A program made the position numbers and the translations under genes. Below the pieces are notes generated by a model. That model saw nothing but the letters and a program-made list of their open reading frames with translations, was not told where the DNA came from and did not search any database. Below, in pieces: positions 1-64,000 of a stretch of 64,000 bases of DNA. The stretch comes from Clostridiales bacterium (lineage in GTDB: Bacteria > Bacillota > Clostridia > Lachnospirales > Lachnospiraceae). How positions within the stretch are numbered: position 1 is the first letter of the stretch; each line of letters begins with the position of its first letter. The stretch spans positions 1 to 64,000 of the forward strand of contig JAMPHY010000002.1 in assembly GCA_023663185.1 (NCBI GenBank). The letters are read 5' to 3'.

Positions 1-74
1 ATCGGAATGGATTTAACAAAGTAATACAAATGAAAAATAATGAGTAAATAATTTGAAGGGAGCAGGATTTATTA

Positions 75-347
75 ATGAAAAAAACAATTATTACTGTAGT
101 AGGAAAAGATACGGTTGGTATCATTGCAAAGGTGTGTACATATCTGGCGGATAACGGGATAAATATTCTGGATATTTCCCAGACCATAGTGCAGGATTAT
201 TTTAATATGATGATGATTGTAGACATGAATAAGGCGAAAAAGGATTTCGGCGTTATAGTAGAGGAACTTGATAAAATCGGTGAGAGCATTGGCGTTATAA
301 TTAAGTGCCAGAAAGAAGAAATTTTCAATCAGATGCATAGGCTCTGA
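75..347 (+). CDS. ACT domain-containing protein (UPF0237 family)
   Basis: A 90-residue protein that is essentially a single ACT domain, the small ligand-binding fold found in amino-acid-responsive regulators. The N-terminus runs straight into the first strand ([17 protein letters not shown]) and a second strand follows near residues 45-55. The ATG at 75 is preceded by GGGAGCAGGA. It lies 61 bp ahead of a PFL/UPF0210 protein, and these two families are habitually adjacent in Firmicutes, so a shared role is likely. The ligand is unknown. Length and domain match the family, so identification is firm while function is not. Confidence 0.93.
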
Positions 348-408
348 TTATAGGATATATTTGATTGAAGGAAAAGATTTGATTGTAAGGAAAGGCTTGA
401 ATAGCGGA

Positions 409-1773
409 ATGATAAATATATTTGAAGTTGCTGAAACAAATGAGATGATTGAAAAAGAAAATCTGGACGTGCGGACGATTACGCTCGGCATCAGTCTGTT
501 AGACTGCATTGATTCGGATTTAAAAGAAATGAATAGGAAAATCTATGAGAAAATCTATGAAGCCGCGAAAGACTTAGTATCTACCGGCGAGCAGATTTCG
601 CGCGAGTATGGCATTCCCATTGTAAATAAAAGGATAGCGGTAACGCCGATTGCCATCATCGGTGCGGCGGCATGTAAATCAGCGGACGATTTTGTGATGA
701 TTGCACAGACTTTGGATAAAGCGGCGCATGAAGTGGGCGTGAACTTTATCGGCGGATATTCCGCGCTTGTTTCTAAAGGAATGACCTTAGCGGACGAACT
801 TTTGATACGCTCTATTCCAAGGGCGTTGTCTGTTACGGAGCGGGTGTGCAGCTCAGTAAATGTGGGCTCGACCAGAACTGGCATAGATATGGACGCGGTT
901 AAATTAATGGGCGAAGTTATTAAGCAGACGGCGTATGAGACTAAGGATAGGGATTCTTTGGGCTGCGCCAAACTGGTAGTATTCTGCAATGCGCCCGACG
1001 ATAATCCGTTTATGGCGGGAGCTTTTCATGGCGTGACTGAGGCTGATAAAATAATCAATGTCGGCGTCAGCGGTCCCGGCGTAGTTAAAACGGCGGTCAG
1101 CATGGTAAGAGGAGAGAATTTTGAAACGCTGTGCGAAACAATTAAAAAGACCGCATTTAAGGTTACGCGCGTGGGACAGTTGGTGGCAAAAGAAGCGTCC
1201 AAAAGGCTTAAAGTGCCGTTTGGCATAGTGGATTTGTCGCTTGCGCCTACTCCGGCAATCGGAGACAGCGTGGCGGATATTTTGTGTGAAATAGGTCTTG
1301 AACATGCGGGAGCGCCTGGTACGACGGCGGCGCTTGCCCTATTAAATGACCAAGTAAAAAAAGGCGGCGTTATGGCGTCGTCTTATGTGGGCGGTTTGAG
1401 TGGGGCGTTTATACCAGTCAGCGAAGATCAGGGAATGATTGACGCTGTGACGGCAGGCGCGCTTACGCTGGAAAAACTGGAAGCAATGACATGCGTATGC
1501 TCAGTAGGGCTTGATATGATAGCGATTCCCGGAGATACCAAAGAGACGACCATTTCAGGCATTATTGCCGACGAGATGGCAATCGGCATGGTGAATCAGA
1601 AAACAACGGCGGTCAGGCTTATTCCGGTTATCGGCAAAGGCGTAGGTGAAACCGTGGAATTTGGCGGACTGTTGGGTTATGCGCCCATTATGCCGGTAAA
1701 CAGTTTTTCCTGCGATGCGTTTATAAACCGTGGCGGCAGGATTCCCGCGCCTATACATAGTTTTAAGAATTAG
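409..1773 (+). CDS. PFL family protein (UPF0210/DUF711)
   Basis: A protein of the DUF711/UPF0210 family, structurally related to the glycyl-radical enzyme barrel but without an established reaction. Family hallmarks are the N-terminus [20 protein letters not shown] and the [11 protein letters not shown] segment. The frame is open from a TTG at 361, but I chose the ATG at 409. It gives 454 residues, which is the usual family length, and AAGGAAAGG lies 12 bases upstream. It follows the ACT protein at 75-347 on the same strand and is probably cotranscribed with it. Gly- and Ala-rich segments around residues 220-330 suit the barrel fold. Function is unknown. Confidence 0.93.
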
Positions 1774-1847
1774 GGCGTGTAACATTATCTATAAAGTATT
1801 GAGTTTTACAATTATCAATATGTTAGTAATCGGAAAAGGAAATTCTT

Positions 1848-2846
1848 ATGCAAAAGACATTAAAATTAATATTGTACGGGCTGTTATTGGCAGTTGTTTT
1901 ATCAGGTTGCGCGCAGAATCAAAATAAGGTAGAAACTGATATAGAAGAAAATTCGTTTATTGTGCAGAGTGAAAAAATTGACGAAACACTTGCGCAAAGT
2001 GAGAATTTTGAGCAAAATGAGAATCTTGTGCAGAATGAAATGTTTGAATCGAATGAAAATTTTGAACAGAATGAAATGTCCGCACCGAATGGGAATTTTG
2101 AACAGAATGCAATAGCTGAACATACTGAAAGCTTTGAACAGAGTGAGGTACCCGTACAGGAAGAAACCATAATTGAACCTGATTTATCCGGACTATCTGA
2201 TGAAAAGATAAAGCAGCTTGAAATTTTTGCTACCAATAAAGATGTTTGGAATGTCAAAGGGGATATGCCGAGAGCCTTCTATTTTGCCGTATTTGATTTA
2301 GATAGTGATGGAAGCTTAGAACTTATTACCAGTGCAATTTCCGGCACAGGACAGTATTCGAGAAATCATTTTTACTGTATAAATGATGAAATTGAGGAGT
2401 TGCCGCAGGAATATTTAGGAGAGAAGTTAGAGCCGGATTCAGAATTGGATATTAATCTTTATGATTATGAATATGCTTATACAGATGGTAAACAGACCTA
2501 TTATCCTGCTTCTGATTTTACCAGAGACGGATTTCGATGGTCAGCGTCTGCGGACGGAGCCTATTATCTTAGAGATGGAACGGTGTATATTGATATATAT
2601 AGAAGCGACTATACTTTGTGTTCCGGCGATGGAGAAACCACCTGTTATAATGCTGACGGCAATGAAATTACGAAAGAGGCATGGGAGAAGCTTGAGAAAG
2701 ATTTTTATGCAGGAATGGAGCAAATAGCTTATCCGATATGCTGGGAGTGGATAAGCCCCGAAGAGCTTGAGCAGGACGCATATCAGAAAGTATTTAATAT
2801 GCTGGTAGAAAATTATAAAAATGGAATAGTGCAGATAACGAGGTAG
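1848..2846 (+). CDS. Repeat-bearing lipoprotein, paralogue of the next gene
   Basis: Exported lipoprotein of 332 residues. Residues 1-21 form a type II signal peptide (K-rich start, hydrophobic core, lipobox LSGC with Cys21). Residues 47-106 are ten degenerate hexapeptides around NFEQNE, a polar spacer likely to hold the domain off the membrane. Residues 112-332 form the conserved domain, which includes a D-x-D-x-D-G loop (FDLDSDGSLEL) of the kind that binds Ca2+ in FG-GAP/VCBS-like repeats. GGAAAAGGAAA precedes the ATG. The next gene, 7 bp downstream, is a paralogue over the signal peptide and C-terminal domain. Function is unknown. Confidence 0.85.
   Translation: MQKTLKLILYGLLLAVVLSGCAQNQNKVETDIEENSFIVQSEKIDETLAQSENFEQNENLVQNEMFESNENFEQNEMSAPNGNFEQNAIAEHTESFEQSEVPVQEETIIEPDLSGLSDEKIKQLEIFATNKDVWNVKGDMPRAFYFAVFDLDSDGSLELITSAISGTGQYSRNHFYCINDEIEELPQEYLGEKLEPDSELDINLYDYEYAYTDGKQTYYPASDFTRDGFRWSASADGAYYLRDGTVYIDIYRSDYTLCSGDGETTCYNADGNEITKEAWEKLEKDFYAGMEQIAYPICWEWISPEELEQDAYQKVFNMLVENYKNGIVQITR
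1986..2165 (+). repeat. 18-bp tandem repeat encoding hexapeptides
   Basis: About ten degenerate 18-bp units in frame inside the lipoprotein gene at 1848, encoding variants of N-F-E-Q-N-E (for example NFEQNE twice, then NLVQNE, MFESNE, NFEQNA, SFEQSE). The period divides by three, so unit gain or loss changes spacer length without a frameshift. It is not a CRISPR array: the units are contiguous, without spacers, and coding. Confidence 0.8.
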
Positions 2847-2853
2847 AACTTTT

Positions 2854-4311
2854 ATGAAAAAAACATTAAGACTGATATTGTGCGGTCTGTTATTGACGGT
2901 TGTTTTGTCAGGCTGTGCACAGAATACGGTAGAAACTGAGATAGAAGAAAATCCGCTTACCGCACATGTTGAAAAAGTTGACGAAGCATCAACGCAGGGT
3001 GAAAATCTTAAGCAAAACACGCAGGATAATAGTGAAACGTCCAAAGTGAATGAAAATCATGAACTAAATGAAATATCCGAGCAGGAAAAAGCACAGGCTC
3101 AGGACGAAATATTCGCACATGTAGAAGTGGAAGCCGAAAATGAGTTGACTCAAGAAGAGATGGACTTTTTTACGGAGTTCATGAATAGCATGGAGAATAA
3201 TGGTTTTCTTAACTCGGAATATTTAACGCCCGTAGATGTTGATTTAAATGAAGTTTTTTATAACGGCGCGGGGATAAGCGAGCATTCACTGACAGATGAA
3301 GAGAATGCTGCATATGAAGAAGAAACGGGCTGGGTGGTATCAACGGATATTGAGAAATTGACAACCGAGGAGATAGATAATTTCCTTATTAATAAAACAG
3401 GATACTCATTTCTGGAAATGAATAAGCCGCTTGGCTGGTTATACTTAGAGCAGTATGACGTTTATATCAGCGAACACGGAGATACCAACTGGCGCGCCTT
3501 TACCTGTATAGGCGGGAAAATAGAAGGAGACATTTATGAGATTTATTATACCACTGAATTTGGACAGGAAGATGGGATTCTTACACTAAAAAAGAATGGT
3601 GAAGATTATCTTATTGTTTCTAATCAGTATGATTATGTTCCTGACTTGTCGGGGCTGTCTGATGAAGAAATAAGGCAGCTTGGAGTTTTTGCGCAGAATA
3701 AGGAAGTCTGGAATATGGAAGATTACGAGCCGCTTACTTTTCATTATACGGTATTTGATTTGGATAAGGACGGAAGGCTGGAACTTATAACAAGTGCGAC
3801 TGCCGGAACGGGAATTTATACGGAGAATCATTTTTACCATACAGATGATGAGTTTTCCAAATTGGAGGAATTGCCGCAGGAGTATTGTGATGAATATTCT
3901 GAGTTAGACATTAATTTCAATGGCGATGGCGCGATATATTATGACGGCAGCATATTCTATTATCCGTCGTATGATTTCAGTAAAAACGGAGCGGCGGAGA
4001 ATTATAATTTTGACGGGGCGTATTATATCAAAGATGGTATTGTATATAGCGTAGAATACAGGGGAACGCATGCTTTATGGCACGATGAAGACAACTCGGA
4101 GCAGACTTATTATGATGCAGAGGGAAATGAAATCACGCAAGATAAATGGGATACGCTGGAGGACGAATTTTACGCCGGAATGGAAACGGGTTATTATTCT
4201 ATGATTTGGAATGATATAAAGCCTGCAGAACTTAAGCTGACATCTGAGAGCAAATTATTTCGTATATTAGCGGAAAGCTATATGGACGGCGCAGCGTATG
4301 TATACCAGTAA
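2854..4311 (+). CDS. Larger paralogous lipoprotein with D-x-D-x-D-G loop
   Basis: Lipoprotein of 485 residues with a near copy of the preceding signal peptide (MKKTLRLILCGLLLTVVLSG then Cys21). After a Gln/Glu/Asn-rich spacer (about 40-95) comes a domain absent from the upstream paralogue (about 100-265). From about residue 270 it matches the upstream C-terminal domain, starting LSGLSDEEIRQLGVF and with the loop FDLDKDGRLEL. The pair probably arose by tandem duplication followed by gain or loss of the middle domain. The 7-bp spacing implies one transcript. No enzymatic motif was recognised, and a cell-surface or envelope role is inferred only from the lipobox. Confidence 0.85.
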   Translation: MKKTLRLILCGLLLTVVLSGCAQNTVETEIEENPLTAHVEKVDEASTQGENLKQNTQDNSETSKVNENHELNEISEQEKAQAQDEIFAHVEVEAENELTQEEMDFFTEFMNSMENNGFLNSEYLTPVDVDLNEVFYNGAGISEHSLTDEENAAYEEETGWVVSTDIEKLTTEEIDNFLINKTGYSFLEMNKPLGWLYLEQYDVYISEHGDTNWRAFTCIGGKIEGDIYEIYYTTEFGQEDGILTLKKNGEDYLIVSNQYDYVPDLSGLSDEEIRQLGVFAQNKEVWNMEDYEPLTFHYTVFDLDKDGRLELITSATAGTGIYTENHFYHTDDEFSKLEELPQEYCDEYSELDINFNGDGAIYYDGSIFYYPSYDFSKNGAAENYNFDGAYYIKDGIVYSVEYRGTHALWHDEDNSEQTYYDAEGNEITQDKWDTLEDEFYAGMETGYYSMIWNDIKPAELKLTSESKLFRILAESYMDGAAYVYQ

Positions 4312-4392
4312 AATACCCTCGCGGCAACCTTAAATATGTTCAAGAGCTGTAAGCAGCCACTTGACTCTTGTTTGCGGAAATAAACGCCGTTC

Positions 4393-5772
4393 TTATTCTT
4401 GACTTTTAACAATGCCCTTCTTACGCCAGCCGCCTTGAAAATATCTGGCGGCGGCTACGATAAGCGCGATTACCCAGCCCGCGCAGAACGACCACCAGAT
4501 AATGTCCACGCCGGCTATCTTAGCGAAGCCTACTGTCAGAAACAGACGGATAAAGAAGCTTAATAGCGTGGTTATGATAAACCAGCTCATATCTCCGCTG
4601 CCTTTAAAAGTAGCCTTCACTAACATAAAGGTGGAAAATACTACAAGGAACGCGCCGACAACCCTTATATATGCGGAGCCTACCGCAATTACCTGTTCTA
4701 ACTCCGCCTCGGAACTGTCTATAAATATACTAATAATCTGCTTGGGAAAAAGTTCAAACGCCGCAGTAAGTATGAGCGAAAGCGCACCGCAGCTTAAGAC
4801 GGAGGCTTTAAGTCCGGGGAATATCCGCTCGTCTTTACCCGCGCCCATATTTTGCCCGACATAATTGGAATATGCGTTGCTGAAATTAATCGGAACTGCC
4901 GTAGCAAGATTAACTACCTTAGACGCGGCGGCGCTGCCTGCGATAACAGCCGCCCCGAAACTGTTGATTGTCGCCTGAACTACGACGGAGCCAACAGAGA
5001 CTATGGACTGTTGCAATGCGGACGGCAGTGCGAACCTGAGCATTGTAAGAAGAAGCTCTTTGTCAAAGAACTTCATTCCCTTGTTATATTCAAAGTCTTT
5101 AAGCAGTTTCGGAATATCTTTTATCGCCAAAAGCGCGGCGGCAGCCTGAGAGAGCGCAGTTGCAAGAGCAGCCCCTTCGACTCCTTTATCAAGTCCGATA
5201 ATAAAAAGTAAATCCAATAAAACATTAATGACAGAAGAGATTATCAGAAATTTAAGCGGCGTGCGCGAATCCCCCAATGCGACATATACGCCGTTTAAGG
5301 AATTATATACGAAAATGGGAATACAGCCTAAAAAGTAAAAGCGTAGATAACTGACACCAATGTCAACAATATCTTCCGGAGTATTAACCAGCAGAAGCAG
5401 CGGTTTTGCACCAATCCAAATAAAAATAGTGGATATAAGGGCTATTAACGCCGAGAATATTGTGGAAGTAGTCATGCACTGCCATATTTTAGCCGTCTTA
5501 CCTGCGCCGAAGTATTGCGCAATCACAATGGAGCCGCCGAGCGCAAAGCCAGTTGCAAGTTGCACAAATACGGTAATGATGCTTCCGGCGCTGCCAAGAG
5601 CGGCAAGTGCGTCGGTTCCAAGCCTTTTCCCCACTATCACAGTATCGATAACATTATATAGCTGTTGGAAGAGGTTGGAGAAAATCATAGGCACAGCAAA
5701 TAGGAGAATTGTGCTAAGCGGATTCCCCTCGGTCATTTTATGCGTTTTAGTTGTTGTAAATGATTTCTCCAT
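4393..5772 (-). CDS. MATE family efflux transporter
   Basis: A 459-residue multidrug and toxic compound extrusion protein with about 12 hydrophobic segments in two homologous halves. Family landmarks are the N-terminal TEGNPLSTILLFAVPMIFSN segment, then QQLYNVIDTVIVGKRLGTDALAALG in the first half and the GQNMGAGKDER loop in the second. It would export cationic compounds in exchange for Na+ or H+. It is one of few minus-strand genes and diverges from the ECF sigma gene across 129 bp. The start at 5772 has no clear Shine-Dalgarno; an internal Met13 ahead of the TEGNP segment is an alternative. Substrate unknown. Confidence 0.92.
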   Translation of the reverse strand: MEKSFTTTKTHKMTEGNPLSTILLFAVPMIFSNLFQQLYNVIDTVIVGKRLGTDALAALGSAGSIITVFVQLATGFALGGSIVIAQYFGAGKTAKIWQCMTTSTIFSALIALISTIFIWIGAKPLLLLVNTPEDIVDIGVSYLRFYFLGCIPIFVYNSLNGVYVALGDSRTPLKFLIISSVINVLLDLLFIIGLDKGVEGAALATALSQAAAALLAIKDIPKLLKDFEYNKGMKFFDKELLLTMLRFALPSALQQSIVSVGSVVVQATINSFGAAVIAGSAAASKVVNLATAVPINFSNAYSNYVGQNMGAGKDERIFPGLKASVLSCGALSLILTAAFELFPKQIISIFIDSSEAELEQVIAVGSAYIRVVGAFLVVFSTFMLVKATFKGSGDMSWFIITTLLSFFIRLFLTVGFAKIAGVDIIWWSFCAGWVIALIVAAARYFQGGWRKKGIVKSQE

Positions 5773-5806
5773 ATACTAAAAATATTAACATAATATGCCG
5801 GATAAT

Positions 5807-5828
5807 ACAATTTTGAAAATTTAATTGT
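5807..5828. promoter_or_regulatory. Inverted repeat between divergent MATE and sigma genes
   Basis: ACAATT and AATTGT arms 10 bases apart, lying in the short divergent region just upstream of the proposed sigma-factor promoter. It could be an operator or a chance AT-rich dyad. Confidence 0.25.
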
Positions 5829-5839
5829 GTTTTGCTCAT

Positions 5840-5868
5840 TTGGTGCAAATAATCCGTTATTATATATA
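5840..5868 (+). promoter_or_regulatory. Probable vegetative promoter of the sigma/ABC operon
   Basis: TTGGTG, a 17-bp spacer, then TATATA. Transcription would begin near 5875, downstream of the GTG at 5827 where the open frame begins. That supports the GTG at 5902 as the real start of the sigma factor. Confidence 0.5.
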
Positions 5869-5901
5869 GGGAAATTTCAAGGAAGGGAGTTGATAGCTAA
5901 A

Positions 5902-6438
5902 GTGTATTCAGATGATGATTTGATAGAACAGATAAAGCTCGGAGATGAAAAAGCGGCGGAAGAGTTGATAAAACGCTATTATGCTCCTGTTCTGCGATAC
6001 TGTAAAAGGCATTGCTTTAGTTTGGAAAAGGCGGAAGATTTGACGCAGGAAACCTTCTTGAAGTTGTTTAAGAACCTGTCAGGATATAAGGGGAAAGGAA
6101 AATTTAAAGCGTATTTATATACGATTGCCAACCGTATGTGCATTGACGAAAGCCGTAAGAGAGAGCTTTATCCATTAGAAAATGAAGAAGAAATCAGAGA
6201 TATGAGTGATGAGATGAACAGGGTAGAGAATAAGTCAGAAATAGAGTATCTCTTAAACATTTTATCACCTGAGCAAAGGGCGGCAGTAATTTTACGGTTT
6301 GGAGAAGAACTTTCATTTGGAGAGATTGCAAAAGTAATGAAATGTAATATGCGGACGGCGCAGAGCAGGGTTAAGAATGCTTTAAAGATTATGAGAAGGG
6401 AGTGGAAAAAGGGCAATGAGCAGGAAAATGAGAGATAA
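5902..6438 (+). CDS. ECF-type (sigma-70 family) RNA polymerase sigma factor
   Basis: A 178-residue alternative sigma factor. Region 2 spans about residues 12-80 (AAEELIKRYYAPVLRYCKRH, then AEDLTQETFLKLF and the core-binding FKAYLYTIANRMCIDESRK). Region 4 covers about 115-170, with the helix-turn-helix LSFGEIAKVMKCNMRTAQSRV. I take the GTG at 5902 because GGAAGGGAG lies at 5881-5889 and the apparent promoter lies downstream of the earlier GTG at 5827. The next gene starts inside its 3' end with a 23-nt overlap, so translation is coupled. The downstream membrane protein and ABC exporter suggest a stress or antimicrobial response; the signal is unknown. Confidence 0.88.
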   Translation: MYSDDDLIEQIKLGDEKAAEELIKRYYAPVLRYCKRHCFSLEKAEDLTQETFLKLFKNLSGYKGKGKFKAYLYTIANRMCIDESRKRELYPLENEEEIRDMSDEMNRVENKSEIEYLLNILSPEQRAAVILRFGEELSFGEIAKVMKCNMRTAQSRVKNALKIMRREWKKGNEQENER

Positions 6439-7285
6439 AGAATTAAAAAAGTATTTGCGGCAGTCTTTACGGCAGGAAGTCGGACTTGAAAATGGTTATT
6501 ATGAAACCGATTATCATGAAAATGATTACAATGAAAAAAGTCATAATGGAAAGGATATGAAGCAACATAGCACAATTGTGTTAGAAGAAACGGTAAAATT
6601 ATGTACCGAGATTATGCGGGAACAAAAGTTAGCGCAAAAATCACAAAAAGAATCACGCACTAGCTTTATCCAGTATCTGTCAGACGTTTTCAGGTTTGAA
6701 GGAATACCTATTTTTGCTTTGCAGGCAGTTACACTATTTATCGTATGCCTGATAATTTCTGCCATAGAGGATATTCCCGAATATATTCCGAGTTTTATGC
6801 CGCTGTTTGTACTGGCGCTCATGCCGGTTGTCTTTAGATGCCGGTATTATGGAATGAGCGAGATGGAAGCGGCTACAAGGGCGTCCGGCGCACAGATTAT
6901 ATTGGCAAAGCTGATTTTGGGCGGGGCGGCAAATCTTGTATGTATGACAGTTATTATCTTTTTGGAAATGCACCTTCAAAATTCATGCAAGGAAATCGGA
7001 CGGCTGATTTTATATTGTCTGGTTCCTTATCTGGTTTGTCTGGTTATCATGCTGCGGCTTATTAGACTGCGCAAGAAAGAAAATATACAGATATGCGCAG
7101 CTTTGACGCTGGGTTCATGCGTATGCTGGGGAATGTTTGCAAGAATCATGCCGTGGCTGTATGAAGCGTCCGCCTTTGGCATATGGATTACGGCATTCTT
7201 GTTTTTTGCGGCATTTTTTATAAGGGAAATATATTTTATTATCACAATGCGAAAGGAAGGAAAAATGTATGGAATTATCGCTTGA
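6416..7285 (+). CDS. Six-span membrane protein, candidate sigma-factor partner
   Basis: A 289-residue protein with a hydrophilic N-terminus (about 1-95) followed by about six membrane segments. The N-terminal part is charged and has a Tyr/His/Asn/Glu-rich stretch around residues 22-45. There is no zinc-finger anti-sigma motif. It overlaps the sigma gene by 23 nt and the ABC ATPase gene by 17 nt, so all three are translationally coupled. Its position directly after an ECF sigma gene is where an anti-sigma factor usually sits, and a cytoplasmic tail plus membrane domain fits that role, but this is inference. It could equally be an extra permease subunit. Confidence 0.8.
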   Translation: MSRKMRDKELKKYLRQSLRQEVGLENGYYETDYHENDYNEKSHNGKDMKQHSTIVLEETVKLCTEIMREQKLAQKSQKESRTSFIQYLSDVFRFEGIPIFALQAVTLFIVCLIISAIEDIPEYIPSFMPLFVLALMPVVFRCRYYGMSEMEAATRASGAQIILAKLILGGAANLVCMTVIIFLEMHLQNSCKEIGRLILYCLVPYLVCLVIMLRLIRLRKKENIQICAALTLGSCVCWGMFARIMPWLYEASAFGIWITAFLFFAAFFIREIYFIITMRKEGKMYGIIA

Positions 7286-8144
7286 CCGTTTGACGAAGCA
7301 TTACGGAAGTAAAATAGCCGTAGATTGTGTGAGCGCAACCTTAAAGACGGGAGTTTATGGGCTTTTGGGAGCCAATGGCGCGGGGAAAACGACGCTTATG
7401 CGAATGTTGTGCGCAATTTTAGAGTCAACTTCCGGCGAAGTATTTCTGGATGGGAGAAACATAATAGAAATGGGCGCAGATTATAGAAATGTATTAGGGT
7501 ATCTTCCACAGGACTTTGGATATTACCCTAATTATACGGCGAGGGAATTTCTGCTGTATATTTCCGCGCTTAAAGGGATACCAAAAGATATTGCATCAAA
7601 ACGCGCGGAAGAATTATTAGAGGAAGTAGGCTTGAGCGATGTTGCAGGTAAGAAAATAAAGACTTTTTCCGGCGGCATGAAACAGAGATTGGGTATTGCG
7701 CAGGCGTTACTTAATAATCCGGATATTCTGATTCTGGACGAGCCGACTGCGGGCTTAGATCCGAAAGAGAGAGTTCGTTTCCGAAATCTTTTGTCTGATT
7801 ACGCAGGAGATAAAATTGTTATTCTTTCTACACACATTGTTTCTGATATAGAGGCAATCGCAGATGAAGTAATGCTTATGAAAAAAGGAAAATTTGTATT
7901 ACAGGGCAGCGTTCCTGAGTTAATAGAAAAAGCAGCTGGGAAGGTATGGGAGTTGACGGTGCCGCAAGAAGAAGCAAGAAAGTGGCAGGCGAAAGCTACG
8001 GTTGCAAATTTAAGGCATGAGGGTTCTCAAGTGGTGCTGCGTATTATTGCAGATAATAAGCCGAGTGAGAATGCCGTTCCCTGTGAAGCGGCGTTAGAGG
8101 ACTTGTATCTATATTATTTTCCGACAGAGCAGGAAGGAGTATAA
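7269..8144 (+). CDS. ABC transporter ATP-binding protein
   Basis: A 291-residue ABC ATPase. Walker A is GANGAGKT at residues 34-41, followed by the Q-loop in LGYLPQDFGYY, the signature FSGGMKQR, Walker B LILDEPTAGLD and the switch His in LSTHIVSD. The C-terminal extension (about 220-291) is typical of exporters acting on peptides, antibiotics or lipids. It overlaps the membrane-protein gene upstream and is followed 26 bp later by its likely permease. ATP hydrolysis at the inner face of the membrane would drive that permease. The substrate cannot be told from sequence. Confidence 0.93.
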   Translation: MELSLDRLTKHYGSKIAVDCVSATLKTGVYGLLGANGAGKTTLMRMLCAILESTSGEVFLDGRNIIEMGADYRNVLGYLPQDFGYYPNYTAREFLLYISALKGIPKDIASKRAEELLEEVGLSDVAGKKIKTFSGGMKQRLGIAQALLNNPDILILDEPTAGLDPKERVRFRNLLSDYAGDKIVILSTHIVSDIEAIADEVMLMKKGKFVLQGSVPELIEKAAGKVWELTVPQEEARKWQAKATVANLRHEGSQVVLRIIADNKPSENAVPCEAALEDLYLYYFPTEQEGV

Positions 8145-8170
8145 CAGGTTGAAGAAGAAAGGGGATTATT

Positions 8171-9391
8171 ATGGAACTATTTTTATTGGAACATAGAAAA
8201 CTATGGAAAAGGGCAAGTACAAAAATCAGCGTTTTTTTGTGTTTTTTGTATCTGGTAGTATTAGGGAGCATACTTTCTTTTCAGTACTTTAATTTTGGAA
8301 GCAGGGATGATTTTACTACAGGCGGCGGTCTTTTCGGAAACAATTTCGATGGGTATGACGCCATAAGGGACAGACAGGAGTATGCGCTTTTATTTGGGGG
8401 AGACCTGACTGACGAGATCTTGCAGCAAGTAGTACGGGATTATCAGAGAATGGCATCGGCCGATGCAAAAAGGGCGTGGGATTTAACTGATTGGATAATA
8501 ATCAATGACTGGCTGAGAACTTTGTGGCCTGAACTTCAGGAGACTGGAAGTTATATGGTAAGTATTGACTATTTTAAATCGGAAAAACTGACAGATTTTT
8601 ATGAAAGAAGGCAGCAGGCGATTGAAAAATATCTGGAAAACAATAATCAGACGGGAAAAGAAAAAGATTATTTATTGCAATTAAACGAAAAGGTAGAGAA
8701 ACCATTCCGTTACGGCTGGATACGGGGCTGGGAGCAGATTCTGAGCCGTACAGTCGATGTATCGAAAGACTCGATGGCAGTGTTTCTTGCTATTGTTTTG
8801 TCCACGCTGTTTGCAGGAGAATGGCATGACAATACAAGCCCATTGTTACTGACTACCAAAAACGGATTTAAAAAAATTGCTTTTGCTAAAATTGCTACCG
8901 GTTTGGCTTTTGCCGTGGAATTATTTGCAATGATTGCAGTCGGACAGATTGTGTCGCAGCTTTTCTTTATGGGAACAACAGGCTGGGATATGCCGGTCCA
9001 GATGATTAAGCAGATTGCGATTGCGCCTATGAATATGCTGCAGGGAGAAATCTATGAATATGGGTTTATGCTACATGGCATGGTCGGATATGCAGGACTT
9101 GTCATGCTTATATCTTCGGCTGTAAAAAGTAATGTGCTTGCCTTAATCCTTAGCCTTGCAGTTGTATATGTTCCAACTGTGATTGATCCGTATCTTCCTT
9201 TTGGATTACAGAAAGCGTTAAGCTTAATTCCATTAGTGGGAGACGGGACTGATATTTTTCGGACATATACGTTTAATATTTTAGGAAAATATATCTGGTC
9301 GCCATATTTACTGATTATCATTCCGGTGCTGATTGGCATTATGTGTATGCCGTTTGCCGTAAGGAGATGGTCGAGAAGGTTGAGGGTTTGA
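8171..9391 (+). CDS. ABC transporter permease (ABC-2 type)
   Basis: A 406-residue membrane protein with one N-terminal span (about 20-42), a large extracellular loop (about 45-195) and a cluster of about five spans in the C-terminal half. This is the layout of ABC-2 permeases that pair with stand-alone ATPases. AAGGGG lies just upstream of the ATG; a TTG 21 bases earlier is in frame but lacks a ribosome binding site. It closes the sigma/ABC operon. No terminator was seen before the toxin-antitoxin promoter at 9461. Confidence 0.85.
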   Translation: MELFLLEHRKLWKRASTKISVFLCFLYLVVLGSILSFQYFNFGSRDDFTTGGGLFGNNFDGYDAIRDRQEYALLFGGDLTDEILQQVVRDYQRMASADAKRAWDLTDWIIINDWLRTLWPELQETGSYMVSIDYFKSEKLTDFYERRQQAIEKYLENNNQTGKEKDYLLQLNEKVEKPFRYGWIRGWEQILSRTVDVSKDSMAVFLAIVLSTLFAGEWHDNTSPLLLTTKNGFKKIAFAKIATGLAFAVELFAMIAVGQIVSQLFFMGTTGWDMPVQMIKQIAIAPMNMLQGEIYEYGFMLHGMVGYAGLVMLISSAVKSNVLALILSLAVVYVPTVIDPYLPFGLQKALSLIPLVGDGTDIFRTYTFNILGKYIWSPYLLIIIPVLIGIMCMPFAVRRWSRRLRV

Positions 9392-9460
9392 TGTTCTGAT
9401 GTGGTTCTTTTGAGAAAATAATTTTGCAATTCAAATTCATGATTTAAAAGTAAGAAAAGT

Positions 9461-9489
9461 TTGACATAGGTTATCGTATATGATAACAT
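9461..9489 (+). promoter_or_regulatory. Toxin-antitoxin promoter with embedded palindrome
   Basis: TTGACA (9461-9466), a 17-bp spacer, then TAACAT (9484-9489). An imperfect palindrome with GTTATC and GATAAC arms occupies 9470-9487, covering the spacer and the first four bases of the -10. A repressor bound there would block RNA polymerase, as expected for autoregulation by the XRE-type antitoxin encoded second in this operon. No other regulator is nearby. Confidence 0.75.
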
Positions 9490-9504
9490 AAGAGCAAAAA
9501 GGAA

Positions 9505-9873
9505 GTGATAAAAATTTTTGAATTAGAATTTTATGTAAAAGAAAATGGTAAAATTCCGGTACAGGATTTTTTATATTCGCTCAATCCAAAATTAAGGGCA
9601 AAAGCATTTAGTGATATTGAATTGCTTAAGAAATTAGGCAGCGAGTTAAAAGAGCCGTATGTAAAGCCGATAAAAGGAAAGAATAATAAAGGATTGTATG
9701 AATTACGGATAAAATTTTCAAGCGATATAGCAAGGATATTTTATTTTACATATTATAGCAATAAATTTGTTTTGTTGTATGGTTTTATTAAAAAGACTAT
9801 GAAAACGCCTGAAAAAGAAATTGATAAGGTAAGAAAATATATGGAAGATTATAAAAGGAGGGCTGATTCATGA
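9505..9873 (+). CDS. RelE/HigB-like toxin (Gp49-like, DUF891)
   Basis: A small basic protein of about 122 residues of the phage-derived Gp49/HigB type, normally a ribosome-dependent mRNA interferase. The family core is visible in KPIKGKNNKGLYELRIKF and in the strand with IARIFYFTYY. The frame lacks an in-frame ATG. The GTG at 9505 is the formal start, although AGGAAGTGAT resembles the Shine-Dalgarno itself, so a weaker start such as ATT at 9514 is possible. Weak toxin initiation against a strong antitoxin site would fit this type of system. It overlaps the antitoxin gene by 4 nt (ATGA). Confidence 0.85.
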   Translation: MIKIFELEFYVKENGKIPVQDFLYSLNPKLRAKAFSDIELLKKLGSELKEPYVKPIKGKNNKGLYELRIKFSSDIARIFYFTYYSNKFVLLYGFIKKTMKTPEKEIDKVRKYMEDYKRRADS

Positions 9874-10154
9874 GTAAGGCAGGAATATCATTTAATGAAA
9901 TAAAAGAGGATATGCTTAAAGATGAAGAATTCAAAACCGAATATGAAAAATTAAAACCCAGATATGAAGCTATTGAGCAAATCATAAAAGCAAGGAAAGA
10001 ACAAAATATAACACAGTCAGAACTTGCTAAAAGGGTAGGGACACAAAAAAGCAATATTTCAAGGCTTGAAAGTGGTAATTATAATCCTAGTTTGGATTTT
10101 CTTACAAAAGTAGCTGAATCGTTGGGGAAAAATTTGAGTGTGCAAATAAAATAG
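9870..10154 (+). CDS. XRE-family antitoxin (HigA-like)
   Basis: A 94-residue DNA-binding protein. The N-terminal half (about 1-35) is helical and likely contacts the toxin; the XRE helix-turn-helix follows (about 36-90), with ITQSELAKRVGTQKSNISRL and a second helix ending LTKVAESLGK. AAAAGGAGGG lies about 7 bases before the ATG and is much stronger than the toxin's site. The start overlaps the toxin stop as ATGA, so the pair is translationally coupled. It would neutralise the toxin and repress the promoter at 9461-9489. Confidence 0.9.
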   Translation: MSKAGISFNEIKEDMLKDEEFKTEYEKLKPRYEAIEQIIKARKEQNITQSELAKRVGTQKSNISRLESGNYNPSLDFLTKVAESLGKNLSVQIK

Positions 10155-10269
10155 TAATGTTGTGTTGTTATATAAGACAGTAAAGGATTGGTTTATTTCG
10201 GTAAAGAACAGGTAGAGATATTTATCGGTATTCTCGAAATATAAATCAATACTTACGGAGGAACATAAA

Positions 10270-11037
10270 ATGATAATAACAAATAGCTATCCTGTATGCG
10301 AGTACGATACAAGTAGAAATCCTATTATTAAACCGACAGATTTTTTAACAAAAACGCTTCCTTCTAAATGTGTCATTACATTTTTTAGGAAAGAACTAAA
10401 TCAGCTTGTTGATGATAAAAAACTTCCTGTAATTGCTTATCTCCATTCCGAAGTTTTGGACATTCCTATTTATGAGTATACTGCAGCTACAAAAAGAATT
10501 TGTATTACAATGCCCTTTTCTACGGCACCCGGCGCAGCAGGGACAATCGAAGAACTGCACGCTATGGGTTGTAATGAATTTATAATATGCGGCGGTGCAG
10601 GCTCAATTACAAAAGATTCTAAAGTGGGAGAAATTATCGTTCCTATTGCTGCTGTAAGAGACGAAGGAACATCTTATCATTACTTAGAGCCTTCCCGTGA
10701 AGTAGAATGTCATAAGGAAACCGCAGATTTTGTTATTTCAGGTTTGGAAAAATTAGGGATACCATACATAACAGGAAAAACATGGACGACAGATGCCATG
10801 TATAGAGAAACTCCTGAAATGATTGAGCGAAGAAGAAATGAAGGCTGTATAACGGTTGAAATGGAAACAGCAGCATTTTTTGCAGTATCTAAGTACTATA
10901 ATATTCCTTTAGCACAATTACTTTATGCAGGCGATGATGTAAGCGGTGAAAAATGGGACGCGCGAAATTGGAATAAGCAAAAGAGTGTACGTTCAAATAT
11001 GATTTTGACCGCTATTAAACTGATGGAAGAATTATAA
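10270..11037 (+). CDS. Nucleoside phosphorylase (purine/uridine phosphorylase family)
   Basis: A 255-residue enzyme of the PNP/UDP family, cleaving nucleosides with phosphate to base and pentose-1-phosphate. Supporting segments are the phosphate/ribose-site FIICGGAGSITKDSKVGEII, the strand IVPIAAVRDEGTSYHYL, and the ribose-binding VEMETAAFFAVS, whose Met-Glu is diagnostic of the family. The ending resembles uridine phosphorylase (AQLLYAGDDVSGE). ACGGAGGAA precedes the ATG. It sits alone between two toxin-antitoxin modules, so context does not settle the preferred base. Confidence 0.85.
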   Translation: MIITNSYPVCEYDTSRNPIIKPTDFLTKTLPSKCVITFFRKELNQLVDDKKLPVIAYLHSEVLDIPIYEYTAATKRICITMPFSTAPGAAGTIEELHAMGCNEFIICGGAGSITKDSKVGEIIVPIAAVRDEGTSYHYLEPSREVECHKETADFVISGLEKLGIPYITGKTWTTDAMYRETPEMIERRRNEGCITVEMETAAFFAVSKYYNIPLAQLLYAGDDVSGEKWDARNWNKQKSVRSNMILTAIKLMEEL

Positions 11038-11100
11038 AATATATTTCTGCGAATGTGTTTCATCATAGGATATTTGAGAATGGATAAGTTTGGGATAGTA

Positions 11101-11109
11101 TGCTATAAT
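11101..11109 (+). promoter_or_regulatory. Extended -10 promoter for the BrnT/BrnA operon
   Basis: TGCTATAAT, an extended -10 element with a consensus hexamer (11104-11109), lies 56 bp before the BrnT start. No convincing -35 was found at 16-18 bp, which is usual for extended -10 promoters. Confidence 0.45.
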
Positions 11110-11164
11110 AAGTATATTAGATATAGTAATAGAAATATTCATTGGAAGGAGCGTAAAAGAAATT

Positions 11165-11443
11165 TTGATATTTGAATGGGACGAGGAAAAGAATCAAAGC
11201 AACCAAAGAAAACATGGGATTTCATTTGAAACGGCGGCTTATGTATTTGAAGATGAAAATTATATAGAAATGTATGATTTTGAGCATAGTATAGATGAAG
11301 ACAGATATATTGCAATAGGTTGTGTGGGCGATGTGTTGTTTGTTGTATTTACCGAGAGAAAAGAAAATATCAGGTTAATTTCTGCCAGATTAGCAAATGA
11401 GATAGAAAGGAGGCTTTATTATGACCAAAACATTCATTATTGA
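11165..11443 (+). CDS. BrnT family toxin
   Basis: A 92-residue protein of the BrnT (DUF497) family, RelE-fold ribonuclease toxins. The diagnostic N-terminus EWDEEKNQSNQRKHGISFE is intact, as are the central FVVFTERKENIRLISAR strand and the basic helix with the Ala-x-x-x-Glu-Arg-Arg segment near the end. Initiation appears to be TTG at 11165, with AAGGAG 14 bases upstream, suggesting weak translation. The BrnA-like antitoxin starts inside its 3' end (23-nt overlap). Confidence 0.9.
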   Translation: MIFEWDEEKNQSNQRKHGISFETAAYVFEDENYIEMYDFEHSIDEDRYIAIGCVGDVLFVVFTERKENIRLISARLANEIERRLYYDQNIHY

Positions 11444-11600
11444 TAAAGGACAGAAACCGACAGATGAGCAATTACAGGAAGTGTTAGAGGCGAGAAAACA
11501 TCCTGTTGTATTTGATGAGGATTCTCCAGAGTTGTCTCCTGCAATGTATAAAGCATTTAAAAGTTCGGTTATTCAGAGAAATCGAAAAAAGAATGCGTAA
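11421..11600 (+). CDS. Short BrnA-like antitoxin
   Basis: A 59-residue open frame with ATG at 11421, an AAGGAGG site 8 bases upstream, and a 23-nt overlap with brnT. The position matches BrnA antitoxins. The sequence starts MTKTFIIDKGQKPTDEQLQE, continues through an acidic stretch (FDEDSPELSPAMYKAF) and ends in a basic tail. That matches the short BrnA-like partner form rather than one with a long ribbon-helix-helix. It would bind and neutralise BrnT, and DNA binding is uncertain. Confidence 0.75.
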   Translation: MTKTFIIDKGQKPTDEQLQEVLEARKHPVVFDEDSPELSPAMYKAFKSSVIQRNRKKNA

Positions 11601-11618
11601 GAAGTGGAGGTGTTAAAG

Positions 11619-12152
11619 ATGGATGCGTTAAGGAAAGACGAAACATATACAGTAGAAGATATCTATGCACTGCCGGACGGAGAGCGAGCTGAACTGATTG
11701 ACGGTAAAATATATTATATGGCTCCGTCGAGTTTAAAACATCAAATGCTCAGTGGTAAACTTTATCAATCAATAGCCAATTATATTGATAGTAAGAATGG
11801 AAAATGTCGTGTTTTGGCAGCTCCATTTGCAGTATTTCTGAATGAAGATGATATAAATTATGTAGAACCGGATATTTCTGTTATTTGTGATTTATCTAAA
11901 TTAGACGACAAAGGCTGCCATGGGGCGCCAGACTGGATTATTGAAATTGTTTCTCAAAGCAGTAAACAAAGAGATTATATGACTAAATTGTTTAAATACC
12001 GCATATCAGGTGTTAGAGAGTATTGGATAGTCGATTCTGAAAGACAGATGATAACAGTTTATGGATTTGAAAATGATACAATGGAACAGTATGATTTTGG
12101 TGAAGATGTACCGGTTGGAATTTACGAAGGATTTGCTATTAAGATAGAGTAA
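11619..12152 (+). CDS. Uma2 family endonuclease (DUF820)
   Basis: A 177-residue protein with a restriction-endonuclease-like PD-(D/E)XK fold. The candidate catalytic residues are the Glu in RAELIDGKIYYM, Asp in YVEPDISVICD, and Glu in DWIIEIVS, with YWIVDSE as the final strand. I start at the ATG at 11619 because GGAGG lies 8 bases upstream; an in-frame GTG 15 bases earlier overlaps that site. The family is common in bacteria and often multi-copy, with no agreed biological role. It follows the BrnTA module by 18 bp and may be cotranscribed. Confidence 0.88.
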   Translation: MDALRKDETYTVEDIYALPDGERAELIDGKIYYMAPSSLKHQMLSGKLYQSIANYIDSKNGKCRVLAAPFAVFLNEDDINYVEPDISVICDLSKLDDKGCHGAPDWIIEIVSQSSKQRDYMTKLFKYRISGVREYWIVDSERQMITVYGFENDTMEQYDFGEDVPVGIYEGFAIKIE

Positions 12153-12213
12153 TCAAAAAGATAACAGAGTGTTTTATAAAAGGCATTTGGGAATAATTTG
12201 AGGAGGCATTATT

Positions 12214-12780
12214 GTGACTAAAATATATTTCGTTCGCCATGCAGAGCCAAATTATAACAATCATAATGACGCTCTTCGAGAATTAACTTCAAAAGGAATG
12301 GAAGATAGAAAATTGGTTACTAAATTTCTGGCAGATAAGCATATTGATGTTGTTTTATCAAGTCCATATAAAAGAGCAATAGATACAGTTAAGGATTTTG
12401 CAGATAGTTATGGTATAGAAATTAGTATTATATATAATTTTAGGGAAAGAAAAGTAGAAAGTGGCTGGATTGAAGATTTTGCATCATTTACAAAAATGCA
12501 ATGGAATGATTTTACATACAAATTGTCAGATGGAGAATGCCTTCAAGAAGTTCAAGCGAGAAATATATCGGCATTGCAGCAGGTATTAAATAAATATGCA
12601 GGAAAGAATATTGTAGTAGGAAGTCATGGAACTGCGCTAAGTACGATTATTAATTATTATGACCATTCTTTCGGGTATAACGAGTTTGAAAAAATCAAAA
12701 ACGTTATGCCGTGGATTGTGGAGTTTGTTTTTGATGAGGATGCAAAATGTATAATAATTAAGGAACATGATTTATACTGA
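12214..12780 (+). CDS. Histidine phosphatase family protein
   Basis: A 188-residue phosphoglycerate-mutase-like phosphatase. The catalytic motif is YFVRHAEPNYN near the N-terminus, where the His is phosphorylated. The helix LSSPYKRAIDTV and the second catalytic His in VVGSHGTALST complete the active site. It starts with GTG, 7 bases after a perfect AGGAGG. The substrate is unknown; members act on sugar phosphates, nucleotides or cofactor intermediates. A terminator-like hairpin follows at 12897. Confidence 0.9.
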   Translation: MTKIYFVRHAEPNYNNHNDALRELTSKGMEDRKLVTKFLADKHIDVVLSSPYKRAIDTVKDFADSYGIEISIIYNFRERKVESGWIEDFASFTKMQWNDFTYKLSDGECLQEVQARNISALQQVLNKYAGKNIVVGSHGTALSTIINYYDHSFGYNEFEKIKNVMPWIVEFVFDEDAKCIIIKEHDLY

Positions 12781-12896
12781 TGAAGTTACATTTTTCATTG
12801 TACAATTACAAAGTTATACTTACTTCATCTGGTGTAAATCTTACAGACATTGATAGGATTAAAGAGTGAATTGCGAATTAAATAGCAGTAAACGAT

Positions 12897-12928
12897 AAGG
12901 GTGCAAAAGTCTATCAGTAAGCACCCTT
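12897..12928 (+). terminator. Hairpin, possible terminator of the phosphatase transcript
   Basis: AAGGGTGC and GCACCCTT form a perfect 8-bp stem around a 16-base loop, followed by TTC and an AT-rich run. The U-tract is short, so termination may be inefficient. Confidence 0.5.
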
Positions 12929-13076
12929 TTCACATATTAAAATGACTTTGGGCGAGATATTTGAGAGCGTGTTAGAATAGTATTCATTAGGGTTGCCTTA
13001 AGGCTTTACACCCTTTTATATGGGGTTACATTGGGCATTGGAAATTATTAAATATTTGTCTATTTTTGAGATTCAC

Positions 13077-13105
13077 TTGACTTTTAAATCTTACAGATGT
13101 AATAT
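13077..13105 (+). promoter_or_regulatory. Promoter with BlaI-type operator (lipoprotein/class D operon)
   Basis: TTGACT (13077-13082), 17 bp, TAATAT (13100-13105). The dyad TTACAGATGTAA at 13091-13102 overlaps the spacer and the -10. It matches the TACA-N2-TGTA core of BlaI/MecI operators. Twenty bases (13085-13104) are identical to those at the blaI promoter (19906-19925). Repression by the BlaI encoded at 19505-19891 is the simplest reading. Confidence 0.82.
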
Positions 13106-13186
13106 TTAAAGCACATAAATATTTTTGCTCTCAAATATTACAACAGTAATATTTCAAACAAGTATTCAATTATAATAGGATAAATT

Positions 13187-14500
13187 ATGAAAAAAAGGGA
13201 AAGCAAGAGTTTTTTAATAACAATAATAGCGTTAATAATATTTATATTAACTGGCTGCAGTGATAAATCGCCAAATGCTAAATTACCAGATGTTAAATCA
13301 CCGGATGTTAAATCGTCAGAACTATCAAATATTGAAATAACGACAGATAATGCGATATCTTCTAATGCCGAAAGAGATTGTATCATGATAGAAGGTATAG
13401 AAACAGCTTACAATGATAGTGAAGAAGATGAAACAGAGGCAGATTTATGGTTTCTTCCGCAAGCAGAATACTGTCTGATAACCGAAGCAGAGAAAAGTGA
13501 ATTAAACGCTATCGCATTGACAGCGGCAGAACAGACGAAAGAAGTATATAAAGATATAGAGCTGACAGGTGATTTCTCTTATGGTTCTAATATTAAAGAG
13601 TTTACAAGTAAGCAGCGTGAAACCGTTGTTGCACATCTTGGGAAGGCAGGGTATGTCAGCGTTACGGAAGACTGTAATATGGAAAATTACGTGGAAATCG
13701 AAAGCTTTTATAATGCCTATTTAGAAAAACGTGATACAATGGTAACTGTATTTAATGTAAATCGTGATGGACTAATCGGAGCTGTCACTTTTATACATAG
13801 AAACAATGAGCTACAAACATATTATGTGGGAATTGGCTGGCAGGAAGGCGGCGTACCGGAGATTAAGTATACCCTAGTTAGTGATGTGGCAGAAATTAAG
13901 TTGACGGATAAAGGATATTTCATTTATGCCTATGAGGACGTAATAGACCATTCCAGCTTGCGCCAATACTGGAGGATTAAACCGCTTTCTGATAAATGCA
14001 GGGAATTGACAGTTAAATATGTATATGGATTGAGCTATGTCAATTATAATGTTCTTGTGACAAATTGGGACAGCAGTAATGTAGAAGATATTCTTATGCC
14101 CTGTATGTTTGAAGATATATATCGGATATATACCGGAGAAAACTTAAAGAGCGAAAATGGGAGAATATCTGCAGAAACGTATGAAAAAATAATGACTACA
14201 TATTTTCCCGTGTCAATAGAGCAATTAAGGGAAAAGTGTGAATATGATGAGAATAGCAACAGCTATAAATATGAAATGATATTTGCGCATCAGTATCCGC
14301 CTTTTGGAGAAGTTGTTGATTATACGGAAAATTCAGACGGAACAATTACATTATATGTAGACGGAGTTTGGGCGGATTACAATTCAGATTATGCCTTTAC
14401 AAATAAGATTGTGGTACAGCCATTTGCTGATGGCACATTCAGGTATTTATCTAATTCGATAGAACAAAAGGAAATGGAAATACCTATGATAGAAAAATGA
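13187..14500 (+). CDS. Lipoprotein of unknown function, first gene of the BlaI-controlled operon
   Basis: A 437-residue exported lipoprotein with a type II signal peptide (hydrophobic core LITIIALIIFILTG, Cys24). A short tandem LPDV/SPDV/KSS repeat follows the acylation site. The mature part is acidic and rich in Tyr, Glu and Asp, with no enzymatic motif I recognise. It is the first gene after the promoter and BlaI-type operator at 13077-13105, and three more exported-protein genes follow with short gaps, ending in the class D-like gene. A role in the cell-envelope response to beta-lactams is inferred from this arrangement only. Confidence 0.8.
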   Translation: MKKRESKSFLITIIALIIFILTGCSDKSPNAKLPDVKSPDVKSSELSNIEITTDNAISSNAERDCIMIEGIETAYNDSEEDETEADLWFLPQAEYCLITEAEKSELNAIALTAAEQTKEVYKDIELTGDFSYGSNIKEFTSKQRETVVAHLGKAGYVSVTEDCNMENYVEIESFYNAYLEKRDTMVTVFNVNRDGLIGAVTFIHRNNELQTYYVGIGWQEGGVPEIKYTLVSDVAEIKLTDKGYFIYAYEDVIDHSSLRQYWRIKPLSDKCRELTVKYVYGLSYVNYNVLVTNWDSSNVEDILMPCMFEDIYRIYTGENLKSENGRISAETYEKIMTTYFPVSIEQLREKCEYDENSNSYKYEMIFAHQYPPFGEVVDYTENSDGTITLYVDGVWADYNSDYAFTNKIVVQPFADGTFRYLSNSIEQKEMEIPMIEK

Positions 14501-14516
14501 AAGGATAGATATTAAA

Positions 14517-15311
14517 ATGCTAAGGAGAAAATTTATTTTATTGATTAGCACGCTGTCATGTGTAACCTTGATTTGTGCTTGCGGAAAAGAGGAAGAAAAG
14601 CAGTATGTCGTACTGGAAAATGATGAAAGTATGACGGACAAAGATGTATCAATAGCTCCTGAAGGAGATGATACGTCAAAAATCAATGAGAGCTGGGAAG
14701 ATGCTTATAAGGAAATTATTCGTAATATGGATAAATATTTATCAGATTTATATATTACGCGAAACAACTCTGAAAGTGAAGCGGATTCTGTTATTGGCTT
14801 TATCGGGATACATGATTTCAACAATGATAATATTCCTGAATTGATTATCGGAGATTTGGTATCTGTGGGAGTGTTTACTTTTGAGGGTGGTATAGTAAAA
14901 AGAATTGCAGATTTATATGAACCGGAGGACTGGCGTTATATTAGCAGCATGTACTATAAAGATAATACGGTTGTGCTTGTAAATAGTGGTTCAGATGGAA
15001 GTTGTTATGTTTGTTTTACCTATGATGAAAGAGACTATATATATGATGGGAAAGAATATGTAATAGGAATTTATGATGAATATAATCACATGGGTGCAGC
15101 TATCATTAACGGAACTGTGGTTACTGAGAAAGAATTTCAAGAGCGATTTCATTTAACTGAATTATTGGATAATCGTTATGATACTGTGATTCCACGTAGT
15201 AGAATGAAAAAGGATAATGGAATAATTACGGATTTAGCAATAAATGTTTTTGAGAAAGATTATGAATATATCCCCATAGAAGATTTAGATTTTAAGGATA
15301 TGGAATGGTGA
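14517..15311 (+). CDS. Lipoprotein with FG-GAP-like acidic loop, unknown function
   Basis: A 264-residue lipoprotein. The signal peptide ends in a lipobox-like LICAC with Cys21 or Cys22 region. Residues around 95-130 contain GFIGIHDFNNDNIPELIIGD, the D-x-N-x-D motif preceding a hydrophobic strand seen in FG-GAP/VCBS-like calcium loops. The same kind of loop occurs in the lipoproteins at 1848, 2854 and in the next gene. It lies 16 bp after the previous lipoprotein gene, consistent with one transcript under the BlaI-type operator. Function is unknown. Confidence 0.8.
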   Translation: MLRRKFILLISTLSCVTLICACGKEEEKQYVVLENDESMTDKDVSIAPEGDDTSKINESWEDAYKEIIRNMDKYLSDLYITRNNSESEADSVIGFIGIHDFNNDNIPELIIGDLVSVGVFTFEGGIVKRIADLYEPEDWRYISSMYYKDNTVVLVNSGSDGSCYVCFTYDERDYIYDGKEYVIGIYDEYNHMGAAIINGTVVTEKEFQERFHLTELLDNRYDTVIPRSRMKKDNGIITDLAINVFEKDYEYIPIEDLDFKDMEW

Positions 15312-15371
15312 TGTAACGGGATATTTAAATATACCAAAATAGTAGGAAGGATTAGCGGAGGAAAACAATCA

Positions 15372-16763
15372 ATGTACTATATGAAAAAGATAGGTAAAAT
15401 TGCATTGGGAATTGCAGTTTCAATATGTATTATATTCGCTGTGTTTTGGGGAAGATTCACCTATGTATCAGAATATAAAGTAACAACCGTAGATACTTCC
15501 GTTTCTCCTGATGGAAAGTATAAGCTGATATTACAGGCTGTCGGGCAAGCAGATTGGCCGTTTGGTTCTGCTTCAGGGAGACTGCTGCTTTATGAAGGTG
15601 ATAACAAAATATCCAAAGCAGATTTTGAGCTGTTTGATGACGGCGGGTGTATACGCAGCAGTATATGGAACGTTACATGGCATGAGGACTGTGTGGAAGT
15701 TATCCTGTCTGGCGACGAACAGTTCGATGAAAAGGTTATCTTGTACTTTGACGGGAAGAAAGAAATAAAACAATTAACAGATTGGAAAAGAGATGAGGAA
15801 ATAGAGAATAAAGAAGAAATACAACAGATTAATCCATCGGCAGATGATGTGATTGAATCAGAGCAGCCAGAGCAAACAGATGAGTCTAGACTGGTATCGG
15901 AGGAGTTATCAGGTAATCAGGTGCAGAATAGACTGGACGAGGAAAGAATCATAGAGGAACAGTCTTTCCAAGTAGAACTAAATGACTGGGGTGAAGTGAG
16001 ATTTGTATCATATAAACCCGATCGTGCGGAAGGAGACATGTATAGTGATGTGACTTTTTATCTGTTAAAAGATAACGAGATTTTGTATCAGTTCCCATTA
16101 TGTGAAAGCAGCGGCAGTGGTTATTATTGGGATATGAAGTTTGTTATGTTTATGGATACAAACGCTGATGGGAAAGAGGACATAGTCATAGGAGCGGAGT
16201 ATATGACGGGCGCAGGACCACAAGGCGCGGTGCCGCATACACAAGTGCGAATCTATGAAGATTATGGAGACTATTTTATCTACAATGGGGAACTCAGCGA
16301 TAAAATAAATGATTTTCTTCCGTGGGAGAGTAATGTTCTGGCGAAGGATGTAAAAAGACTTATTCAACTGGAAAATGGGAACGAGCCGCTTACGAATTAT
16401 GAAAGCTATACGGGGACATGGAGAGTAAGCGTCGGATATATTAAGGCGTATGAAGAACCCTACCCCACGACAAGAAAGGATCTGACCTGTAGCATCAGTA
16501 ATGGGAATGAATTTTGCGGAACTCTTTTTATAGAACAAGAAACAACGGAGCGGATTGCATCGGTAGAGAATATAGTAGGCACAATTCAAAATGGCGAACT
16601 GTTTTACGATTTTACTGATGACGGCTGGGGTGGAATGGGAACGCTTCATATTGTGTTCCTTCCCAATCAGATTAATGTGGAAGTGCTGAACTATCAGATG
16701 GCGGAAGAAAATGTAATCGGATATGGTATATCGGGAAATTATGAGATGTCTGTGAGAGAGTGA
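15372..16763 (+). CDS. Membrane-anchored two-domain exported protein, unknown function
   Basis: A 463-residue protein with an N-terminal membrane anchor (about residues 8-27) and no lipobox Cys. Domain one (about 35-135) begins VDTSVSPDGKYKLILQA, as in small exported DUF5412-like domains. A Glu/Gln-rich linker (about 140-195) follows. Domain two (about 200-463) has the loop FMDTNADGKEDIVIGAEY, again FG-GAP-like. GGAGG lies 10 bases before the ATG at 15372; Met4 is an alternative start. It is the third gene of the BlaI-type operon, 3 bp before the class D-like gene. Confidence 0.78.
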   Translation: MYYMKKIGKIALGIAVSICIIFAVFWGRFTYVSEYKVTTVDTSVSPDGKYKLILQAVGQADWPFGSASGRLLLYEGDNKISKADFELFDDGGCIRSSIWNVTWHEDCVEVILSGDEQFDEKVILYFDGKKEIKQLTDWKRDEEIENKEEIQQINPSADDVIESEQPEQTDESRLVSEELSGNQVQNRLDEERIIEEQSFQVELNDWGEVRFVSYKPDRAEGDMYSDVTFYLLKDNEILYQFPLCESSGSGYYWDMKFVMFMDTNADGKEDIVIGAEYMTGAGPQGAVPHTQVRIYEDYGDYFIYNGELSDKINDFLPWESNVLAKDVKRLIQLENGNEPLTNYESYTGTWRVSVGYIKAYEEPYPTTRKDLTCSISNGNEFCGTLFIEQETTERIASVENIVGTIQNGELFYDFTDDGWGGMGTLHIVFLPNQINVEVLNYQMAEENVIGYGISGNYEMSVRE

Positions 16764-16766
16764 GAT

Positions 16767-17684
16767 ATGAAAAAATTTCAAAGTATAATTATAGTGCTCT
16801 TAGCTGTTATTGTTTCAGGGTGTTCAAATTCAAATATTGAGCAGCAGGAAGATGGCAGCATTGTAATAGAACAACAAACAGAAATAACAAATCAAAACGT
16901 GCATAGTACAGGCATGCCTAAAGAAAATGAAATATCCGTTGTAATTGATAATATTGTTGACTATTCTGAATACTTTCAGGGAATTAGCGGCTGTGTGGTA
17001 ATATATGATGAAGCAGCAAATGCCTATTCTTTTTATAATAAAGAAAAATGTGCAACAGAAGTTTCGCCATTATCAACATTCAAGATTATATCTGCATTGG
17101 CAGGCTTGGAAAATAATGTGCTTGAAAATGAAGACTCTACAATGGAATATAGTGGTATGCAATATTCCATCGACACATGGAATGCAGATTTAACATTAAA
17201 GGAAGCGTTTGAGACTTCGTGCATATGGTATTTTCGGCAGGTCGTGGATATGGTTGGAGAAGAAAATATTAGTACAATACTGGAAGAAATACAATATGGA
17301 AATTGCGATATATCCGAATGGAACGGAAGCGGAATCAACCCATTGTCTGAACTTAATGGATTTTGGTTAGATTCATCATTAAAAATCTCGCCCAAACAGC
17401 AAGTCGATACGCTAAATTATATTTTTAGCATGGAGAATAATTTTAGTGCAGAAAATCTGGAAAAATTGAAAAATTTGATGTATGTAACAGAACTAGATAA
17501 TGTTTTTTTATATGGCAAAACTGGTTCGGGAACAGACGGCAAAGCGTGGTTTGTTGGTTTTATTGAAAAAAGCGGAAATAAGACCTATTTTGCAGTTTAT
17601 CTTGATGATGGGCAAAATAAAGAAATGGTATCAGGAAATAAGGCGAAAGAAATAGCAATTAGTATCATATTAAGTATTAATTAA
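16767..17684 (+). CDS. Class D beta-lactamase-like lipoprotein
   Basis: A 305-residue protein with a lipobox (IVSGC, Cys19) and a class D penicillin-recognising domain. Active-site motifs are in order: S103-T-F-K106 (nucleophile and the Lys that is carbamylated in this class), S151-C-I153 (the S-x-V position), Y177-G-N179 and K251-T-G253. Spacing matches OXA-type enzymes. The BlaR1 sensor domain encoded next door has S-V-N at the second motif. In BlaR1 that Asn is linked to loss of Lys carbamylation and to no turnover, so Ile here favours a working hydrolase. It is last in the BlaI-type operon and ends 10 bp from the convergent blaR1. Membrane anchoring would keep it at the cell surface. Confidence 0.85.
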   Translation: MKKFQSIIIVLLAVIVSGCSNSNIEQQEDGSIVIEQQTEITNQNVHSTGMPKENEISVVIDNIVDYSEYFQGISGCVVIYDEAANAYSFYNKEKCATEVSPLSTFKIISALAGLENNVLENEDSTMEYSGMQYSIDTWNADLTLKEAFETSCIWYFRQVVDMVGEENISTILEEIQYGNCDISEWNGSGINPLSELNGFWLDSSLKISPKQQVDTLNYIFSMENNFSAENLEKLKNLMYVTELDNVFLYGKTGSGTDGKAWFVGFIEKSGNKTYFAVYLDDGQNKEMVSGNKAKEIAISIILSIN

Positions 17685-17694
17685 AAAATGGCAT

Positions 17695-19503
17695 TTACCC
17701 GATATTTTTATTCCAAACATTCAATTCCGACAAGATAGACTTTGTTATCTCGGCAGCATTGCTTCCGCTAGCGTTAGCATCATTTTGTATGTTAGTGGCA
17801 AAGAAATAAGTATTCCCTTCACTTTCAATGAAACCGATAAACCAACCGTTTACGTCCTGCCCGTTTATGTTTCCAGTTCCGGTCTTACCGTAAAAATTGT
17901 TGCCTTCAGATGATAAGAGGCAGATAGATTCTTTTACTGCATTTATGTTTTCTATAGCAAATTGAAAACGGTTATTGTAGAAGTCTGTTAAAAGCTCTAC
18001 TTGTTCTACTGGAGAGATTTTTAACGCTCCTTGCAGCCAGTAAGAAGAAATGTCTGAACCTATGGTTTCATTTCCGTATCCAATCTTATTAATATATCTT
18101 TTTATTGCAGAAGCACCGAGCTTTTTGTCTATCTCCTGAAAATACCAGTTGACAGAAAATTCCATTGCGGAATACAGGTTATGGTCGGTATTCCATATTT
18201 CAAAAGGATATTCCGTACCATCCCATGCCATGAAGGAATCATTTGGATTAATAATACCTTCTTCCAAGCCAAACAGCGCATCATATATTTTGTAGGTAGA
18301 GTTTGGCGATGTTCTTAAAGTGGCGCGGTCAATATTATAAATCTGCCATGTATTGTCATTTTGGCTGTATAGGACGAAGCTGCCGTCATAGCCGCTAAAG
18401 TATGCAGATAAATCAATGACGGAAATATTTTCCGATTTCATATCCCATTGATAGCGGTCTTTATCTGCGGCATAAGTTGACAGCGCCGGAGTAATTCCCC
18501 AAAGGATAACGGCAATGACGCTAAAAGCGATACAGCCTTTTAAAGTTTTCCATACAGAAGGTTTTTTATAAGAGGAAATATTGATAATCCGTCTTTTCAT
18601 CTGTCTCATGCTTCCGCTGATTCCTGCGGTAAAAGGGAATGGGGTAAGGGATACTTTCTGGGCAAAGTTAAGCAGCGTGTTTCCATAATCTGCATAATTT
18701 TCTTCTGAAAGCATTTTCAGTACAGAAGTATCGCAGGCGATTTCTTTATCATTACGCATTTCTTTCAGCGCATACCATACCAAAGGATTGAACCAATAAA
18801 GCACGCCGATAATGTTCATCAGATAGCTTGTAAGGGCGTCTTTATGTTTATAGTGTTGTAACTCATGCAATAGTATATAGCGCATATCCACCGCATTGAA
18901 ATCTGATATCAGGTGGATTGGCAGATAAATACAAGGTCTGAATAATCCTACGATAATGGGGGATTTCAAAAAAGCGGTGCTGTAAATGGGAATCAATTTT
19001 TTTATTTTCATCTCGTATAAACAGTCGTTGTATAATTTGCGGACTTTTTCATTCTGCAAAGGAAGGGCAGATTTCTTTATAGCGTTTAGACGGATATTTG
19101 ATTTTATAATAAGTATAATCATTGCAAAGATGCCGACCAACCATATTACGCATAGAAGCAATCCGATAATGGCAGGGGATTCGTCGGTAACAGAGAGGGC
19201 AAAATCATTTAATTGCTTTGAAGCACCGGAGATATCCAAATTTCCTGTAATTCCCGTAATGTTATCTGCATTTGATGAGGAGAGGTTTCTTAATGTATCA
19301 ATCCATGAGAAAATATGGCTAAATCCAAGCGGACGAAAAGGAATAAACGGAACTGTAAGAAGTCCAAGAAACAGAAACCATAAATTAAACTGCATACGGC
19401 TGCTTAAATAGTTTTTAAATACACATTTTATTATAAGAAGTATGGCTGTGACAGCGCAGATAAGAATATTACATAAGAAAAAGCGTATCCCAAAATCTGC
19501 CAT
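17695..19503 (-). CDS. blaR1: BlaR1-like beta-lactam sensor/metalloprotease
   Basis: A 602-residue transmembrane sensor. The N-terminal M56 domain has several membrane spans and the zinc-protease motif H213-E-L-Q-H217, followed by the EIACD segment near residue 255. A Met/Arg/Lys-rich stretch near 298-307 (SMRQMKRRI) resembles the autocleavage region. After the last span (about 325-345) the extracellular sensor has S402-T-Y-K405, S450-V-N452, Y476-G-N478 and K540-T-G542. Acylation by a beta-lactam would activate the protease and relieve BlaI repression. It starts one base after the blaI stop codon, so the two are coupled. Confidence 0.93.
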   Translation of the reverse strand: MADFGIRFFLCNILICAVTAILLIIKCVFKNYLSSRMQFNLWFLFLGLLTVPFIPFRPLGFSHIFSWIDTLRNLSSSNADNITGITGNLDISGASKQLNDFALSVTDESPAIIGLLLCVIWLVGIFAMIILIIKSNIRLNAIKKSALPLQNEKVRKLYNDCLYEMKIKKLIPIYSTAFLKSPIIVGLFRPCIYLPIHLISDFNAVDMRYILLHELQHYKHKDALTSYLMNIIGVLYWFNPLVWYALKEMRNDKEIACDTSVLKMLSEENYADYGNTLLNFAQKVSLTPFPFTAGISGSMRQMKRRIINISSYKKPSVWKTLKGCIAFSVIAVILWGITPALSTYAADKDRYQWDMKSENISVIDLSAYFSGYDGSFVLYSQNDNTWQIYNIDRATLRTSPNSTYKIYDALFGLEEGIINPNDSFMAWDGTEYPFEIWNTDHNLYSAMEFSVNWYFQEIDKKLGASAIKRYINKIGYGNETIGSDISSYWLQGALKISPVEQVELLTDFYNNRFQFAIENINAVKESICLLSSEGNNFYGKTGTGNINGQDVNGWFIGFIESEGNTYFFATNIQNDANASGSNAAEITKSILSELNVWNKNIG

Positions 19504-19504
19504 A

Positions 19505-19891
19505 TCAATTTCTCCCCTTGTCGTTTCCCTTAGTGAGAAGTGAACGCAATGTATCTATTTCCGCTTCGGTAAGTTTATCTTCCGCAAGATAAGCAGAAAG
19601 CATGGCGGTAATATCGCCGGCATAGTAACGCTTAAGAAAGGCGCGGCTTTCCTGCCCGATGTACTCTTTTTCTTCTATCAGGGGAGTGTAGACAAACATT
19701 CGACTTTGCTTTTCGTAGGCAAGCGCACCTTTTGTAACCAGACGCTTGATTAGCGTCTGTATTGTTTTAGGCTGCCAGTTGGTAGTTTTGGTTAAACGGT
19801 CGGTTATTTCGTTGGTGCTGATAGGCGCATATTGCCATACAATCTTCATAACTTCAAACTCAGCTTCAGAAATTTGTGGTAAACCTGCCAT
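19505..19891 (-). CDS. blaI: BlaI/MecI-family transcriptional repressor
   Basis: A 128-residue winged-helix repressor. The N-terminus MAGLPQISEAEFEVMKIVWQ and the segment ending in the recognition helix (TKTTNWQPKTIQTLIKRLVTKG) are classic for BlaI/MecI. The C-terminal part would dimerise. The open frame extends upstream, but the ATG at 19891 has AGAGGTGAT 8 bases before it and matches the family start. Its own promoter carries a BlaI-type operator, so it is probably autoregulated, and the same site controls the class D operon at 13187-17684. Confidence 0.94.
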   Translation of the reverse strand: MAGLPQISEAEFEVMKIVWQYAPISTNEITDRLTKTTNWQPKTIQTLIKRLVTKGALAYEKQSRMFVYTPLIEEKEYIGQESRAFLKRYYAGDITAMLSAYLAEDKLTEAEIDTLRSLLTKGNDKGRN

Positions 19892-19911
19892 TTGTAAATC
19901 ACCTCTAAATC

Positions 19912-19923
19912 TTACAGATGTAA
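19912..19923. promoter_or_regulatory. BlaI-type operator at the blaI promoter
   Basis: TTACAGATGTAA, a dyad with TTACA and TGTAA arms around two bases. It lies just downstream of the blaI -10 on the minus strand, near the expected transcription start. The surrounding 20 bases (19906-19925) are identical to 13085-13104 at the other promoter. Confidence 0.85.
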
Positions 19924-19930
19924 TAAATGT

Positions 19931-19959
19931 ATTATAAATATTATTAATGGATAAGTCAA
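19931..19959 (-). promoter_or_regulatory. blaI-blaR1 promoter
   Basis: On the minus strand: TTGACT (19959-19954), 17 bp, then a consensus TATAAT (19936-19931), about 40 bases ahead of the blaI ATG. The operator at 19912-19923 lies between the -10 and the ribosome binding site. Confidence 0.8.
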
Positions 19960-20062
19960 TATAGTACAAAAAAATATCAAAAATTAAGAGGTTAATTTTA
20001 AAGGTTTGCGGTACAATTATGTCGTATTATTACAAAGAAAAATTATGAAAGGATTATTTTCA

Positions 20063-22951
20063 ATGAAAATTATCGGTCACAAAATTATTAATGTAGAACA
20101 AAATGAAAAGGATTATTCCTTTTTTACCAACAATGGAGTAGAGCTTATAATCAGCTATTTATCTGCAAAAACTGTGCGTATAGCAGTACGGTTTGATAAG
20201 AACGAGGAATTTGACAGGTCCTATGCCATTGAGGAAATTCATTATGAAAACGTTGACACTTCCTTTGCAGACAGTGGCGAATTTTACATAATTGGCTCTA
20301 ATTGCATTTCAGTAAAAATTTACAAAATGGATTCAAAAATTGAATATATAAGAAATGGAAAACTTATTACATCGGTCAAGGAAATCGGTAAAGATAATGA
20401 ACAATTTTACTGTATTCACAATATGGCTCCAAATGAGCATTTTTATGGTCTTGGGGAGGATAATGACGCATACCTTGGCAATATGGACAGACGGGGAAAA
20501 AAACGTGAGCTGGTAACAGGTCAGCGTATAAATATCGGTCATGTCACAGCCGATATTCCTGTTTCTTTTTTTATGAGTACGGGTGAGAATACTCCATATG
20601 GTATTTTTGTAGATAGTAGTTACCGTATAAATTTTGACATGGGTAAAAACAATTCTGCTGAATATTCATGGTCGGTGGATGGCGGCAGCTTTGTATATTA
20701 TCTTTTTGCGGGCAACAATTTTGGTGAGATATTAAATGAATACACAAATCTTACAGGGAAACCTTCTTTGCCACCGCTGTGGGCTTTAGGATATATTCAG
20801 TGTAGATGTTCCTACTGTTGTTGGGACGAAATTGATGAGATCATTGATACGCTTAAAGAAAAGAGAGTTCCTTTAGACTGTATTGTTTTTGACTTTGATT
20901 GGGCAGAGAATTTTCATAATTTTAAGTGGAATAAACGTTGGAATGGTATGAGCCCTCAAAAAATATTAGAATACCAAAAAGACGGTCTGCATTTTATGGT
21001 ATCTAATTCGGGACCCATGATAAGAAAAGACAGTGATATTTTTCAAAGTGCACTTGATGCAGGGATACTTGCCAAAGATAAAGAAGGGAATACTGTTACC
21101 TGCGGACATTATGGCGGCGAGCTTATGGATTTTACTAATCCCAATATGAAAAACTGGATAAAAGGAAAGCTTGAAAATCTTCTTGATGAAGGTGTTGAAA
21201 GTTGGTGGCTTGATCTTACTGAGCCTGAGGGGGATCCTGACGGAACACAGTATTATGATGGTGATAAAGCCAAAGTTCATAATATTTTTTCTCTTATGAA
21301 CAGCAAGCTTTATAACGAGATTACACTTGAACATAATTCAGGGAAACGCCCGTTTATTCTCACAAGGACAGGAACGGCAGGGATTCAAAAATACAATGTT
21401 GCCATATGGTCAGGAGATGTTTTTTCTGATTATAAAACCTTTGCCGCTCATATTCCTGAAGCATTGAACACAACAATGTCAGGAATACCATTATGGACGA
21501 GCGATAGCGGCGGATTTATGTCATCTACAAGCAACAGCGCCGATAGTCGAAATATTTACAAGAATGACGTTGCTGCGCATGCAGCTTTGTATGAACGCTG
21601 GCTTCAATTTGCGGCGTTTTGTCCCATTATGCGTGTTCATCATGCAGGGCAGTCCTCTCCGTTTATTTTTGGCGAAATGTTGACAAACAGTATTGCTCAT
21701 TATGTCCGGCTGCGATACAGACTTATTCCGTATATTTATTCTTATAGCTTTTTTGCACATATAACTGGTGAACCTATCATGCGAGCGTTGGTTTTTGATT
21801 ATATGAATGATAAAAATGTACTTGACATAAAGGATGAATTTTTATTCGGAAAAGAAATTCTCGTTGCACCTGTTATAGAGGAAAAAGCTGTAGAAAGAAC
21901 TGTGTATTTTCCCGAAGGCGAATGGTATGACTGGGATTACGGCTATAAATATGAAGGTGGGAAAAACCATGTAGTTTATGCTCCCCAGAACAGAATTCCT
22001 GTATTTGTAAAAGGCGATGCTATTATTCCTATGGCGGAACAAACTTATAATACTAAGGATATTGACCATCAAAAAATCAATCTAATTATTTATCCTAAAG
22101 CTGCATGTAGCTTTAAGCTTTTTAACGATGATGGAATTTCTTATGGATTTGAGGAAAACAGATATACGGAAACGTTTATTGAATGTGTTGAGGATATTGG
22201 CAACAATACAAAGATCAATATTACAAATTCAAATCTTTTATATTCGCCGAAGGAATATTTATTTGAAATCCATGTCAATGCGATACCTGTTAAGGTTACA
22301 TACGGCGATACCGAGCTTACAAATTACGGTTATAAAAATTTGCTTAAAAAGACGGAACGCGGCTGGTATTATGATGATTTCAACAATGTGCTTTATATTG
22401 AAATCAAGGACAATGCAGAAAAGCTTGATGAATTGGTTATATTGCATGGTGCTGTTGTGACTAAGCCTATAGAAAATGCGGACATCGATGCCGTGACGGG
22501 ACAAATTCCATTTATTCTTCCCCCCGCGTCTGTTCCTTGCCGAATAAATTGCGTAAATTTTGACAGGGGCGGAGAAGGTGTGGCTTTTCATAAGATGGAA
22601 ATAACCGCAAATGAATTATACAGAACTGACGGCGTTGAAATAGAGCTTTCAGATGATACAGGAGCAGGACATAATGTAAAAAATCATAAAAAATCCGAGT
22701 GGCTGGAATATACGATAAATGTAAGTGAGGGTGGTCGTTATCATATAGAGCTTAGGGCTCAGGGGACAGGAACAATCGGTGCAGATTTTGACATGCAGAC
22801 CTCTTTACCACCGGTAACAGTAGATGAAGGCAGATGGAACACAATAGATATTGGAACGGTAATGCTTTCTATGGGTGAACAGGTTTTGAGAATTCTTGTA
22901 TATGACGGATGTTTTAGGTTAAATTGGATAGAATTTGTTAAAGAATATTAG
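20063..22951 (+). CDS. Glycoside hydrolase family 31 with C-terminal CBM
   Basis: A 962-residue alpha-glycosidase (alpha-glucosidase or alpha-xylosidase type). An N-terminal beta-sandwich (about 1-225) precedes the GH31 barrel. The nucleophile is D384 in WWLDLTEP and the acid/base is D452 in WSGDVFSDY. After the C-terminal beta domains comes a CBM6/35-like module (about 815-962) ending in VYDGCFRLNWIEF. No signal peptide is seen, so it is probably cytoplasmic. I start at the ATG at 20063, which has AAAGGA 9 bases upstream; the frame is open from 20006. It heads a cluster with an AraC regulator, a GH36-like enzyme and a sugar ABC importer. Confidence 0.92.
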   Translation: MKIIGHKIINVEQNEKDYSFFTNNGVELIISYLSAKTVRIAVRFDKNEEFDRSYAIEEIHYENVDTSFADSGEFYIIGSNCISVKIYKMDSKIEYIRNGKLITSVKEIGKDNEQFYCIHNMAPNEHFYGLGEDNDAYLGNMDRRGKKRELVTGQRINIGHVTADIPVSFFMSTGENTPYGIFVDSSYRINFDMGKNNSAEYSWSVDGGSFVYYLFAGNNFGEILNEYTNLTGKPSLPPLWALGYIQCRCSYCCWDEIDEIIDTLKEKRVPLDCIVFDFDWAENFHNFKWNKRWNGMSPQKILEYQKDGLHFMVSNSGPMIRKDSDIFQSALDAGILAKDKEGNTVTCGHYGGELMDFTNPNMKNWIKGKLENLLDEGVESWWLDLTEPEGDPDGTQYYDGDKAKVHNIFSLMNSKLYNEITLEHNSGKRPFILTRTGTAGIQKYNVAIWSGDVFSDYKTFAAHIPEALNTTMSGIPLWTSDSGGFMSSTSNSADSRNIYKNDVAAHAALYERWLQFAAFCPIMRVHHAGQSSPFIFGEMLTNSIAHYVRLRYRLIPYIYSYSFFAHITGEPIMRALVFDYMNDKNVLDIKDEFLFGKEILVAPVIEEKAVERTVYFPEGEWYDWDYGYKYEGGKNHVVYAPQNRIPVFVKGDAIIPMAEQTYNTKDIDHQKINLIIYPKAACSFKLFNDDGISYGFEENRYTETFIECVEDIGNNTKINITNSNLLYSPKEYLFEIHVNAIPVKVTYGDTELTNYGYKNLLKKTERGWYYDDFNNVLYIEIKDNAEKLDELVILHGAVVTKPIENADIDAVTGQIPFILPPASVPCRINCVNFDRGGEGVAFHKMEITANELYRTDGVEIELSDDTGAGHNVKNHKKSEWLEYTINVSEGGRYHIELRAQGTGTIGADFDMQTSLPPVTVDEGRWNTIDIGTVMLSMGEQVLRILVYDGCFRLNWIEFVKEY

Positions 22952-22998
22952 GGCATGATGTCTTCTAGCTTCATAATATCATAAAAAGGAGTCGGAAA

Positions 22999-23838
22999 AT
23001 GAAATCAGAGGTTATCAATCTGACATTACCAGATTACGAAAAAGTTACGGGAGTGGGATATTTGTATCAAAAGAGTGTGAAGGAGACTTACCAGCTTCAT
23101 ACACACGATTTCTATGAAATTTTTTATATTATAAAGGGAAAGGCTATTCATGAGATTAATTACGAAAAGCAGGTACTAAGGCAGGGTATGTTGGTGTTTA
23201 TCAGACCGGAGGACGTGCATCAATATACGTTCATTAATAATTATGATTTTGAAATCCTTTCTATAGGAATAGAGTGTGAAGTGGTGGAATATGTATGTGA
23301 TTATCTGGAGATTAGTCTAATGCAGATGCACCGTTCAAAGCTTCCGCCGATGATTATGCAGGATGGGGCACATAGTTGGAATATGAAGGACAAGCTTATG
23401 ATGATTAATACAAAGGAGAGAGGTGTAGAGAGGCGAAAATATTTTTTATCGATTTTTCCAGAAATCATATATCAGCTTTATTATAATTCAAAGTATCAGA
23501 ATGAAATAGTTATTCCAGTCTGGCTTTCTGACATAATAGAAGAAATGGAAAAAAAGGATAATTTTCTTTTGGGATTATCCAGAATGATCGAATTATCCAA
23601 TGTATCACAAGAACATTTGACAAGAGAATTCAAGCGCTTTTTAGGAATAACACCTACAGAATTTATTAATATCAAAAGGGTTAATTACGGTGTTGAATTG
23701 TTATTACAAAGAAAATACAGCATTTTGGAGACCTGTTACATGTGTGGATTTAATAATTTGAGTTACTTTTATAAAGTTTTTGATAAAACATATCATTGTA
23801 CACCAAAGGAGTTTTTGAAGTTTCATCTTAAATCTTGA
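22999..23838 (+). CDS. AraC family transcriptional regulator
   Basis: A 279-residue regulator with an N-terminal cupin-like sensing domain (about 15-150). Its metal/ligand-type motif is LHTHDFYEIFYIIKGKAIHE, followed by FIRPEDVHQYTF. Two helix-turn-helix units make up the C-terminal AraC domain (about 180-279), with VSQEHLTREFKRFLGITPTE and CGFNNLSYFYKVF. AAAAAGGAG precedes the ATG. Lying between two glycosidase genes and ahead of a sugar importer, it probably activates the cluster in response to an imported oligosaccharide. Confidence 0.92.
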   Translation: MKSEVINLTLPDYEKVTGVGYLYQKSVKETYQLHTHDFYEIFYIIKGKAIHEINYEKQVLRQGMLVFIRPEDVHQYTFINNYDFEILSIGIECEVVEYVCDYLEISLMQMHRSKLPPMIMQDGAHSWNMKDKLMMINTKERGVERRKYFLSIFPEIIYQLYYNSKYQNEIVIPVWLSDIIEEMEKKDNFLLGLSRMIELSNVSQEHLTREFKRFLGITPTEFINIKRVNYGVELLLQRKYSILETCYMCGFNNLSYFYKVFDKTYHCTPKEFLKFHLKS

Positions 23839-23851
23839 AAGGAGCGTTTCT

Positions 23852-25738
23852 ATGAGTTTTATTTCATTTGATAAAATTAATTTGATTAGAGGAAAAAGCA
23901 ACCCGATTTCTCTTGATAATGCCGAAGTTTTTCTTTCTTTATTTAATTGCAATGTTTATTGGGTAATACCTAAAGTCTGTACCAATTATGCAGAAATTCC
24001 CGACAACACGCAGTACCTTTTGTGGAAAAAAGATGACGGCAGCTACGGCATAATGCTGCCCCTTGTAGATGGAGATATTAAGGCGGATTTGCAAGGTGAT
24101 GAAAACGGAATTTGTGTAATATTTAAAGGCGCAGTCGAAGGCAGCGAACCCGATATGGCAGAACTTTTATACATTGACAGCGGCATTGATCCATATGAAT
24201 TAAGTTATAGAGCAATTTCCGAAATATCAAAACGCTTGGGAAGCTTTAAAATGCGTAACGAAAAGAAAATCCCCAAATTTCTTGATTACATAGGTTGGTG
24301 TACTTGGGATGCTTTTTACGGCTCAGTAGACGCGGAAAAAATTATTATGGGCTTAGAATCATTTAAAAAAGCAAATTTTCCACTAGGATACATAATACTA
24401 GATGACGGCGCTTGGGACTCCTATTATGACTATCTTAACCAAGTACGGCTGTGTACGGAGAAATTTCCGAATGGTATTAAATCTCTGGTAACGCTTGCGA
24501 AAGAAAAATACAACTTAAAGCTATTCGGAATATGGCATTGTTTTGAGGGGTATTGGGGAGGCATAAATCCTGACGCTGAACTTGCAAAAAGATATTCTTA
24601 CATAATAAACAATGCTAATATCAGACCTTGGGAAGAAATAGAACGTTGTCAGGACATTTATTTAATTTCGCCGGATGAAGTTGAAAAATTTTATGAAGAA
24701 TTGCATTCATACATTTATGAAATGGGTATAGATATGGTAAAAATAGATGGTCAGTCAACAATGGATCTTTTCACCGACGGAAAACTTGGTATGGCAAGTT
24801 CTATGAAAAAATATCAACAAGCTATGCAAAAAACAGCGGAAAAATATTTTGATTCAATGGTGATACATTGTATGTCCAACAGCAACGATGTGGCATACAA
24901 TATGATGACTACAAATTGCTGGCGAAATAGCTATGATTATGCACCGAAAGATTTAAAAATGCAAAAAGAACATATTTACATAAATGCCGCTAATGCTATG
25001 TGGTCGTCAACGTTTTCCGTTCCTGATTGGGATATGTTTCAGACACATTCCGCTGGTGCGGAGATTCACGCGGCGGCAAGGGCAATAAGCGGTGGTCCTG
25101 TATATGTCTGCGATTATCCCGATAAGCAAAATTTTGATATTTTAAATTCGCTTATTACTTCTGAAGGAAAGGTGTTAAGATGTCAGAACCCTGCGCTGCT
25201 GACCGAGGATTGTATTTTCTCGGATTGCAGAACAGAGAAAAAGTTGATGAAAATTTTTAACAAGAACGGGGAAATCGGTATAATCGGGATTTTTTATTGC
25301 AATGAACAGAACGAAGTCATCAGCGGAAAGTTTTCTTCATTTGATATCAAGGGACTTGAGGGCGAAAAATTTGCTGTATATTATTTTACAAAAAAGAAAG
25401 TTGACGTTGTTTCTAAAGGTGAAAGCCTTAATATTTCTTTAGGTGATGGAGAGTTTGAATTGGTAACTTTTTCCCCGATTGACAACGGCATAGCGCCTTT
25501 CGGACTTGTAGATAAATACAATTCCTCTGCGGCAATTATTTCTGCCAAATGGGAAAACGAAAAATACTGTACAAAATTATCTGACGGCGGGACATCTGTG
25601 TTTTATTGTGAAAATCAGCCATTTAATGTACTTTGCAATAACAAAAAAGCGAACTATTCATATGATAAAAAAAGTTGTTTGTTGTCGATAAATTCTGATA
25701 AATATGGGGAAAATGAAATAAATGTTATTTTTAATTAA
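23852..25738 (+). CDS. Sip1-related alpha-galactosidase (GH36-like)
   Basis: A 628-residue enzyme of the raffinose-synthase/Sip1 branch of GH36. The barrel entry is FLDYIGWCTWDAFYGSVD, with LDDGAWDSYYDY following. The predicted nucleophile is D299 in MVKIDGQSTMDLF. A beta-rich C-terminal region (about 470-628) completes the family layout. No signal peptide is seen, so cytoplasmic processing of an imported alpha-galactoside-like sugar is likely. It starts 14 bp after the AraC gene behind AAAGGAG. Bacterial substrates for this branch are poorly defined, so the alpha-galactosidase name is tentative. Confidence 0.85.
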   Translation: MSFISFDKINLIRGKSNPISLDNAEVFLSLFNCNVYWVIPKVCTNYAEIPDNTQYLLWKKDDGSYGIMLPLVDGDIKADLQGDENGICVIFKGAVEGSEPDMAELLYIDSGIDPYELSYRAISEISKRLGSFKMRNEKKIPKFLDYIGWCTWDAFYGSVDAEKIIMGLESFKKANFPLGYIILDDGAWDSYYDYLNQVRLCTEKFPNGIKSLVTLAKEKYNLKLFGIWHCFEGYWGGINPDAELAKRYSYIINNANIRPWEEIERCQDIYLISPDEVEKFYEELHSYIYEMGIDMVKIDGQSTMDLFTDGKLGMASSMKKYQQAMQKTAEKYFDSMVIHCMSNSNDVAYNMMTTNCWRNSYDYAPKDLKMQKEHIYINAANAMWSSTFSVPDWDMFQTHSAGAEIHAAARAISGGPVYVCDYPDKQNFDILNSLITSEGKVLRCQNPALLTEDCIFSDCRTEKKLMKIFNKNGEIGIIGIFYCNEQNEVISGKFSSFDIKGLEGEKFAVYYFTKKKVDVVSKGESLNISLGDGEFELVTFSPIDNGIAPFGLVDKYNSSAAIISAKWENEKYCTKLSDGGTSVFYCENQPFNVLCNNKKANYSYDKKSCLLSINSDKYGENEINVIFN

Positions 25739-25911
25739 GCAAACGGCAAGACAAAGTCAGTAAGGGTAAATTTATAAAATCAATATAGAAGAAAAATAAA
25801 TCAAAATGAAGCAAGAAATATTACAATAAAATAAATATAATTTTAAAGTATAAACAGCTTATCGATAGTTGACAAAAATAAACTTTCGGTAAAAAAGGAG
25901 GATATGCGATT

Positions 25912-27369
25912 ATGAAATTGAAAAAAGTTTTGGCGCTTGCCCTGGCAGCAACAATGATGCTTTCGCTAGTTGCATGCGGTGAATCAGATGGTGCAAGTGA
26001 TACTGGTTCTACAGGAAATGTGGATTCGCCAACAGCATCAGATGATGCAGGAAATGCAGATGTACCGTCGGAGATTGATGTGGCATCACTGGAAGGAACT
26101 ACCATCAGTGTTTATACACATGTTGGAAACCGTGTGTTAGGTGAAGAAAAGAAAGACGAAAACGGAAATACTTACCGTGATGAATCTTATGCCTACTTAA
26201 AACATGTTGCTGAAAGATTTACGGAAGAAACAGGAATCAATGTGGAGCTTAATGTTGTGGGTGATGAAACGGAACTCGAACTTCTTTTTAAAGTGGAAGA
26301 CAGCAGCGTTGATATTTACACATCACCTAACTGGTCTTTGGAACAGTGGGCAGCATATGCCGAGCCATATTGCACTGTTGAGGAAGCAGTTGAAACATAT
26401 GGGGAATATGCGTATTCGATGCCCAGAGATGACAATTATATCTATTACATACAGATTGCCAAGACATACGACCAATGTGTAGTGTATAACGAGGAAGCAA
26501 TTAAATCAGTAGGTTATGATGAAATTCCCGGTACATTGGCTGAGTTTAATGAGATGTGTGAAAAACTCCGTGATGCAGGAATCACACCGATTTCCTTGCA
26601 TAGAATAGAGAATTGGCCGCTTGCGACCATTAGAGACTTTGCATGCTATATAAGTGGAGACGACAGGGCGTTTGACAGTATGTTAAAGAGTGACACGCCA
26701 TTCTCTGAGTCCGATCCGTTTGGAAAGGCTATGAAGATATATACACAGTGGAAAGCAGATGGTTTCTTTGAGCAGGAAGTCTATGCTGATTTTGGCGTTG
26801 CTATGGATTCTGTAGCATATGGAAAAGCGGCAATGATGCTTTTTGGTTCATGGGTAGTTCCTCAAATTCAGGGGCGTGTGCCTGATGGAACGGATCCTTC
26901 TATTATTAAATTTGCTCCGGCGCCTGATTTTGGCGCAGGAAGATTCGTACAAGCAGCTCCTGCAGATGGTTTTGCAATAAGCAAATTTTCAGAAAACAAG
27001 GAAGCCGCACGGTTGTTTATTGAGTATCTTGCCGATGATGCGCAGTTTAGCGCGGACAGTGGTAACATTGCAAACAAAAAGGGTGTAGAGCCGATTGTAC
27101 CTGAGCTATATGCTATCATTGACAGTATGGTAGAGAGCGGTGATGTCAAAGTAATGATGAAGCCTGCGAACGATGAAAATGCAGTCAATAATCAAGCTGT
27201 TTTGTCAGAAGCAAACCTCTGGGCAGATGATAATTATGCCGGTCTTTTGTTTGACGCAATGGATGTTACCAAGCCAGATGACTGGTCAGCTTATGATGCG
27301 CAGGTAGAAGCGCAAAACAAGCAGTATGTGGAATACAGGGATGAACTTGGGGTTTCATGGCAAGACTAA
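25912..27369 (+). CDS. Sugar ABC transporter substrate-binding lipoprotein
   Basis: A 485-residue family 1 solute-binding protein. The signal peptide ends at Cys22 of the lipobox LVAC and is followed by a Ser/Asp/Gly-rich linker (about 23-60). The mature protein has the two-lobe layout of carbohydrate receptors, with GKAAMMLFGSWVVPQIQG and the late GFAISKFSENKEAARLFIEYL segment typical of maltose- and oligosaccharide-binding members. AAAGGAGG is upstream. It lies ahead of two permeases, with a hairpin between that could raise its expression over theirs. Confidence 0.92.
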   Translation: MKLKKVLALALAATMMLSLVACGESDGASDTGSTGNVDSPTASDDAGNADVPSEIDVASLEGTTISVYTHVGNRVLGEEKKDENGNTYRDESYAYLKHVAERFTEETGINVELNVVGDETELELLFKVEDSSVDIYTSPNWSLEQWAAYAEPYCTVEEAVETYGEYAYSMPRDDNYIYYIQIAKTYDQCVVYNEEAIKSVGYDEIPGTLAEFNEMCEKLRDAGITPISLHRIENWPLATIRDFACYISGDDRAFDSMLKSDTPFSESDPFGKAMKIYTQWKADGFFEQEVYADFGVAMDSVAYGKAAMMLFGSWVVPQIQGRVPDGTDPSIIKFAPAPDFGAGRFVQAAPADGFAISKFSENKEAARLFIEYLADDAQFSADSGNIANKKGVEPIVPELYAIIDSMVESGDVKVMMKPANDENAVNNQAVLSEANLWADDNYAGLLFDAMDVTKPDDWSAYDAQVEAQNKQYVEYRDELGVSWQD

Positions 27370-27405
27370 TTTTATATTGCAAGTGAAGAAAGAAATTAAA
27401 ACTGT

Positions 27406-27436
27406 AAATGCCTCTTTCGTATCGGAAGAGGCATTT
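27406..27436 (+). terminator. Intercistronic hairpin after the binding-protein gene
   Basis: AAATGCCTCTT and AAGAGGCATTT form a perfect 11-bp stem with a 9-base loop, followed by ATTT. Lying between the binding-protein and permease genes, it could partly terminate transcription or stabilise the upstream mRNA, giving more receptor than permease. Confidence 0.65.
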
Positions 27437-27466
27437 ATTTCCACAAGTAAAGAAGGGAAGGAAAAT

Positions 27467-28342
27467 ATGGGGCGCAGTAAGTTAAATCAAGCGGAGAGAA
27501 ATAAAAAGTTAATTATTATTACATTTCTGATTATACCTGTTATTCATTTACTGGTATTTTCGTACATTCCTATTATAACTAATGTTTGGTGGAGCTTTAC
27601 AAATTATAGGGGTGTAGGAGTTCCTAAGTTTATAGGTTTAAAAAACTATAAACGTATTTTCACAGAAACGCAGTATATTACAACATTTAGAAACTGTATC
27701 TGGTACATGGTTGTGTCAATCCCACAGTTGATTTTTGCATTTGCACTTGCAGTTGTAGTAAACGGAAAATTTCGGGGATTGAATTTGTTTAAATCAATAT
27801 TGATTATTCCGTATCTCTTAAACGGAGTTATAGTTTCAACGATTTTCATTATCTTTTTTAATAACAATGGTACACTGAACAGCTTACTTGCCCTGATTGG
27901 TGTGGAAGGTCCGAAATGGCTGCAACAGCTTAACTTGGTAAATCCCTCTATTGCTTCCATAAGTATTTGGCGGTATTACGGTATGAACTTTATCATGTTT
28001 TTTGGCGGCTTGCAGACAGTTCCCGCAGAGCTGTATGAAGCGGCAGCAATTGACGGTGCGACCAAATGGCAGGAAATTAAGTACATTTCAATCCCATCAA
28101 TCAGGAATGTGTTATTTATTAATATTCTATTGAGTGTTTCCGGTTCTATTCAGGTCTATGAAATTCCATACATCATGATGAATGGCTCCAACGGTACGGT
28201 TACTCCTGTTATTCAGATTCAGCAAAGTGCCTTTTCTGATGATAGACTTGGATTTGCGGCAGCGTTATCTATTGTTGTATTTGTCGTAGTAGTGATTGCT
28301 GTATGCCTACAGAACCTTGTTACGAAAAGAGGGGAGGAATAA
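27467..28342 (+). CDS. Carbohydrate ABC transporter permease (MalF-like)
   Basis: A 291-residue inner-membrane permease with six predicted spans. The EAA loop that contacts the ATPase is seen in YEAAAIDGATKWQEIKYISIP. The frame is open from 27326, but the ATG at 27467 follows GGGAAGG and gives the normal MalF-type N-terminus (NKKLIIITFLIIPVIHLLV). It pairs with the permease gene starting 3 bp downstream. No ATPase gene is present in the cluster, so a shared MsmK-type ATPase encoded elsewhere probably powers it. Confidence 0.93.
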   Translation: MGRSKLNQAERNKKLIIITFLIIPVIHLLVFSYIPIITNVWWSFTNYRGVGVPKFIGLKNYKRIFTETQYITTFRNCIWYMVVSIPQLIFAFALAVVVNGKFRGLNLFKSILIIPYLLNGVIVSTIFIIFFNNNGTLNSLLALIGVEGPKWLQQLNLVNPSIASISIWRYYGMNFIMFFGGLQTVPAELYEAAAIDGATKWQEIKYISIPSIRNVLFINILLSVSGSIQVYEIPYIMMNGSNGTVTPVIQIQQSAFSDDRLGFAAALSIVVFVVVVIAVCLQNLVTKRGEE

Positions 28343-28344
28343 TC

Positions 28345-29172
28345 ATGGCTAAAGAATCAAAAGGATTTCAGATATTTAGATATATATTTTTAATTGTATC
28401 CAGTATATTTGTGATTATTCCGATTGTTCCGCTTATTTATATGGCATTTAAAACCGGTAGGGAATATTCGGAAACAAATGTATTGACACCGCCTAAAAAC
28501 TGGTTTAATATGTACAATTTTGCCTATGCAATCCGGGTAGGAAATTTAGGGAAAGCATTGCTAACGACGGCACTGATTCTAGTAATATCCCTGACAATAC
28601 AGATTCTATTTACCGCTATGGCGGCTTATGTGTTGCATAGGTTTGAATTTAGAATGAAAAAAATAGTCACAGCACTTTTTACCCTAACTATGTTCATTCC
28701 GCTGGTAACAACGCAGACAGTGGTATTCCAGATTGTTTATAAACTCAAACTTGTAAGTACCATGTGGAGTGTAATCCTATTGTATTCCGGCGTAGGCTGT
28801 GTAGGTCTTTATATTATGTTCAATCTGTTGGATTCAATCAGCAAGGAATTGGATGAAGCGGCTTTGGTAGATGGCGCTAATTACTTTACAATTTTTTGGA
28901 AAATTATTTTTCCGTTACTAAAGCCGGCATGTACTACGCTTTTAATTTTAAATGGTATTTCTGAGTACAACGATTTCTATATTCCGAATCTATATCTGAG
29001 GAAAGATGTTCGGACTTTTACAGTAGCGCTTTATAAGTTTTATCAAAGTACGGGAACGCCTTTTGAGATTGTGTCAGCAGCTATTTTAATCGGTATCATA
29101 CCTATAGGAATTGTTTATATTTTCATGCAGAAATATATTTTCTATGCTATGGCGGGGGCAGTAAAATCATAA
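28345..29172 (+). CDS. Carbohydrate ABC transporter permease (MalG-like)
   Basis: A 275-residue permease with six spans and the EAA motif LDEAALVDGANYFTIFWKII. The ATG at 28345 has GGGGAGGAA upstream; the open frame from 28303 overlaps the partner gene and is not needed. The C-terminal segment (MQKYIFYAMAGAVKS) is typical of MalG-type subunits. With the binding protein at 25912 and the permease at 27467 it forms an oligosaccharide importer. Confidence 0.93.
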   Translation: MAKESKGFQIFRYIFLIVSSIFVIIPIVPLIYMAFKTGREYSETNVLTPPKNWFNMYNFAYAIRVGNLGKALLTTALILVISLTIQILFTAMAAYVLHRFEFRMKKIVTALFTLTMFIPLVTTQTVVFQIVYKLKLVSTMWSVILLYSGVGCVGLYIMFNLLDSISKELDEAALVDGANYFTIFWKIIFPLLKPACTTLLILNGISEYNDFYIPNLYLRKDVRTFTVALYKFYQSTGTPFEIVSAAILIGIIPIGIVYIFMQKYIFYAMAGAVKS

Positions 29173-29813
29173 TGAAGGAATCGATCTTATACAAGATTTT
29201 ATCGTTGATACATGTGTTCTTTTTCCTTAGTGTTTTGTGCTTCGGAATTATATTTTTGTCATTGACAATATTGATGGTTCCGGCAGTCACATCAGCTTTT
29301 ATGATTGGGAAAGAATTGATTTACAAGAAATATGACATCACGGACAGCCTGATAAAAAAATATTTCCAGTATTTAAAAGAGTCATTTTATTTAATGAAAT
29401 ATGCAGGGATTAATTTAGTGGCGATATTAAATATCGGCGGGGTATACTTGGGAATCCGGCTGGAGCAGACCATCTACAGTGTGTTGTGTCTTGCTATCAC
29501 GGCATTTTTATATACGTTTATTTTGTATTTGGCAGGGTACTATACATTTGTGAATCGAAAAATTACGCTTGTTGAAGTATTTATTTGTATGTTTTATAAG
29601 CCGGGATTATTGATACCTGTGATTGTTTTGATGATATTGCTGTTATTCTTTTTTCGCATGCTGCTTGTGAAAATCTTTCTGATAGCGGGAGCATTTCCTA
29701 TGCTGGTGTTGGAAATGGTGATTTTTCTACATACTTTGCATTATCGTAAGTTGATGGGAGAACTGACGGAAGATGATGAATATGCATATCTTGTAAAAAG
29801 AAAAAAAGATTAA
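29172..29813 (+). CDS. DUF624/YesL family membrane protein
   Basis: A 213-residue protein with about five hydrophobic segments and the DUF624 layout. The N-terminal segment has a polar start, then GIIFLSLTILMVPAVTSAF and the KYFQYLKESFYLMKY loop. Its start codon shares one base with the stop of the MalG-like gene, so the two are coupled. YesL-type proteins are habitually found with carbohydrate ABC importers and have no proven function. It closes the sugar cluster, and a hairpin follows at 29850. Confidence 0.85.
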   Translation: MKESILYKILSLIHVFFFLSVLCFGIIFLSLTILMVPAVTSAFMIGKELIYKKYDITDSLIKKYFQYLKESFYLMKYAGINLVAILNIGGVYLGIRLEQTIYSVLCLAITAFLYTFILYLAGYYTFVNRKITLVEVFICMFYKPGLLIPVIVLMILLLFFFRMLLVKIFLIAGAFPMLVLEMVIFLHTLHYRKLMGELTEDDEYAYLVKRKKD

Positions 29814-29849
29814 TAACCTTAAATTAATAGAGCAAAGCCTCAGTCCTTA

Positions 29850-29875
29850 GAGCGTATAGAATAACCTATACGCTC
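29850..29875 (+). terminator. Hairpin ending the sugar-utilisation cluster
   Basis: GAGCGTATAG and CTATACGCTC form a perfect 10-bp stem with a 6-base loop, 36 bp after the YesL-like gene. The following CATTTAGTT is only moderately U-rich. Confidence 0.65.
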
Positions 29876-29882
29876 CATTTAG

Positions 29883-29911
29883 TTGACAAGCTCTATTTGT
29901 TGGCATAAACT
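29883..29911 (+). promoter_or_regulatory. Promoter of feoA-feoB
   Basis: Consensus TTGACA (29883-29888), 17 bp, TAAACT (29906-29911), 46 bp ahead of feoA. I looked for a Fur-like GATAAT inverted repeat around it and did not see one. Confidence 0.6.
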
Positions 29912-29957
29912 ATTAAACGTAAAGCAAAAAAGCTAACATACATAAGGAGAAAAGTTT

Positions 29958-30188
29958 ATGACATTAGATACGCTTAAAATCGGGCAGGACGCCGTTATTT
30001 CAAAGGTGGGCGGAGAAGGAGAGCTGCGCTGTCGATTTCTGGATATGGGGCTTATTCCTAAGACTAAAGTAAGGGTGCGGAAAGTGGCGCCTATGGGCGA
30101 CCCGATAGAGATAGAGTTAAGGGGCTATGAACTGACGATACGCAAAGAAGATGCACGACAGATAGAGGTTACGGAGAAGAAGATATGA
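29958..30188 (+). CDS. feoA: Ferrous iron transport protein A
   Basis: A 76-residue SH3-like protein. The segments RCRFLDMGLIPKTKVRVRK and PIEIELRGYELTIRKEDA are the family core. FeoA is a small cytosolic partner that supports FeoB-mediated Fe2+ uptake. AAGGAG precedes the ATG. The gene overlaps feoB by 4 nt (ATGA), a translationally coupled pair. Confidence 0.95.
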   Translation: MTLDTLKIGQDAVISKVGGEGELRCRFLDMGLIPKTKVRVRKVAPMGDPIEIELRGYELTIRKEDARQIEVTEKKI

Positions 30189-32197
30189 TATACGCATTGG
30201 TAGGAAATCAGAACTGTGGCAAAACTACTTTATTTAACCAGTTGACAGGCTCTAATCAACATGTCGGCAATTTTCCGGGGGTTACGGTAGATTCCAAGAT
30301 TGGCGACATACGCGGGGAAAGGAGCGACGCCGTAGTCGATTTGCCGGGGATTTATTCAATCAGACCTTACAGTAATGAAGAAATTGTTACGAGAAATTTT
30401 ATTTTAAATGAAAAGCCGGACGGCATAATTAATATAGTTGACGCGACGAATATTGAGAGAAATCTATATCTTACGCTACAACTGCTGGAAATGCACATTC
30501 CGATGGCGCTTGCCCTGAATATGATGGACGAGGTGCGTGGAAACGGCGGCACCATAGACTTAGCGAAAATGGAAGAACAGCTCGGCATACCGGTGATTGC
30601 CATAAGCGCCGCCAAGAATGAAGGTATAGACGATTTGATACGCGCAATAAGCGACGTGTCGCGCAGATGTATATATCCTAAAGTGACCGATTTTTGTGAA
30701 AAAGGTCCGGTACACAGATGTATCCATGCAGTAAGTCATCAGGTGGAAGACCATGCGGAAGCAATCCGGCTTTCTCCGAGGTTTGCGGCGACGAAAATCG
30801 TAGAAGGCGACAAAGATGTGATAGAGCGGCTTATGCTCTCCCAGAACGAACTGGAACTGATGGAGCACAGTATCGTCGAAATGGAGCGGGACAGCGGTAT
30901 GGACAGAAACGCCGCTTTAGCGGACATGCGTTATACCTTTATAGAGAAGGTGTGCGAATCGGCGGTAATTAAGTGTAAAGAGAGCAAGGAGCATAAAAGA
31001 AGCGTTAAAATAGATTCGATACTTACCGGAAAGTATTTTGCCATTCCTTCTTTCCTTATAATAATGTTGATAATTTTCTGGCTGACTTTCGGCGTCATAG
31101 GAGCTTATTTAAGCGACCTTTTAAGTATGGGGATAGACACCCTTTCCGCATGGGTAGATGTGGCGCTAACCGCATATGGCATTAATCCTGTCGTTAAGAG
31201 CCTTGTTATAGACGGAATATTTGCGGGCGTAGGAAGCGTGTTAAGTTTCCTGCCGATTATTGTGGTATTGTTTTTCTTTCTTTCGATTCTCGAAGATTCG
31301 GGATATATGGCGAGGATTGCCTTTGTCATGGATAGGCCGCTTAGAAAGATTGGCTTGTCGGGAAGAAGTTTTGTCTCCATGCTGATAGGTTTCGGCTGCA
31401 GCGTTCCGGCGGTTATGTCCAGCAGGACACTGTCGTCTGAGCGGGATAAGAAAATGACTATCATGCTGATTCCGTTTATAAGCTGTTCGGCAAAGATTCC
31501 GATATACGCTTTATTTACGGCGGCTTTTTTTCCTGAACATCCTGTGCTTGTGATGACGGGTATGTATGTGCTGGGAATATTGGTAGGGCTTATCGTCGCG
31601 ATTGTTTTAAACCATACGGCTTTTCGCGGCAATTCCATGCCGTTTGTTATGGAGCTTCCAAACTACAGGTTTCCGTCGGCGAAGAGCGTACTCCTGCTTA
31701 TGTGGGATAAGGCGAAGGATTTCTTGCAGCGCGCCTTTACGATTATATTCCTTGCCACAATAGTTATCTGGTTTTTACAGACTTTTGACAGCCGTTTGAA
31801 TGTAGTGTCGGACAGCGGGGAGAGTCTGCTTGCCATGATTGGAAAGTGCATAGCTCCGATTTTTATACCGCTTGGCTTTAACGACTGGCGTGTTGCAACT
31901 TCGCTTATTAGCGGATTTACCGCAAAAGAAGCGGTAGTCAGCACCTTGAGCGTACTTACAGGTACGTCGATGAGCAATTTAAGCGGGACAATGGACGCTA
32001 TATTTACGCCGATTTCGGCAATAAGCTTTCTTGTGTTTACGCTGCTTTATACGCCTTGCGTAGCGGCTGTAGCTACCATCAAGCGTGAGATGGGGTCGTC
32101 GCTTAAGGCTTTGGCGGTGGTGGTGATGCAGTGTAGTGTTGCATGGTTTTGCTCATTTATTATTTATCAGTTGTTAAGCCTTTTGCCTTTTATATAA
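30185..32197 (+). CDS. feoB: Ferrous iron transport protein B
   Basis: A 670-residue Fe2+ transporter with an N-terminal G domain and C-terminal membrane domain. G1 is GNQNCGKTT (residues 7-15), then switch segment GNFPGVTVDSK, G3 DLPGIYS near 55 and G4 NMMD. The helical GDI region runs to about 270, followed by about eight to ten spans. Two Gate-type segments are visible, with the conserved GFGCSVPAVMSSRT and LIPFISCSAKIPIY. Length is within family range. It is coupled to feoA and followed 138 bp later by a ZIP-type metal transporter, giving a divalent-metal uptake block. Confidence 0.96.
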   Translation: MIYALVGNQNCGKTTLFNQLTGSNQHVGNFPGVTVDSKIGDIRGERSDAVVDLPGIYSIRPYSNEEIVTRNFILNEKPDGIINIVDATNIERNLYLTLQLLEMHIPMALALNMMDEVRGNGGTIDLAKMEEQLGIPVIAISAAKNEGIDDLIRAISDVSRRCIYPKVTDFCEKGPVHRCIHAVSHQVEDHAEAIRLSPRFAATKIVEGDKDVIERLMLSQNELELMEHSIVEMERDSGMDRNAALADMRYTFIEKVCESAVIKCKESKEHKRSVKIDSILTGKYFAIPSFLIIMLIIFWLTFGVIGAYLSDLLSMGIDTLSAWVDVALTAYGINPVVKSLVIDGIFAGVGSVLSFLPIIVVLFFFLSILEDSGYMARIAFVMDRPLRKIGLSGRSFVSMLIGFGCSVPAVMSSRTLSSERDKKMTIMLIPFISCSAKIPIYALFTAAFFPEHPVLVMTGMYVLGILVGLIVAIVLNHTAFRGNSMPFVMELPNYRFPSAKSVLLLMWDKAKDFLQRAFTIIFLATIVIWFLQTFDSRLNVVSDSGESLLAMIGKCIAPIFIPLGFNDWRVATSLISGFTAKEAVVSTLSVLTGTSMSNLSGTMDAIFTPISAISFLVFTLLYTPCVAAVATIKREMGSSLKALAVVVMQCSVAWFCSFIIYQLLSLLPFI

Positions 32198-32335
32198 AAT
32201 AATTGCATAAGGATTATTCGGAACCATAGCCGGAGATACTCATATATTATATAAGGTGTATCAGGTATTTGCTAAACTTGTGATTTAAGGTGATACTCTG
32301 GCAATTACCTGAGCGTATATATGAAGGAGATATCT

Positions 32336-33112
32336 ATGGGTATATTCTTAGGACTTATGATTCCTTTCTTTGGAACGGCTATGGGCGCGTCCTGTGTTCT
32401 TTTTATGCGTAACAGCATGAATAAATTGCTGGAGAAAGTTCTCTTAGGCTTTGCCTCCGGAGTAATGGTGGCGGCGTCCATATGGTCGCTGCTTATTCCT
32501 GCCATAGACATGTCGGCGGGATATGGGAAGTTAAAATTCTTTCCCGCGGCAGCAGGATTTGTGCTAGGCATTGCCTTTTTATACGGACTGGATAAAATTA
32601 TTCCGCATATTCATTTAGGCGGTGACAAACCGGAAGGCATTAAGAGCAAACTTAATAAAACAGCGATGCTTGCGCTTGCAGTCACGCTCCATAATATCCC
32701 CGAAGGAATGGCGGTAGGGGTGGTTTTTGCCGGAGTAATAGCGGGCAATCAGGAGATTACGTTAGCGGGGGCTTATGCGCTTGCTATCGGCATTGCGATT
32801 CAGAATTTTCCGGAAGGCGCTATCATCTCGATGCCGATGAAAAGTAACGGCACAGGAAAAAAGAAAGCCTTTACTTATGGCGTTTTATCTGGTATTGTAG
32901 AACCGATTGGAGCTTTTTTCACTATCCTTGTGACAGGGGCGATAGAGAAAGCTCTGCCATATTTGCTTGCATTTGCGGCGGGAGCTATGATATATGTAGT
33001 AGTAGAAGAATTGATTCCTGAAGCGTCGGGAGACGGCGATTCGGACGGCGCTACATTGGGATTTGCAGTAGGGTTTCTTATTATGATGATTATGGACGTC
33101 GCACTAGCTTAA
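32336..33112 (+). CDS. ZIP family metal transporter
   Basis: A 258-residue divalent-cation permease with about eight spans. The metal-binding spans are seen in LHNIPEGMAVGVVFAGV and IQNFPEGAIISMPM, which carry the His/Asn/Pro-Glu metal site. The C-terminal FAAGAMIYVVVEELIPEA is also canonical. I start at the ATG at 32336 because AAGGAGA lies 5 bases ahead; the ATG at 32321 overlaps that site. Zinc, iron or manganese could be the substrate, and proximity to feoAB suggests general metal supply. The next gene begins 13 bp later. Confidence 0.92.
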   Translation: MGIFLGLMIPFFGTAMGASCVLFMRNSMNKLLEKVLLGFASGVMVAASIWSLLIPAIDMSAGYGKLKFFPAAAGFVLGIAFLYGLDKIIPHIHLGGDKPEGIKSKLNKTAMLALAVTLHNIPEGMAVGVVFAGVIAGNQEITLAGAYALAIGIAIQNFPEGAIISMPMKSNGTGKKKAFTYGVLSGIVEPIGAFFTILVTGAIEKALPYLLAFAAGAMIYVVVEELIPEASGDGDSDGATLGFAVGFLIMMIMDVALA

Positions 33113-33125
33113 AGAAGGAGCACGA

Positions 33126-34175
33126 ATGATGAACAGATTTAGTTTACCATACTGTCTTATTATTGAAGAAGGGGTTTTTGAACACTTAGACGAAGTGCTT
33201 ATCGAGTGCGTTCCCGATATCGATAAGCAGAAGGTCATGGTTGTGACAGAACCGGGGCTTGTTAATATTATTAAAAAGTATCTTGATGAAATTCAGAAGG
33301 ATTTGCCGCAGAGTAAATTGTATCTGATTGAGGATAATTCTTTTGAACAGGCTATGGAGCTTGCCAGAGCGATATGCGCGGAAGGTTTTCAGGCGATTAT
33401 AGGAATCGGCGGGGGCAAGGTGTTAGACGTGGCGAAGTATGCGGGCTTTGTCGGGAAGATTCCCTATATATGCCTGCCGACTACACTAAGCAACGACAGT
33501 CTCGCTTCGCCGGTAGCGGTACTGGATATTGACGATAAGCTGCGCAAGACGCTTGGCTGTAAGATACCTACGGGTATCGTGGTTGACATAAATGTGATTA
33601 TGGACGCACCCGCAGACCAGCTTAAATCGGGCATAGGGGATACCATAAGCAAATATACGGCGTTGTATGACTGGAAGCTTGACGCGGCTCACCGCGGGGA
33701 GCGGGTGGACGATTTTGCCTATATGATTTCGGATATGGCGCTTACTTCGCTTTGTTCTAATGATGAGAAGTCCTTAAAGAGCAAGGAATTTATTAAAACC
33801 CTTACGCAGTCGCTTGTAATGGGCGGTCTGGCAATGGAAATTGCGGGAAATTCAAGGCCCAGCAGCGGCTCGGAGCATCTTTTCTGTCATTCATTAGAAG
33901 AAAACTATCCGGAAATTAAAATTTCACATGGCATGGCGGTAGCTTTGGGCAGCGTGGTAGGCTGTATGTTACAGGGCAGGAACGCCATCAGGCTGCGCGA
34001 GGTCTTAGAGGCGTATGAGCTTGACATAAATCCGTTAAACTGGAATATTACGAAGGAAATCTTTGTTGACGCATGGTTAAGGGCGCCTGCCACAAGGAAG
34101 GACAGATATACTATATTAAATGAAGTTGAACTGGACAGGCGTCAGTTAGAGCGCATATATGAACAGCTTATATAA
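33126..34175 (+). CDS. Glycerol-1-phosphate dehydrogenase-like enzyme (EgsA/AraM type)
   Basis: A 349-residue member of the iron-containing alcohol dehydrogenase superfamily, closest in pattern to sn-glycerol-1-phosphate dehydrogenases. The nucleotide site is IGIGGGKVLDVAKY, then PYICLPTTLSNDSLASPVA. Metal ligands are expected at Asp in SGIGDTISKYTALYDW, His in SGSEHLFCHSLE and His in ISHGMAVALG. Such enzymes reduce dihydroxyacetone phosphate to sn-glycerol-1-phosphate, the archaeal-type lipid backbone isomer. Neighbours include cardiolipin synthase and an acyltransferase, which favours a lipid role. A glycerol dehydrogenase activity cannot be excluded. Confidence 0.82.
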   Translation: MMNRFSLPYCLIIEEGVFEHLDEVLIECVPDIDKQKVMVVTEPGLVNIIKKYLDEIQKDLPQSKLYLIEDNSFEQAMELARAICAEGFQAIIGIGGGKVLDVAKYAGFVGKIPYICLPTTLSNDSLASPVAVLDIDDKLRKTLGCKIPTGIVVDINVIMDAPADQLKSGIGDTISKYTALYDWKLDAAHRGERVDDFAYMISDMALTSLCSNDEKSLKSKEFIKTLTQSLVMGGLAMEIAGNSRPSSGSEHLFCHSLEENYPEIKISHGMAVALGSVVGCMLQGRNAIRLREVLEAYELDINPLNWNITKEIFVDAWLRAPATRKDRYTILNEVELDRRQLERIYEQLI

Positions 34176-34196
34176 AGTAAGAATGGAGAATTTGGT

Positions 34197-34433
34197 ATGA
34201 AAAGTTATATTTTGGATTTGAATTCGATTGAAAAAGTTAAGGGATTTGTATCGGTTATAAGCAATATTGAAGGATATTTTGATTTGGCTTCGGGAAGATA
34301 TGTAGTGGACGCCAAATCGATAATGGGTATTTTTTCCATGGATTTATCCGATAGAGTAGAGCTGAGGATATTGGAAACCAATGAAAAAATCTCGGAAATC
34401 GAAAAGGCTATTGCACCCTATATTGCCGATTGA
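34197..34433 (+). CDS. HPr-like protein lacking the phosphorylatable histidine
   Basis: A 78-residue HPr-fold protein. The second conserved motif is intact (DAKSIMGIFSMDL), keeping the Ser equivalent to Ser46 (here Ser41), the target of HPr kinase. The first motif is not: the His15 region, normally G-x-H-A-R-P-A, reads SIEKVKGFVSV, with Glu12 at the His position. It therefore cannot act as a PTS phosphocarrier, and recalls Crh-type regulatory paralogues. It sits between the G1PDH-like gene (21 bp) and cardiolipin synthase (13 bp), so it is probably cotranscribed with lipid genes. Confidence 0.85.
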   Translation: MKSYILDLNSIEKVKGFVSVISNIEGYFDLASGRYVVDAKSIMGIFSMDLSDRVELRILETNEKISEIEKAIAPYIAD

Positions 34434-34446
34434 GGCGGCATAATAT

Positions 34447-35976
34447 ATGAGAAAAATATTACAGATTGTGTTTAACAGAATATTTGTCACTGTTTTGATT
34501 GTTTTAGGACAGGTCACTTTTTTTCTGTTTGTGATTTTCAGATGGAGCAGTCATTATGTGGAGATTGCGGCAGTATTGCGGCTGCTCAGCCTGATAGTAG
34601 TCTGTTATCTTATTTATAAGCCGACCAATCCTGCGGTCAAGCTGGCGTGGATTATACCTATTCTTACGTTCCCGATTTTCGGCGGCATATTGTACCTTGC
34701 ATTCGGACATGTCTTTCTTTCTCATAAACTCAGTAAGGACATGGAAGCGGCGGACGAGCAGATGCGCAAGAGCATACCCGATAATATTGATATCTATCAG
34801 GAGCTTGCGGGCAAGAGTCAGACAGTGGCAAACCAGTGCAGTTATTTAAGAATATATTCGGGTACTTCGGTATGTAAAAACACCAAGACGAAATATTTTG
34901 CAGACGGATTGGACTATTGGGAAGCGTTAGTTCAAGATATTGAGACAGCCAAGCATTTTATTTTCCTTGAGTATTTTATTATCGGGGAAGGCGAGATGTG
35001 GAATAAAATACTGGAGATTTTAGAGAAAAAGGCTGCTCAGGGCGTGGAAGTAAGGCTTATATATGACGACTTTGGCAGCGTGCTTAAACTGCCTAAACAG
35101 TATGACAGGATTATAGAAAAAAAGGGTATCAAATGCGTTGCGTTTAACAGGATTATTCCGCTTATGTCGATTATCTTAAATAACAGGGACCACAGGAAAA
35201 TCGTAGTTATAGACGGTAAAATTGCTTATACGGGCGGTATCAACCTTGCCGATGAATATATCAATTACGAAACCCTGCACGGATATTGGAAAGATGCTGG
35301 AATACGTCTTATGGGGGACGCCGTATGGAATTTTACAGTCATGTTTCTTCATATGTGGAATGTTTCAAGACCTACTGATGCCGATTACAGCCCTTATAAG
35401 TATCAGTTTAGGGAAAATTTAGGCGCAGGCGGATATGTGCTGCCCTATGGCGATACTCCGTTTGATAATGAAACCGTAGGCGAGAATGTCTATCTTAATA
35501 TGATAGGCAGCGCCGAGAAGTATTTTTATGCGTTTACTCCGTATCTTATAACGGATAACGAAATGAATACCGCGCTTAAACTGGCGGCAAAAAGGGGCGT
35601 AGACGTAAGATTAGTGACGCCGGGCATTCCCGATAAGAAAACAGCTTATTGGCTTACTCAGTCTTCGTATCTGAATTTGGTGGAGGCTGGGGTGAAAATA
35701 TATCAATATACGCCGGGCTTTATCCATTCCAAATGCGTACTTTGCGATGATGAGACGGCGGTTGTAGGCACGATTAATTTTGACTACCGCAGCTTTTACC
35801 ATCATTTTGAGTGCGGCGTATATATGTACCATGCCGATGCGATGGACGAGCTTAAGAAGGATATGGAGGATACGTTTGCAGTCTCGGAGGAGATTACATT
35901 GGAATGGTGCAAGAAAAATGTTATGCGCATGAATGTTATAGGTCCGATACTTAAGCTGTTTGCCCCCTTATTCTGA
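34447..35976 (+). CDS. cls: Cardiolipin synthase (phospholipase D family)
   Basis: A 509-residue membrane enzyme that joins two phosphatidylglycerols to form cardiolipin and glycerol. Two or three N-terminal spans (about 10-90) anchor it. The catalytic HKD motifs are H249-R-K with Asp in HRKIVVIDGKIAYTGGIN and H427-S-K with Asp in HSKCVLCDDETAVVGTIN. Length matches the ClsA type. It follows the HPr-like gene by 13 bp and precedes the PlsC-type gene by 65 bp. Confidence 0.95.
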   Translation: MRKILQIVFNRIFVTVLIVLGQVTFFLFVIFRWSSHYVEIAAVLRLLSLIVVCYLIYKPTNPAVKLAWIIPILTFPIFGGILYLAFGHVFLSHKLSKDMEAADEQMRKSIPDNIDIYQELAGKSQTVANQCSYLRIYSGTSVCKNTKTKYFADGLDYWEALVQDIETAKHFIFLEYFIIGEGEMWNKILEILEKKAAQGVEVRLIYDDFGSVLKLPKQYDRIIEKKGIKCVAFNRIIPLMSIILNNRDHRKIVVIDGKIAYTGGINLADEYINYETLHGYWKDAGIRLMGDAVWNFTVMFLHMWNVSRPTDADYSPYKYQFRENLGAGGYVLPYGDTPFDNETVGENVYLNMIGSAEKYFYAFTPYLITDNEMNTALKLAAKRGVDVRLVTPGIPDKKTAYWLTQSSYLNLVEAGVKIYQYTPGFIHSKCVLCDDETAVVGTINFDYRSFYHHFECGVYMYHADAMDELKKDMEDTFAVSEEITLEWCKKNVMRMNVIGPILKLFAPLF

Positions 35977-36041
35977 CAGGCAATATTGCATAAATAAATG
36001 CGATATACAGGACAGCAAATGTAAAGAAGGAAGTAGATATA

Positions 36042-36767
36042 ATGATACGTTTTGTACAAGTGATTATCAGTAATCTGCCAAGAATCTATATGATTCCGAA
36101 AATGTCATATATGGCAAGGCACCCGGAGAAATATACGGAAGAAGAGTGTTACGCATATGCGCGGCTTACTGTAAATAGAATGAAGAAGTCGGGGCATATT
36201 CATACGGAAGGTTATGGTATGGAAAATCTGCCGAAAGAGGGCGGATATGTCATGTTTCCTAATCATCAAGGAAAATACGATGCGCTTGGCATTATATATA
36301 CCCACGACAAACCGTGTTCGGTAGTTATTGACGACGCTAAATCGCATGTTATCCTTACGACACAGTTTATCAATCTTTTGCATGGGAAAAGAATGCACAA
36401 GGACAATTTGCGCCAGTCGGTAAAAGTAATCCAAGAGATTGCCGAAGAGGTGAAGGCAGGCAGAAGATACATCATATTCCCGGAGGGCGGATACTGCCAT
36501 AATCATAATCAAGTGCATGATTTTAAACCCGGCTGCTTCAAAAGCGCGATGAAGGCGAAAGCGCCGATTGTGCCGGTAGTGCTGATAGATTCCTATAAAG
36601 TGTTTGAAGAGTGGTCGTTAAGAAAGGTCAATACACAGGTGCATTATCTTCCGGCGCTTTATTATGATGAATATAAGGATATGAACAGCAGGGCGATATC
36701 TGATATTGTCCATGACAGGATTAAAGAATATATTAGCAAGATTGTGGCGGACAGGGTTAAATATTGA
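36042..36767 (+). CDS. 1-acyl-glycerol-phosphate acyltransferase family protein (PlsC-like)
   Basis: A 241-residue acyltransferase. The catalytic NHxxxxD motif is seen in VMFPNHQGKYDALG and the acceptor-binding motif in IIFPEGGYCHNH. It would transfer an acyl chain to a lysophospholipid or related acceptor at the inner face of the membrane. It ends the lipid group and is followed by a terminator at 36774. Whether it acts on sn-glycerol-3-phosphate- or 1-phosphate-derived acceptors is an open point given the upstream dehydrogenase. Confidence 0.9.
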   Translation: MIRFVQVIISNLPRIYMIPKMSYMARHPEKYTEEECYAYARLTVNRMKKSGHIHTEGYGMENLPKEGGYVMFPNHQGKYDALGIIYTHDKPCSVVIDDAKSHVILTTQFINLLHGKRMHKDNLRQSVKVIQEIAEEVKAGRRYIIFPEGGYCHNHNQVHDFKPGCFKSAMKAKAPIVPVVLIDSYKVFEEWSLRKVNTQVHYLPALYYDEYKDMNSRAISDIVHDRIKEYISKIVADRVKY

Positions 36768-36773
36768 GCGAAG

Positions 36774-36803
36774 AATAGCGTTTTTCGTAAGCGCTATTTT
36801 TTA
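36774..36803 (+). terminator. Rho-independent terminator of the lipid group
   Basis: AATAGCG and CGCTATT form a 7-bp stem with an 11-base loop, followed by TTTTATT. It lies 6 bp after the PlsC-like stop codon. Confidence 0.8.
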
Positions 36804-36878
36804 TTGCAATTATGAAACCTTTTAGCAATATCATTCGTATTATTAGTAGTACGAGTTAATCGGAATGGAGGATTAAAA

Positions 36879-37826
36879 ATGGATATTAAAAACGCAATGT
36901 ACATAAACCCATATACCTTTCAAGCTACATCAAAAAGAATTACTAATGTGGAAAATAGAAGAGAAATATGTGAATTCATGTGCGATACAACTAAATACAC
37001 GCCGATTTCACTAGAAGATTTGATGGGTGGAATGGGAATTCCTCTTAATTTGGCGGAGAGAACCAGCGTCAATAAACTAAATAATTCCGTCAATCTTGCG
37101 CAGGGTGCGAGAATAACGGTAGACGGTGGATTTGTGCTAACGGTGGGGGAATATAATGTTGAAATATCCGGAGGTGACCTTTATAATCAGGAAGCGCACG
37201 AGAGGGTGGCAAAGATGGCAGGCGCTTTAACAAAGCTGCTTAGGAATGCAGGTGGGACAGCAAACATGATTGCATTCAGCAGTTTAGAATACCAAAAGTG
37301 GACGGAAGATGTATCAAGCATAATGAGATATTTTGGGATAGATACCTCAAAAGATTTTACCGTAAACGGTATGAAATATAGCAAAAATAAAAAAGGATAT
37401 TGGGAGTCGGCGGCAAAAACCGCAGCGCAAGACGCATATGAACGGCAGATGGCAGCAAACAAAACATATGAGTTTGCTGATGAACGTATGAAAAAGAGGA
37501 TTACCCATTTAAGCAACTACTATTTATCCACTGTTCCGGAAAGCGTGAAAGAAGCATGGCAGGAAACGCTGGAAGAAACTGGAATTAATCCATTCCCGAA
37601 TGGTTCTAGTACACTTGCGCAACTTGCGGTGGAACAGGATTTTATGACAGGCGGAGATGATAATATTTTCGGAAATACCATATCAAGCAGTCATAATGCA
37701 GTCAAGAAGATTTTGGATAGAATTGATAATCCATTGGGAAAAGTTGATGACGATAGGAGAGCGTTTCTTCAGAGGGAAAAGGATTTTTATTCAGCATTTT
37801 TAGAGAAAATTGAAAGGAAAATGTAA
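36879..37826 (+). CDS. Hypothetical protein, no recognised domain
   Basis: A 315-residue soluble, mixed-charge protein with no signal peptide or membrane span. It is Asn/Lys/Glu-rich with a Gly-rich early region (MGGMGIPLNL) and a predicted helical second half ending FYSAFLEKIERKM. TGGAGGATT lies just upstream of the ATG. It stands alone, after a terminator and convergent with tmcAL. A 21-codon open frame starting MEIVNKIASGVYINEF follows at 37829 and could be the remnant of a downstream gene. I do not recognise the family. Confidence 0.75.
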   Translation: MDIKNAMYINPYTFQATSKRITNVENRREICEFMCDTTKYTPISLEDLMGGMGIPLNLAERTSVNKLNNSVNLAQGARITVDGGFVLTVGEYNVEISGGDLYNQEAHERVAKMAGALTKLLRNAGGTANMIAFSSLEYQKWTEDVSSIMRYFGIDTSKDFTVNGMKYSKNKKGYWESAAKTAAQDAYERQMAANKTYEFADERMKKRITHLSNYYLSTVPESVKEAWQETLEETGINPFPNGSSTLAQLAVEQDFMTGGDDNIFGNTISSSHNAVKKILDRIDNPLGKVDDDRRAFLQREKDFYSAFLEKIERKM

Positions 37827-37880
37827 TTATGGAAATTGTAAACAAGATAGCTTCTGGTGTTTATATAAATGAATTTCGTA

Positions 37881-39122
37881 TCATATTATAATTATTTGCC
37901 TTGTGTATTCGTTCAATAAGGTCGTGTGGAACTTAGCGCACAACGCCGACGAATATATGTGATTTGCCTGAATATCCTGAGCAAGCATTTTTTTGCCATT
38001 GTCAGAGTCTATATAGAGGTCCGCGTCAGCAAGCTTGGAGATAAGCGGGATAGAGGAGCATTCCTTTATGGCGGATAGAAGAGCGGAAGCTTCTTTCTTA
38101 AAACCGACGATTCTGGCATAATAAACATAGCCTTCCGCACAGAAGGTATTCATATCCGACTGATAAAGACTTAATAGGATATGGAGAAGATTTCTTGCGG
38201 TTCTTGTAGCAGTTATGTTGCGTGTCTTAAGCCCTTCACATAATGAGGCATAATCCGTGCATGAATAAATAAGGCTTTTAAGCCTGTCGGAAAATGCTTC
38301 GTCCACATCGAAATAGCGGCTATAGCCGTTTCCTTCTTCTTGTATGAGTTTATATAATAACATCGGGAAAAAATCTTCCATAAGTACAGGAAAAGTCTTT
38401 AAATAGCTCTCTTTTATAAGTTCATATACGCCTGTCGGAAGCTGTTCTTTGACAGAGCCTAAATCACTAGCTTTAGTGATTGCTTCTCTTATGGCAAGAG
38501 CAGAGCTCAGCGGACCACATAAAGCGTCATCATTATAATCGGAGCTTTTACGTGTAAGTGTATATGGTTTAATGTGACTGTTTTGCTTTGATAGAGCTTT
38601 AATATATTCGATACCGAGTATATTATTCGGGGCTTGAAGGAGATTAATCGGCGACTCAAACTGTGCTTCGGACCGTGACTCAAGCGCAGAAGCTAAAGCG
38701 TGAGGGTAAGCCTGTCCTGCTTTCATATTCTGCTTAAGCCTGTCTTTAAATTCCTCGTTTTCAGATATAAGCACATCAGAGATAGAGGATAAAGCGTCTA
38801 TATCACCGCACTCGCTTCCGAAGCATAAAGAGTCGATAATGCCAAGTTTATCAAGCAATGCAACAGCGCCGGAAGCAAAGTATTCCGCGCTGCCTGTTGC
38901 ATAGTGGACAGGCAGCTCTATTATAAGGTCTGCGCCGCACATAAGCGCTGAACGTATGCGCAGCGATTTGTCTATTATCGCAGGAATACCGCGCTGCGTG
39001 AAATTGCCGCTCATTACGACTACGCAGTAATCGGCTCCTGTCATTTCCTTTGCCTGCGCAATATGATATTCATGTCCGTTGTGAAAAGGATTATATTCCG
39101 CAATAATGCCTACTGTTTTCAT
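37881..39122 (-). CDS. tmcAL: tRNA(Met) cytidine acetate ligase
   Basis: A 413-residue enzyme of the TmcAL (YlbM) family, which uses acetate and ATP to acetylate the wobble cytidine of elongator tRNA-Met. The N-terminus TVGIIAEYNPFHNGHEYHI is the nucleotidyltransferase HxGH-type motif, followed by VVMSGNFTQRGIPAIIDK and the SALMCGADLIIELP segment. Length matches the family. It is transcribed toward the hypothetical gene at 36879, from within the 39123-39519 intergenic region. Confidence 0.94.
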   Translation of the reverse strand: MKTVGIIAEYNPFHNGHEYHIAQAKEMTGADYCVVVMSGNFTQRGIPAIIDKSLRIRSALMCGADLIIELPVHYATGSAEYFASGAVALLDKLGIIDSLCFGSECGDIDALSSISDVLISENEEFKDRLKQNMKAGQAYPHALASALESRSEAQFESPINLLQAPNNILGIEYIKALSKQNSHIKPYTLTRKSSDYNDDALCGPLSSALAIREAITKASDLGSVKEQLPTGVYELIKESYLKTFPVLMEDFFPMLLYKLIQEEGNGYSRYFDVDEAFSDRLKSLIYSCTDYASLCEGLKTRNITATRTARNLLHILLSLYQSDMNTFCAEGYVYYARIVGFKKEASALLSAIKECSSIPLISKLADADLYIDSDNGKKMLAQDIQANHIYSSALCAKFHTTLLNEYTRQIIII

Positions 39123-39519
39123 GTGGATAAGTCTTCTTTCTTAACTAAATAATGGCTTATGTCTGTTTATTTAAGTGTATCATGAAAACGGAATTATAAA
39201 AAGAGAAAAATGGAGACTTATACATGAATAAACTATTCCTTGCATTTTATTATATTATGTGATATTATATTATAAAATAAAACAAATCTTGACTCTTATA
39301 CATGATAACTGCGATATGTGGTTGTATTATAACATATTAGCGTTTGCAGTTACATGCTTCCGGCAGTTCTGCCAGAGATTCAATTTGTTTGGCAGGATTG
39401 CGGTAAATGATGGTATATGCTATTAAGAATGCTATTGCCATATAACTATGATGTTTTAAGCTTTCCTGCTGATATTTATGTAGTTTTTAACAGTATTTAT
39501 TACAGGAAAAGGAGAAAGC
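39123..39519. other. 397-bp AT-rich intergenic region
   Basis: No gene was recognised. It must hold the divergent promoters of tmcAL and the nuclease-like gene. A TATAAT reads on the minus strand at 39198-39193 without a good -35. An AT-rich imperfect palindrome lies around 39244-39278. CTTATACATGA occurs twice (39217-39227 and 39295-39305). The segment 39340-39480 shows no structure I can name. Confidence 0.6.
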
Positions 39520-40512
39520 ATGAAAGCAAAAAACACATTAGCAAGAAACATCGAAACCGCCGACAGTAAAAAGGCAGCTCTTGACACAGTATGCAAGAAA
39601 CTGATTGCAAACAAAAGCATACTCGCGAGGATATTAAAAACCTGCGTGGAGGAATATAAGGATTGCAGTCTTAAGGACATTGAAGAAAAGTATATTGAAG
39701 GAATACCGTCAATTTCACATGAAGCGGTACATCAGGACGAAAACATAGACGGCGATTCCATAAAAGGAGCCTTAAGCGAGGATTCTTCCATGACCGAGGG
39801 CACGGTAACTTATGATATTAAATTCAATGTAATCAATCCGCTTAAAATTATCCGCCCAGGTACGAAGGAGTCGGCGCTTATGATGATTAACATTGAAGGG
39901 CAGGCGAAATTCTATCCGGGATATCCGCTTGTCATGCGTGGGATATATTATGGTTGCAGAATGATTTCCTCGCAGTATGGCACGGTATTTACAGACAGCC
40001 ATTACGGGAAGCTTGAAAAGGTATACAGTATCTGGATATGCACCAACCCGCCTAAATACAGGAAGAACAGCATAAACCTGTATTCATATAAAGAGAAGAG
40101 GCTTCTAGGGAATGTATCTGAGAAAAGGGAAAACTATGACTTGATTACGGTAGTGATGATTTGTCTTGGAGATGAAGATGACGAGAACTGCAAAGGACTT
40201 ATAAGACTGTTGTCAGTACTCTTATCTAAGAATAAGAGCGCAGATACCAAAAAGAAGATACTTGAAGAAGAGTTTGGCATAGAGATGACAAAGGAGATAG
40301 AGAAGGAGGAAGATGAGATGTTTGCTTATGGGGATTATATTGAAGAAATGGGGATACAGAAAGGAAGACGTGAAGGAAGGCGTGAAGGCGAAACCATGCT
40401 TGCAACCTTGCTAAACCTGCTTTTTGCCGAAGGCAGAACTGAAGATGCAAAGAAGGCAGCGGCAGACGCGACAGAGAGGAATAAACTCTACAAAGAATAT
40501 GGAATTGTGTAA
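39520..40512 (+). CDS. PD-(D/E)XK nuclease family transposase-like protein
   Basis: A 330-residue protein of the Rpn/YhgA-like group, relatives of recombination-promoting nucleases. The fold shows in VTYDIKFNVINPL and in the strand ALMMINIEGQAKFYPGYPL, where the Glu-x-Gln replaces the classical E-x-K. SIWICTNPPKY is also typical. The C-terminus has a Gly/Arg/Glu-rich stretch (KGRREGRREGE). Such genes are often multi-copy in gut Clostridia and spread between strains. GGAAAAGGAG precedes the ATG. No inverted repeats were seen flanking it. Confidence 0.8.
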   Translation: MKAKNTLARNIETADSKKAALDTVCKKLIANKSILARILKTCVEEYKDCSLKDIEEKYIEGIPSISHEAVHQDENIDGDSIKGALSEDSSMTEGTVTYDIKFNVINPLKIIRPGTKESALMMINIEGQAKFYPGYPLVMRGIYYGCRMISSQYGTVFTDSHYGKLEKVYSIWICTNPPKYRKNSINLYSYKEKRLLGNVSEKRENYDLITVVMICLGDEDDENCKGLIRLLSVLLSKNKSADTKKKILEEEFGIEMTKEIEKEEDEMFAYGDYIEEMGIQKGRREGRREGETMLATLLNLLFAEGRTEDAKKAAADATERNKLYKEYGIV

Positions 40513-40586
40513 AGGGAGAACAACATGACTAGAAAGGGAATGTCATAAATATGGAAGGACGTATTTACTAATACGAGGGAAAAAAT

Positions 40587-41585
40587 ATGAACTTTAAAAC
40601 CGTAATACATAATATGTCTTCAAAGAAGAGGCTGTTTCAGGTTATGGGAACTTTGTTTATTATTATAATTGTATTTTTATGTATAATTGTAATATCAAAA
40701 GTCAGAAGTAACATTATGCTAAAAGATGTGCTTTCAGAAAATACTTCTGTAATTTGGGCACAGAGTAATCCTTCCGATGAACCACAGCCTATCAATACGA
40801 ACAACCTTTATTATTATGAGCTGGGCGGAGAGGTGACTTTGCTGGAGGATGGGTATGATTTTTTTGACATAGTATTAAATAATGATGGGACTCGACTGCT
40901 CGCATTTACAGGCAATAGAGGCGGATTTGAAATAGTAGAATACGAGATAAATAACCGGGAACTCACAAGTATATTGACTTCAGAACAGGTATGTGCATTT
41001 CTTAAAGAAAACAGGCATAAACTTCACTCGGACGAGCCATACGGTTTTAACGTTCAATATTATGACAATGAAGATAAAATAAGTTTTATATATGATGAAT
41101 ATTTAATGGGATATTCAAAGGAAGAAGGATTTGAAGTAATATATACATTTGAGTTAGGGTGGGATTTTTGCTATAGTTGGGTGGAAAATGAAAAAACATT
41201 GTTAGTATGTGATGGTTATAAGCTGATTAAATATGATATAGCTACAGGCAAAAAAAGAACATTGATAGAGCAGTCCCGAATATTCAATTTTGTATTGTCG
41301 CCAGATGAAAGCGTTATAATTTATGAGGATAGGTCGGCAAGCGCATTATATCGTTATAATTTAAAAAGCGGTAAACGAAAGCTGTTATGTGAGATTAGCG
41401 ATTCAAACCCTGAATTGATTATGTCAAAGAATGGAAGATTTATTCTTTGTCATGACGCAACCATAAATTTTATGAATTATGCAAAAGCATTTATTTATAT
41501 AATTGATATTGAAAATGGGGAAAAGTACATTGTGCAAGAGATTGAGTATGGCGACGGTGTAGCAGGCGTAACATGGAACAGGTAA
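40587..41585 (+). CDS. Membrane-anchored propeller-like protein, unknown function
   Basis: A 332-residue protein with an N-terminal anchor (about 17-41). The extracytoplasmic part has repeated short beta segments of the TolB/WD40-like kind, such as DIVLNNDGTRLLAFTG, FNFVLSPDESVIIYE and LIMSKNGRFILCHD. These suggest a propeller that binds a partner rather than an enzyme. A small hairpin (CGTATT/AATACG at 40560-40575) lies just before the ribosome binding site. No functional link to the neighbouring rpsU gene is apparent. Confidence 0.75.
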   Translation: MNFKTVIHNMSSKKRLFQVMGTLFIIIIVFLCIIVISKVRSNIMLKDVLSENTSVIWAQSNPSDEPQPINTNNLYYYELGGEVTLLEDGYDFFDIVLNNDGTRLLAFTGNRGGFEIVEYEINNRELTSILTSEQVCAFLKENRHKLHSDEPYGFNVQYYDNEDKISFIYDEYLMGYSKEEGFEVIYTFELGWDFCYSWVENEKTLLVCDGYKLIKYDIATGKKRTLIEQSRIFNFVLSPDESVIIYEDRSASALYRYNLKSGKRKLLCEISDSNPELIMSKNGRFILCHDATINFMNYAKAFIYIIDIENGEKYIVQEIEYGDGVAGVTWNR

Positions 41586-41623
41586 TTGTATCAGAATATA
41601 TATAAACTTTAAAAAAATAATAG

Positions 41624-41651
41624 TTGACTCATATCCAGATTGTGGTATAAT
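41624..41651 (+). promoter_or_regulatory. Promoter of rpsU
   Basis: TTGACT (41624-41629), a 16-bp spacer and a perfect TATAAT (41646-41651), with the ATG about 95 bp downstream. The leader is long for a 58-residue protein but I recognised no regulatory fold in it. Confidence 0.8.
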
Positions 41652-41745
41652 TTATATTGTGTGTAGATACACTATGTGGGTATGCGCATAAATAACCCAA
41701 TCAGTCGAGTTGCTTATTAGGGACTGAAGGGAGGTCAGGTGCGGA

Positions 41746-41922
41746 ATGTCAAACGTAATCGTTAAAGAAAACGAGACTTTGGATAGTGCATTACGTCGTT
41801 TTAAAAGAAGCTGCGCGAAAGCAGGAATTCAGCAGGAAATTCGTAAGAGAGAGCATTACGAGAAACCAAGCGTAAGACGTAAGAAGAAATCTGAAGCAGC
41901 AAGAAAGCGTAAATACAATTAG
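41746..41922 (+). CDS. rpsU: 30S ribosomal protein S21
   Basis: A 58-residue strongly basic protein. [20 protein letters not shown] and the Arg/Lys-rich tail ([19 protein letters not shown]) are diagnostic of S21, a small-subunit protein that helps the 30S subunit engage mRNA leaders. GGGAGG lies about 11 bases before the ATG. A strong promoter (41624) and terminator (41931) make it a single-gene transcript. Confidence 0.97.
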
Positions 41923-41930
41923 TGAGGAGC

Positions 41931-41965
41931 AAATCCCTGATTTTTGTCAGGGATTTTGTTTTTTT
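41931..41965 (+). terminator. Rho-independent terminator of rpsU
   Basis: AAATCCCTGA and TCAGGGATTT form a 10-bp stem with a 6-base loop, followed by TGTTTTTTT, 8 bp after the stop codon. Confidence 0.93.
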
Positions 41966-42038
41966 GCATAACATAGTCATAAACATTTCACTTGCGGTAA
42001 TATCTATATTATAGAGAAATATGCGGGAGAGATGAATT

Positions 42039-43214
42039 TTGAGAAAAAGAAGAAGTATTTATGCGCTGCTTATGATAATATGTTTATGCGTCAATATGTG
42101 TTTATACATACCTATGAAGGCTTATGCGGCGCCTGACGTGGCAACGCCGTCCTATATCGTGATGGAAGCGTCTACAGGGCAGGTTATCTGCGAGCAGGAC
42201 GCCAATACGAAGAGAAGTCCGGCAAGCATAACTAAGATAATGACGCTGCTCATTATATTTGAGCATTTAAAGAGCGGAAGAATACATCTCGATGATAAGA
42301 TAACGACAAGTTCGTATGCTAAATCTATGGGCGGCTCGCAGGTGTATCTTGACGAGGGTGAAACCCAGACATTAGATACAATGATTAAGTGTATCGCGGT
42401 AGCCTCCGGCAATGACGCGAGCGTGGCTGTTGCAGAATACATAGCGGGAAGCGAGAGCGAGTTCGTGAAGCTTATGAACGATAAGGCGGAAAGCTTAGGA
42501 ATGCAGAATACCAATTTCGAGGATTGCTGCGGACTGACCGATTCCGACAATCATTATACTTCTGCCAAAGACGTGGCGATTATGTCAAGGGAACTGATAA
42601 CTAAGTATCCGGAAGTCTTAGACTATACGGGAATCTGGATGGAGGACATTGAACATCGTACCGCTAACGGCACGTCTACGTTTACACTTGCCAGCACTAA
42701 CAAGCTGTTAAAGCGTTATGAATGGGCGACGGGGTTAAAAACGGGTTCGACTTCTAAGGCGTTGTACTGCCTGTCGGCAACCGCGAACAGAGACGGCATG
42801 GAGCTTATTGCAGTAGTTATGGCGGCTCCGGATAAGGACACGAGATTTGCCGATGCTATAACGCTGTTAAATTACGGTTACAGTGTCAGCAATATGTATA
42901 TAGATGAGAACAAAGACTCTCTTCCTCACCAGAATATAAACGGCGGAGTAGAGGAAACGGTTCCGCTTAAGTTTGCCGGCGAGTTTCGTTATCTGGATAC
43001 AGCGGGGAACAACTTAAATGATATAGAGAAGGAGATAAGTCTTCCGAAAATAGTGGAAGCGCCCGTTATGCAGGGCGACGCCATAGGCGAAGCAGTATAT
43101 AAACTCGACGGGAAGCGCATAGGAAGCGTGTCAATCGTCGCTGCCGAATCCGTGGAGAAGGCGGGATATCTGCATTATTTACACAAACTTTGGCTCAAAT
43201 ATCTTGTTTCCTAA
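42039..43214 (+). CDS. D-alanyl-D-alanine carboxypeptidase (DacF-like)
   Basis: A 391-residue exported serine peptidase (S11) that trims the terminal D-Ala of peptidoglycan stem peptides. After a signal peptide (about 1-30) come the active-site motifs SITK, SGN (VASGNDASVA) and KTGS (GLKTGSTSKA). A C-terminal domain and a terminal amphipathic helix for membrane association follow. Initiation appears to be TTG at 42039, as GGGAGAG lies about 8 bases upstream and the nearby ATG at 42032 is out of frame. A second family member is encoded at 45671. Confidence 0.93.
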   Translation: MRKRRSIYALLMIICLCVNMCLYIPMKAYAAPDVATPSYIVMEASTGQVICEQDANTKRSPASITKIMTLLIIFEHLKSGRIHLDDKITTSSYAKSMGGSQVYLDEGETQTLDTMIKCIAVASGNDASVAVAEYIAGSESEFVKLMNDKAESLGMQNTNFEDCCGLTDSDNHYTSAKDVAIMSRELITKYPEVLDYTGIWMEDIEHRTANGTSTFTLASTNKLLKRYEWATGLKTGSTSKALYCLSATANRDGMELIAVVMAAPDKDTRFADAITLLNYGYSVSNMYIDENKDSLPHQNINGGVEETVPLKFAGEFRYLDTAGNNLNDIEKEISLPKIVEAPVMQGDAIGEAVYKLDGKRIGSVSIVAAESVEKAGYLHYLHKLWLKYLVS

Positions 43215-43251
43215 ATTATGATAGGACAAAATAAGTTTGAAACGCTAGGGA

Positions 43252-43281
43252 TTGCAGTTTCATTATTAAATGTGATATACT
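43252..43281 (+). promoter_or_regulatory. Promoter of the metallophosphoesterase gene
   Basis: TTGCAG (43252-43257), 18 bp, then TATACT (43276-43281) with an upstream TG (TGATATACT), an extended -10 form, 67 bp before the ATG. Confidence 0.6.
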
Positions 43282-43348
43282 TTATGAGTTATATTTTATT
43301 ACATAGAAAATTTCGCAGCAATTTTCTTGTAGAACATGGAGAAAATGA

Positions 43349-44203
43349 ATGTTAAATTCCATATTGATTGCGCTTGGACTTCTCATATGCTTTTTTTTAG
43401 TAGTTATGGCTATCGACTGTAACCGCTTTATAACAGTCAACTATGAGCTTAAGTCAAAAAAGATAGCAAAAGAGTGTACTTTCGTACTTTTATCAGACTT
43501 ACATAATAAGTCGTTTGGAAAAGATAATGAAAGGTTGATTAAAAAAATAGATGAAATTGCTCCTAACGCAGTTCTGGCTGCAGGAGACATGTTGACTTCC
43601 GCTAAAGGAGAGAAGTATGTCGTGGCAGTCAGGCTGATGGAGCAGCTTAGTGCAAAATATCCTATATATTACGGAATGGGAAATCATGAGCACCGTATGA
43701 GCCTGAATCATGAGTACTACGGTAACTCGTATGAAATCTATGAGAAAGCGTTGCATAACGCAGGCATTGAGCCGCTTATAAATGAAAATGTGGATATGCC
43801 GTCTTTTAATATAAATATATGCGGACTGATGATTGACAGGTGTTATTACAGAAAATTTCATGAATATCCTATGCAGGAGAATTATTTAAGGGATACAATA
43901 GGACAGGCTAAGAGCGATAAATTCCAGATTTTGATAGCGCATAATCCGGATTATTTTGAAGAGTATGTCAAATGGGGGGCTGATTTGACTGTCTCAGGAC
44001 ATGTACACGGCGGACTTGTGCGGCTGCCGATTATCGGCGGAGTGGTATCGCCGAAGCTTACGCTTTTCCCCAAATACGACGGCGGAAAGTTTGAGAAAGA
44101 CAATAAAGTTATGATTTTAAGCCGCGGGCTTGCGACGCATACGCTGCCGATAAGGATATTCAATCCGGGGGAGCTGGTAGTGATTCATCTAAGTCCGGCT
44201 TAA
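43349..44203 (+). CDS. Metallophosphoesterase (YkuE/calcineurin-like)
   Basis: A 284-residue phosphoesterase with an N-terminal membrane segment (about 4-24). The bimetal-site motifs are LLSDLHNKSFG (D-x-H), LAAGDMLTS (GD), YYGMGNHEHR (GNHE), IAHNPDYF and the final SGHVHGG. Membrane attachment recalls family members that act on UDP-sugar lipids or phospholipids. It lies between a carboxypeptidase and scpA, 51 bp ahead of the latter. Substrate unknown. Confidence 0.9.
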   Translation: MLNSILIALGLLICFFLVVMAIDCNRFITVNYELKSKKIAKECTFVLLSDLHNKSFGKDNERLIKKIDEIAPNAVLAAGDMLTSAKGEKYVVAVRLMEQLSAKYPIYYGMGNHEHRMSLNHEYYGNSYEIYEKALHNAGIEPLINENVDMPSFNINICGLMIDRCYYRKFHEYPMQENYLRDTIGQAKSDKFQILIAHNPDYFEEYVKWGADLTVSGHVHGGLVRLPIIGGVVSPKLTLFPKYDGGKFEKDNKVMILSRGLATHTLPIRIFNPGELVVIHLSPA

Positions 44204-44254
44204 TAGAAGAATTAGCAACAACAGTTACATGATTAGATAAAAGGTGGACAGGTT

Positions 44255-45007
44255 ATGGCAATTCCGGTTAAATTGGAAGTCTTTGAAGGACCTCTGGATT
44301 TATTATTACATTTGATAGATAAGAATAAAGTGGACATTTATGATATCCCTATCGTAGAGATTACCGAGCAGTATCTGGACTATATCAGGCAGATGGAGAC
44401 CGAGGATATGAATGTCATGAGTGAATTTCTCGTGATGGCGGCGACTCTTATTGATATAAAATGCCGCATGCTTCTGCCAAGAGAGGTAAACGAAGAGGGG
44501 GAAGAGGAAGATCCGAGGACGGAGCTGGTAGAGCAGTTATTGGAATACAAGATGTGCAAATATATGTCCTATGAACTAAGAGACAGAATGATTGAAGCTG
44601 AGAAAAGCCTTTATAAGAAACCGACGCTGCCTAAAGAAGTGAGCGACTACAAACAGCCGATTGATTACGAAGAACTTATAGGGGATATGACGTTAGCGAA
44701 ACTGCATGAAATTTTCAAATATGTGATAAAAAGGCAGGAAGATAAAATCGATCCTGTAAGAAGCACCTTTGGCAAAATCGAAAAAGACGAAATCGATATG
44801 GACGCAAAGACCGTATATATAGAGGACTATCTAAAAAGCCATAAGACATTTAGCTTTAAGAAGCTGTTAGAGAAGCAGCACAGTAAGATGGAAGTCATCG
44901 TCACATTTTTGGTTATTCTGGAAATGATGAAGATAGGAAAAATCGGCATTAAGCAGGAAGATATTTTTGCGGATATCATCATAACATCAAATGAGCAGTC
45001 CGCATAA
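44255..45007 (+). CDS. scpA: Segregation and condensation protein A
   Basis: A 250-residue kleisin that joins SMC heads and ScpB into the bacterial condensin. The N-terminal LEVFEGPLDLLLHLIDKNKV and VDIYDIPIVEITEQYLDYI are diagnostic, and the C-terminal winged helix ends in IVTFLVILEMMKIGKIGI. AAAGGTGGA precedes the ATG. scpB follows after 23 bp. Confidence 0.96.
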   Translation: MAIPVKLEVFEGPLDLLLHLIDKNKVDIYDIPIVEITEQYLDYIRQMETEDMNVMSEFLVMAATLIDIKCRMLLPREVNEEGEEEDPRTELVEQLLEYKMCKYMSYELRDRMIEAEKSLYKKPTLPKEVSDYKQPIDYEELIGDMTLAKLHEIFKYVIKRQEDKIDPVRSTFGKIEKDEIDMDAKTVYIEDYLKSHKTFSFKKLLEKQHSKMEVIVTFLVILEMMKIGKIGIKQEDIFADIIITSNEQSA

Positions 45008-45030
45008 GGAAAAGGAGTACATATATCGGA

Positions 45031-45600
45031 ATGGAGAGACAAAAGGCGAAATCAGTAATAGAGGCAATACTTTTTACGATGGGAGATTCAGTGGAAATCG
45101 AGAGGCTTGCCGAAGTCATAGAAGAAGATGTTAAGACAACGGGTGAAATCCTTAACGAAATGGCGGAAGAATATAAGAAAGAAGAGCGGGGAATTGAATT
45201 GACTACTCTGGACAATGCGGTACAGTTATGTACGAAGGGCGAGCTCTACGAGTATTTGATTAAAATAGCCAAGACGCCGAAAAAATATGTTCTGACGGAT
45301 ACCTTGCTTGAGACGCTCTCAATTATCGCCTATAAACAGCCGGTAACAAGGTTAGAAATCGAGAAGGTGCGCGGGGTAAGCTGCGACCATGCGGTAAACA
45401 GGCTGATTGAGTTTGATTTGATTGCCGAGGTAGGCAGGCTTGACGCTCCGGGACGTCCGCTTTTATTTGGGACCACAGAGCAATTTTTGCGCAGTTTCGG
45501 GGTTAAGTCGCTCGATGATTTGCCGGAGATTAATCCGGTACAGATGGAGGAGTTTAAGCTGCAGGCGGAATCGGAAGTGCAGCTGCAGTTAGATATATAA
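45031..45600 (+). CDS. scpB: Segregation and condensation protein B
   Basis: A 189-residue protein with two winged-helix domains. IEAILFTMGDSVEIERLAE opens the first, and LETLSIIAYKQPVTRLEIEKVRG followed by GRPLLFGTTEQFLRSFG marks the second. It dimerises and stabilises the ScpA-SMC complex. The ATG at 45031 is 23 bp after scpA, whose ribosome binding region AAAGGAG is shared by the junction. Confidence 0.96.
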   Translation: MERQKAKSVIEAILFTMGDSVEIERLAEVIEEDVKTTGEILNEMAEEYKKEERGIELTTLDNAVQLCTKGELYEYLIKIAKTPKKYVLTDTLLETLSIIAYKQPVTRLEIEKVRGVSCDHAVNRLIEFDLIAEVGRLDAPGRPLLFGTTEQFLRSFGVKSLDDLPEINPVQMEEFKLQAESEVQLQLDI

Positions 45601-45670
45601 TTACTGTTTTTGTTATTACGGCTGTTTTCAAAGCATATACATTAACAATGAAAAAGACGCAGGTTAATCT

Positions 45671-46957
45671 ATGTGTGAAAACAACGGTAACAGGATAACA
45701 GGGATTGTAAAGAGGTTATTGAGAGTCAGGCAGTGCAGCCTGACTTTGTTGCTAATGACGGCGGCGGTTATATTAATTACTCTTAACGTATACGCTAAGG
45801 AAGATAACAGTAAAGAAGAATTACAGTTATATTCTCAGTCAGCAGTACTTCTCGATGCCGATTCCGGCAGGGTTTTATATGGAAAAAATGAAAAAGAAAT
45901 ACTTCCTATGGCAAGTACGACGAAAATTATGACATGTATTCTGGCGCTGGAATATGGAAATATGGACGATATCGTTGAAGTTTCCGCCTATGCTGAGAGT
46001 ATGCCGAAGGTCAAGCTTTATATGCGGCAGGGGGAGCAGTACAGGCTTGGCGATTTACTTTATTCGCTTATGCTTGAGTCGCATAACGACTCGGCGATAG
46101 CCATTGCAGAGGCGGTCGGCGGGAGCGTGGAAGAGTTTGCCGCGATGATGAACCAAAAAGCGAGGGACATAGGCTGCTATGATACATTTTTTATTACGCC
46201 TAACGGACTCGACGCCACAGTGGGCGATACAGGGAAAATACATTCTACGACGGCAGCAGACCTTGCTAAAATCATGGCGTACTGCGTGACGGCTTCGCCG
46301 GCAAAGGAGGATTTTCTTGCTATTACGCGAACGTTAGAATATGACTTTTGCGATGTAAGCGGGGCGCGAAGCTTTCATTGCAATAACCATAACAGTTTCT
46401 TAGGTATGATGGACGAAGCGCTGTCGGGTAAAACAGGTTTTACTAATAAAGCGGGATACTGCTATGTCGGAGCCATCGAAAGCGAAGGCAGGGTATATAC
46501 GGTGGCTCTGCTTGCATGCGGCTGGCCGAATAATAAGACATATAAATGGAGCGATATGAAGAAGCTTGCACAGTACGGCATGGAGAACTTTGAATATCGG
46601 GATATCTATGAAGAGATAAGCTTCGATGATATTCCGGTGATAAACGGCATTGCCGGGAAGAACGCCACGCCGTATGATAGAGCCTTTGTCAATGTTGCGC
46701 TTGAGGAGCCTTCTGAGAAAAGTCTGCGTTATCTTCTTAGCAGCGACGATAAGGTAGAAGTCAAGAGCAGTATAGCCGAGACATTGGAAGCTCCGGTGTA
46801 TTCCGGTGAGAAGGTAGGGCAGGTGTCGTATTATTTAAATGGTGAACTTATCAAGTCATATACAGTGGTTACGACTAAAGAAATCGAGAAAACAGACTAT
46901 TTATGGACGCTAAAATATATATTGCGGATTTATTTTCATATATTTACAGATTTTTGA
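45671..46957 (+). CDS. D-alanyl-D-alanine carboxypeptidase
   Basis: A 428-residue S11 peptidase. After an N-terminal signal/anchor (about 20-43) the motifs are STTK (MASTTKIMTC), SHN (LESHNDSAIAIA) and KTG (SGKTGFTNKAGYC). The last 30 residues are hydrophobic and aromatic (YILRIYFHIFTDF), a likely membrane anchor. It shares fold but limited motif identity with the enzyme at 42039, so the two may trim peptidoglycan at different stages such as growth and sporulation. Confidence 0.92.
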   Translation: MCENNGNRITGIVKRLLRVRQCSLTLLLMTAAVILITLNVYAKEDNSKEELQLYSQSAVLLDADSGRVLYGKNEKEILPMASTTKIMTCILALEYGNMDDIVEVSAYAESMPKVKLYMRQGEQYRLGDLLYSLMLESHNDSAIAIAEAVGGSVEEFAAMMNQKARDIGCYDTFFITPNGLDATVGDTGKIHSTTAADLAKIMAYCVTASPAKEDFLAITRTLEYDFCDVSGARSFHCNNHNSFLGMMDEALSGKTGFTNKAGYCYVGAIESEGRVYTVALLACGWPNNKTYKWSDMKKLAQYGMENFEYRDIYEEISFDDIPVINGIAGKNATPYDRAFVNVALEEPSEKSLRYLLSSDDKVEVKSSIAETLEAPVYSGEKVGQVSYYLNGELIKSYTVVTTKEIEKTDYLWTLKYILRIYFHIFTDF

Positions 46958-46999
46958 AAAAAAGCTAGTCGATTTTGCTAATATATGTTAAACTATTAT

Positions 47000-47016
47000 G
47001 TGTGCTTTACGCACAC
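47000..47016 (+). other. Leader hairpin ahead of the decarboxylase operon
   Basis: GTGTGC and GCACAC form a 6-bp stem with a 5-base loop in the region between the carboxypeptidase and the carboxyltransferase gene. No U-tract follows, so it is more likely a leader structure than a terminator. Confidence 0.35.
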
Positions 47017-47062
47017 CATAAAATGTTATTATTTTTTAGTAAGATAAATGGAGGGCTGAAAA

Positions 47063-48490
47063 ATGAGTACAAATTCTCAAGCGAGTCAAAGAATCAATGC
47101 TTTGCTCGATGAAAACAGTTTCGTTGAGATTGGCGCACTTGTTAGCGCAAGGGCAACAGATTTCAACCTGAAACAAACGGAGACTCCTTCAGACGGCGTT
47201 ATCACCGGATATGGAGTAATTGACGGCAATCTTGTGTATGTATACAGCCAAGATGCTTCCGTTTTAAACGGAACCGTCGGCGAAATGCACGCTAAGAAGA
47301 TTGCAAACCTCTATGACTTGGCGATGAAGATGGGCGCGCCTGTAATAGCGCTGCTTGATTCTGCCGGTCTTAGACTGCAGGAAGCGACCGACGCTTTGAA
47401 TGCGTTTGGTGAGATTTACCTGAAACAAACCTTAGCTTCCGGCGTGATTCCCCAGATTACCGCGGTTTTTGGAACCTGCGGAGGTGGACTTGCTATTATT
47501 CCCGGACTCACTGATTTTACTTTTATGGAGGCTGATAAGGCGAAATTATTCGTTAATGCGCCCAACACCCTTGATGGAAATGTAGTCTCGAAATGTGATA
47601 CGAGCGCGGCGTCGTTCCAGAGTGAGAAAACAGGCAATATTGACGTTGTTGCAGATGAAGCGTCCATACTTGCACAGATTAGACAGCTTGTATCGCTGCT
47701 TCCGGCTAATAATGAAGACATCGCTATATCAGACTGCACAGACGACTTAAACAGAGGTTGTCCGGATATTGCAGCATGTGTGGGCGATACATCGGTTGCG
47801 TTGTCACGCATTGCTGATGATGGAGTATTTTTTGAAGCAAAACAGAACTATGCAAAAGATATGGTTGTAGGATTTATGAAGCTTAACGGAGCAACCGTTG
47901 GCGCGGTAGCAAACCGTACTGAAGTCTATGACGAGAACGGCGAAGTTACCGAGAAGTTTGATGCGGTTATTTCAGAGGGCGGCGCGCAGAAAGCGGCGCG
48001 TTTCATCAATTTCTGCGATGCATTTGAGATTCCGATATTGTCCTTAACGAATGTAAAAGGTTTCCTTGCGGACAAATGTTCTGAGAGAAGAATTGCTAAA
48101 GCGGCGGCAAAGCTTACATACGCATTTGCCAACGCAACCGTTCCGAAAGTAAACGTAATAATCGGAAAGGCATACGGAAGTGCGTATACAGTTATGAATT
48201 CTAAAGCGATTGGCGCAGATATTACAATGGCATGGCCTGACGCCGAGATTGGAACAATGGACGCTTCACTTGCAGCGAAGATTATCTGCGACGGTCAGGG
48301 CGCCGATGCTATTGACGCTTGTGCAAAGGAATATGCGGCTTTGCAGAATAATGTAACAAGCGCGGCTGCAAGAGGATATGTAGACCAGATTATAGAGCCT
48401 GTTGACACCAGAAAATATGTTATCGGAGCTTTTGAGATGTTGGCGTCAAAGAGCGAAGGCCGTCCGGAGAAAAAACACGGTACAGTTTAG
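47063..48490 (+). CDS. Acyl-CoA carboxyltransferase-type subunit (MmdA-like)
   Basis: A 475-residue carboxyltransferase of the MmdA/PccB fold, with two crotonase-like halves. Oxyanion-hole segments are seen in ITAVFGTCGGGLAIIPGLTD and the second half in VIIGKAYGSAYTVMNSKAI, with ADITMAWPDAEIGTMD near the active site. It is a little shorter than typical MmdA (about 510). It heads an operon with a lipoprotein-OadG, biotin carrier, OadB and OadA-like enzyme. The acyl-CoA it acts on (methylmalonyl-, malonyl- or glutaconyl-CoA) cannot be assigned. GGAGGG precedes the ATG. Confidence 0.88.
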   Translation: MSTNSQASQRINALLDENSFVEIGALVSARATDFNLKQTETPSDGVITGYGVIDGNLVYVYSQDASVLNGTVGEMHAKKIANLYDLAMKMGAPVIALLDSAGLRLQEATDALNAFGEIYLKQTLASGVIPQITAVFGTCGGGLAIIPGLTDFTFMEADKAKLFVNAPNTLDGNVVSKCDTSAASFQSEKTGNIDVVADEASILAQIRQLVSLLPANNEDIAISDCTDDLNRGCPDIAACVGDTSVALSRIADDGVFFEAKQNYAKDMVVGFMKLNGATVGAVANRTEVYDENGEVTEKFDAVISEGGAQKAARFINFCDAFEIPILSLTNVKGFLADKCSERRIAKAAAKLTYAFANATVPKVNVIIGKAYGSAYTVMNSKAIGADITMAWPDAEIGTMDASLAAKIICDGQGADAIDACAKEYAALQNNVTSAAARGYVDQIIEPVDTRKYVIGAFEMLASKSEGRPEKKHGTV

Positions 48491-48507
48491 AAAGGATGAT
48501 ACTTAAT

Positions 48508-49284
48508 ATGAAAAAATTATTAATAGTATTAGGTATAATTACCTGTATGGCAGGTCTGACGGCATGTGGCAGTGATGAGCAGTCGGCGGGACCGACTTTG
48601 CCTGAGGAAAATGCCAAAATGTTTGTTGCAAATTACGTTCAGGCTCTTGACCAGATAGCAGTTGTTTCCGGAGGTGCAAGCGATTATGTTGCGTATGTGT
48701 CGGCACAGTCGGGTATTGACGAGAAGGTGCTTGAAGGCGCTGTTGCAAGCTGGATAAGCGCTGCCGAAGATATGGGTAATTATATAGAAGTATTGGAAAT
48801 TGTTGATAATACCATGCTTTGCGAAGTGTATAATGATGAGTATTATATCGTAGGGGGAACAATCAGCGCCAGATTAAAGGGAAGCAGTCACAATGCGATA
48901 CTTGAAATCACATGCGATGATACCGGAATTACCAGTATATCAACAAATGTGGAGTATTCATTTGGAGAGAGTATGGAAATGGCAGGATTAAATACTTTGC
49001 TGGGCATGGGAACCGTATTTGTGGTATTGATTCTGATAAGCGTAATCATTGCGGCATTTGGATTTATTCCTAAGCTGATGGAGAAAAATAAGCCTACGGA
49101 AAATAAGTCTGCGGAAAAGAAGGAAGACGCCGTTGTTGCACAGATTGCCCAAAGAGAAGAACTTTCAGACGATACTGAGCTTGTAGCGGTAATCGCTGCG
49201 GCGATAGCAGCTTATGAAGGCGCAGGTTCTACTGACGGCTTTGTGGTAAGGTCAATCAGAAAAGCTAAGAGCAGTAAATGGTAA
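48508..49284 (+). CDS. Lipoprotein-OadG fusion, decarboxylase gamma/delta-type subunit
   Basis: A 258-residue protein combining a lipoprotein front half with an OadG-like back half. The signal peptide ends at Cys20 (GLTAC). Residues about 35-150 form an extracytoplasmic domain that OadG proteins usually lack. The single span at about 164-188 and the charged cytoplasmic tail are the OadG part, including VAVIAAAIAAYEGA near the C-terminus. I start at the ATG at 48508; the ATG at 48496 abuts the AAAGG site. OadG-type subunits tether the carboxyltransferase to the membrane subunit OadB. The gene starts 17 bp after the carboxyltransferase gene. Confidence 0.8.
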   Translation: MKKLLIVLGIITCMAGLTACGSDEQSAGPTLPEENAKMFVANYVQALDQIAVVSGGASDYVAYVSAQSGIDEKVLEGAVASWISAAEDMGNYIEVLEIVDNTMLCEVYNDEYYIVGGTISARLKGSSHNAILEITCDDTGITSISTNVEYSFGESMEMAGLNTLLGMGTVFVVLILISVIIAAFGFIPKLMEKNKPTENKSAEKKEDAVVAQIAQREELSDDTELVAVIAAAIAAYEGAGSTDGFVVRSIRKAKSSKW

Positions 49285-49347
49285 GATTACCGAATAATTA
49301 TATTTGTGTATAAATTTACAGATTAAATAAAGATGGAGGAATAAAAA

Positions 49348-49722
49348 ATGAAAAATTATACAATTACCGTAAACGGAAGCGTATATGATGTAGTAGTAGA
49401 AGAAGGGCAGACAAGCGGCGCTCCCGCTGTATCAGCTCCCGCAGCTCCTAAGGCTGCACCGAAGGCGGCTCCTAAGGCAGCAGCACCCGCAGCTAGCGGC
49501 GCAGCAGGAAGCGTTAAGATTGAAGCCGGAGCAGCCGGTAAGGTATTTAAATTGGAAGCAAGCGTAGGGCAGGTAGTAAAGAAGGGCGACGCTGTTGTAA
49601 TTCTTGAGGCAATGAAGATGGAAATCCCTGTTGTTGCTCCGCAAGACGGTACTGTAGCAAGTATCAACGTAGCAGTAGGCGACGCTGTTGAGGCAGGCGC
49701 ATTACTTGCTACCTTGAACTAA
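49348..49722 (+). CDS. Biotin carboxyl carrier protein of the decarboxylase
   Basis: A 124-residue biotinyl protein. The short N-terminal segment is followed by an Ala/Pro/Lys linker (about 24-55, with AAPKAAPKAAPKAA) and the biotinyl domain. The biotinylated Lys is K90 in ILEAMKMEIPV. It carries CO2 from a carboxyltransferase to OadB. Both carboxyltransferases in this operon lack their own biotin domain, so this carrier must serve them. Confidence 0.95.
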   Translation: MKNYTITVNGSVYDVVVEEGQTSGAPAVSAPAAPKAAPKAAPKAAAPAASGAAGSVKIEAGAAGKVFKLEASVGQVVKKGDAVVILEAMKMEIPVVAPQDGTVASINVAVGDAVEAGALLATLN

Positions 49723-49775
49723 TTGTTTGATAGCAGTATTTTTGAATTTGTATAATTACGACAGGAGGTAAAAAC

Positions 49776-50924
49776 ATGGATTATATAGCAAATACGCTAT
49801 CCAATCTTATTCACCAGACAGCATTTTTTAATCTTGACTGGCGAAACTATGTAATGATTGTGGTAGCTTTGGGATTCCTATTTCTTGCTATCAAATTTGA
49901 ATTTGAACCGCTTCTTTTGGTTCCGATAGCTTTTGGTATGCTGCTTGTTAATATCTATCCTGATATTATGGCTGAATATGGCGAAGGCGGTGCCGGCGGC
50001 GGTTTGCTGTATTATTTCTATAAACTTGATGAGTGGGCGATATTGCCGTCGCTTATCTTTATGGGCGTCGGTGCGATGACTGACTTTGGACCGCTTATTG
50101 CCAATCCGAAGAGTTTCCTGCTTGGCGCGTCAGCGCAGTTCGGTATCTTTGCTGCATATTTTGCTGCAATAGCTATGGGATTTAATGATAAGGCGGCAGC
50201 CGCTATCTCCATAATCGGCGGAGCGGACGGTCCTACATCTATCTTTCTTGCTACTAAGCTGCAGCAGACCACGCTGCTTGGACCGATTGCGGTTGCGGCA
50301 TATTCATATATGTCGTTAGTGCCGATTATTCAGCCGCCTATTATGAAGCTTCTTACGACGAAGAAGGAAAGACAGATTAAAATGGCGCAGCTTCGTCCGG
50401 TTACAAAGTTGGAGAGAATCTTATTCCCTATCGTTGTTACGATAGTCGTATCCCTGATTCTTCCTACCACAGCTCCGCTTATCGGTATGCTTATGTTAGG
50501 TAATCTATTCAGGGAGTCGGGAGTTGTAAGACAGTTGACCGAGACAGCGTCAAATGCGCTTATGTATATCGTAGTTATTATTCTGGGTACCTCAGTAGGC
50601 GCAACGACAAGTGGAGAAGCTTTCTTGAATGCAGACACCTTAAAAATCGTAGCGCTTGGCTTGATTGCCTTTGCTTTTGGAACCGCAATGGGTGTAATAT
50701 TTGGCAAGCTGATGTGCTTGTTTACAAAGGGCGCGGTCAATCCGCTTATCGGTTCGGCGGGCGTTTCGGCTGTTCCTATGGCGGCGAGAGTTTCACAGAA
50801 GGTCGGTGCGGAGGAAGATCCTACCAACTTCCTGCTTATGCACGCTATGGGACCTAATGTAGCGGGTGTAATAGGTACGGCGGTAGCCGCAGGAACATTT
50901 ATGGCAGTATTCGGAGTATTCTGA
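49776..50924 (+). CDS. Na+-translocating decarboxylase beta subunit (OadB-like)
   Basis: A 382-residue membrane subunit that decarboxylates carboxybiotin and exports Na+. About nine hydrophobic segments are present. The functional regions are IIGGADGPTSIFLATKL (with the essential Asp of region IIIa) and IGSAGVSAVPMAARVSQ in region VIII. ACAGGAGGT precedes the ATG. With the biotin carrier it forms the energy-conserving core of the complex. The inference of Na+ rather than H+ rests on the family. Confidence 0.95.
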   Translation: MDYIANTLSNLIHQTAFFNLDWRNYVMIVVALGFLFLAIKFEFEPLLLVPIAFGMLLVNIYPDIMAEYGEGGAGGGLLYYFYKLDEWAILPSLIFMGVGAMTDFGPLIANPKSFLLGASAQFGIFAAYFAAIAMGFNDKAAAAISIIGGADGPTSIFLATKLQQTTLLGPIAVAAYSYMSLVPIIQPPIMKLLTTKKERQIKMAQLRPVTKLERILFPIVVTIVVSLILPTTAPLIGMLMLGNLFRESGVVRQLTETASNALMYIVVIILGTSVGATTSGEAFLNADTLKIVALGLIAFAFGTAMGVIFGKLMCLFTKGAVNPLIGSAGVSAVPMAARVSQKVGAEEDPTNFLLMHAMGPNVAGVIGTAVAAGTFMAVFGVF

Positions 50925-50985
50925 TACGAAAAGAAATTTTAAAGCTGTGGTTGATAATTATAGATAAATATAGGAGGAAATAGAA

Positions 50986-52413
50986 ATGGCAGAACAGGTT
51001 AAAAAACCGATTGGAATCATGGAAACCGTTCTTCGTGATGCGCATCAGTCTTTGATTGCAACAAGAATGCCTACCGAGATAATGCTTCCAATCGTAGAGA
51101 AAATGGATAAAGTAGGTTATCATGCAGTAGAGTGCTGGGGCGGTGCAACGTTTGACGCATCACTTCGTTTCTTGAAAGAAGATCCGTGGGATAGACTTAG
51201 AAAATTAAGGGACGGCTTCAAGAACACCAAATTGCAGATGCTTTTCAGAGGTCAGAATATTCTAGGATACAGACCGTATGCGGACGACGTAGTAGACAGC
51301 TTCGTAGAGAAATCTATCGCAAACGGTATTGATATTATCCGTATTTTTGACTGTCTGAATGATTTGAGGAACTTACAGGAAGCAGTAAATGCTACCAATA
51401 AGATAAAGGCAAGAGAAGGCAGAGGACATGCGCAGGTAGCTCTTTCCTATACTCTTGGCGACGCATATACAATGGAATACTGGATGGATATGGCGAAGAA
51501 GATTGAAGAAATGGGCGCTGATTCCATCTGTATCAAGGATATGGCGGGACTTCTGGTTCCTTATAAGGCAGCCGAGATGATTTCATCAATGAAGTCTGCC
51601 ACCAAACTTCCGATTCAGCTTCATACACACTATACTTCCGGTGTGGCGGGAATGACTTATCTTAAGGCGGTAGAGGCAGGAGTTGACGTTATCGACTGTG
51701 CTATCTCTCCGTTTGCAATGGGTACGTCGCAGCCGGCTACTGAGGTTATGGTAGAGACATTTAAGGGAACTCCTTATGATACGGGATACGACCAGAATCT
51801 TCTTGCCGAAATCGCAGATTATTTCAGACCTTACAGAGATAAATGTCTTGCTGACGGTCTGCTTAATCCTAAGGTTATGGGCGTTGATATCAAGACATTG
51901 TTATATCAGGTACCGGGCGGTATGCTTTCCAATATGGTAAGCCAGTTGAAAGAGCAGAACGCAGAAGACAGATACTATGATGTTTTGAAGGAAATCCCTG
52001 AGGTTAGAAAAGACTTAGGTGAGCCGCCGCTTGTTACGCCTTCCTCCCAGATAGTAGGTACTCAGGCAGTATTCAATGTACTTATGGGCGAGAGATATAA
52101 GATGGCGACTAAGGAGACTAAGGCGGTTCTTCGCGGTGAGTACGGACAGACTGTAAAACCTATGAATCAGGAAGTAATCGACAAGGTTATTCCGGGTGAA
52201 GAGAGAATTACCTGTCGTCCGGCAGACTTAATTGAGAACGAGATGGATAAGCTTGAGGGAGAAATGAAGGAATGGAAACAGCAGGACGAGGACGTATTAT
52301 CATACGCTCTGTTCCCGCAGGTAGCAACCGATTTCTTTAAATATCGTCAGGCTCAGCAGGAAAAAGTGGATATGACTCAGGCGGACACTAAGAATGCGGC
52401 GTATCCTGTTTAA
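50986..52413 (+). CDS. Oxaloacetate decarboxylase/pyruvate carboxyltransferase-type alpha subunit
   Basis: A 475-residue carboxyltransferase of the OadA/5S type. The barrel has LRDAHQSLIATRM, the catalytic-Lys strand SICIKDMAGLL, the metal ligands LHTHYTSG and CAISPFAMGTSQPATE. It ends after the PYC-OadA helical domain (about 300-470) and has no biotinyl domain, which is supplied by the separate carrier at 49348. It would exchange carboxyl between biotin and oxaloacetate/pyruvate. AGGAGG precedes the ATG. A strong terminator follows, so this is the operon's last gene. Confidence 0.93.
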   Translation: MAEQVKKPIGIMETVLRDAHQSLIATRMPTEIMLPIVEKMDKVGYHAVECWGGATFDASLRFLKEDPWDRLRKLRDGFKNTKLQMLFRGQNILGYRPYADDVVDSFVEKSIANGIDIIRIFDCLNDLRNLQEAVNATNKIKAREGRGHAQVALSYTLGDAYTMEYWMDMAKKIEEMGADSICIKDMAGLLVPYKAAEMISSMKSATKLPIQLHTHYTSGVAGMTYLKAVEAGVDVIDCAISPFAMGTSQPATEVMVETFKGTPYDTGYDQNLLAEIADYFRPYRDKCLADGLLNPKVMGVDIKTLLYQVPGGMLSNMVSQLKEQNAEDRYYDVLKEIPEVRKDLGEPPLVTPSSQIVGTQAVFNVLMGERYKMATKETKAVLRGEYGQTVKPMNQEVIDKVIPGEERITCRPADLIENEMDKLEGEMKEWKQQDEDVLSYALFPQVATDFFKYRQAQQEKVDMTQADTKNAAYPV

Positions 52414-52442
52414 ATAACACCTTGTATATAATCAATGACATT

Positions 52443-52478
52443 AAAAAGGCAGTCGGAAATTTTTTCGGCTGTCTTTTT
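52443..52478 (+). terminator. Rho-independent terminator of the decarboxylase operon
   Basis: AAAAAGGCAGTCG pairs with CGGCTGTCTTTTT over 13 bp, with two G-T wobbles and a 10-base loop. The T-run continues past the stem. Confidence 0.9.
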
Positions 52479-52497
52479 ATGTTTTATAAATTTTATA

Positions 52498-52574
52498 TTG
52501 ACTAAGCCCATATTAGTATATTATAATAACGTATATTATGATAACATATATTATAATATCGCATGTTATTATAA
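52498..52574 (+). promoter_or_regulatory. TetR-gene promoter with long inverted repeats
   Basis: TTGACT (52498-52503), 18 bp, TATAAT (52522-52527). A perfect 10-bp inverted repeat begins at the -10: TTATAATAAC (52521-52530) and GTTATTATAA (52565-52574). Between them are further partial dyads (ATATTAT, GATAAC, ATATATTATAAT). It is a plausible autoregulatory operator of the TetR-type protein encoded at 52615. Confidence 0.6.
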
Positions 52575-52614
52575 TGGAAACGTAGTCAGCTATTTACAAA
52601 GTGAGGAAAACAAT

Positions 52615-53160
52615 ATGGCAAGAAAAGAAACGATAACTAAAAATGATATTTTGAACGCGGCGTTTGAAATGACAAAAGAGGAAGGCTTTGAACATGTGAC
52701 GGCAAGGACGCTGGCGGCAAAAGCCGGCTGCTCTACACAACCGATTTTCAGAGTATACAAGAATATGGAAGAGCTGGGCAAAGAACTGTTTGAACAGGTG
52801 GTTTCATATTTTAATACATATTATGAAAATTATCCGAAAAGTTATGATACGCCATTTGTAAACTTAGGTCTTGCTTATATTGGTTTCGCGCAGAAAAACC
52901 CTAAGCTGTTTAGACTGTTGTTTGATTCTGAAAACAGACAGGGAAAGAGCCTGTATGATGTTTTAAACGGCAATAACGGGGCTGTGGTAAAAGAGATTAA
53001 TAGTGCGGTACAAAACGGTTGTAAAAATCCAAGTGTTATTTTTATGAAGATGTGGATTTTTATACATGGCGCAGCGTGTATGTCGCTGACAGGAGACTAT
53101 GATTTGAGTGAAGAAGAGACGGTATCGCTTCTTGAAGAGGCGTATAAATCTTTTATATAG
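52615..53160 (+). CDS. TetR family transcriptional regulator
   Basis: A 181-residue repressor. The N-terminal helix-turn-helix is ITKNDILNAAFEMTKEEGFEHVTARTL and then AGCSTQPIFRVYKNMEEL. The C-terminal ligand-binding helices include FRLLFDSE and FIHGAACMSLTGDY. The frame is open from 52435, but the ATG at 52615 has GAGG 8 bases upstream and gives the family N-terminus. The upstream region has an inverted-repeat promoter, consistent with autoregulation. The target genes are not obvious; it lies alone between the decarboxylase operon and an RpiR regulator. Confidence 0.9.
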   Translation: MARKETITKNDILNAAFEMTKEEGFEHVTARTLAAKAGCSTQPIFRVYKNMEELGKELFEQVVSYFNTYYENYPKSYDTPFVNLGLAYIGFAQKNPKLFRLLFDSENRQGKSLYDVLNGNNGAVVKEINSAVQNGCKNPSVIFMKMWIFIHGAACMSLTGDYDLSEEETVSLLEEAYKSFI

Positions 53161-53210
53161 ACTAATTTTTATAAAAATACAATAAGATTCAGAAAGGGAC
53201 TGATACCCCG

Positions 53211-54134
53211 ATGGAGAACCGCTACGACATTATAACCAGAATTAACGAATATTACGGCAGAATGAGCAAAAGCCAGAAGGCGATTGCTGACTTTGTTTTC
53301 GACCATTACGGGCAGGCTGTGTTTATGACGGCGGCAAAGATGGGAGAGACGCTGGGGATAAGCGAATCCACTGTAGTCCGCTTCGCTTCCTTTATCGGTT
53401 ACAGCGGATATCCGGACTTTCAGAGAGACTTGGAAGACTGGGTGCAGAATAAAATCAATTCAGTGCAGCGGATAGGCGCTAAATACGGAAGAAGTTCACA
53501 GTCGGAAATTCTTACTTCCGTCTTAACCGCTGATATCGAGAAGATAAAGGATACCATAGATAATCTTGACTCTACGGCGTTTGAAACAGCAGTTGACATT
53601 ATATTGGAAGCCAAGAACGTATACATAATGGGCATAAGAAGCTGTGCGCCGCTAGCGGATTTTCTGCAGTTTTATCTGAATATGATAAGGGGGAACGTAA
53701 TTCTGCTTAGGACGACGAGCGTATCGGAGACTTTTGAGCAGATGATAAGAATAGATGAGAATGATGCGATTATCGGTATAAGTTTTCCCCGATATTCTAT
53801 GCGTACATTAAAGGCGATGGAGTTCGCAAACGATAGGAACGCCAAAGTAATCACGATTACGGACAGCGTACATTCGCCGATGAATTTATACTCATCATGT
53901 AACCTGCTTGCCAGAAGCGATATGGTTTCGATAGTCGATTCACTGGTAGCGCCGCTAAGCCTTATTAATGCGCTGGTAGTAGCAATGTGTCTTAAACGTC
54001 CTGATAATGTAAAAATGAATTTAAAGAATCTGGAATATGCTTGGAATAACTATCAGGTATATTTGAATGATGAGATTAATTTTATCGACGAGGAACCGAT
54101 GTTATATAATCCTCTGTGGAAAGAAGAAAAATGA
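53211..54134 (+). CDS. MurR/RpiR family transcriptional regulator
   Basis: A 307-residue regulator. The N-terminal RpiR helix-turn-helix spans about 1-77 (LGISESTVVRFASFIGYSGY). The SIS sugar-phosphate-isomerase domain spans about 110-255 (VYIMGIRSCAPLADF, IGISFPRYSMRTL, VITITDSVHSP). It probably senses a phosphorylated sugar or amino sugar. Its stop overlaps the start of the flavoprotein gene by 4 nt (ATGA), so it is coupled to a housekeeping-type operon rather than to a sugar operon. Confidence 0.93.
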   Translation: MENRYDIITRINEYYGRMSKSQKAIADFVFDHYGQAVFMTAAKMGETLGISESTVVRFASFIGYSGYPDFQRDLEDWVQNKINSVQRIGAKYGRSSQSEILTSVLTADIEKIKDTIDNLDSTAFETAVDIILEAKNVYIMGIRSCAPLADFLQFYLNMIRGNVILLRTTSVSETFEQMIRIDENDAIIGISFPRYSMRTLKAMEFANDRNAKVITITDSVHSPMNLYSSCNLLARSDMVSIVDSLVAPLSLINALVVAMCLKRPDNVKMNLKNLEYAWNNYQVYLNDEINFIDEEPMLYNPLWKEEK

Positions 54135-55480
54135 GTAGAGTCATTGTAGTAGGCGGAGGAGCCGCCGGAATGATAGCGGCGATAAGCGCAGCTATGCAGG
54201 GGCATGACGTACTTTTGCTTGAGCAGAATGAAAAGCTTGGTAAGAAGCTTTTTATTACAGGCAAGGGAAGGTGTAATGTGACCAATGCTTGTGAGGCGGA
54301 CAAGTTTTTTGAAAATGTTGTAACTAATCCTAAATTTTTATACAGTGCGTTTTATGGCTTTGATAACATGAGCTTAATGTCGATGTTAGAAGAGGCAGGC
54401 TGCCGACTTAAGATAGAGAGAGGGGAGAGAGTCTTTCCGGTATCGGACCATTCCTCAGACGTCATAGCGGCGCTTAGCCGTATCTTAAAAAAGAATGGCG
54501 TGGAAGTTCGACTTAACACCAAAGTTATAAGCCTTTTGACAGAAGAAAACGCACAGGACAGTGTAAAAAGAGTTTGCGGAGTTATATTAGATAGAAGCGT
54601 CAAAGCTGACGGCAAAAAGGCTGGTCTTAAAAAAGCCAATAGCGAAAAAGTCAATAGCAATAAAGCTGATAGCGAAGAAGCCGATATTGAAAAAGCCGAC
54701 GCAGTAATTATAGCCACCGGAGGCTTGTCTTATTCTTCCACGGGTTCTACCGGAGACGGACTGCGTATTGCACAGGCTCTAGGACATAAAATAAAAGACT
54801 GCGTACCGTCGCTTGTACCGCTTACCGTGTCGGAAGACTGGTGTATGCGTTTGCAGGGCTTATCGTTAAAAAATGTAAACCTGCTTATGCGAGATGGTAA
54901 TAAAGAAGTATATAATGGATTTGGAGAAATGCTTTTTACACATTTCGGAGTGAGCGGACCGCTGGTACTGTCGGCAAGTAGTCTTTATAACAGGTGCAAA
55001 AATAAAGATAATGTAACCTGTGAACTGGACTTAAAGCCCGCGCTATCGGAGGAGCAGCTTGAAATGCGGCTTCTTCGGGATTTTGAAGAAAACCAAAATA
55101 AACAGTTTAAAAACGCTTTGGGCGGATTGCTACCAGCCAAGCTGATTCCGATAATAATTGAGCTTTCAAATATTATGCCGGATAAAAAGGTGAACGAAAT
55201 CACGCGAGAAGAAAGAAAGGGACTTGTAAATCTTTTGAAGCATCTGGTATTTCATGTAAGCGGCGTCAGAGGGTTCGACGAGGCGGTTATCACGCAGGGC
55301 GGAATCAATGTTAAGGAAATTAATCCTTCGACTATGGAATCTAAACTGGTGAAGAACCTGTATTTTGCAGGAGAAATATTAGACGTAGATGCTTTAACCG
55401 GCGGCTTCAATCTACAGATTGCATGGTCTACCGGACATCTGGCGGGAAAAAGTATAGAGGAGAAAAATCATGGGATATAA
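54131..55480 (+). CDS. HI0933/BaiN family NAD(P)/FAD-dependent oxidoreductase
   Basis: A 449-residue flavoprotein. The Rossmann motif is VVGGGAAGMIAAISAAMQGH, followed by the family-specific KLFITGKGRCNVTN, then NVTNACEADKFF and the FAD segment FAGEILDVDALTGGFNLQIA near the end. The substrate is unknown for most members. I start at the ATG at 54131, which overlaps the RpiR stop; the upstream frame is open from 54116. An insertion of Lys/Ala/Asp-rich pentapeptide repeats (about residues 158-191) is unusual for the family. cmk starts inside its 3' end (11-nt overlap). Confidence 0.92.
   Translation: MSRVIVVGGGAAGMIAAISAAMQGHDVLLLEQNEKLGKKLFITGKGRCNVTNACEADKFFENVVTNPKFLYSAFYGFDNMSLMSMLEEAGCRLKIERGERVFPVSDHSSDVIAALSRILKKNGVEVRLNTKVISLLTEENAQDSVKRVCGVILDRSVKADGKKAGLKKANSEKVNSNKADSEEADIEKADAVIIATGGLSYSSTGSTGDGLRIAQALGHKIKDCVPSLVPLTVSEDWCMRLQGLSLKNVNLLMRDGNKEVYNGFGEMLFTHFGVSGPLVLSASSLYNRCKNKDNVTCELDLKPALSEEQLEMRLLRDFEENQNKQFKNALGGLLPAKLIPIIIELSNIMPDKKVNEITREERKGLVNLLKHLVFHVSGVRGFDEAVITQGGINVKEINPSTMESKLVKNLYFAGEILDVDALTGGFNLQIAWSTGHLAGKSIEEKNHGI
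54602..54703 (+). repeat. 15-bp tandem repeat inside the flavoprotein gene
   Basis: Nearly seven 15-bp units in frame encoding K-A-[DN]-[SG]-[EK] pentapeptides (KADGK, KAGLK, KANSE, KVNSN, KADSE, EADIE, KADA). They lie before the strand AVIIATGG. The most similar units are those at 54632-54676. The period keeps the frame open as copy number changes. Confidence 0.8.
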
Positions 55481-56150
55481 AATTGCGATTGACGGACCTG
55501 CGGGAGCGGGGAAAAGCACGATAGCGAAGCTTATTGCGAAGAAGCTCGGCTTCATATATGTGGATACCGGCGCTATGTATCGTGCAATGGCGCTTTTTAT
55601 GATGAATGAGGGCGTCGATGCTAAAGACGCCGAAGCGATAAGTAAGAAGTGTAAAGAAGCGGATATTACGATTCGCTATGAAAATGGAGAGCAGATAGTT
55701 CTCTTAAACGGAGAAAACGTCAATGGTCTGATTAGAACACAGCAGGTAGGAAATGTGGCGTCTCTAACGAGCGCCAATATAGAAGTCAGAAAGAAGCTCG
55801 TGGAATTGCAACAGAAGCTTGCAAAGGACGCCGATGTGGTAATGGACGGAAGGGATATAGGGACTTGCGTGCTGCCTAACGCCGAGGTTAAAGTATTCTT
55901 AACGGCAGGAAGCAGGGTGAGGGCGGAGCGCAGATATAAAGAGCTTGTTGCCAAAGGTGAAAGCTGCGACCTTGATGTGATTGAGAAGGAGATTATTGAA
56001 AGAGATAAACAGGACATGACAAGAGAAGTCTCGCCGCTTATGGCGGCAGACGATGCGACTTTAGTAGATTCATCATATATGACTATCGAAGAAGTTGCAG
56101 ATACAATTATCGGTATGGTATCCGGCGATAAAATTCACAGACAGGAGTGA
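55470..56150 (+). CDS. cmk: Cytidylate kinase
   Basis: A 226-residue (d)CMP kinase. The P-loop is IDGPAGAGKSTIAK near the N-terminus, followed by YVDTGAMYRAMALF, the CMP-binding VVMDGRDIGTCVLP and the lid RRYKELVAKG. It overlaps the flavoprotein gene by 11 nt and precedes ispH by 11 bp. The cmk-ispH-S1 order is widespread in Clostridia. Confidence 0.96.
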   Translation: MGYKIAIDGPAGAGKSTIAKLIAKKLGFIYVDTGAMYRAMALFMMNEGVDAKDAEAISKKCKEADITIRYENGEQIVLLNGENVNGLIRTQQVGNVASLTSANIEVRKKLVELQQKLAKDADVVMDGRDIGTCVLPNAEVKVFLTAGSRVRAERRYKELVAKGESCDLDVIEKEIIERDKQDMTREVSPLMAADDATLVDSSYMTIEEVADTIIGMVSGDKIHRQE

Positions 56151-56161
56151 AACCATAGGTA

Positions 56162-57010
56162 ATGGAAGTAATAGTTGCACAGAATATAGGCTTCTGTTTC
56201 GGCGTAAAAAGGGCGGTTGATACCGTATATGAACAGGCGCAGACAGGTGAGGGCATATATACATACGGGGCAATAACGCATAATGAAGAAGTAGTTAAAG
56301 ACTTAGAAAATAAGGGCGTGCATGTCATAGGCTCTATGAAGGAGCTTGAGGATATAAAAGAAGGAACCGTAATTATACGCGCCCACGGCGTCGCTAAGAG
56401 CCTTCAGGAACAGATTAAGGGACAGGGGCTTAAATGTATTGACATGACCTGCCCGTTTGTTAAAAGAATACATAATATAGTGGAAAAGGAAAGCTCTTTA
56501 GGCAGGCAGGTAATAATAGTCGGCAATGCGGGACACCCGGAAGTAGAAGGCATCGTGGGCTGGTGTATGACGCCCGCAATAGTGCTGGAAACGCTTGCAG
56601 ACGCCGAGAAATTCAGCTATGACGGCAAAAAGGAACTCTGCGTCGTATCACAGACGACATATAACTACAATAAATTTCAAGATATAGTTGAAATTTTGAA
56701 ACAAAAAGGTTACAATGTTATTGTTGAGAATACTATATGCAATGCCACAGAGTTACGACAAACCGAAGCTAGAAAAATAGCGTCTAAGGTTGATGTTATG
56801 ATAGTAATAGGTGGGAAGCACAGCTCCAATACGCAGAAACTATATGAAATCTGCGTTAAAGAATGTGAAAACACTTATTTTATACAGACATTGGCGGATT
56901 TAAAGGTTGATTTACCTAAATCTGTCCGGCTGGTAGGTATTACAGCAGGGGCATCTACCCCAAACAATATTATCGAGGAGGTTCAAAATTATGTCAGAAT
57001 TAACTTTTGA
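56162..57010 (+). CDS. ispH: 4-hydroxy-3-methylbut-2-enyl diphosphate reductase
   Basis: A 282-residue iron-sulfur enzyme, last step of the MEP isoprenoid pathway. The three cluster Cys are in NIGFCFGVKRAVD, DMTCPFVKRIH and NTICNATELRQ. Substrate-binding AHGVAKSL and GKHSSNTQKL are intact. It ends by overlapping the S1-domain gene by 20 nt in another frame. In several Clostridia IspH is fused to S1 domains; here the two remain separate proteins. Confidence 0.96.
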   Translation: MEVIVAQNIGFCFGVKRAVDTVYEQAQTGEGIYTYGAITHNEEVVKDLENKGVHVIGSMKELEDIKEGTVIIRAHGVAKSLQEQIKGQGLKCIDMTCPFVKRIHNIVEKESSLGRQVIIVGNAGHPEVEGIVGWCMTPAIVLETLADAEKFSYDGKKELCVVSQTTYNYNKFQDIVEILKQKGYNVIVENTICNATELRQTEARKIASKVDVMIVIGGKHSSNTQKLYEICVKECENTYFIQTLADLKVDLPKSVRLVGITAGASTPNNIIEEVQNYVRINF

Positions 57011-58142
57011 ACAAATGTTAGAAGATTCATTAAAAACAATACATGCAGGAGAGGTTGTTGAAGGCACAGTCATCGATGTGAAACCGGAAGAGATTGTTCT
57101 CAATATTGGATATAAATCAGACGGCATTTTAACCAGAAATGAATACACGAACGAACCTAACGTTGATTTAACAACTATTGTAAAACCCGGCGATACGATG
57201 GAAGTAAAAGTATTGAAGGTAAATGATGGAGAAGGACAAGTTCTTCTTACTTATAAGCGTCTTGCTGCCGACAGAGGCAATAAGAGGATTGAAGAAGCAT
57301 ATAATAATAAAGAAGTTCTCACAGCTAAAGTTGCGCAGGTCCTTGACGGCGGCTTGAGCGTTATTGTTGACGAAGTGAGGATTTTTATTCCTGCAAGCCT
57401 TGTATCCGACGGCTATGAGAAGGATTTAACCAAATACGCCGGACAAGATATAGAGTTTGTTATAAGTGAATATAATCCTAAGAGAAGAAGGTATATAGGC
57501 GACCGTAAGCAGCTTATCGTAGCACAGAAGGCAGAGCTGCAGAAGCAGTTGTTTGAGAAGATTAAAGAAGGCGATACAATAGAGGGTACTGTGAAGAACA
57601 TCACCGATTTTGGCGCTTTTATCGACTTAGGCGGCGTAGACGGTCTACTCCATATCTCTGAGATGTCATGGGGAAGGGTTGAAAATCCGAAGAAAGTCTT
57701 TAAGGTTGGCGAGAAGCTTAAAGTTCTTATTAAGGAAATCTCAGGAAGCAAGGTTGCTTTAAGCCTTAAGTTTGAAGATGAGAACCCGTGGAAAGATGCA
57801 GCGGTTAAATATGCAATCGGTAATGTTGTTACCGGTAAAGTTGCGCGCATGACTGATTTTGGCGCATTTATCGAATTGGAGTCAGGTATTGACGCTCTGC
57901 TTCATGTTTCGCAGATTTCCAAAGAGCGTATTGAGAAGCCTGCGGACGTTCTGAAAGTCGGAGAAGAAGTTACGGCTAAGGTAGTTGATTTTAAGGAAGA
58001 AGATAAGAAAATCAGCTTAAGTATCAAAGCCATGTATGCTGCACCGGCAAAAGAGGAAGAGGACGCAGACGACGCAGATGAAGTATCGGTAGATATTGAA
58101 GCGGTAATTGCAAGCGAGAGCGAAGAAGCTTCACAGGAATAA
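56991..58142 (+). CDS. S1 RNA-binding domain protein (ribosomal protein S1-like)
   Basis: A 383-residue protein with four S1 domains, at about residues 17-85, 104-165, 190-258 and 275-343. The last two are the best conserved (NITDFGAFIDLGGVDGLLHI, ARMTDFGAFIELESGIDALL). It is shorter than E. coli S1 (six domains) and ends in an Asp/Glu-rich tail. GAGGAGG lies just before the ATG, inside ispH. It probably aids mRNA binding on the 30S subunit or RNA turnover. Confidence 0.93.
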   Translation: MSELTFEQMLEDSLKTIHAGEVVEGTVIDVKPEEIVLNIGYKSDGILTRNEYTNEPNVDLTTIVKPGDTMEVKVLKVNDGEGQVLLTYKRLAADRGNKRIEEAYNNKEVLTAKVAQVLDGGLSVIVDEVRIFIPASLVSDGYEKDLTKYAGQDIEFVISEYNPKRRRYIGDRKQLIVAQKAELQKQLFEKIKEGDTIEGTVKNITDFGAFIDLGGVDGLLHISEMSWGRVENPKKVFKVGEKLKVLIKEISGSKVALSLKFEDENPWKDAAVKYAIGNVVTGKVARMTDFGAFIELESGIDALLHVSQISKERIEKPADVLKVGEEVTAKVVDFKEEDKKISLSIKAMYAAPAKEEEDADDADEVSVDIEAVIASESEEASQE

Positions 58143-58175
58143 GAAGAAATTAAAAAAGAAAGCGGAGCGTATGTT

Positions 58176-58952
58176 ATGGTATATGATTATGAGTATTTCA
58201 AAAAAGCAGTTCTTGATTTAACGAAGATTGATTTGAATGCTTATAAAGAAAAGCAGATGAAGCGTCGAATTGATACCTTGATTGCCAAGAACGGAATTAC
58301 AGGGTATGAGAATTATGTTGCGGCACTTAAGAGCAATAATAAGTTATTTGAAGAATTTGTTAATTATCTGACCATCAATGTGTCGGAGTTTTATCGCAAT
58401 CCGGAACAGTGGAATATTATTGATAAGGATATTGTGCCGGAATTAGTTAAGAAATTCGGTACTAATCTTAAGATATGGAGTGCGGCGTGCTCGACAGGAG
58501 ACGAGCCTTATTCACTTGTTATGGCGTTGTCGAGGCATATTCCGTTAGAACAGATTAAGATTTATGCGACAGATTTGGATAAACAGGTTATTGCCAAAGC
58601 TAAGACCGGTTTATATACCGAGAAGAGTATTGCCAGCGTGCCGGCGGATTTAAAGAAGAAATATTTTACCAAGATTGGTCCGTCATTCCAGATTGCGAAT
58701 GAGATTAAGGCAAGGGTAGAGTTTCATGAACATAATTTGTTGAGGGATAAATATCCCACTGATTATCATATGATTGTCTGCCGTAACGTATTGATTTACT
58801 TTACGGAAGAAGCTAAAGAAGAAGTGTTCCGTAAATTTTACCAAAGCCTGCGCTCAGGCGGATATCTGTTTATAGGAAGTACGGAGCAGATTATCAACTA
58901 TAAGGAAATAGGTTATACAAGGAAAAATTCATTTTTCTACGGAAAACCGTAA
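58176..58952 (+). CDS. CheR-type protein-glutamate O-methyltransferase
   Basis: A 258-residue SAM-dependent methyltransferase. The N-terminal CheR helical domain (about 1-75) precedes the SAM domain. SAM-binding motifs are WSAACSTGDEPYSLVMAL, IYATDLDKQVIAKA and the MIVCRNVLIYFTEE segment. It would methylate receptor glutamates in chemotaxis. No other chemotaxis or flagellar gene lies in the window. It stands 33 bp after the S1 gene and is convergent with the YprB-like gene. Confidence 0.9.
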   Translation: MVYDYEYFKKAVLDLTKIDLNAYKEKQMKRRIDTLIAKNGITGYENYVAALKSNNKLFEEFVNYLTINVSEFYRNPEQWNIIDKDIVPELVKKFGTNLKIWSAACSTGDEPYSLVMALSRHIPLEQIKIYATDLDKQVIAKAKTGLYTEKSIASVPADLKKKYFTKIGPSFQIANEIKARVEFHEHNLLRDKYPTDYHMIVCRNVLIYFTEEAKEEVFRKFYQSLRSGGYLFIGSTEQIINYKEIGYTRKNSFFYGKP

Positions 58953-58997
58953 CACTATATGCAGCTATACATAGCATTATATAGCATTACATTATAG

Positions 58998-60101
58998 TTA
59001 ATAGGTATTTGCCATTTTATTTAACACATGAGCCGCATATTCTGAAAAGAGTGTGCGGTCTTTTTTGCGCTCATCGGTCAGCTCGAAGAATAATTCCCTG
59101 CTGTTATAATCGCGCTTAAAGAAAGGCTCGATAAACACGTCCCACTGTGGAAGATAGCAAGAGGCTTTACGTGTATAGCAGGTGGAAGCTGTTGCCTGCG
59201 TGCGATGGCTTTTATCCACGAAAGACGCAACCGATTTATGTATGGCGGTATCTTCTAAAGGAAGATAATAGTAGTCCTTATAATTGGAATAGAAGTATTT
59301 CATCTCTTCGTCGTATATCGACACCTTAAGACTGCCGTCGCGTCCTTCGCCGCTAAATGAACAGCCGTTTAAGAAAGTGGAGAGCGGACGCGGAAGAGCA
59401 GTAGGAAGCTCTAAGTTCATCAAAAGCGCATGTTGTTCTTTTCCACGGTAATCTTTATAATAGCTTGCCTGAACTTTTTTAGCTCTTGGCGCTTCATTAA
59501 AAAGGTCGTAATAAGCAAGCATGGACGTAAGCTTCAGCATACCTTCCATATCCTCGCGGTTATGTAAAACAAGAAGATGATAATTATACTTCGTGGCACG
59601 CTTCACATAGTCGTGGTATATTGAGATAAGCTCGCCGCCGTCAAATTTATCCTCCCGCTCAATGTTAAGAAACGCTTCTAAGGTTTTCTGCTTGCAGTTA
59701 GGTATATTTAAGAAAAATTTGTACGGAGAAATACGCCTGTACAAATCCGTGCCGTCAAAGGAATCAAAGTTGTAGGGCATTTTATACTGTTCCGCCTTCT
59801 GCGCCAGATACGGAAGGTCAAAATTATTGCCGTTAAAATGGAATAAATGCGTATAAGGTTTGGCAAAGAGGAAAAATGAGTCCAGTATCCACTGTTCATT
59901 TTCGTAATTGTCCGAAAACCACTGTTTAATATACCAGTCGCCGTCCTTATAATATGCGGCGCCAATCAGATAAAGACAGGAGTTTTTAGCGGTAAACCCT
60001 GTAGTTTCTATGTCCACAAAAAGAATTTTCTCAAGCGGAGCAATGCGCTCAAGCGGGTATGACATTTTAAAATTTTCAACTTTTCGATTTTCAGTAATCA
60101 T
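58998..60101 (-). CDS. YprB-like RNase H-fold exonuclease (DEDD)
   Basis: A 367-residue protein with a DEDD-type exonuclease domain. Conserved acidic motifs are ILFVDIETTGF (first D and E), LFHFNGNNFDLPYLAQKAEQ (second D) and HNREDMEGMLKL near residue 195 (third). The ATG at 60101 has a G-rich GGGGGGCTTGG upstream on the minus strand. An open frame extends to 60143. The C-terminal half (about 215-367) is specific to this group and not assigned. Function is likely nucleic-acid processing, unproven. It is divergent from rnfC. Confidence 0.88.
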   Translation of the reverse strand: MITENRKVENFKMSYPLERIAPLEKILFVDIETTGFTAKNSCLYLIGAAYYKDGDWYIKQWFSDNYENEQWILDSFFLFAKPYTHLFHFNGNNFDLPYLAQKAEQYKMPYNFDSFDGTDLYRRISPYKFFLNIPNCKQKTLEAFLNIEREDKFDGGELISIYHDYVKRATKYNYHLLVLHNREDMEGMLKLTSMLAYYDLFNEAPRAKKVQASYYKDYRGKEQHALLMNLELPTALPRPLSTFLNGCSFSGEGRDGSLKVSIYDEEMKYFYSNYKDYYYLPLEDTAIHKSVASFVDKSHRTQATASTCYTRKASCYLPQWDVFIEPFFKRDYNSRELFFELTDERKKDRTLFSEYAAHVLNKMANTY

Positions 60102-60240
60102 ATATCCAAGCCCCCCAATCCTTATATATAAATGATAACACATTTTTTGATTTAGCAGTAGTTTTTTTCGTCGAAAAATAGTATATTTATAGTAGTGATT
60201 ATTTTGACTAAATTTTTTTACAGTGAAAGAGGGGCAGCGA

Positions 60241-61560
60241 ATGGCTAAATTAACATTTGTGGGCGGGGTTCATCCGTATGATGGCAAGGAGCTTTCCAAA
60301 GATAAGCCGATTAAAGCCGTATTGCCTAAGGGCGATTTGGTATATCCTTTGTCACAACATATAGGCGCGCCGGCGAAGCCGATTGTGGAAAAGGGCGAAC
60401 ATGTTCTGACAGGGCAGAAGATTGCGGAAGCGGGGGCTTTTGTATCTGCGCCTATTTATGCGACGGTATCGGGAACGGTCAAAGCGATTGAACCGCGGCG
60501 CGTGGTGACAGGCGATAATGTAATGAGTATAATTATCGAGAACGACGGGTTGTATGAGGAAGTGGAATATCCGGAAGTAAAGCCGCTTGATGAGATGAGT
60601 AAAGAAGAAATAATTGAGCGGATAAAGGAAGCGGGCATAGTTGGTATGGGAGGCGCAGGTTTTCCTACGTTTATCAAGCTCTCACCTAAGGAGCCGGAAA
60701 AAATTGAATATGTTATAGCAAACTGTGCAGAGTGCGAGCCGTATCTTACTTCTGATTACAGAAGAATGTTAGAAGAGCCGGAGAAGCTTGTGCAGGGGCT
60801 TAAGGTTTCACTTAAGTTATTCGATAACGCGAGGGGGATTCTTGCCGTTGAGGATAATAAGCCCGATTGTATTGAAATATTGAAAAATCTCACTAAGGAC
60901 GAGGAGAAAATCAGCGTAAAGGCGCTTAAGACGAAATATCCGCAGGGCGCTGAAAGACAGCTTATATACGCCACGACAGGCAGAAAGATTAATTCTTCCA
61001 TGCTTCCGGCTGACGTCGGCTGTGTGGTAAATAACGTGGATACGGTGGTAGCGATTTATCACGCCGTAATAGAAGGCAAACCGCTTATGAACCGTATTGT
61101 CACCGTGACCGGAGATGCAGTTGCGGACCCGCGGAATTTTATTGTAAGGATTGGCACTAATTATCATGAGCTTATTGAGGAAGCAGGAGGTTTTAAGAAG
61201 GAGCCTGTAAAAATCGTTTCCGGCGGTCCGATGATGGGATTTGGCATTTTTGATTTAGATGTGCCAACGACAAAGACGGCTTCCGCCTTGTTATGTCTGA
61301 CGCAGGACGACGTTTCTATGATGGAGCCGGGACCGTGTATAAATTGCGGAAGATGTGTAGAGGTATGTCCGGGCAGGGTAGTGCCAAGACTCCTTGCGGA
61401 CTATGCAGAGAATTATAATGAAGAAGCGTTTCTTGCGCATGACGGCATGGAATGCTGCGAATGCGGCTGTTGCAGTTATGTGTGCCCTGCGAAGAGACCA
61501 CTTACACAGACTATAAAATCTATGAGAAAGCTGCAGCTTGCCAAGAAAAAGGCAAAGTAG
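60241..61560 (+). CDS. rnfC: Rnf complex subunit RnfC
   Basis: A 439-residue peripheral subunit of the ferredoxin:NAD+ oxidoreductase. The N-terminal GGVHPYDGKELSKDKPI and the NADH/FMN-site GMGGAGFPTFIKLSP are typical. Two [4Fe-4S] clusters are bound by CINCGRCVEVCPGRVVP and CCECGCCSYVCPAKRP near the C-terminus. I start at the ATG at 60241, after AGAGGGG; a GTG at 60223 is in frame. It heads the operon rnfC-D-G-E-A. Confidence 0.96.
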   Translation: MAKLTFVGGVHPYDGKELSKDKPIKAVLPKGDLVYPLSQHIGAPAKPIVEKGEHVLTGQKIAEAGAFVSAPIYATVSGTVKAIEPRRVVTGDNVMSIIIENDGLYEEVEYPEVKPLDEMSKEEIIERIKEAGIVGMGGAGFPTFIKLSPKEPEKIEYVIANCAECEPYLTSDYRRMLEEPEKLVQGLKVSLKLFDNARGILAVEDNKPDCIEILKNLTKDEEKISVKALKTKYPQGAERQLIYATTGRKINSSMLPADVGCVVNNVDTVVAIYHAVIEGKPLMNRIVTVTGDAVADPRNFIVRIGTNYHELIEEAGGFKKEPVKIVSGGPMMGFGIFDLDVPTTKTASALLCLTQDDVSMMEPGPCINCGRCVEVCPGRVVPRLLADYAENYNEEAFLAHDGMECCECGCCSYVCPAKRPLTQTIKSMRKLQLAKKKAK

Positions 61561-61582
61561 TGGAAAGGAGTATAAATAGAAA

Positions 61583-62515
61583 ATGAGCGATTTGATGAAA
61601 GTATCGTCCAATCCACATATAAGGGCAAAATCCTCTACGAGCAGCATAATGTTTGCCGTTGTAATTGCATTGCTGCCGGCGGCGGGATTTGGAATCTATA
61701 ATTTTGGACTTGATGCGCTGATTTTAATTTTGGTCACGGTTCTATCAACCGTTCTGACGGAATATATTTTTGAGAAAATCCTTAGAAAGAAAGTCACAAT
61801 AGGAGATTATTCCGCAGTCGTTACGGGGCTGCTGCTGGCGATGAACTTACCGCCTAAGGCGCCGTGGTGGATTGGCGTAATCGGCGGTGTGTTTGCGATT
61901 TTGGTAGTTAAGATGTTGTTTGGGGGTTTAGGGCAGAACTTTATGAACCCCGCGCTTGGCGCAAGGTGTTTCCTGCTTATTTCATTTACGTCCATTATGA
62001 CTAATTTTGACTGCGACGCATATACGGGGGCGACGCCGCTTGCCAGTCTTAAAAACGGCGAGGCGGTAAACATCTATAATATGTTTATAGGTAAAACCGG
62101 CGGAACCATCGGGGAAACATCAATGATAGCGATTGTTATCGGCGCATGTATCCTTATCCTCTTAGGAATAATTGATTTAAAGATTCCCGGAAGCTACATA
62201 GTAAGTTTTATTATCTTTATCGGCATATTTGGCGGACACGGTTTTGATTACGCATATATCTGCGCACATCTTGCAGGCGGAGGGCTTATGCTCGGAGCGT
62301 TCTTTATGGCTACCGATTATGTAACAAGACCTATTACTGCCAAAGGACAGTATGTATACGGCGTTCTATTAGGAATTTTAACCGGAATATTCCGTATTTT
62401 CGGAGCTTCGGCAGAGGGCGTTTCCTATGCGATTATAATCGGCAACCTCTTAGTGCCGTTAATAGAGAAGTCAACTCTTCCTAAAGCGTTTGGGAAAGGA
62501 GGAGCAAAGGCATGA
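61583..62515 (+). CDS. rnfD: Rnf complex subunit RnfD
   Basis: A 310-residue integral subunit with about nine or ten spans. It carries the covalent-FMN motif in DAYTGATPLASLKNG, where the Thr of the TGAT motif is the flavin attachment site. NFMNPALGARCFLL and GFDYAYICAHLAGGGLMLGA are conserved. It begins 22 bp after rnfC and overlaps rnfG by 4 nt. With RnfG, RnfE and RnfA it forms the ion-pumping membrane part. Confidence 0.95.
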   Translation: MSDLMKVSSNPHIRAKSSTSSIMFAVVIALLPAAGFGIYNFGLDALILILVTVLSTVLTEYIFEKILRKKVTIGDYSAVVTGLLLAMNLPPKAPWWIGVIGGVFAILVVKMLFGGLGQNFMNPALGARCFLLISFTSIMTNFDCDAYTGATPLASLKNGEAVNIYNMFIGKTGGTIGETSMIAIVIGACILILLGIIDLKIPGSYIVSFIIFIGIFGGHGFDYAYICAHLAGGGLMLGAFFMATDYVTRPITAKGQYVYGVLLGILTGIFRIFGASAEGVSYAIIIGNLLVPLIEKSTLPKAFGKGGAKA

Positions 62516-63183
62516 ATGATATGGATAAAGTGAGTGCAGACAACACAGTTATGAGTAGTAAGAATAAATCTGATTTGGGTGGAATGTTTAAGGATACAGG
62601 GATTTTACTGGTGATTACCCTAATTTCAGGACTGCTTCTCGGTTTGGTATATCAGATTACTAAAGAACCGATAGCTGTGCAGAAGGAGAAGGCGAAACAG
62701 GAAGCGTGTCAAGAAGTTTTTGCAGACGCAGCTTCATTTACCGAAGTTGAAAATAAAGCGCCTGATATAGCCGCGTGGGAAGCAGAAGGGTATAAAGATG
62801 TGACAATAGACGAGGTTATGGCGGCAAATAGCAGTAGTTCGGAAGTTTTAGGCTATGTTATAACCGTTACTACGAAAGAAGGGTACGGCGGAGATATCAC
62901 CTTTACGATAGGAATAAGAAATGACGGGACGGTAAACGGTATTTCCATTCTTTCGATTTCAGAGACGGCGGGGCTTGGAATGCGCGCAGAAGAGGTATTG
63001 AAGCCGCAGTTTGCAGGGAAGAACGCTGAGAAATTTGAATATACCAAATCCGGAGCGGCGGCTGATTATCAGATTGACGCAATCTCCGGGGCTACGATTA
63101 CCACTAACGCCGTCACGAACGGGGTAAATGCGGGCTTGTATTATTTTAGTATACAGTTGAAGGGGGGCAGCGAGAATGAATAG
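62512..63183 (+). CDS. rnfG: Rnf complex subunit RnfG
   Basis: A 223-residue subunit with one N-terminal span (about 31-49) and an extracytoplasmic FMN-binding domain. The flavin attachment motif is SGATITT, in DAISGATITTNAVT, where the second Thr usually bears the FMN phosphodiester. ETAGLGMRAEE and the GYGGDITFTIGI strand precede it. It overlaps rnfD by 4 nt and rnfE by 8 nt. Confidence 0.95.
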   Translation: MNDMDKVSADNTVMSSKNKSDLGGMFKDTGILLVITLISGLLLGLVYQITKEPIAVQKEKAKQEACQEVFADAASFTEVENKAPDIAAWEAEGYKDVTIDEVMAANSSSSEVLGYVITVTTKEGYGGDITFTIGIRNDGTVNGISILSISETAGLGMRAEEVLKPQFAGKNAEKFEYTKSGAAADYQIDAISGATITTNAVTNGVNAGLYYFSIQLKGGSENE

Positions 63184-63895
63184 TATTAAAGAACGTCTTG
63201 TCAACGGACTTATTAAAGAAAATCCGACCTTCGTACTTATGCTTGGCATGTGCCCGACGCTTGCCGTTACGACATCGGCAATAAACGGCTTGGGAATGGG
63301 GCTTACTACTATGGTAGTGTTGGCTTTGAGTAACGCTTTTATCTCGGCGCTTAGAAATATTATACCGGATAAAGTCAGGATACCTGCTTTTATAGTTATC
63401 ATTGCTTCTTTTGTAACGATTGTGGAGCTTTTGCTGGAAGGATTTATTCCGTCCTTATATGAGTCGTTAGGAATATATATTCCGCTGATTGTTGTAAACT
63501 GTATTATTTTAGGACGTGCTGAGGCTTATGCTTCCAAAAATCCGGTAATTCCGGCATTGTTCGACGGAATAGGTATGGGGCTTGGCTTCTCGTTTGCGCT
63601 TACTTGTATAGGCGCAGTAAGGGAGCTTATCGGCGCAGGGACATTATTCGGTTATCATGTAATGCCGGATAGCTATATTCCGTGCAGTATCTTCATTATG
63701 GCTCCGGGCGCATTCTTCGTGCTTGCCGCGCTTACGGCGATTCAGAATAAAGTGAAGATTATCGGCGAGAGAAAAGGAAAAGATATGTCTAAAATCCAGT
63801 CGGGTTGTAACAGCGACTGTATGAACTGTAAAGATGCGGGTTGTACGAAACGCATTTATGATACAAATGGAGAGGGGGATAAGGCCGATGCTTAA
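63176..63895 (+). CDS. rnfE: Rnf complex subunit RnfE with cysteine tail
   Basis: A 239-residue integral subunit with six spans. GMCPTLAVTTSAINGLGMG and LIVVNCIILGRAEAYASKN are typical and carry the conserved membrane Cys that bind the internal [2Fe-2S] cluster with RnfA. Beyond residue 205 it has a C-terminal tail with Cys211, 215, 218 and 223 (CxxxCxxCxxxxC), not part of the core RnfE fold. Its end overlaps rnfA by 8 nt. Confidence 0.93.
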   Translation: MNSIKERLVNGLIKENPTFVLMLGMCPTLAVTTSAINGLGMGLTTMVVLALSNAFISALRNIIPDKVRIPAFIVIIASFVTIVELLLEGFIPSLYESLGIYIPLIVVNCIILGRAEAYASKNPVIPALFDGIGMGLGFSFALTCIGAVRELIGAGTLFGYHVMPDSYIPCSIFIMAPGAFFVLAALTAIQNKVKIIGERKGKDMSKIQSGCNSDCMNCKDAGCTKRIYDTNGEGDKADA

Positions 63896-64000
63896 AGAAT
63901 TGCTTATTATTTTAATCAGCTCGTCCCTTGTAAGCAACGTAGTATTGAGTCAGTTTTTGGGACTGTGTCCGTTTCTTGGGGTATCCAAGAAGACCAATAC
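63888..64000 (+). CDS. rnfA: Rnf complex subunit RnfA (truncated by window end)
   Basis: The first 37 codons of an RnfA-like membrane subunit: MLKELLIILISSSLVSNVVL then SQFLGLCPFLGVSKK. The Cys in LGLCPFLGVS is the conserved cluster ligand. GATAAGGCC and GAGGGGG lie upstream, within rnfE. The gene runs off the window end, and rnfB is expected after it. Confidence 0.93.
   Translation, partial: MLKELLIILISSSLVSNVVLSQFLGLCPFLGVSKKTN

Follow-up and report, generated by a model that had tools for sequence, protein, structure and literature searches.

The window, that is, the whole stretch of 64,000 nucleotides which was analysed, derives from a Clostridiales bacterium of the Lachnospiraceae, probably a gut inhabitant. 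Two operons face each other within it, blaI-blaR1 on the reverse strand and a four-gene operon, O1-O2-O3-O4, on the forward strand. Their stop codons end at 17,684 (+) and 17,695 (-), which bears out the convergent layout, with 10 bp between the stop codons, described in an earlier sequence-only reading of this DNA. Neither an Rfam family nor a tRNA was detected when the window was scanned for them. The features of the locus are the following.

13,077-13,105, forward strand: promoter of the target operon, TTGACT-17-TAATAT, read from the sequence
13,086-13,107, no strand: predicted operator O1a, AAATCTTACAGATGTAATATTT, covering spacer and -10 element; 20 of 22 positions as in the gel-shift oligonucleotide OP1 of Bacillus licheniformis
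13,133-13,154, no strand: operator-like site O1b, AAATATTACAACAGTAATATTT, within the leader ahead of O1; agrees with OP1 at 17 of 22 positions, with one mismatch in the core
13,187-14,500, forward strand: O1, DUF6070 (PF19546) lipoprotein of 437 aa, lipobox LTGC (Pfam, E 3.4e-64)
14,517-15,311, forward strand: O2, predicted lipoprotein of 264 aa with lipobox ICAC and without a Pfam match at E 0.01
15,372-16,763, forward strand: O3, 463 aa, N-terminal membrane anchor (our own reading); FG-GAP similarity weak and under the Pfam cut-off
16,767-17,684, forward strand: O4, class D beta-lactamase-like lipoprotein, nearest to the CDD family (STFK, SCI, YGN, WLDSSLKIS, KTG)
17,695-19,503, reverse strand: blaR1, 602 aa, M56 metalloprotease (HELQH) and penicillin-sensor domain (STYK, SVN, YGN, KTG), from Pfam, NCBIfam and alignment
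19,505-19,891, reverse strand: blaI, penicillinase repressor of 128 aa without cysteine, from Pfam, NCBIfam and alignment
19,907-19,928, no strand: predicted blaI-blaR1 operator, AAATCTTACAGATGTAATAAAT, lying after the -10 element and before the ribosome-binding site; agrees with OP1 at 19 of 22 positions
19,931-19,959, reverse strand: promoter of blaI-blaR1, TTGACT-17-TATAAT, read from the sequence

BlaI scored 114 bits against the Pfam Penicillinase_R profile (cut-off 22.6) and shares 42 of 78 residues with 1p6r, the DNA-binding domain of B. licheniformis BlaI. Its DNA-binding helix is conserved: across 46 sequences, that of the window included, W39, P41 and TIQT 43-46 do not vary, and 45 have K42. 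BlaR1 reached 679.8 bits against a BlaR1 equivalog cut-off of 400 and joins the M56 domain to a sensor with its active-site residues; 13 of the 14 active-site positions compared in 46 sequences are invariant, and N452 is present in 44. One genome of the same genus, which has neither DUF6070 nor a separate class D gene, also shows a deletion where BlaR1 has its sensor region. BlaI and BlaR1 retain nearly all the residues checked, the exception being the BlaI cleavage pair. The bond cleaved in B. licheniformis is given as N101-F102 in PMC3305447, and the aligned residues here are A-Y, with A in 37 and Y in 39 of the 46 sequences. The inactivation step of BlaI may therefore differ, possibly acting at another bond, which restricts the mechanism and not the family membership. 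Identity of the repressor with CopY/TcrY, and with it control by copper, was rejected (92.9 bits against an equivalog cut-off of 121.95; no cysteine, and so no C-terminal metal motif).

OP1 is the oligonucleotide that was used with B. licheniformis BlaI in gel shifts (PMC3305447). At all three sites of the window an OP1-type palindrome, TTACANNTGTAA (with one core mismatch in O1b), with conserved flanks lies near a promoter. O1b is located 47 bp downstream of O1a, and tandem sites occur likewise in relatives. The sequence-only reading had reported 20 identical bases at 13,085-13,104 and 19,906-19,925; they are present as an exact TAAATCTTACAGATGTAATA which cannot be extended. It had placed the first site over the -10 element, where the operator indeed spans spacer and -10, and the second after it, where the operator lies immediately downstream; its wording that the promoters each carry the operator consequently fits the first site and is loose for the second. 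Both of its operators are present, and the site at 13,133-13,154, which it overlooked, brings the number to three.

The 18-mer AATCTTACAGATGTAATA was found twice in the 3.83-Mb genome, against about 0.0006 occurrences expected under a single-base model with the GC of the window, and the next-best site has two mismatches and lies within an ORF. In 145 genomes, allowing at most one mismatch, the 18-mer matched at 18 sites and its reversed pattern at 1; by our own reading of the listings, 12 of the 18 stand at blaI or precede an operon that includes DUF6070, the other six being elsewhere. Since a core-only search with TTACAGATGTAA and two mismatches proved noisy (14 matches in the window against 8.1 expected), the 22-bp palindrome was adopted, a pattern selected once the sites were already known. 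In the genome-wide motif scan which the sequence-only reading had proposed, this operator matched with at most two mismatches only at the three window sites (assembly completeness 94.8%), and the BlaI regulon of this genome therefore looks closed. The description of the regulon as closed thus holds for this assembly; it fails in some relatives, where unlinked DUF6070 loci bear the operator. Four other exact TTACANNTGTAA sites in the genome were rejected as members of a wider regulon, since three fall inside ORFs and one precedes an apparent toxin-antitoxin gene, as was a two-mismatch site inside an apparent sigma-factor ORF; the gene identities at these five sites were judged from the printed sequence.

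Within the target operon, O1 exceeds the DUF6070 cut-off of Pfam by far (217.6 bits against 27). A profile search of solved structures with O1/DUF6070 gave a single match at E 0.24, and no fold is claimed. O4 carries STFK at 103, SCI at 151, YGN at 177, W200 and KTG at 251, which are active-site motifs of class D enzymes. Its nearest relatives are the CDD enzymes in NCBIfam and the CDD-type structure 6ue2 in a PDB alignment, with scores under the curated NCBIfam cut-offs (188 against 250 bits for class D, 251 against 600 for blaCDD); it should be named CDD-like rather than CDD, and is predicted to hydrolyse beta-lactams. By our own reading, an operator-like core lies close ahead of the gene or operon at only 3 of 23 class D ORF loci, and none was seen close ahead of the four nearest O4 homologues (63-76% identical). 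Among the annotated loci, a class D gene shares an operon with DUF6070 only in the window.

Comparison across relatives concerned 79 DUF6070 clusters from named records, mostly Lachnospiraceae. When the region ahead of the lead gene was considered, the operator preceded 34 of the 37 clusters that have a convergent BlaR1 or BlaI and 16 of the 42 that have none, and 100 permuted palindromes matched 0 of the 79. This test was substituted for an earlier one limited to the first DUF6070 gene, in which the association was weak (25/41 against 14/40) because many operons start with a PBP gene. By genome, the operator was found upstream of DUF6070 clusters in 13 of 14 with a sensor-type BlaR1 and in 2 of 18 where none was found; four of the clusters in this comparison are unlinked to BlaR1. 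These results support BlaI control of the whole O1-O4 operon, which the sequence-only reading had put forward as an inference. The 16 clusters with the operator and no BlaR1 or BlaI within the fetched stretch speak against it, contig ends or action in trans being the only explanations offered. Ahead of the relatives' operons the operator is frequently a tandem pair, and in some of them the first operon gene encodes a MecA_N (PBP2a/PBP5-like) transpeptidase; a search for MecA_N proteins in the genome of the window gave none. DUF6070 also occurs near BlaI/M56 pairs which match BlaR1 in the protease part only (four loci). Between records named Blautia, Roseburia and Clostridium, stretches of the cassette share 90-98% identity. 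A search of PLSDB plasmids for DUF6070 gave no match. One of the 80 named DUF6070 loci belongs to a record titled plasmid; a single weak partial match was seen in phages and one locus in viral contigs.

The arrangement can be compared with known systems. In Clostridioides difficile, blaX-blaCDD with blaRI was reportedly described by Sandhu and colleagues in 2019. A CDD-like class D enzyme is there under BlaRI, and O4 is likewise nearest to the CDD family, although below its cut-off. That system is not known to include DUF6070, O2 or O3, and BlaX is a different membrane protein. Staphylococcal mecA/mecI-mecR1 is also a sensor-repressor pair system, and the MecA_N transpeptidase leading some relatives' operons recalls it, whereas none was found in the window genome; DUF6070 lipoproteins are not known as part of mec. 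The target of the bla system of B. licheniformis is a class A enzyme. According to PMC3305447, this divergon (blaP / blaI-blaR1, OP1-OP3) shares with the window BlaI, BlaR1, the number of operators (three) and an almost identical OP1 sequence, but its operons diverge with the three operators between them. In the window, by contrast, the operons converge from promoters lying about 6.9 kb from each other, and four genes make up the target operon. A further system, mecD of Macrococcus, is related to staphylococcal mec.

Direct observation covers the sequences, the matches of the operators, the uniqueness of these sites in the genome and the linkage seen in the comparison with relatives. The locus is very probably a self-contained BlaI/BlaR1 switch, induced by beta-lactams, which controls both convergent operons, and the overall interpretation of the sequence-only reading is well supported. 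A BlaI dimer would repress blaI-blaR1 through one operator and O1-O2-O3-O4 through two, over the -10 element and in the leader. Acylation of the outward-facing BlaR1 sensor by a beta-lactam would activate the metalloprotease, which would lead to inactivation of BlaI and transcription of both operons. A membrane-anchored class D beta-lactamase would be made along with the products of O1 to O3 (the lipoprotein of the DUF6070 family, another lipoprotein and the anchored protein), all of them outside the membrane. The steps which we infer are binding by BlaI, induction by beta-lactams, hydrolysis of the drug and what DUF6070 does. Against this reading, blaI and blaR1 are reported in Blautia producta DSM 2950 without ampicillin resistance (PMC8146736), which bears on the presence of blaI/blaR1 alone.

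The switch could also be real and respond to cell-wall damage or to a natural wall-derived molecule, the operon serving envelope stress and the beta-lactamase being a late addition. DUF6070 is often found with the switch, while among the annotated loci the joint operon with a class D gene was seen only in the window and the class D genes of relatives lie mostly away from the operator; the protease-only BlaI/M56 neighbourhoods point the same way, and a wall-peptide coactivator has been proposed for B. licheniformis BlaI (PMC3305447). However, BlaR1 of the window retains a full penicillin sensor. In relatives, moreover, the genes near this operator include those for PBP2a/PBP5-like enzymes and class D proteins, which have drug-resistance functions in known systems, and this alternative is judged unlikely. 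Quite improbable is that the main repressor of the sites is another BlaI/CopY-family member. The genome holds 13 PF03965 genes, 12 of them BlaI-family genes besides the window BlaI, so that cross-regulation is possible, and the CopY/CopR copper repressors share with BlaI the fold family and with BlaI and MecI the TACANNTGTA core, a core which in the CopY family does not by itself predict binding (PMC7253601). Nevertheless, the 22-bp operator is, at up to two mismatches, confined to the three window sites, and therefore no other BlaI-family gene carries one; the adjacent BlaI differs from CopY/CopR in having no cysteine, falling under the CopY cut-off and adjoining BlaR1, and the operator co-occurs with the present BlaR1 type across genomes. 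It is very improbable that regulation is limited to blaI-blaR1 and that the operon promoter merely inherited a non-functional site, as this promoter has two sites, such a pair precedes the operons of many relatives, and unlinked DUF6070 genes bear the operator. A chance match, which the noise of the core-only search might suggest, has a negligible probability against the rarity of the exact 18-mer and the failure of every permuted palindrome.

Under the preferred reading, penicillin-type drugs would be sensed by a BlaI/BlaR1 switch, which probably then activates the operon of lipoproteins and beta-lactamase. The sensor-repressor-operator mechanism itself is textbook knowledge, and the link with DUF6070 is apparently undescribed: a literature search on the name gave no mention, and the accessible parts of publications on Lachnospiraceae BlaR1/BlaI and on Roseburia/Blautia mecA-PBP2a held no description of the present arrangement. 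The novelty lies in the controlled cargo, since across many Lachnospiraceae records the switch adjoins a lipoprotein family without known function, preceded by a PBP2a/PBP5-like enzyme in some records and followed by a class D enzyme in the window. Tentatively, and with somewhat less than even confidence, the lipoproteins of the DUF6070 family, which often come as tandem or fused copies, may be a widespread kind of protection factor, inducible by beta-lactams and not named before, in Lachnospiraceae. They would act alongside or instead of a class D enzyme or a PBP2a/PBP5-like transpeptidase, be controlled by BlaI in cis and in trans, and travel between genera on a cassette. The association with the switch gives DUF6070 a first testable role, in the response to beta-lactams or wall stress, and suggests that a cassette for the beta-lactam response, mobile and regulated, is present in records bearing the names of common gut commensals, Roseburia and Blautia among them.

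The 20-base stretches at the two outer promoters of the bla locus are identical and, by direct sequence comparison, cannot be lengthened. The promoters read TTGACT-17-TAATAT (13077-13105) and TTGACT-17-TATAAT (19959-19931), and 10 bp separate the ends of the convergent operons, all as first described. The sequence-only reading had recognised two operator sites; both are confirmed in the sequence, but the set was incomplete: the target operon has a third operator-like site, AAATATTACAACAGTAATATTT, in its leader.

Features of the bla locus (BlaR1 and BlaI from profile search)
13086-13107, operator at the target promoter (O1a)
13133-13154, leader site (O1b)
13187-17684, + strand, target operon of four genes, O1 to O4
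O1, DUF6070 lipoprotein (PF19546, E 3.4e-64), lipobox LTGC
O2, predicted lipoprotein, lipobox ICAC
O3, membrane anchor at its start; weak FG-GAP match, under the cut-off
O4, penicillin-binding/class D protein, lipobox VSGC
17695-19503, - strand, blaR1
19505-19891, - strand, blaI
19907-19928, blaI operator

O1, O2 and O4 open with lipoboxes and O3 with a membrane anchor, so the products of the target operon should be located outside the membrane; a Pfam search yielded no family for O2. The top NCBIfam score of O4 was that of blaCDD (251 bits, cut-off 600), its best solved-structure match was 6ue2 (E 8.4e-69), which we take to be a CDD-type structure, and its STFK, YGN and KTG motifs and the conserved Trp are retained. 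BlaR1 exceeds the BlaR1 equivalog cut-off (679.8 vs 400), and its residues 12-598 align to solved BlaR1 structures, presumably those of Staphylococcus aureus. The cleavage pair of BlaI is A-Y, as in most of 46 sequences, and differs from the bond named in PMC3305447. Elsewhere in the window, a BrnT-family toxin gene (PF04365) is found at 11165-11443, and beside the bla locus, at 20006-25738, the genes of a GH31 glycosidase, a raffinose-synthase-family protein and an AraC-type regulator probably make up a separate sugar-use cluster.

Three operators are described for Bacillus licheniformis in PMC3305447, which gives the sequence of the OP1 gel-shift oligonucleotide; over 22 bases, O1a shares 20 identities with OP1, the blaI operator 19 and O1b 17. 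Flanks and comparison matter here, because the 10-base core by itself over-predicts CopY binding, as stated in PMC7253601. The whole genome (3,828,298 bases, 54 contigs, 94.8% complete) was scanned with the 22-bp pattern AAATMTTACANNWGTAAKATTT, picked once the sites were already known, at up to three mismatches. At zero to two mismatches, the three window sites are unique; they account for six of the 22 rows returned, and the remaining 16, all at three mismatches, do not exceed background as judged by the reversed-pattern control, which gave 15 rows. The sole outlier resembling an operator, C3:24953, lies inside an ORF and was rejected. The same genome encodes thirteen BlaI-family (PF03965) genes, and of the 12 non-window loci, six were covered (L115-L120), all of them with an M56-type ORF beside the BlaI-like gene.

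The comparison covered 145 genomes of relatives. An 18-mer search at up to one mismatch returned 18 sites in 14 genomes, versus one site for the reversed control; by our own reading, 12 of the 18 sit at blaI or precede an operon that contains DUF6070, the other six lying elsewhere. One strong operator-like site, due to chance or functional, precedes an apparent histidyl-tRNA synthetase gene far from BlaR1 (G035:C52:39348; L103 7351). DUF6070 occurs in 33 genomes and BlaR1-like proteins (E<=1e-40) in 23, of which 20 remain after removal of G071, G113 and G122, where only one part of BlaR1 matched. The 34 DUF6070 clusters comprise 33 loci and the window, itself scored positive, exclude five smaller or second matches (G015, G033, G038, G048, G051) and were reduced by two at contig edges. 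An upstream operator (up to two mismatches) was present in 13 of 14 clusters with a sensor BlaR1 in the genome, vs 2 of 18 without; the lone miss, L109, has two operators before a PBP gene which precedes its DUF6070 genes. Four operator-bearing clusters (G008:C9, G022:C6, G043:C7, G070:C42) are unlinked to the BlaR1 of their genome, so BlaI may act on them in trans. G030 and G069 have DUF6070 clusters with the operator, and a sensor BlaR1 was not found in either genome.

A scan of named genomes with O1-type sequences, keeping the best 80 of 136 matches, gave 83 DUF6070 clusters, 79 with upstream sequence. Among these best 80, the operator lies upstream of 34 of 37 clusters with convergent BlaR1 or BlaI vs 16 of 42 without, the p-values of both association tests overstating the independence of these related loci; 100 permuted palindromes matched none of the 79. 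Of the three clusters that missed, two (L186, L193) do have operators, placed beyond the interval used, and the third, L183, has sites at three mismatches. In four loci (L121, L129, L133, L141), DUF6070 is near BlaI/M56 pairs whose BlaR1 match is limited to the protease part, which suggests a wider link of M56 signalling with DUF6070. Tandem DUF6070 genes often form one ORF of ~750-1250 residues (L125, L127, L131, L195 and others).

The cassette appears modular. Opposite-strand BlaR1 at >=45% identity, a slightly different test from that of convergence, was found in 39 of the best 80 of 136 loci, DUF6070 being present by selection as the search query. In this set, a PBP gene precedes the DUF6070 genes in 12 of the 39 loci and 4 of the 41 others, and the 39 include O3-like genes in 17, O2-like genes in four and a class D gene in one (L160, on the other strand). 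These PBPs have ~700 residues where complete; four scanned from named loci and that of L100 contain MecA_N, PBP-dimer and transpeptidase domains, and in L166, L152 and L100 their best matches are enterococcal PBP4(5) and PBP2a, under curated cut-offs. The window's genome yielded no MecA_N protein. Operator-like cores (up to one mismatch) lie near class D genes in L072, L073 and L074, the last with BlaI/BlaR1 on a different contig, near PBP genes that encode dimer and transpeptidase domains in L081, L113 and L114, and near both in L070; among the loci annotated, only in the window do class D and DUF6070 share an operon. Adjoining BlaI-BlaR1 in L072 (G102:C7, 8163-9746) is the gene for a 527-aa protein with both a metallo-beta-lactamase-superfamily domain (PF00753) and a class D-like transpeptidase domain, a possible double-domain hydrolase.

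Pairwise comparison of eleven loci found long stretches in common, with nucleotide identities of 90-98% for many and of 77-83% for some, mainly vs L160; by record names, a stretch of 4,587 bp is 98.1% identical between R. inulinivorans and C. fessum, and one of 6,459 bp is 90.7% identical between Blautia glucerasea and R. inulinivorans. Such sharing suggests recent transfer. A record titled Sporofaciens musculi plasmid unnamed (L192) carries the DUF6070-BlaR1-BlaI arrangement, and a PLSDB search with O1 gave no match. DUF6070 homologues also occur on sequences filed as viral (MT836875.1, from a phages collection, and the viral contig L229), which may be mis-assigned bacterial DNA.

A degraded locus in the same genus, G007 (L105, G007:C33:16000-34000), is 92-97% identical to the window in several blocks of the left flank, and the right flank picks up only near window 29878. 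The output operon is absent, a large deletion affects the BlaR1 sensor region and blaI has a short gap, and the blaI operator is still present; neither DUF6070 nor a separate gene of class D turned up in this genome. This single case fits a regulator that is not kept after loss of its target.

BlaI most likely represses both promoters and BlaR1 most likely senses beta-lactams, which would most likely derepress both operons. The extension of BlaI control to the whole operon, initially offered with caution, is well supported. The sequences, the uniqueness of the sites and their conservation are direct observations; BlaI binding and induction, together with hydrolysis and the role of DUF6070, are what we infer. 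The finding is real and more complete than in the sequence-only reading. In the open-access literature, no description of a DUF6070 link to the BlaI/BlaR1 switch was found. The control logic is already known, and the new element is its target, an operon which opens with a DUF6070 lipoprotein and closes with a class D enzyme.
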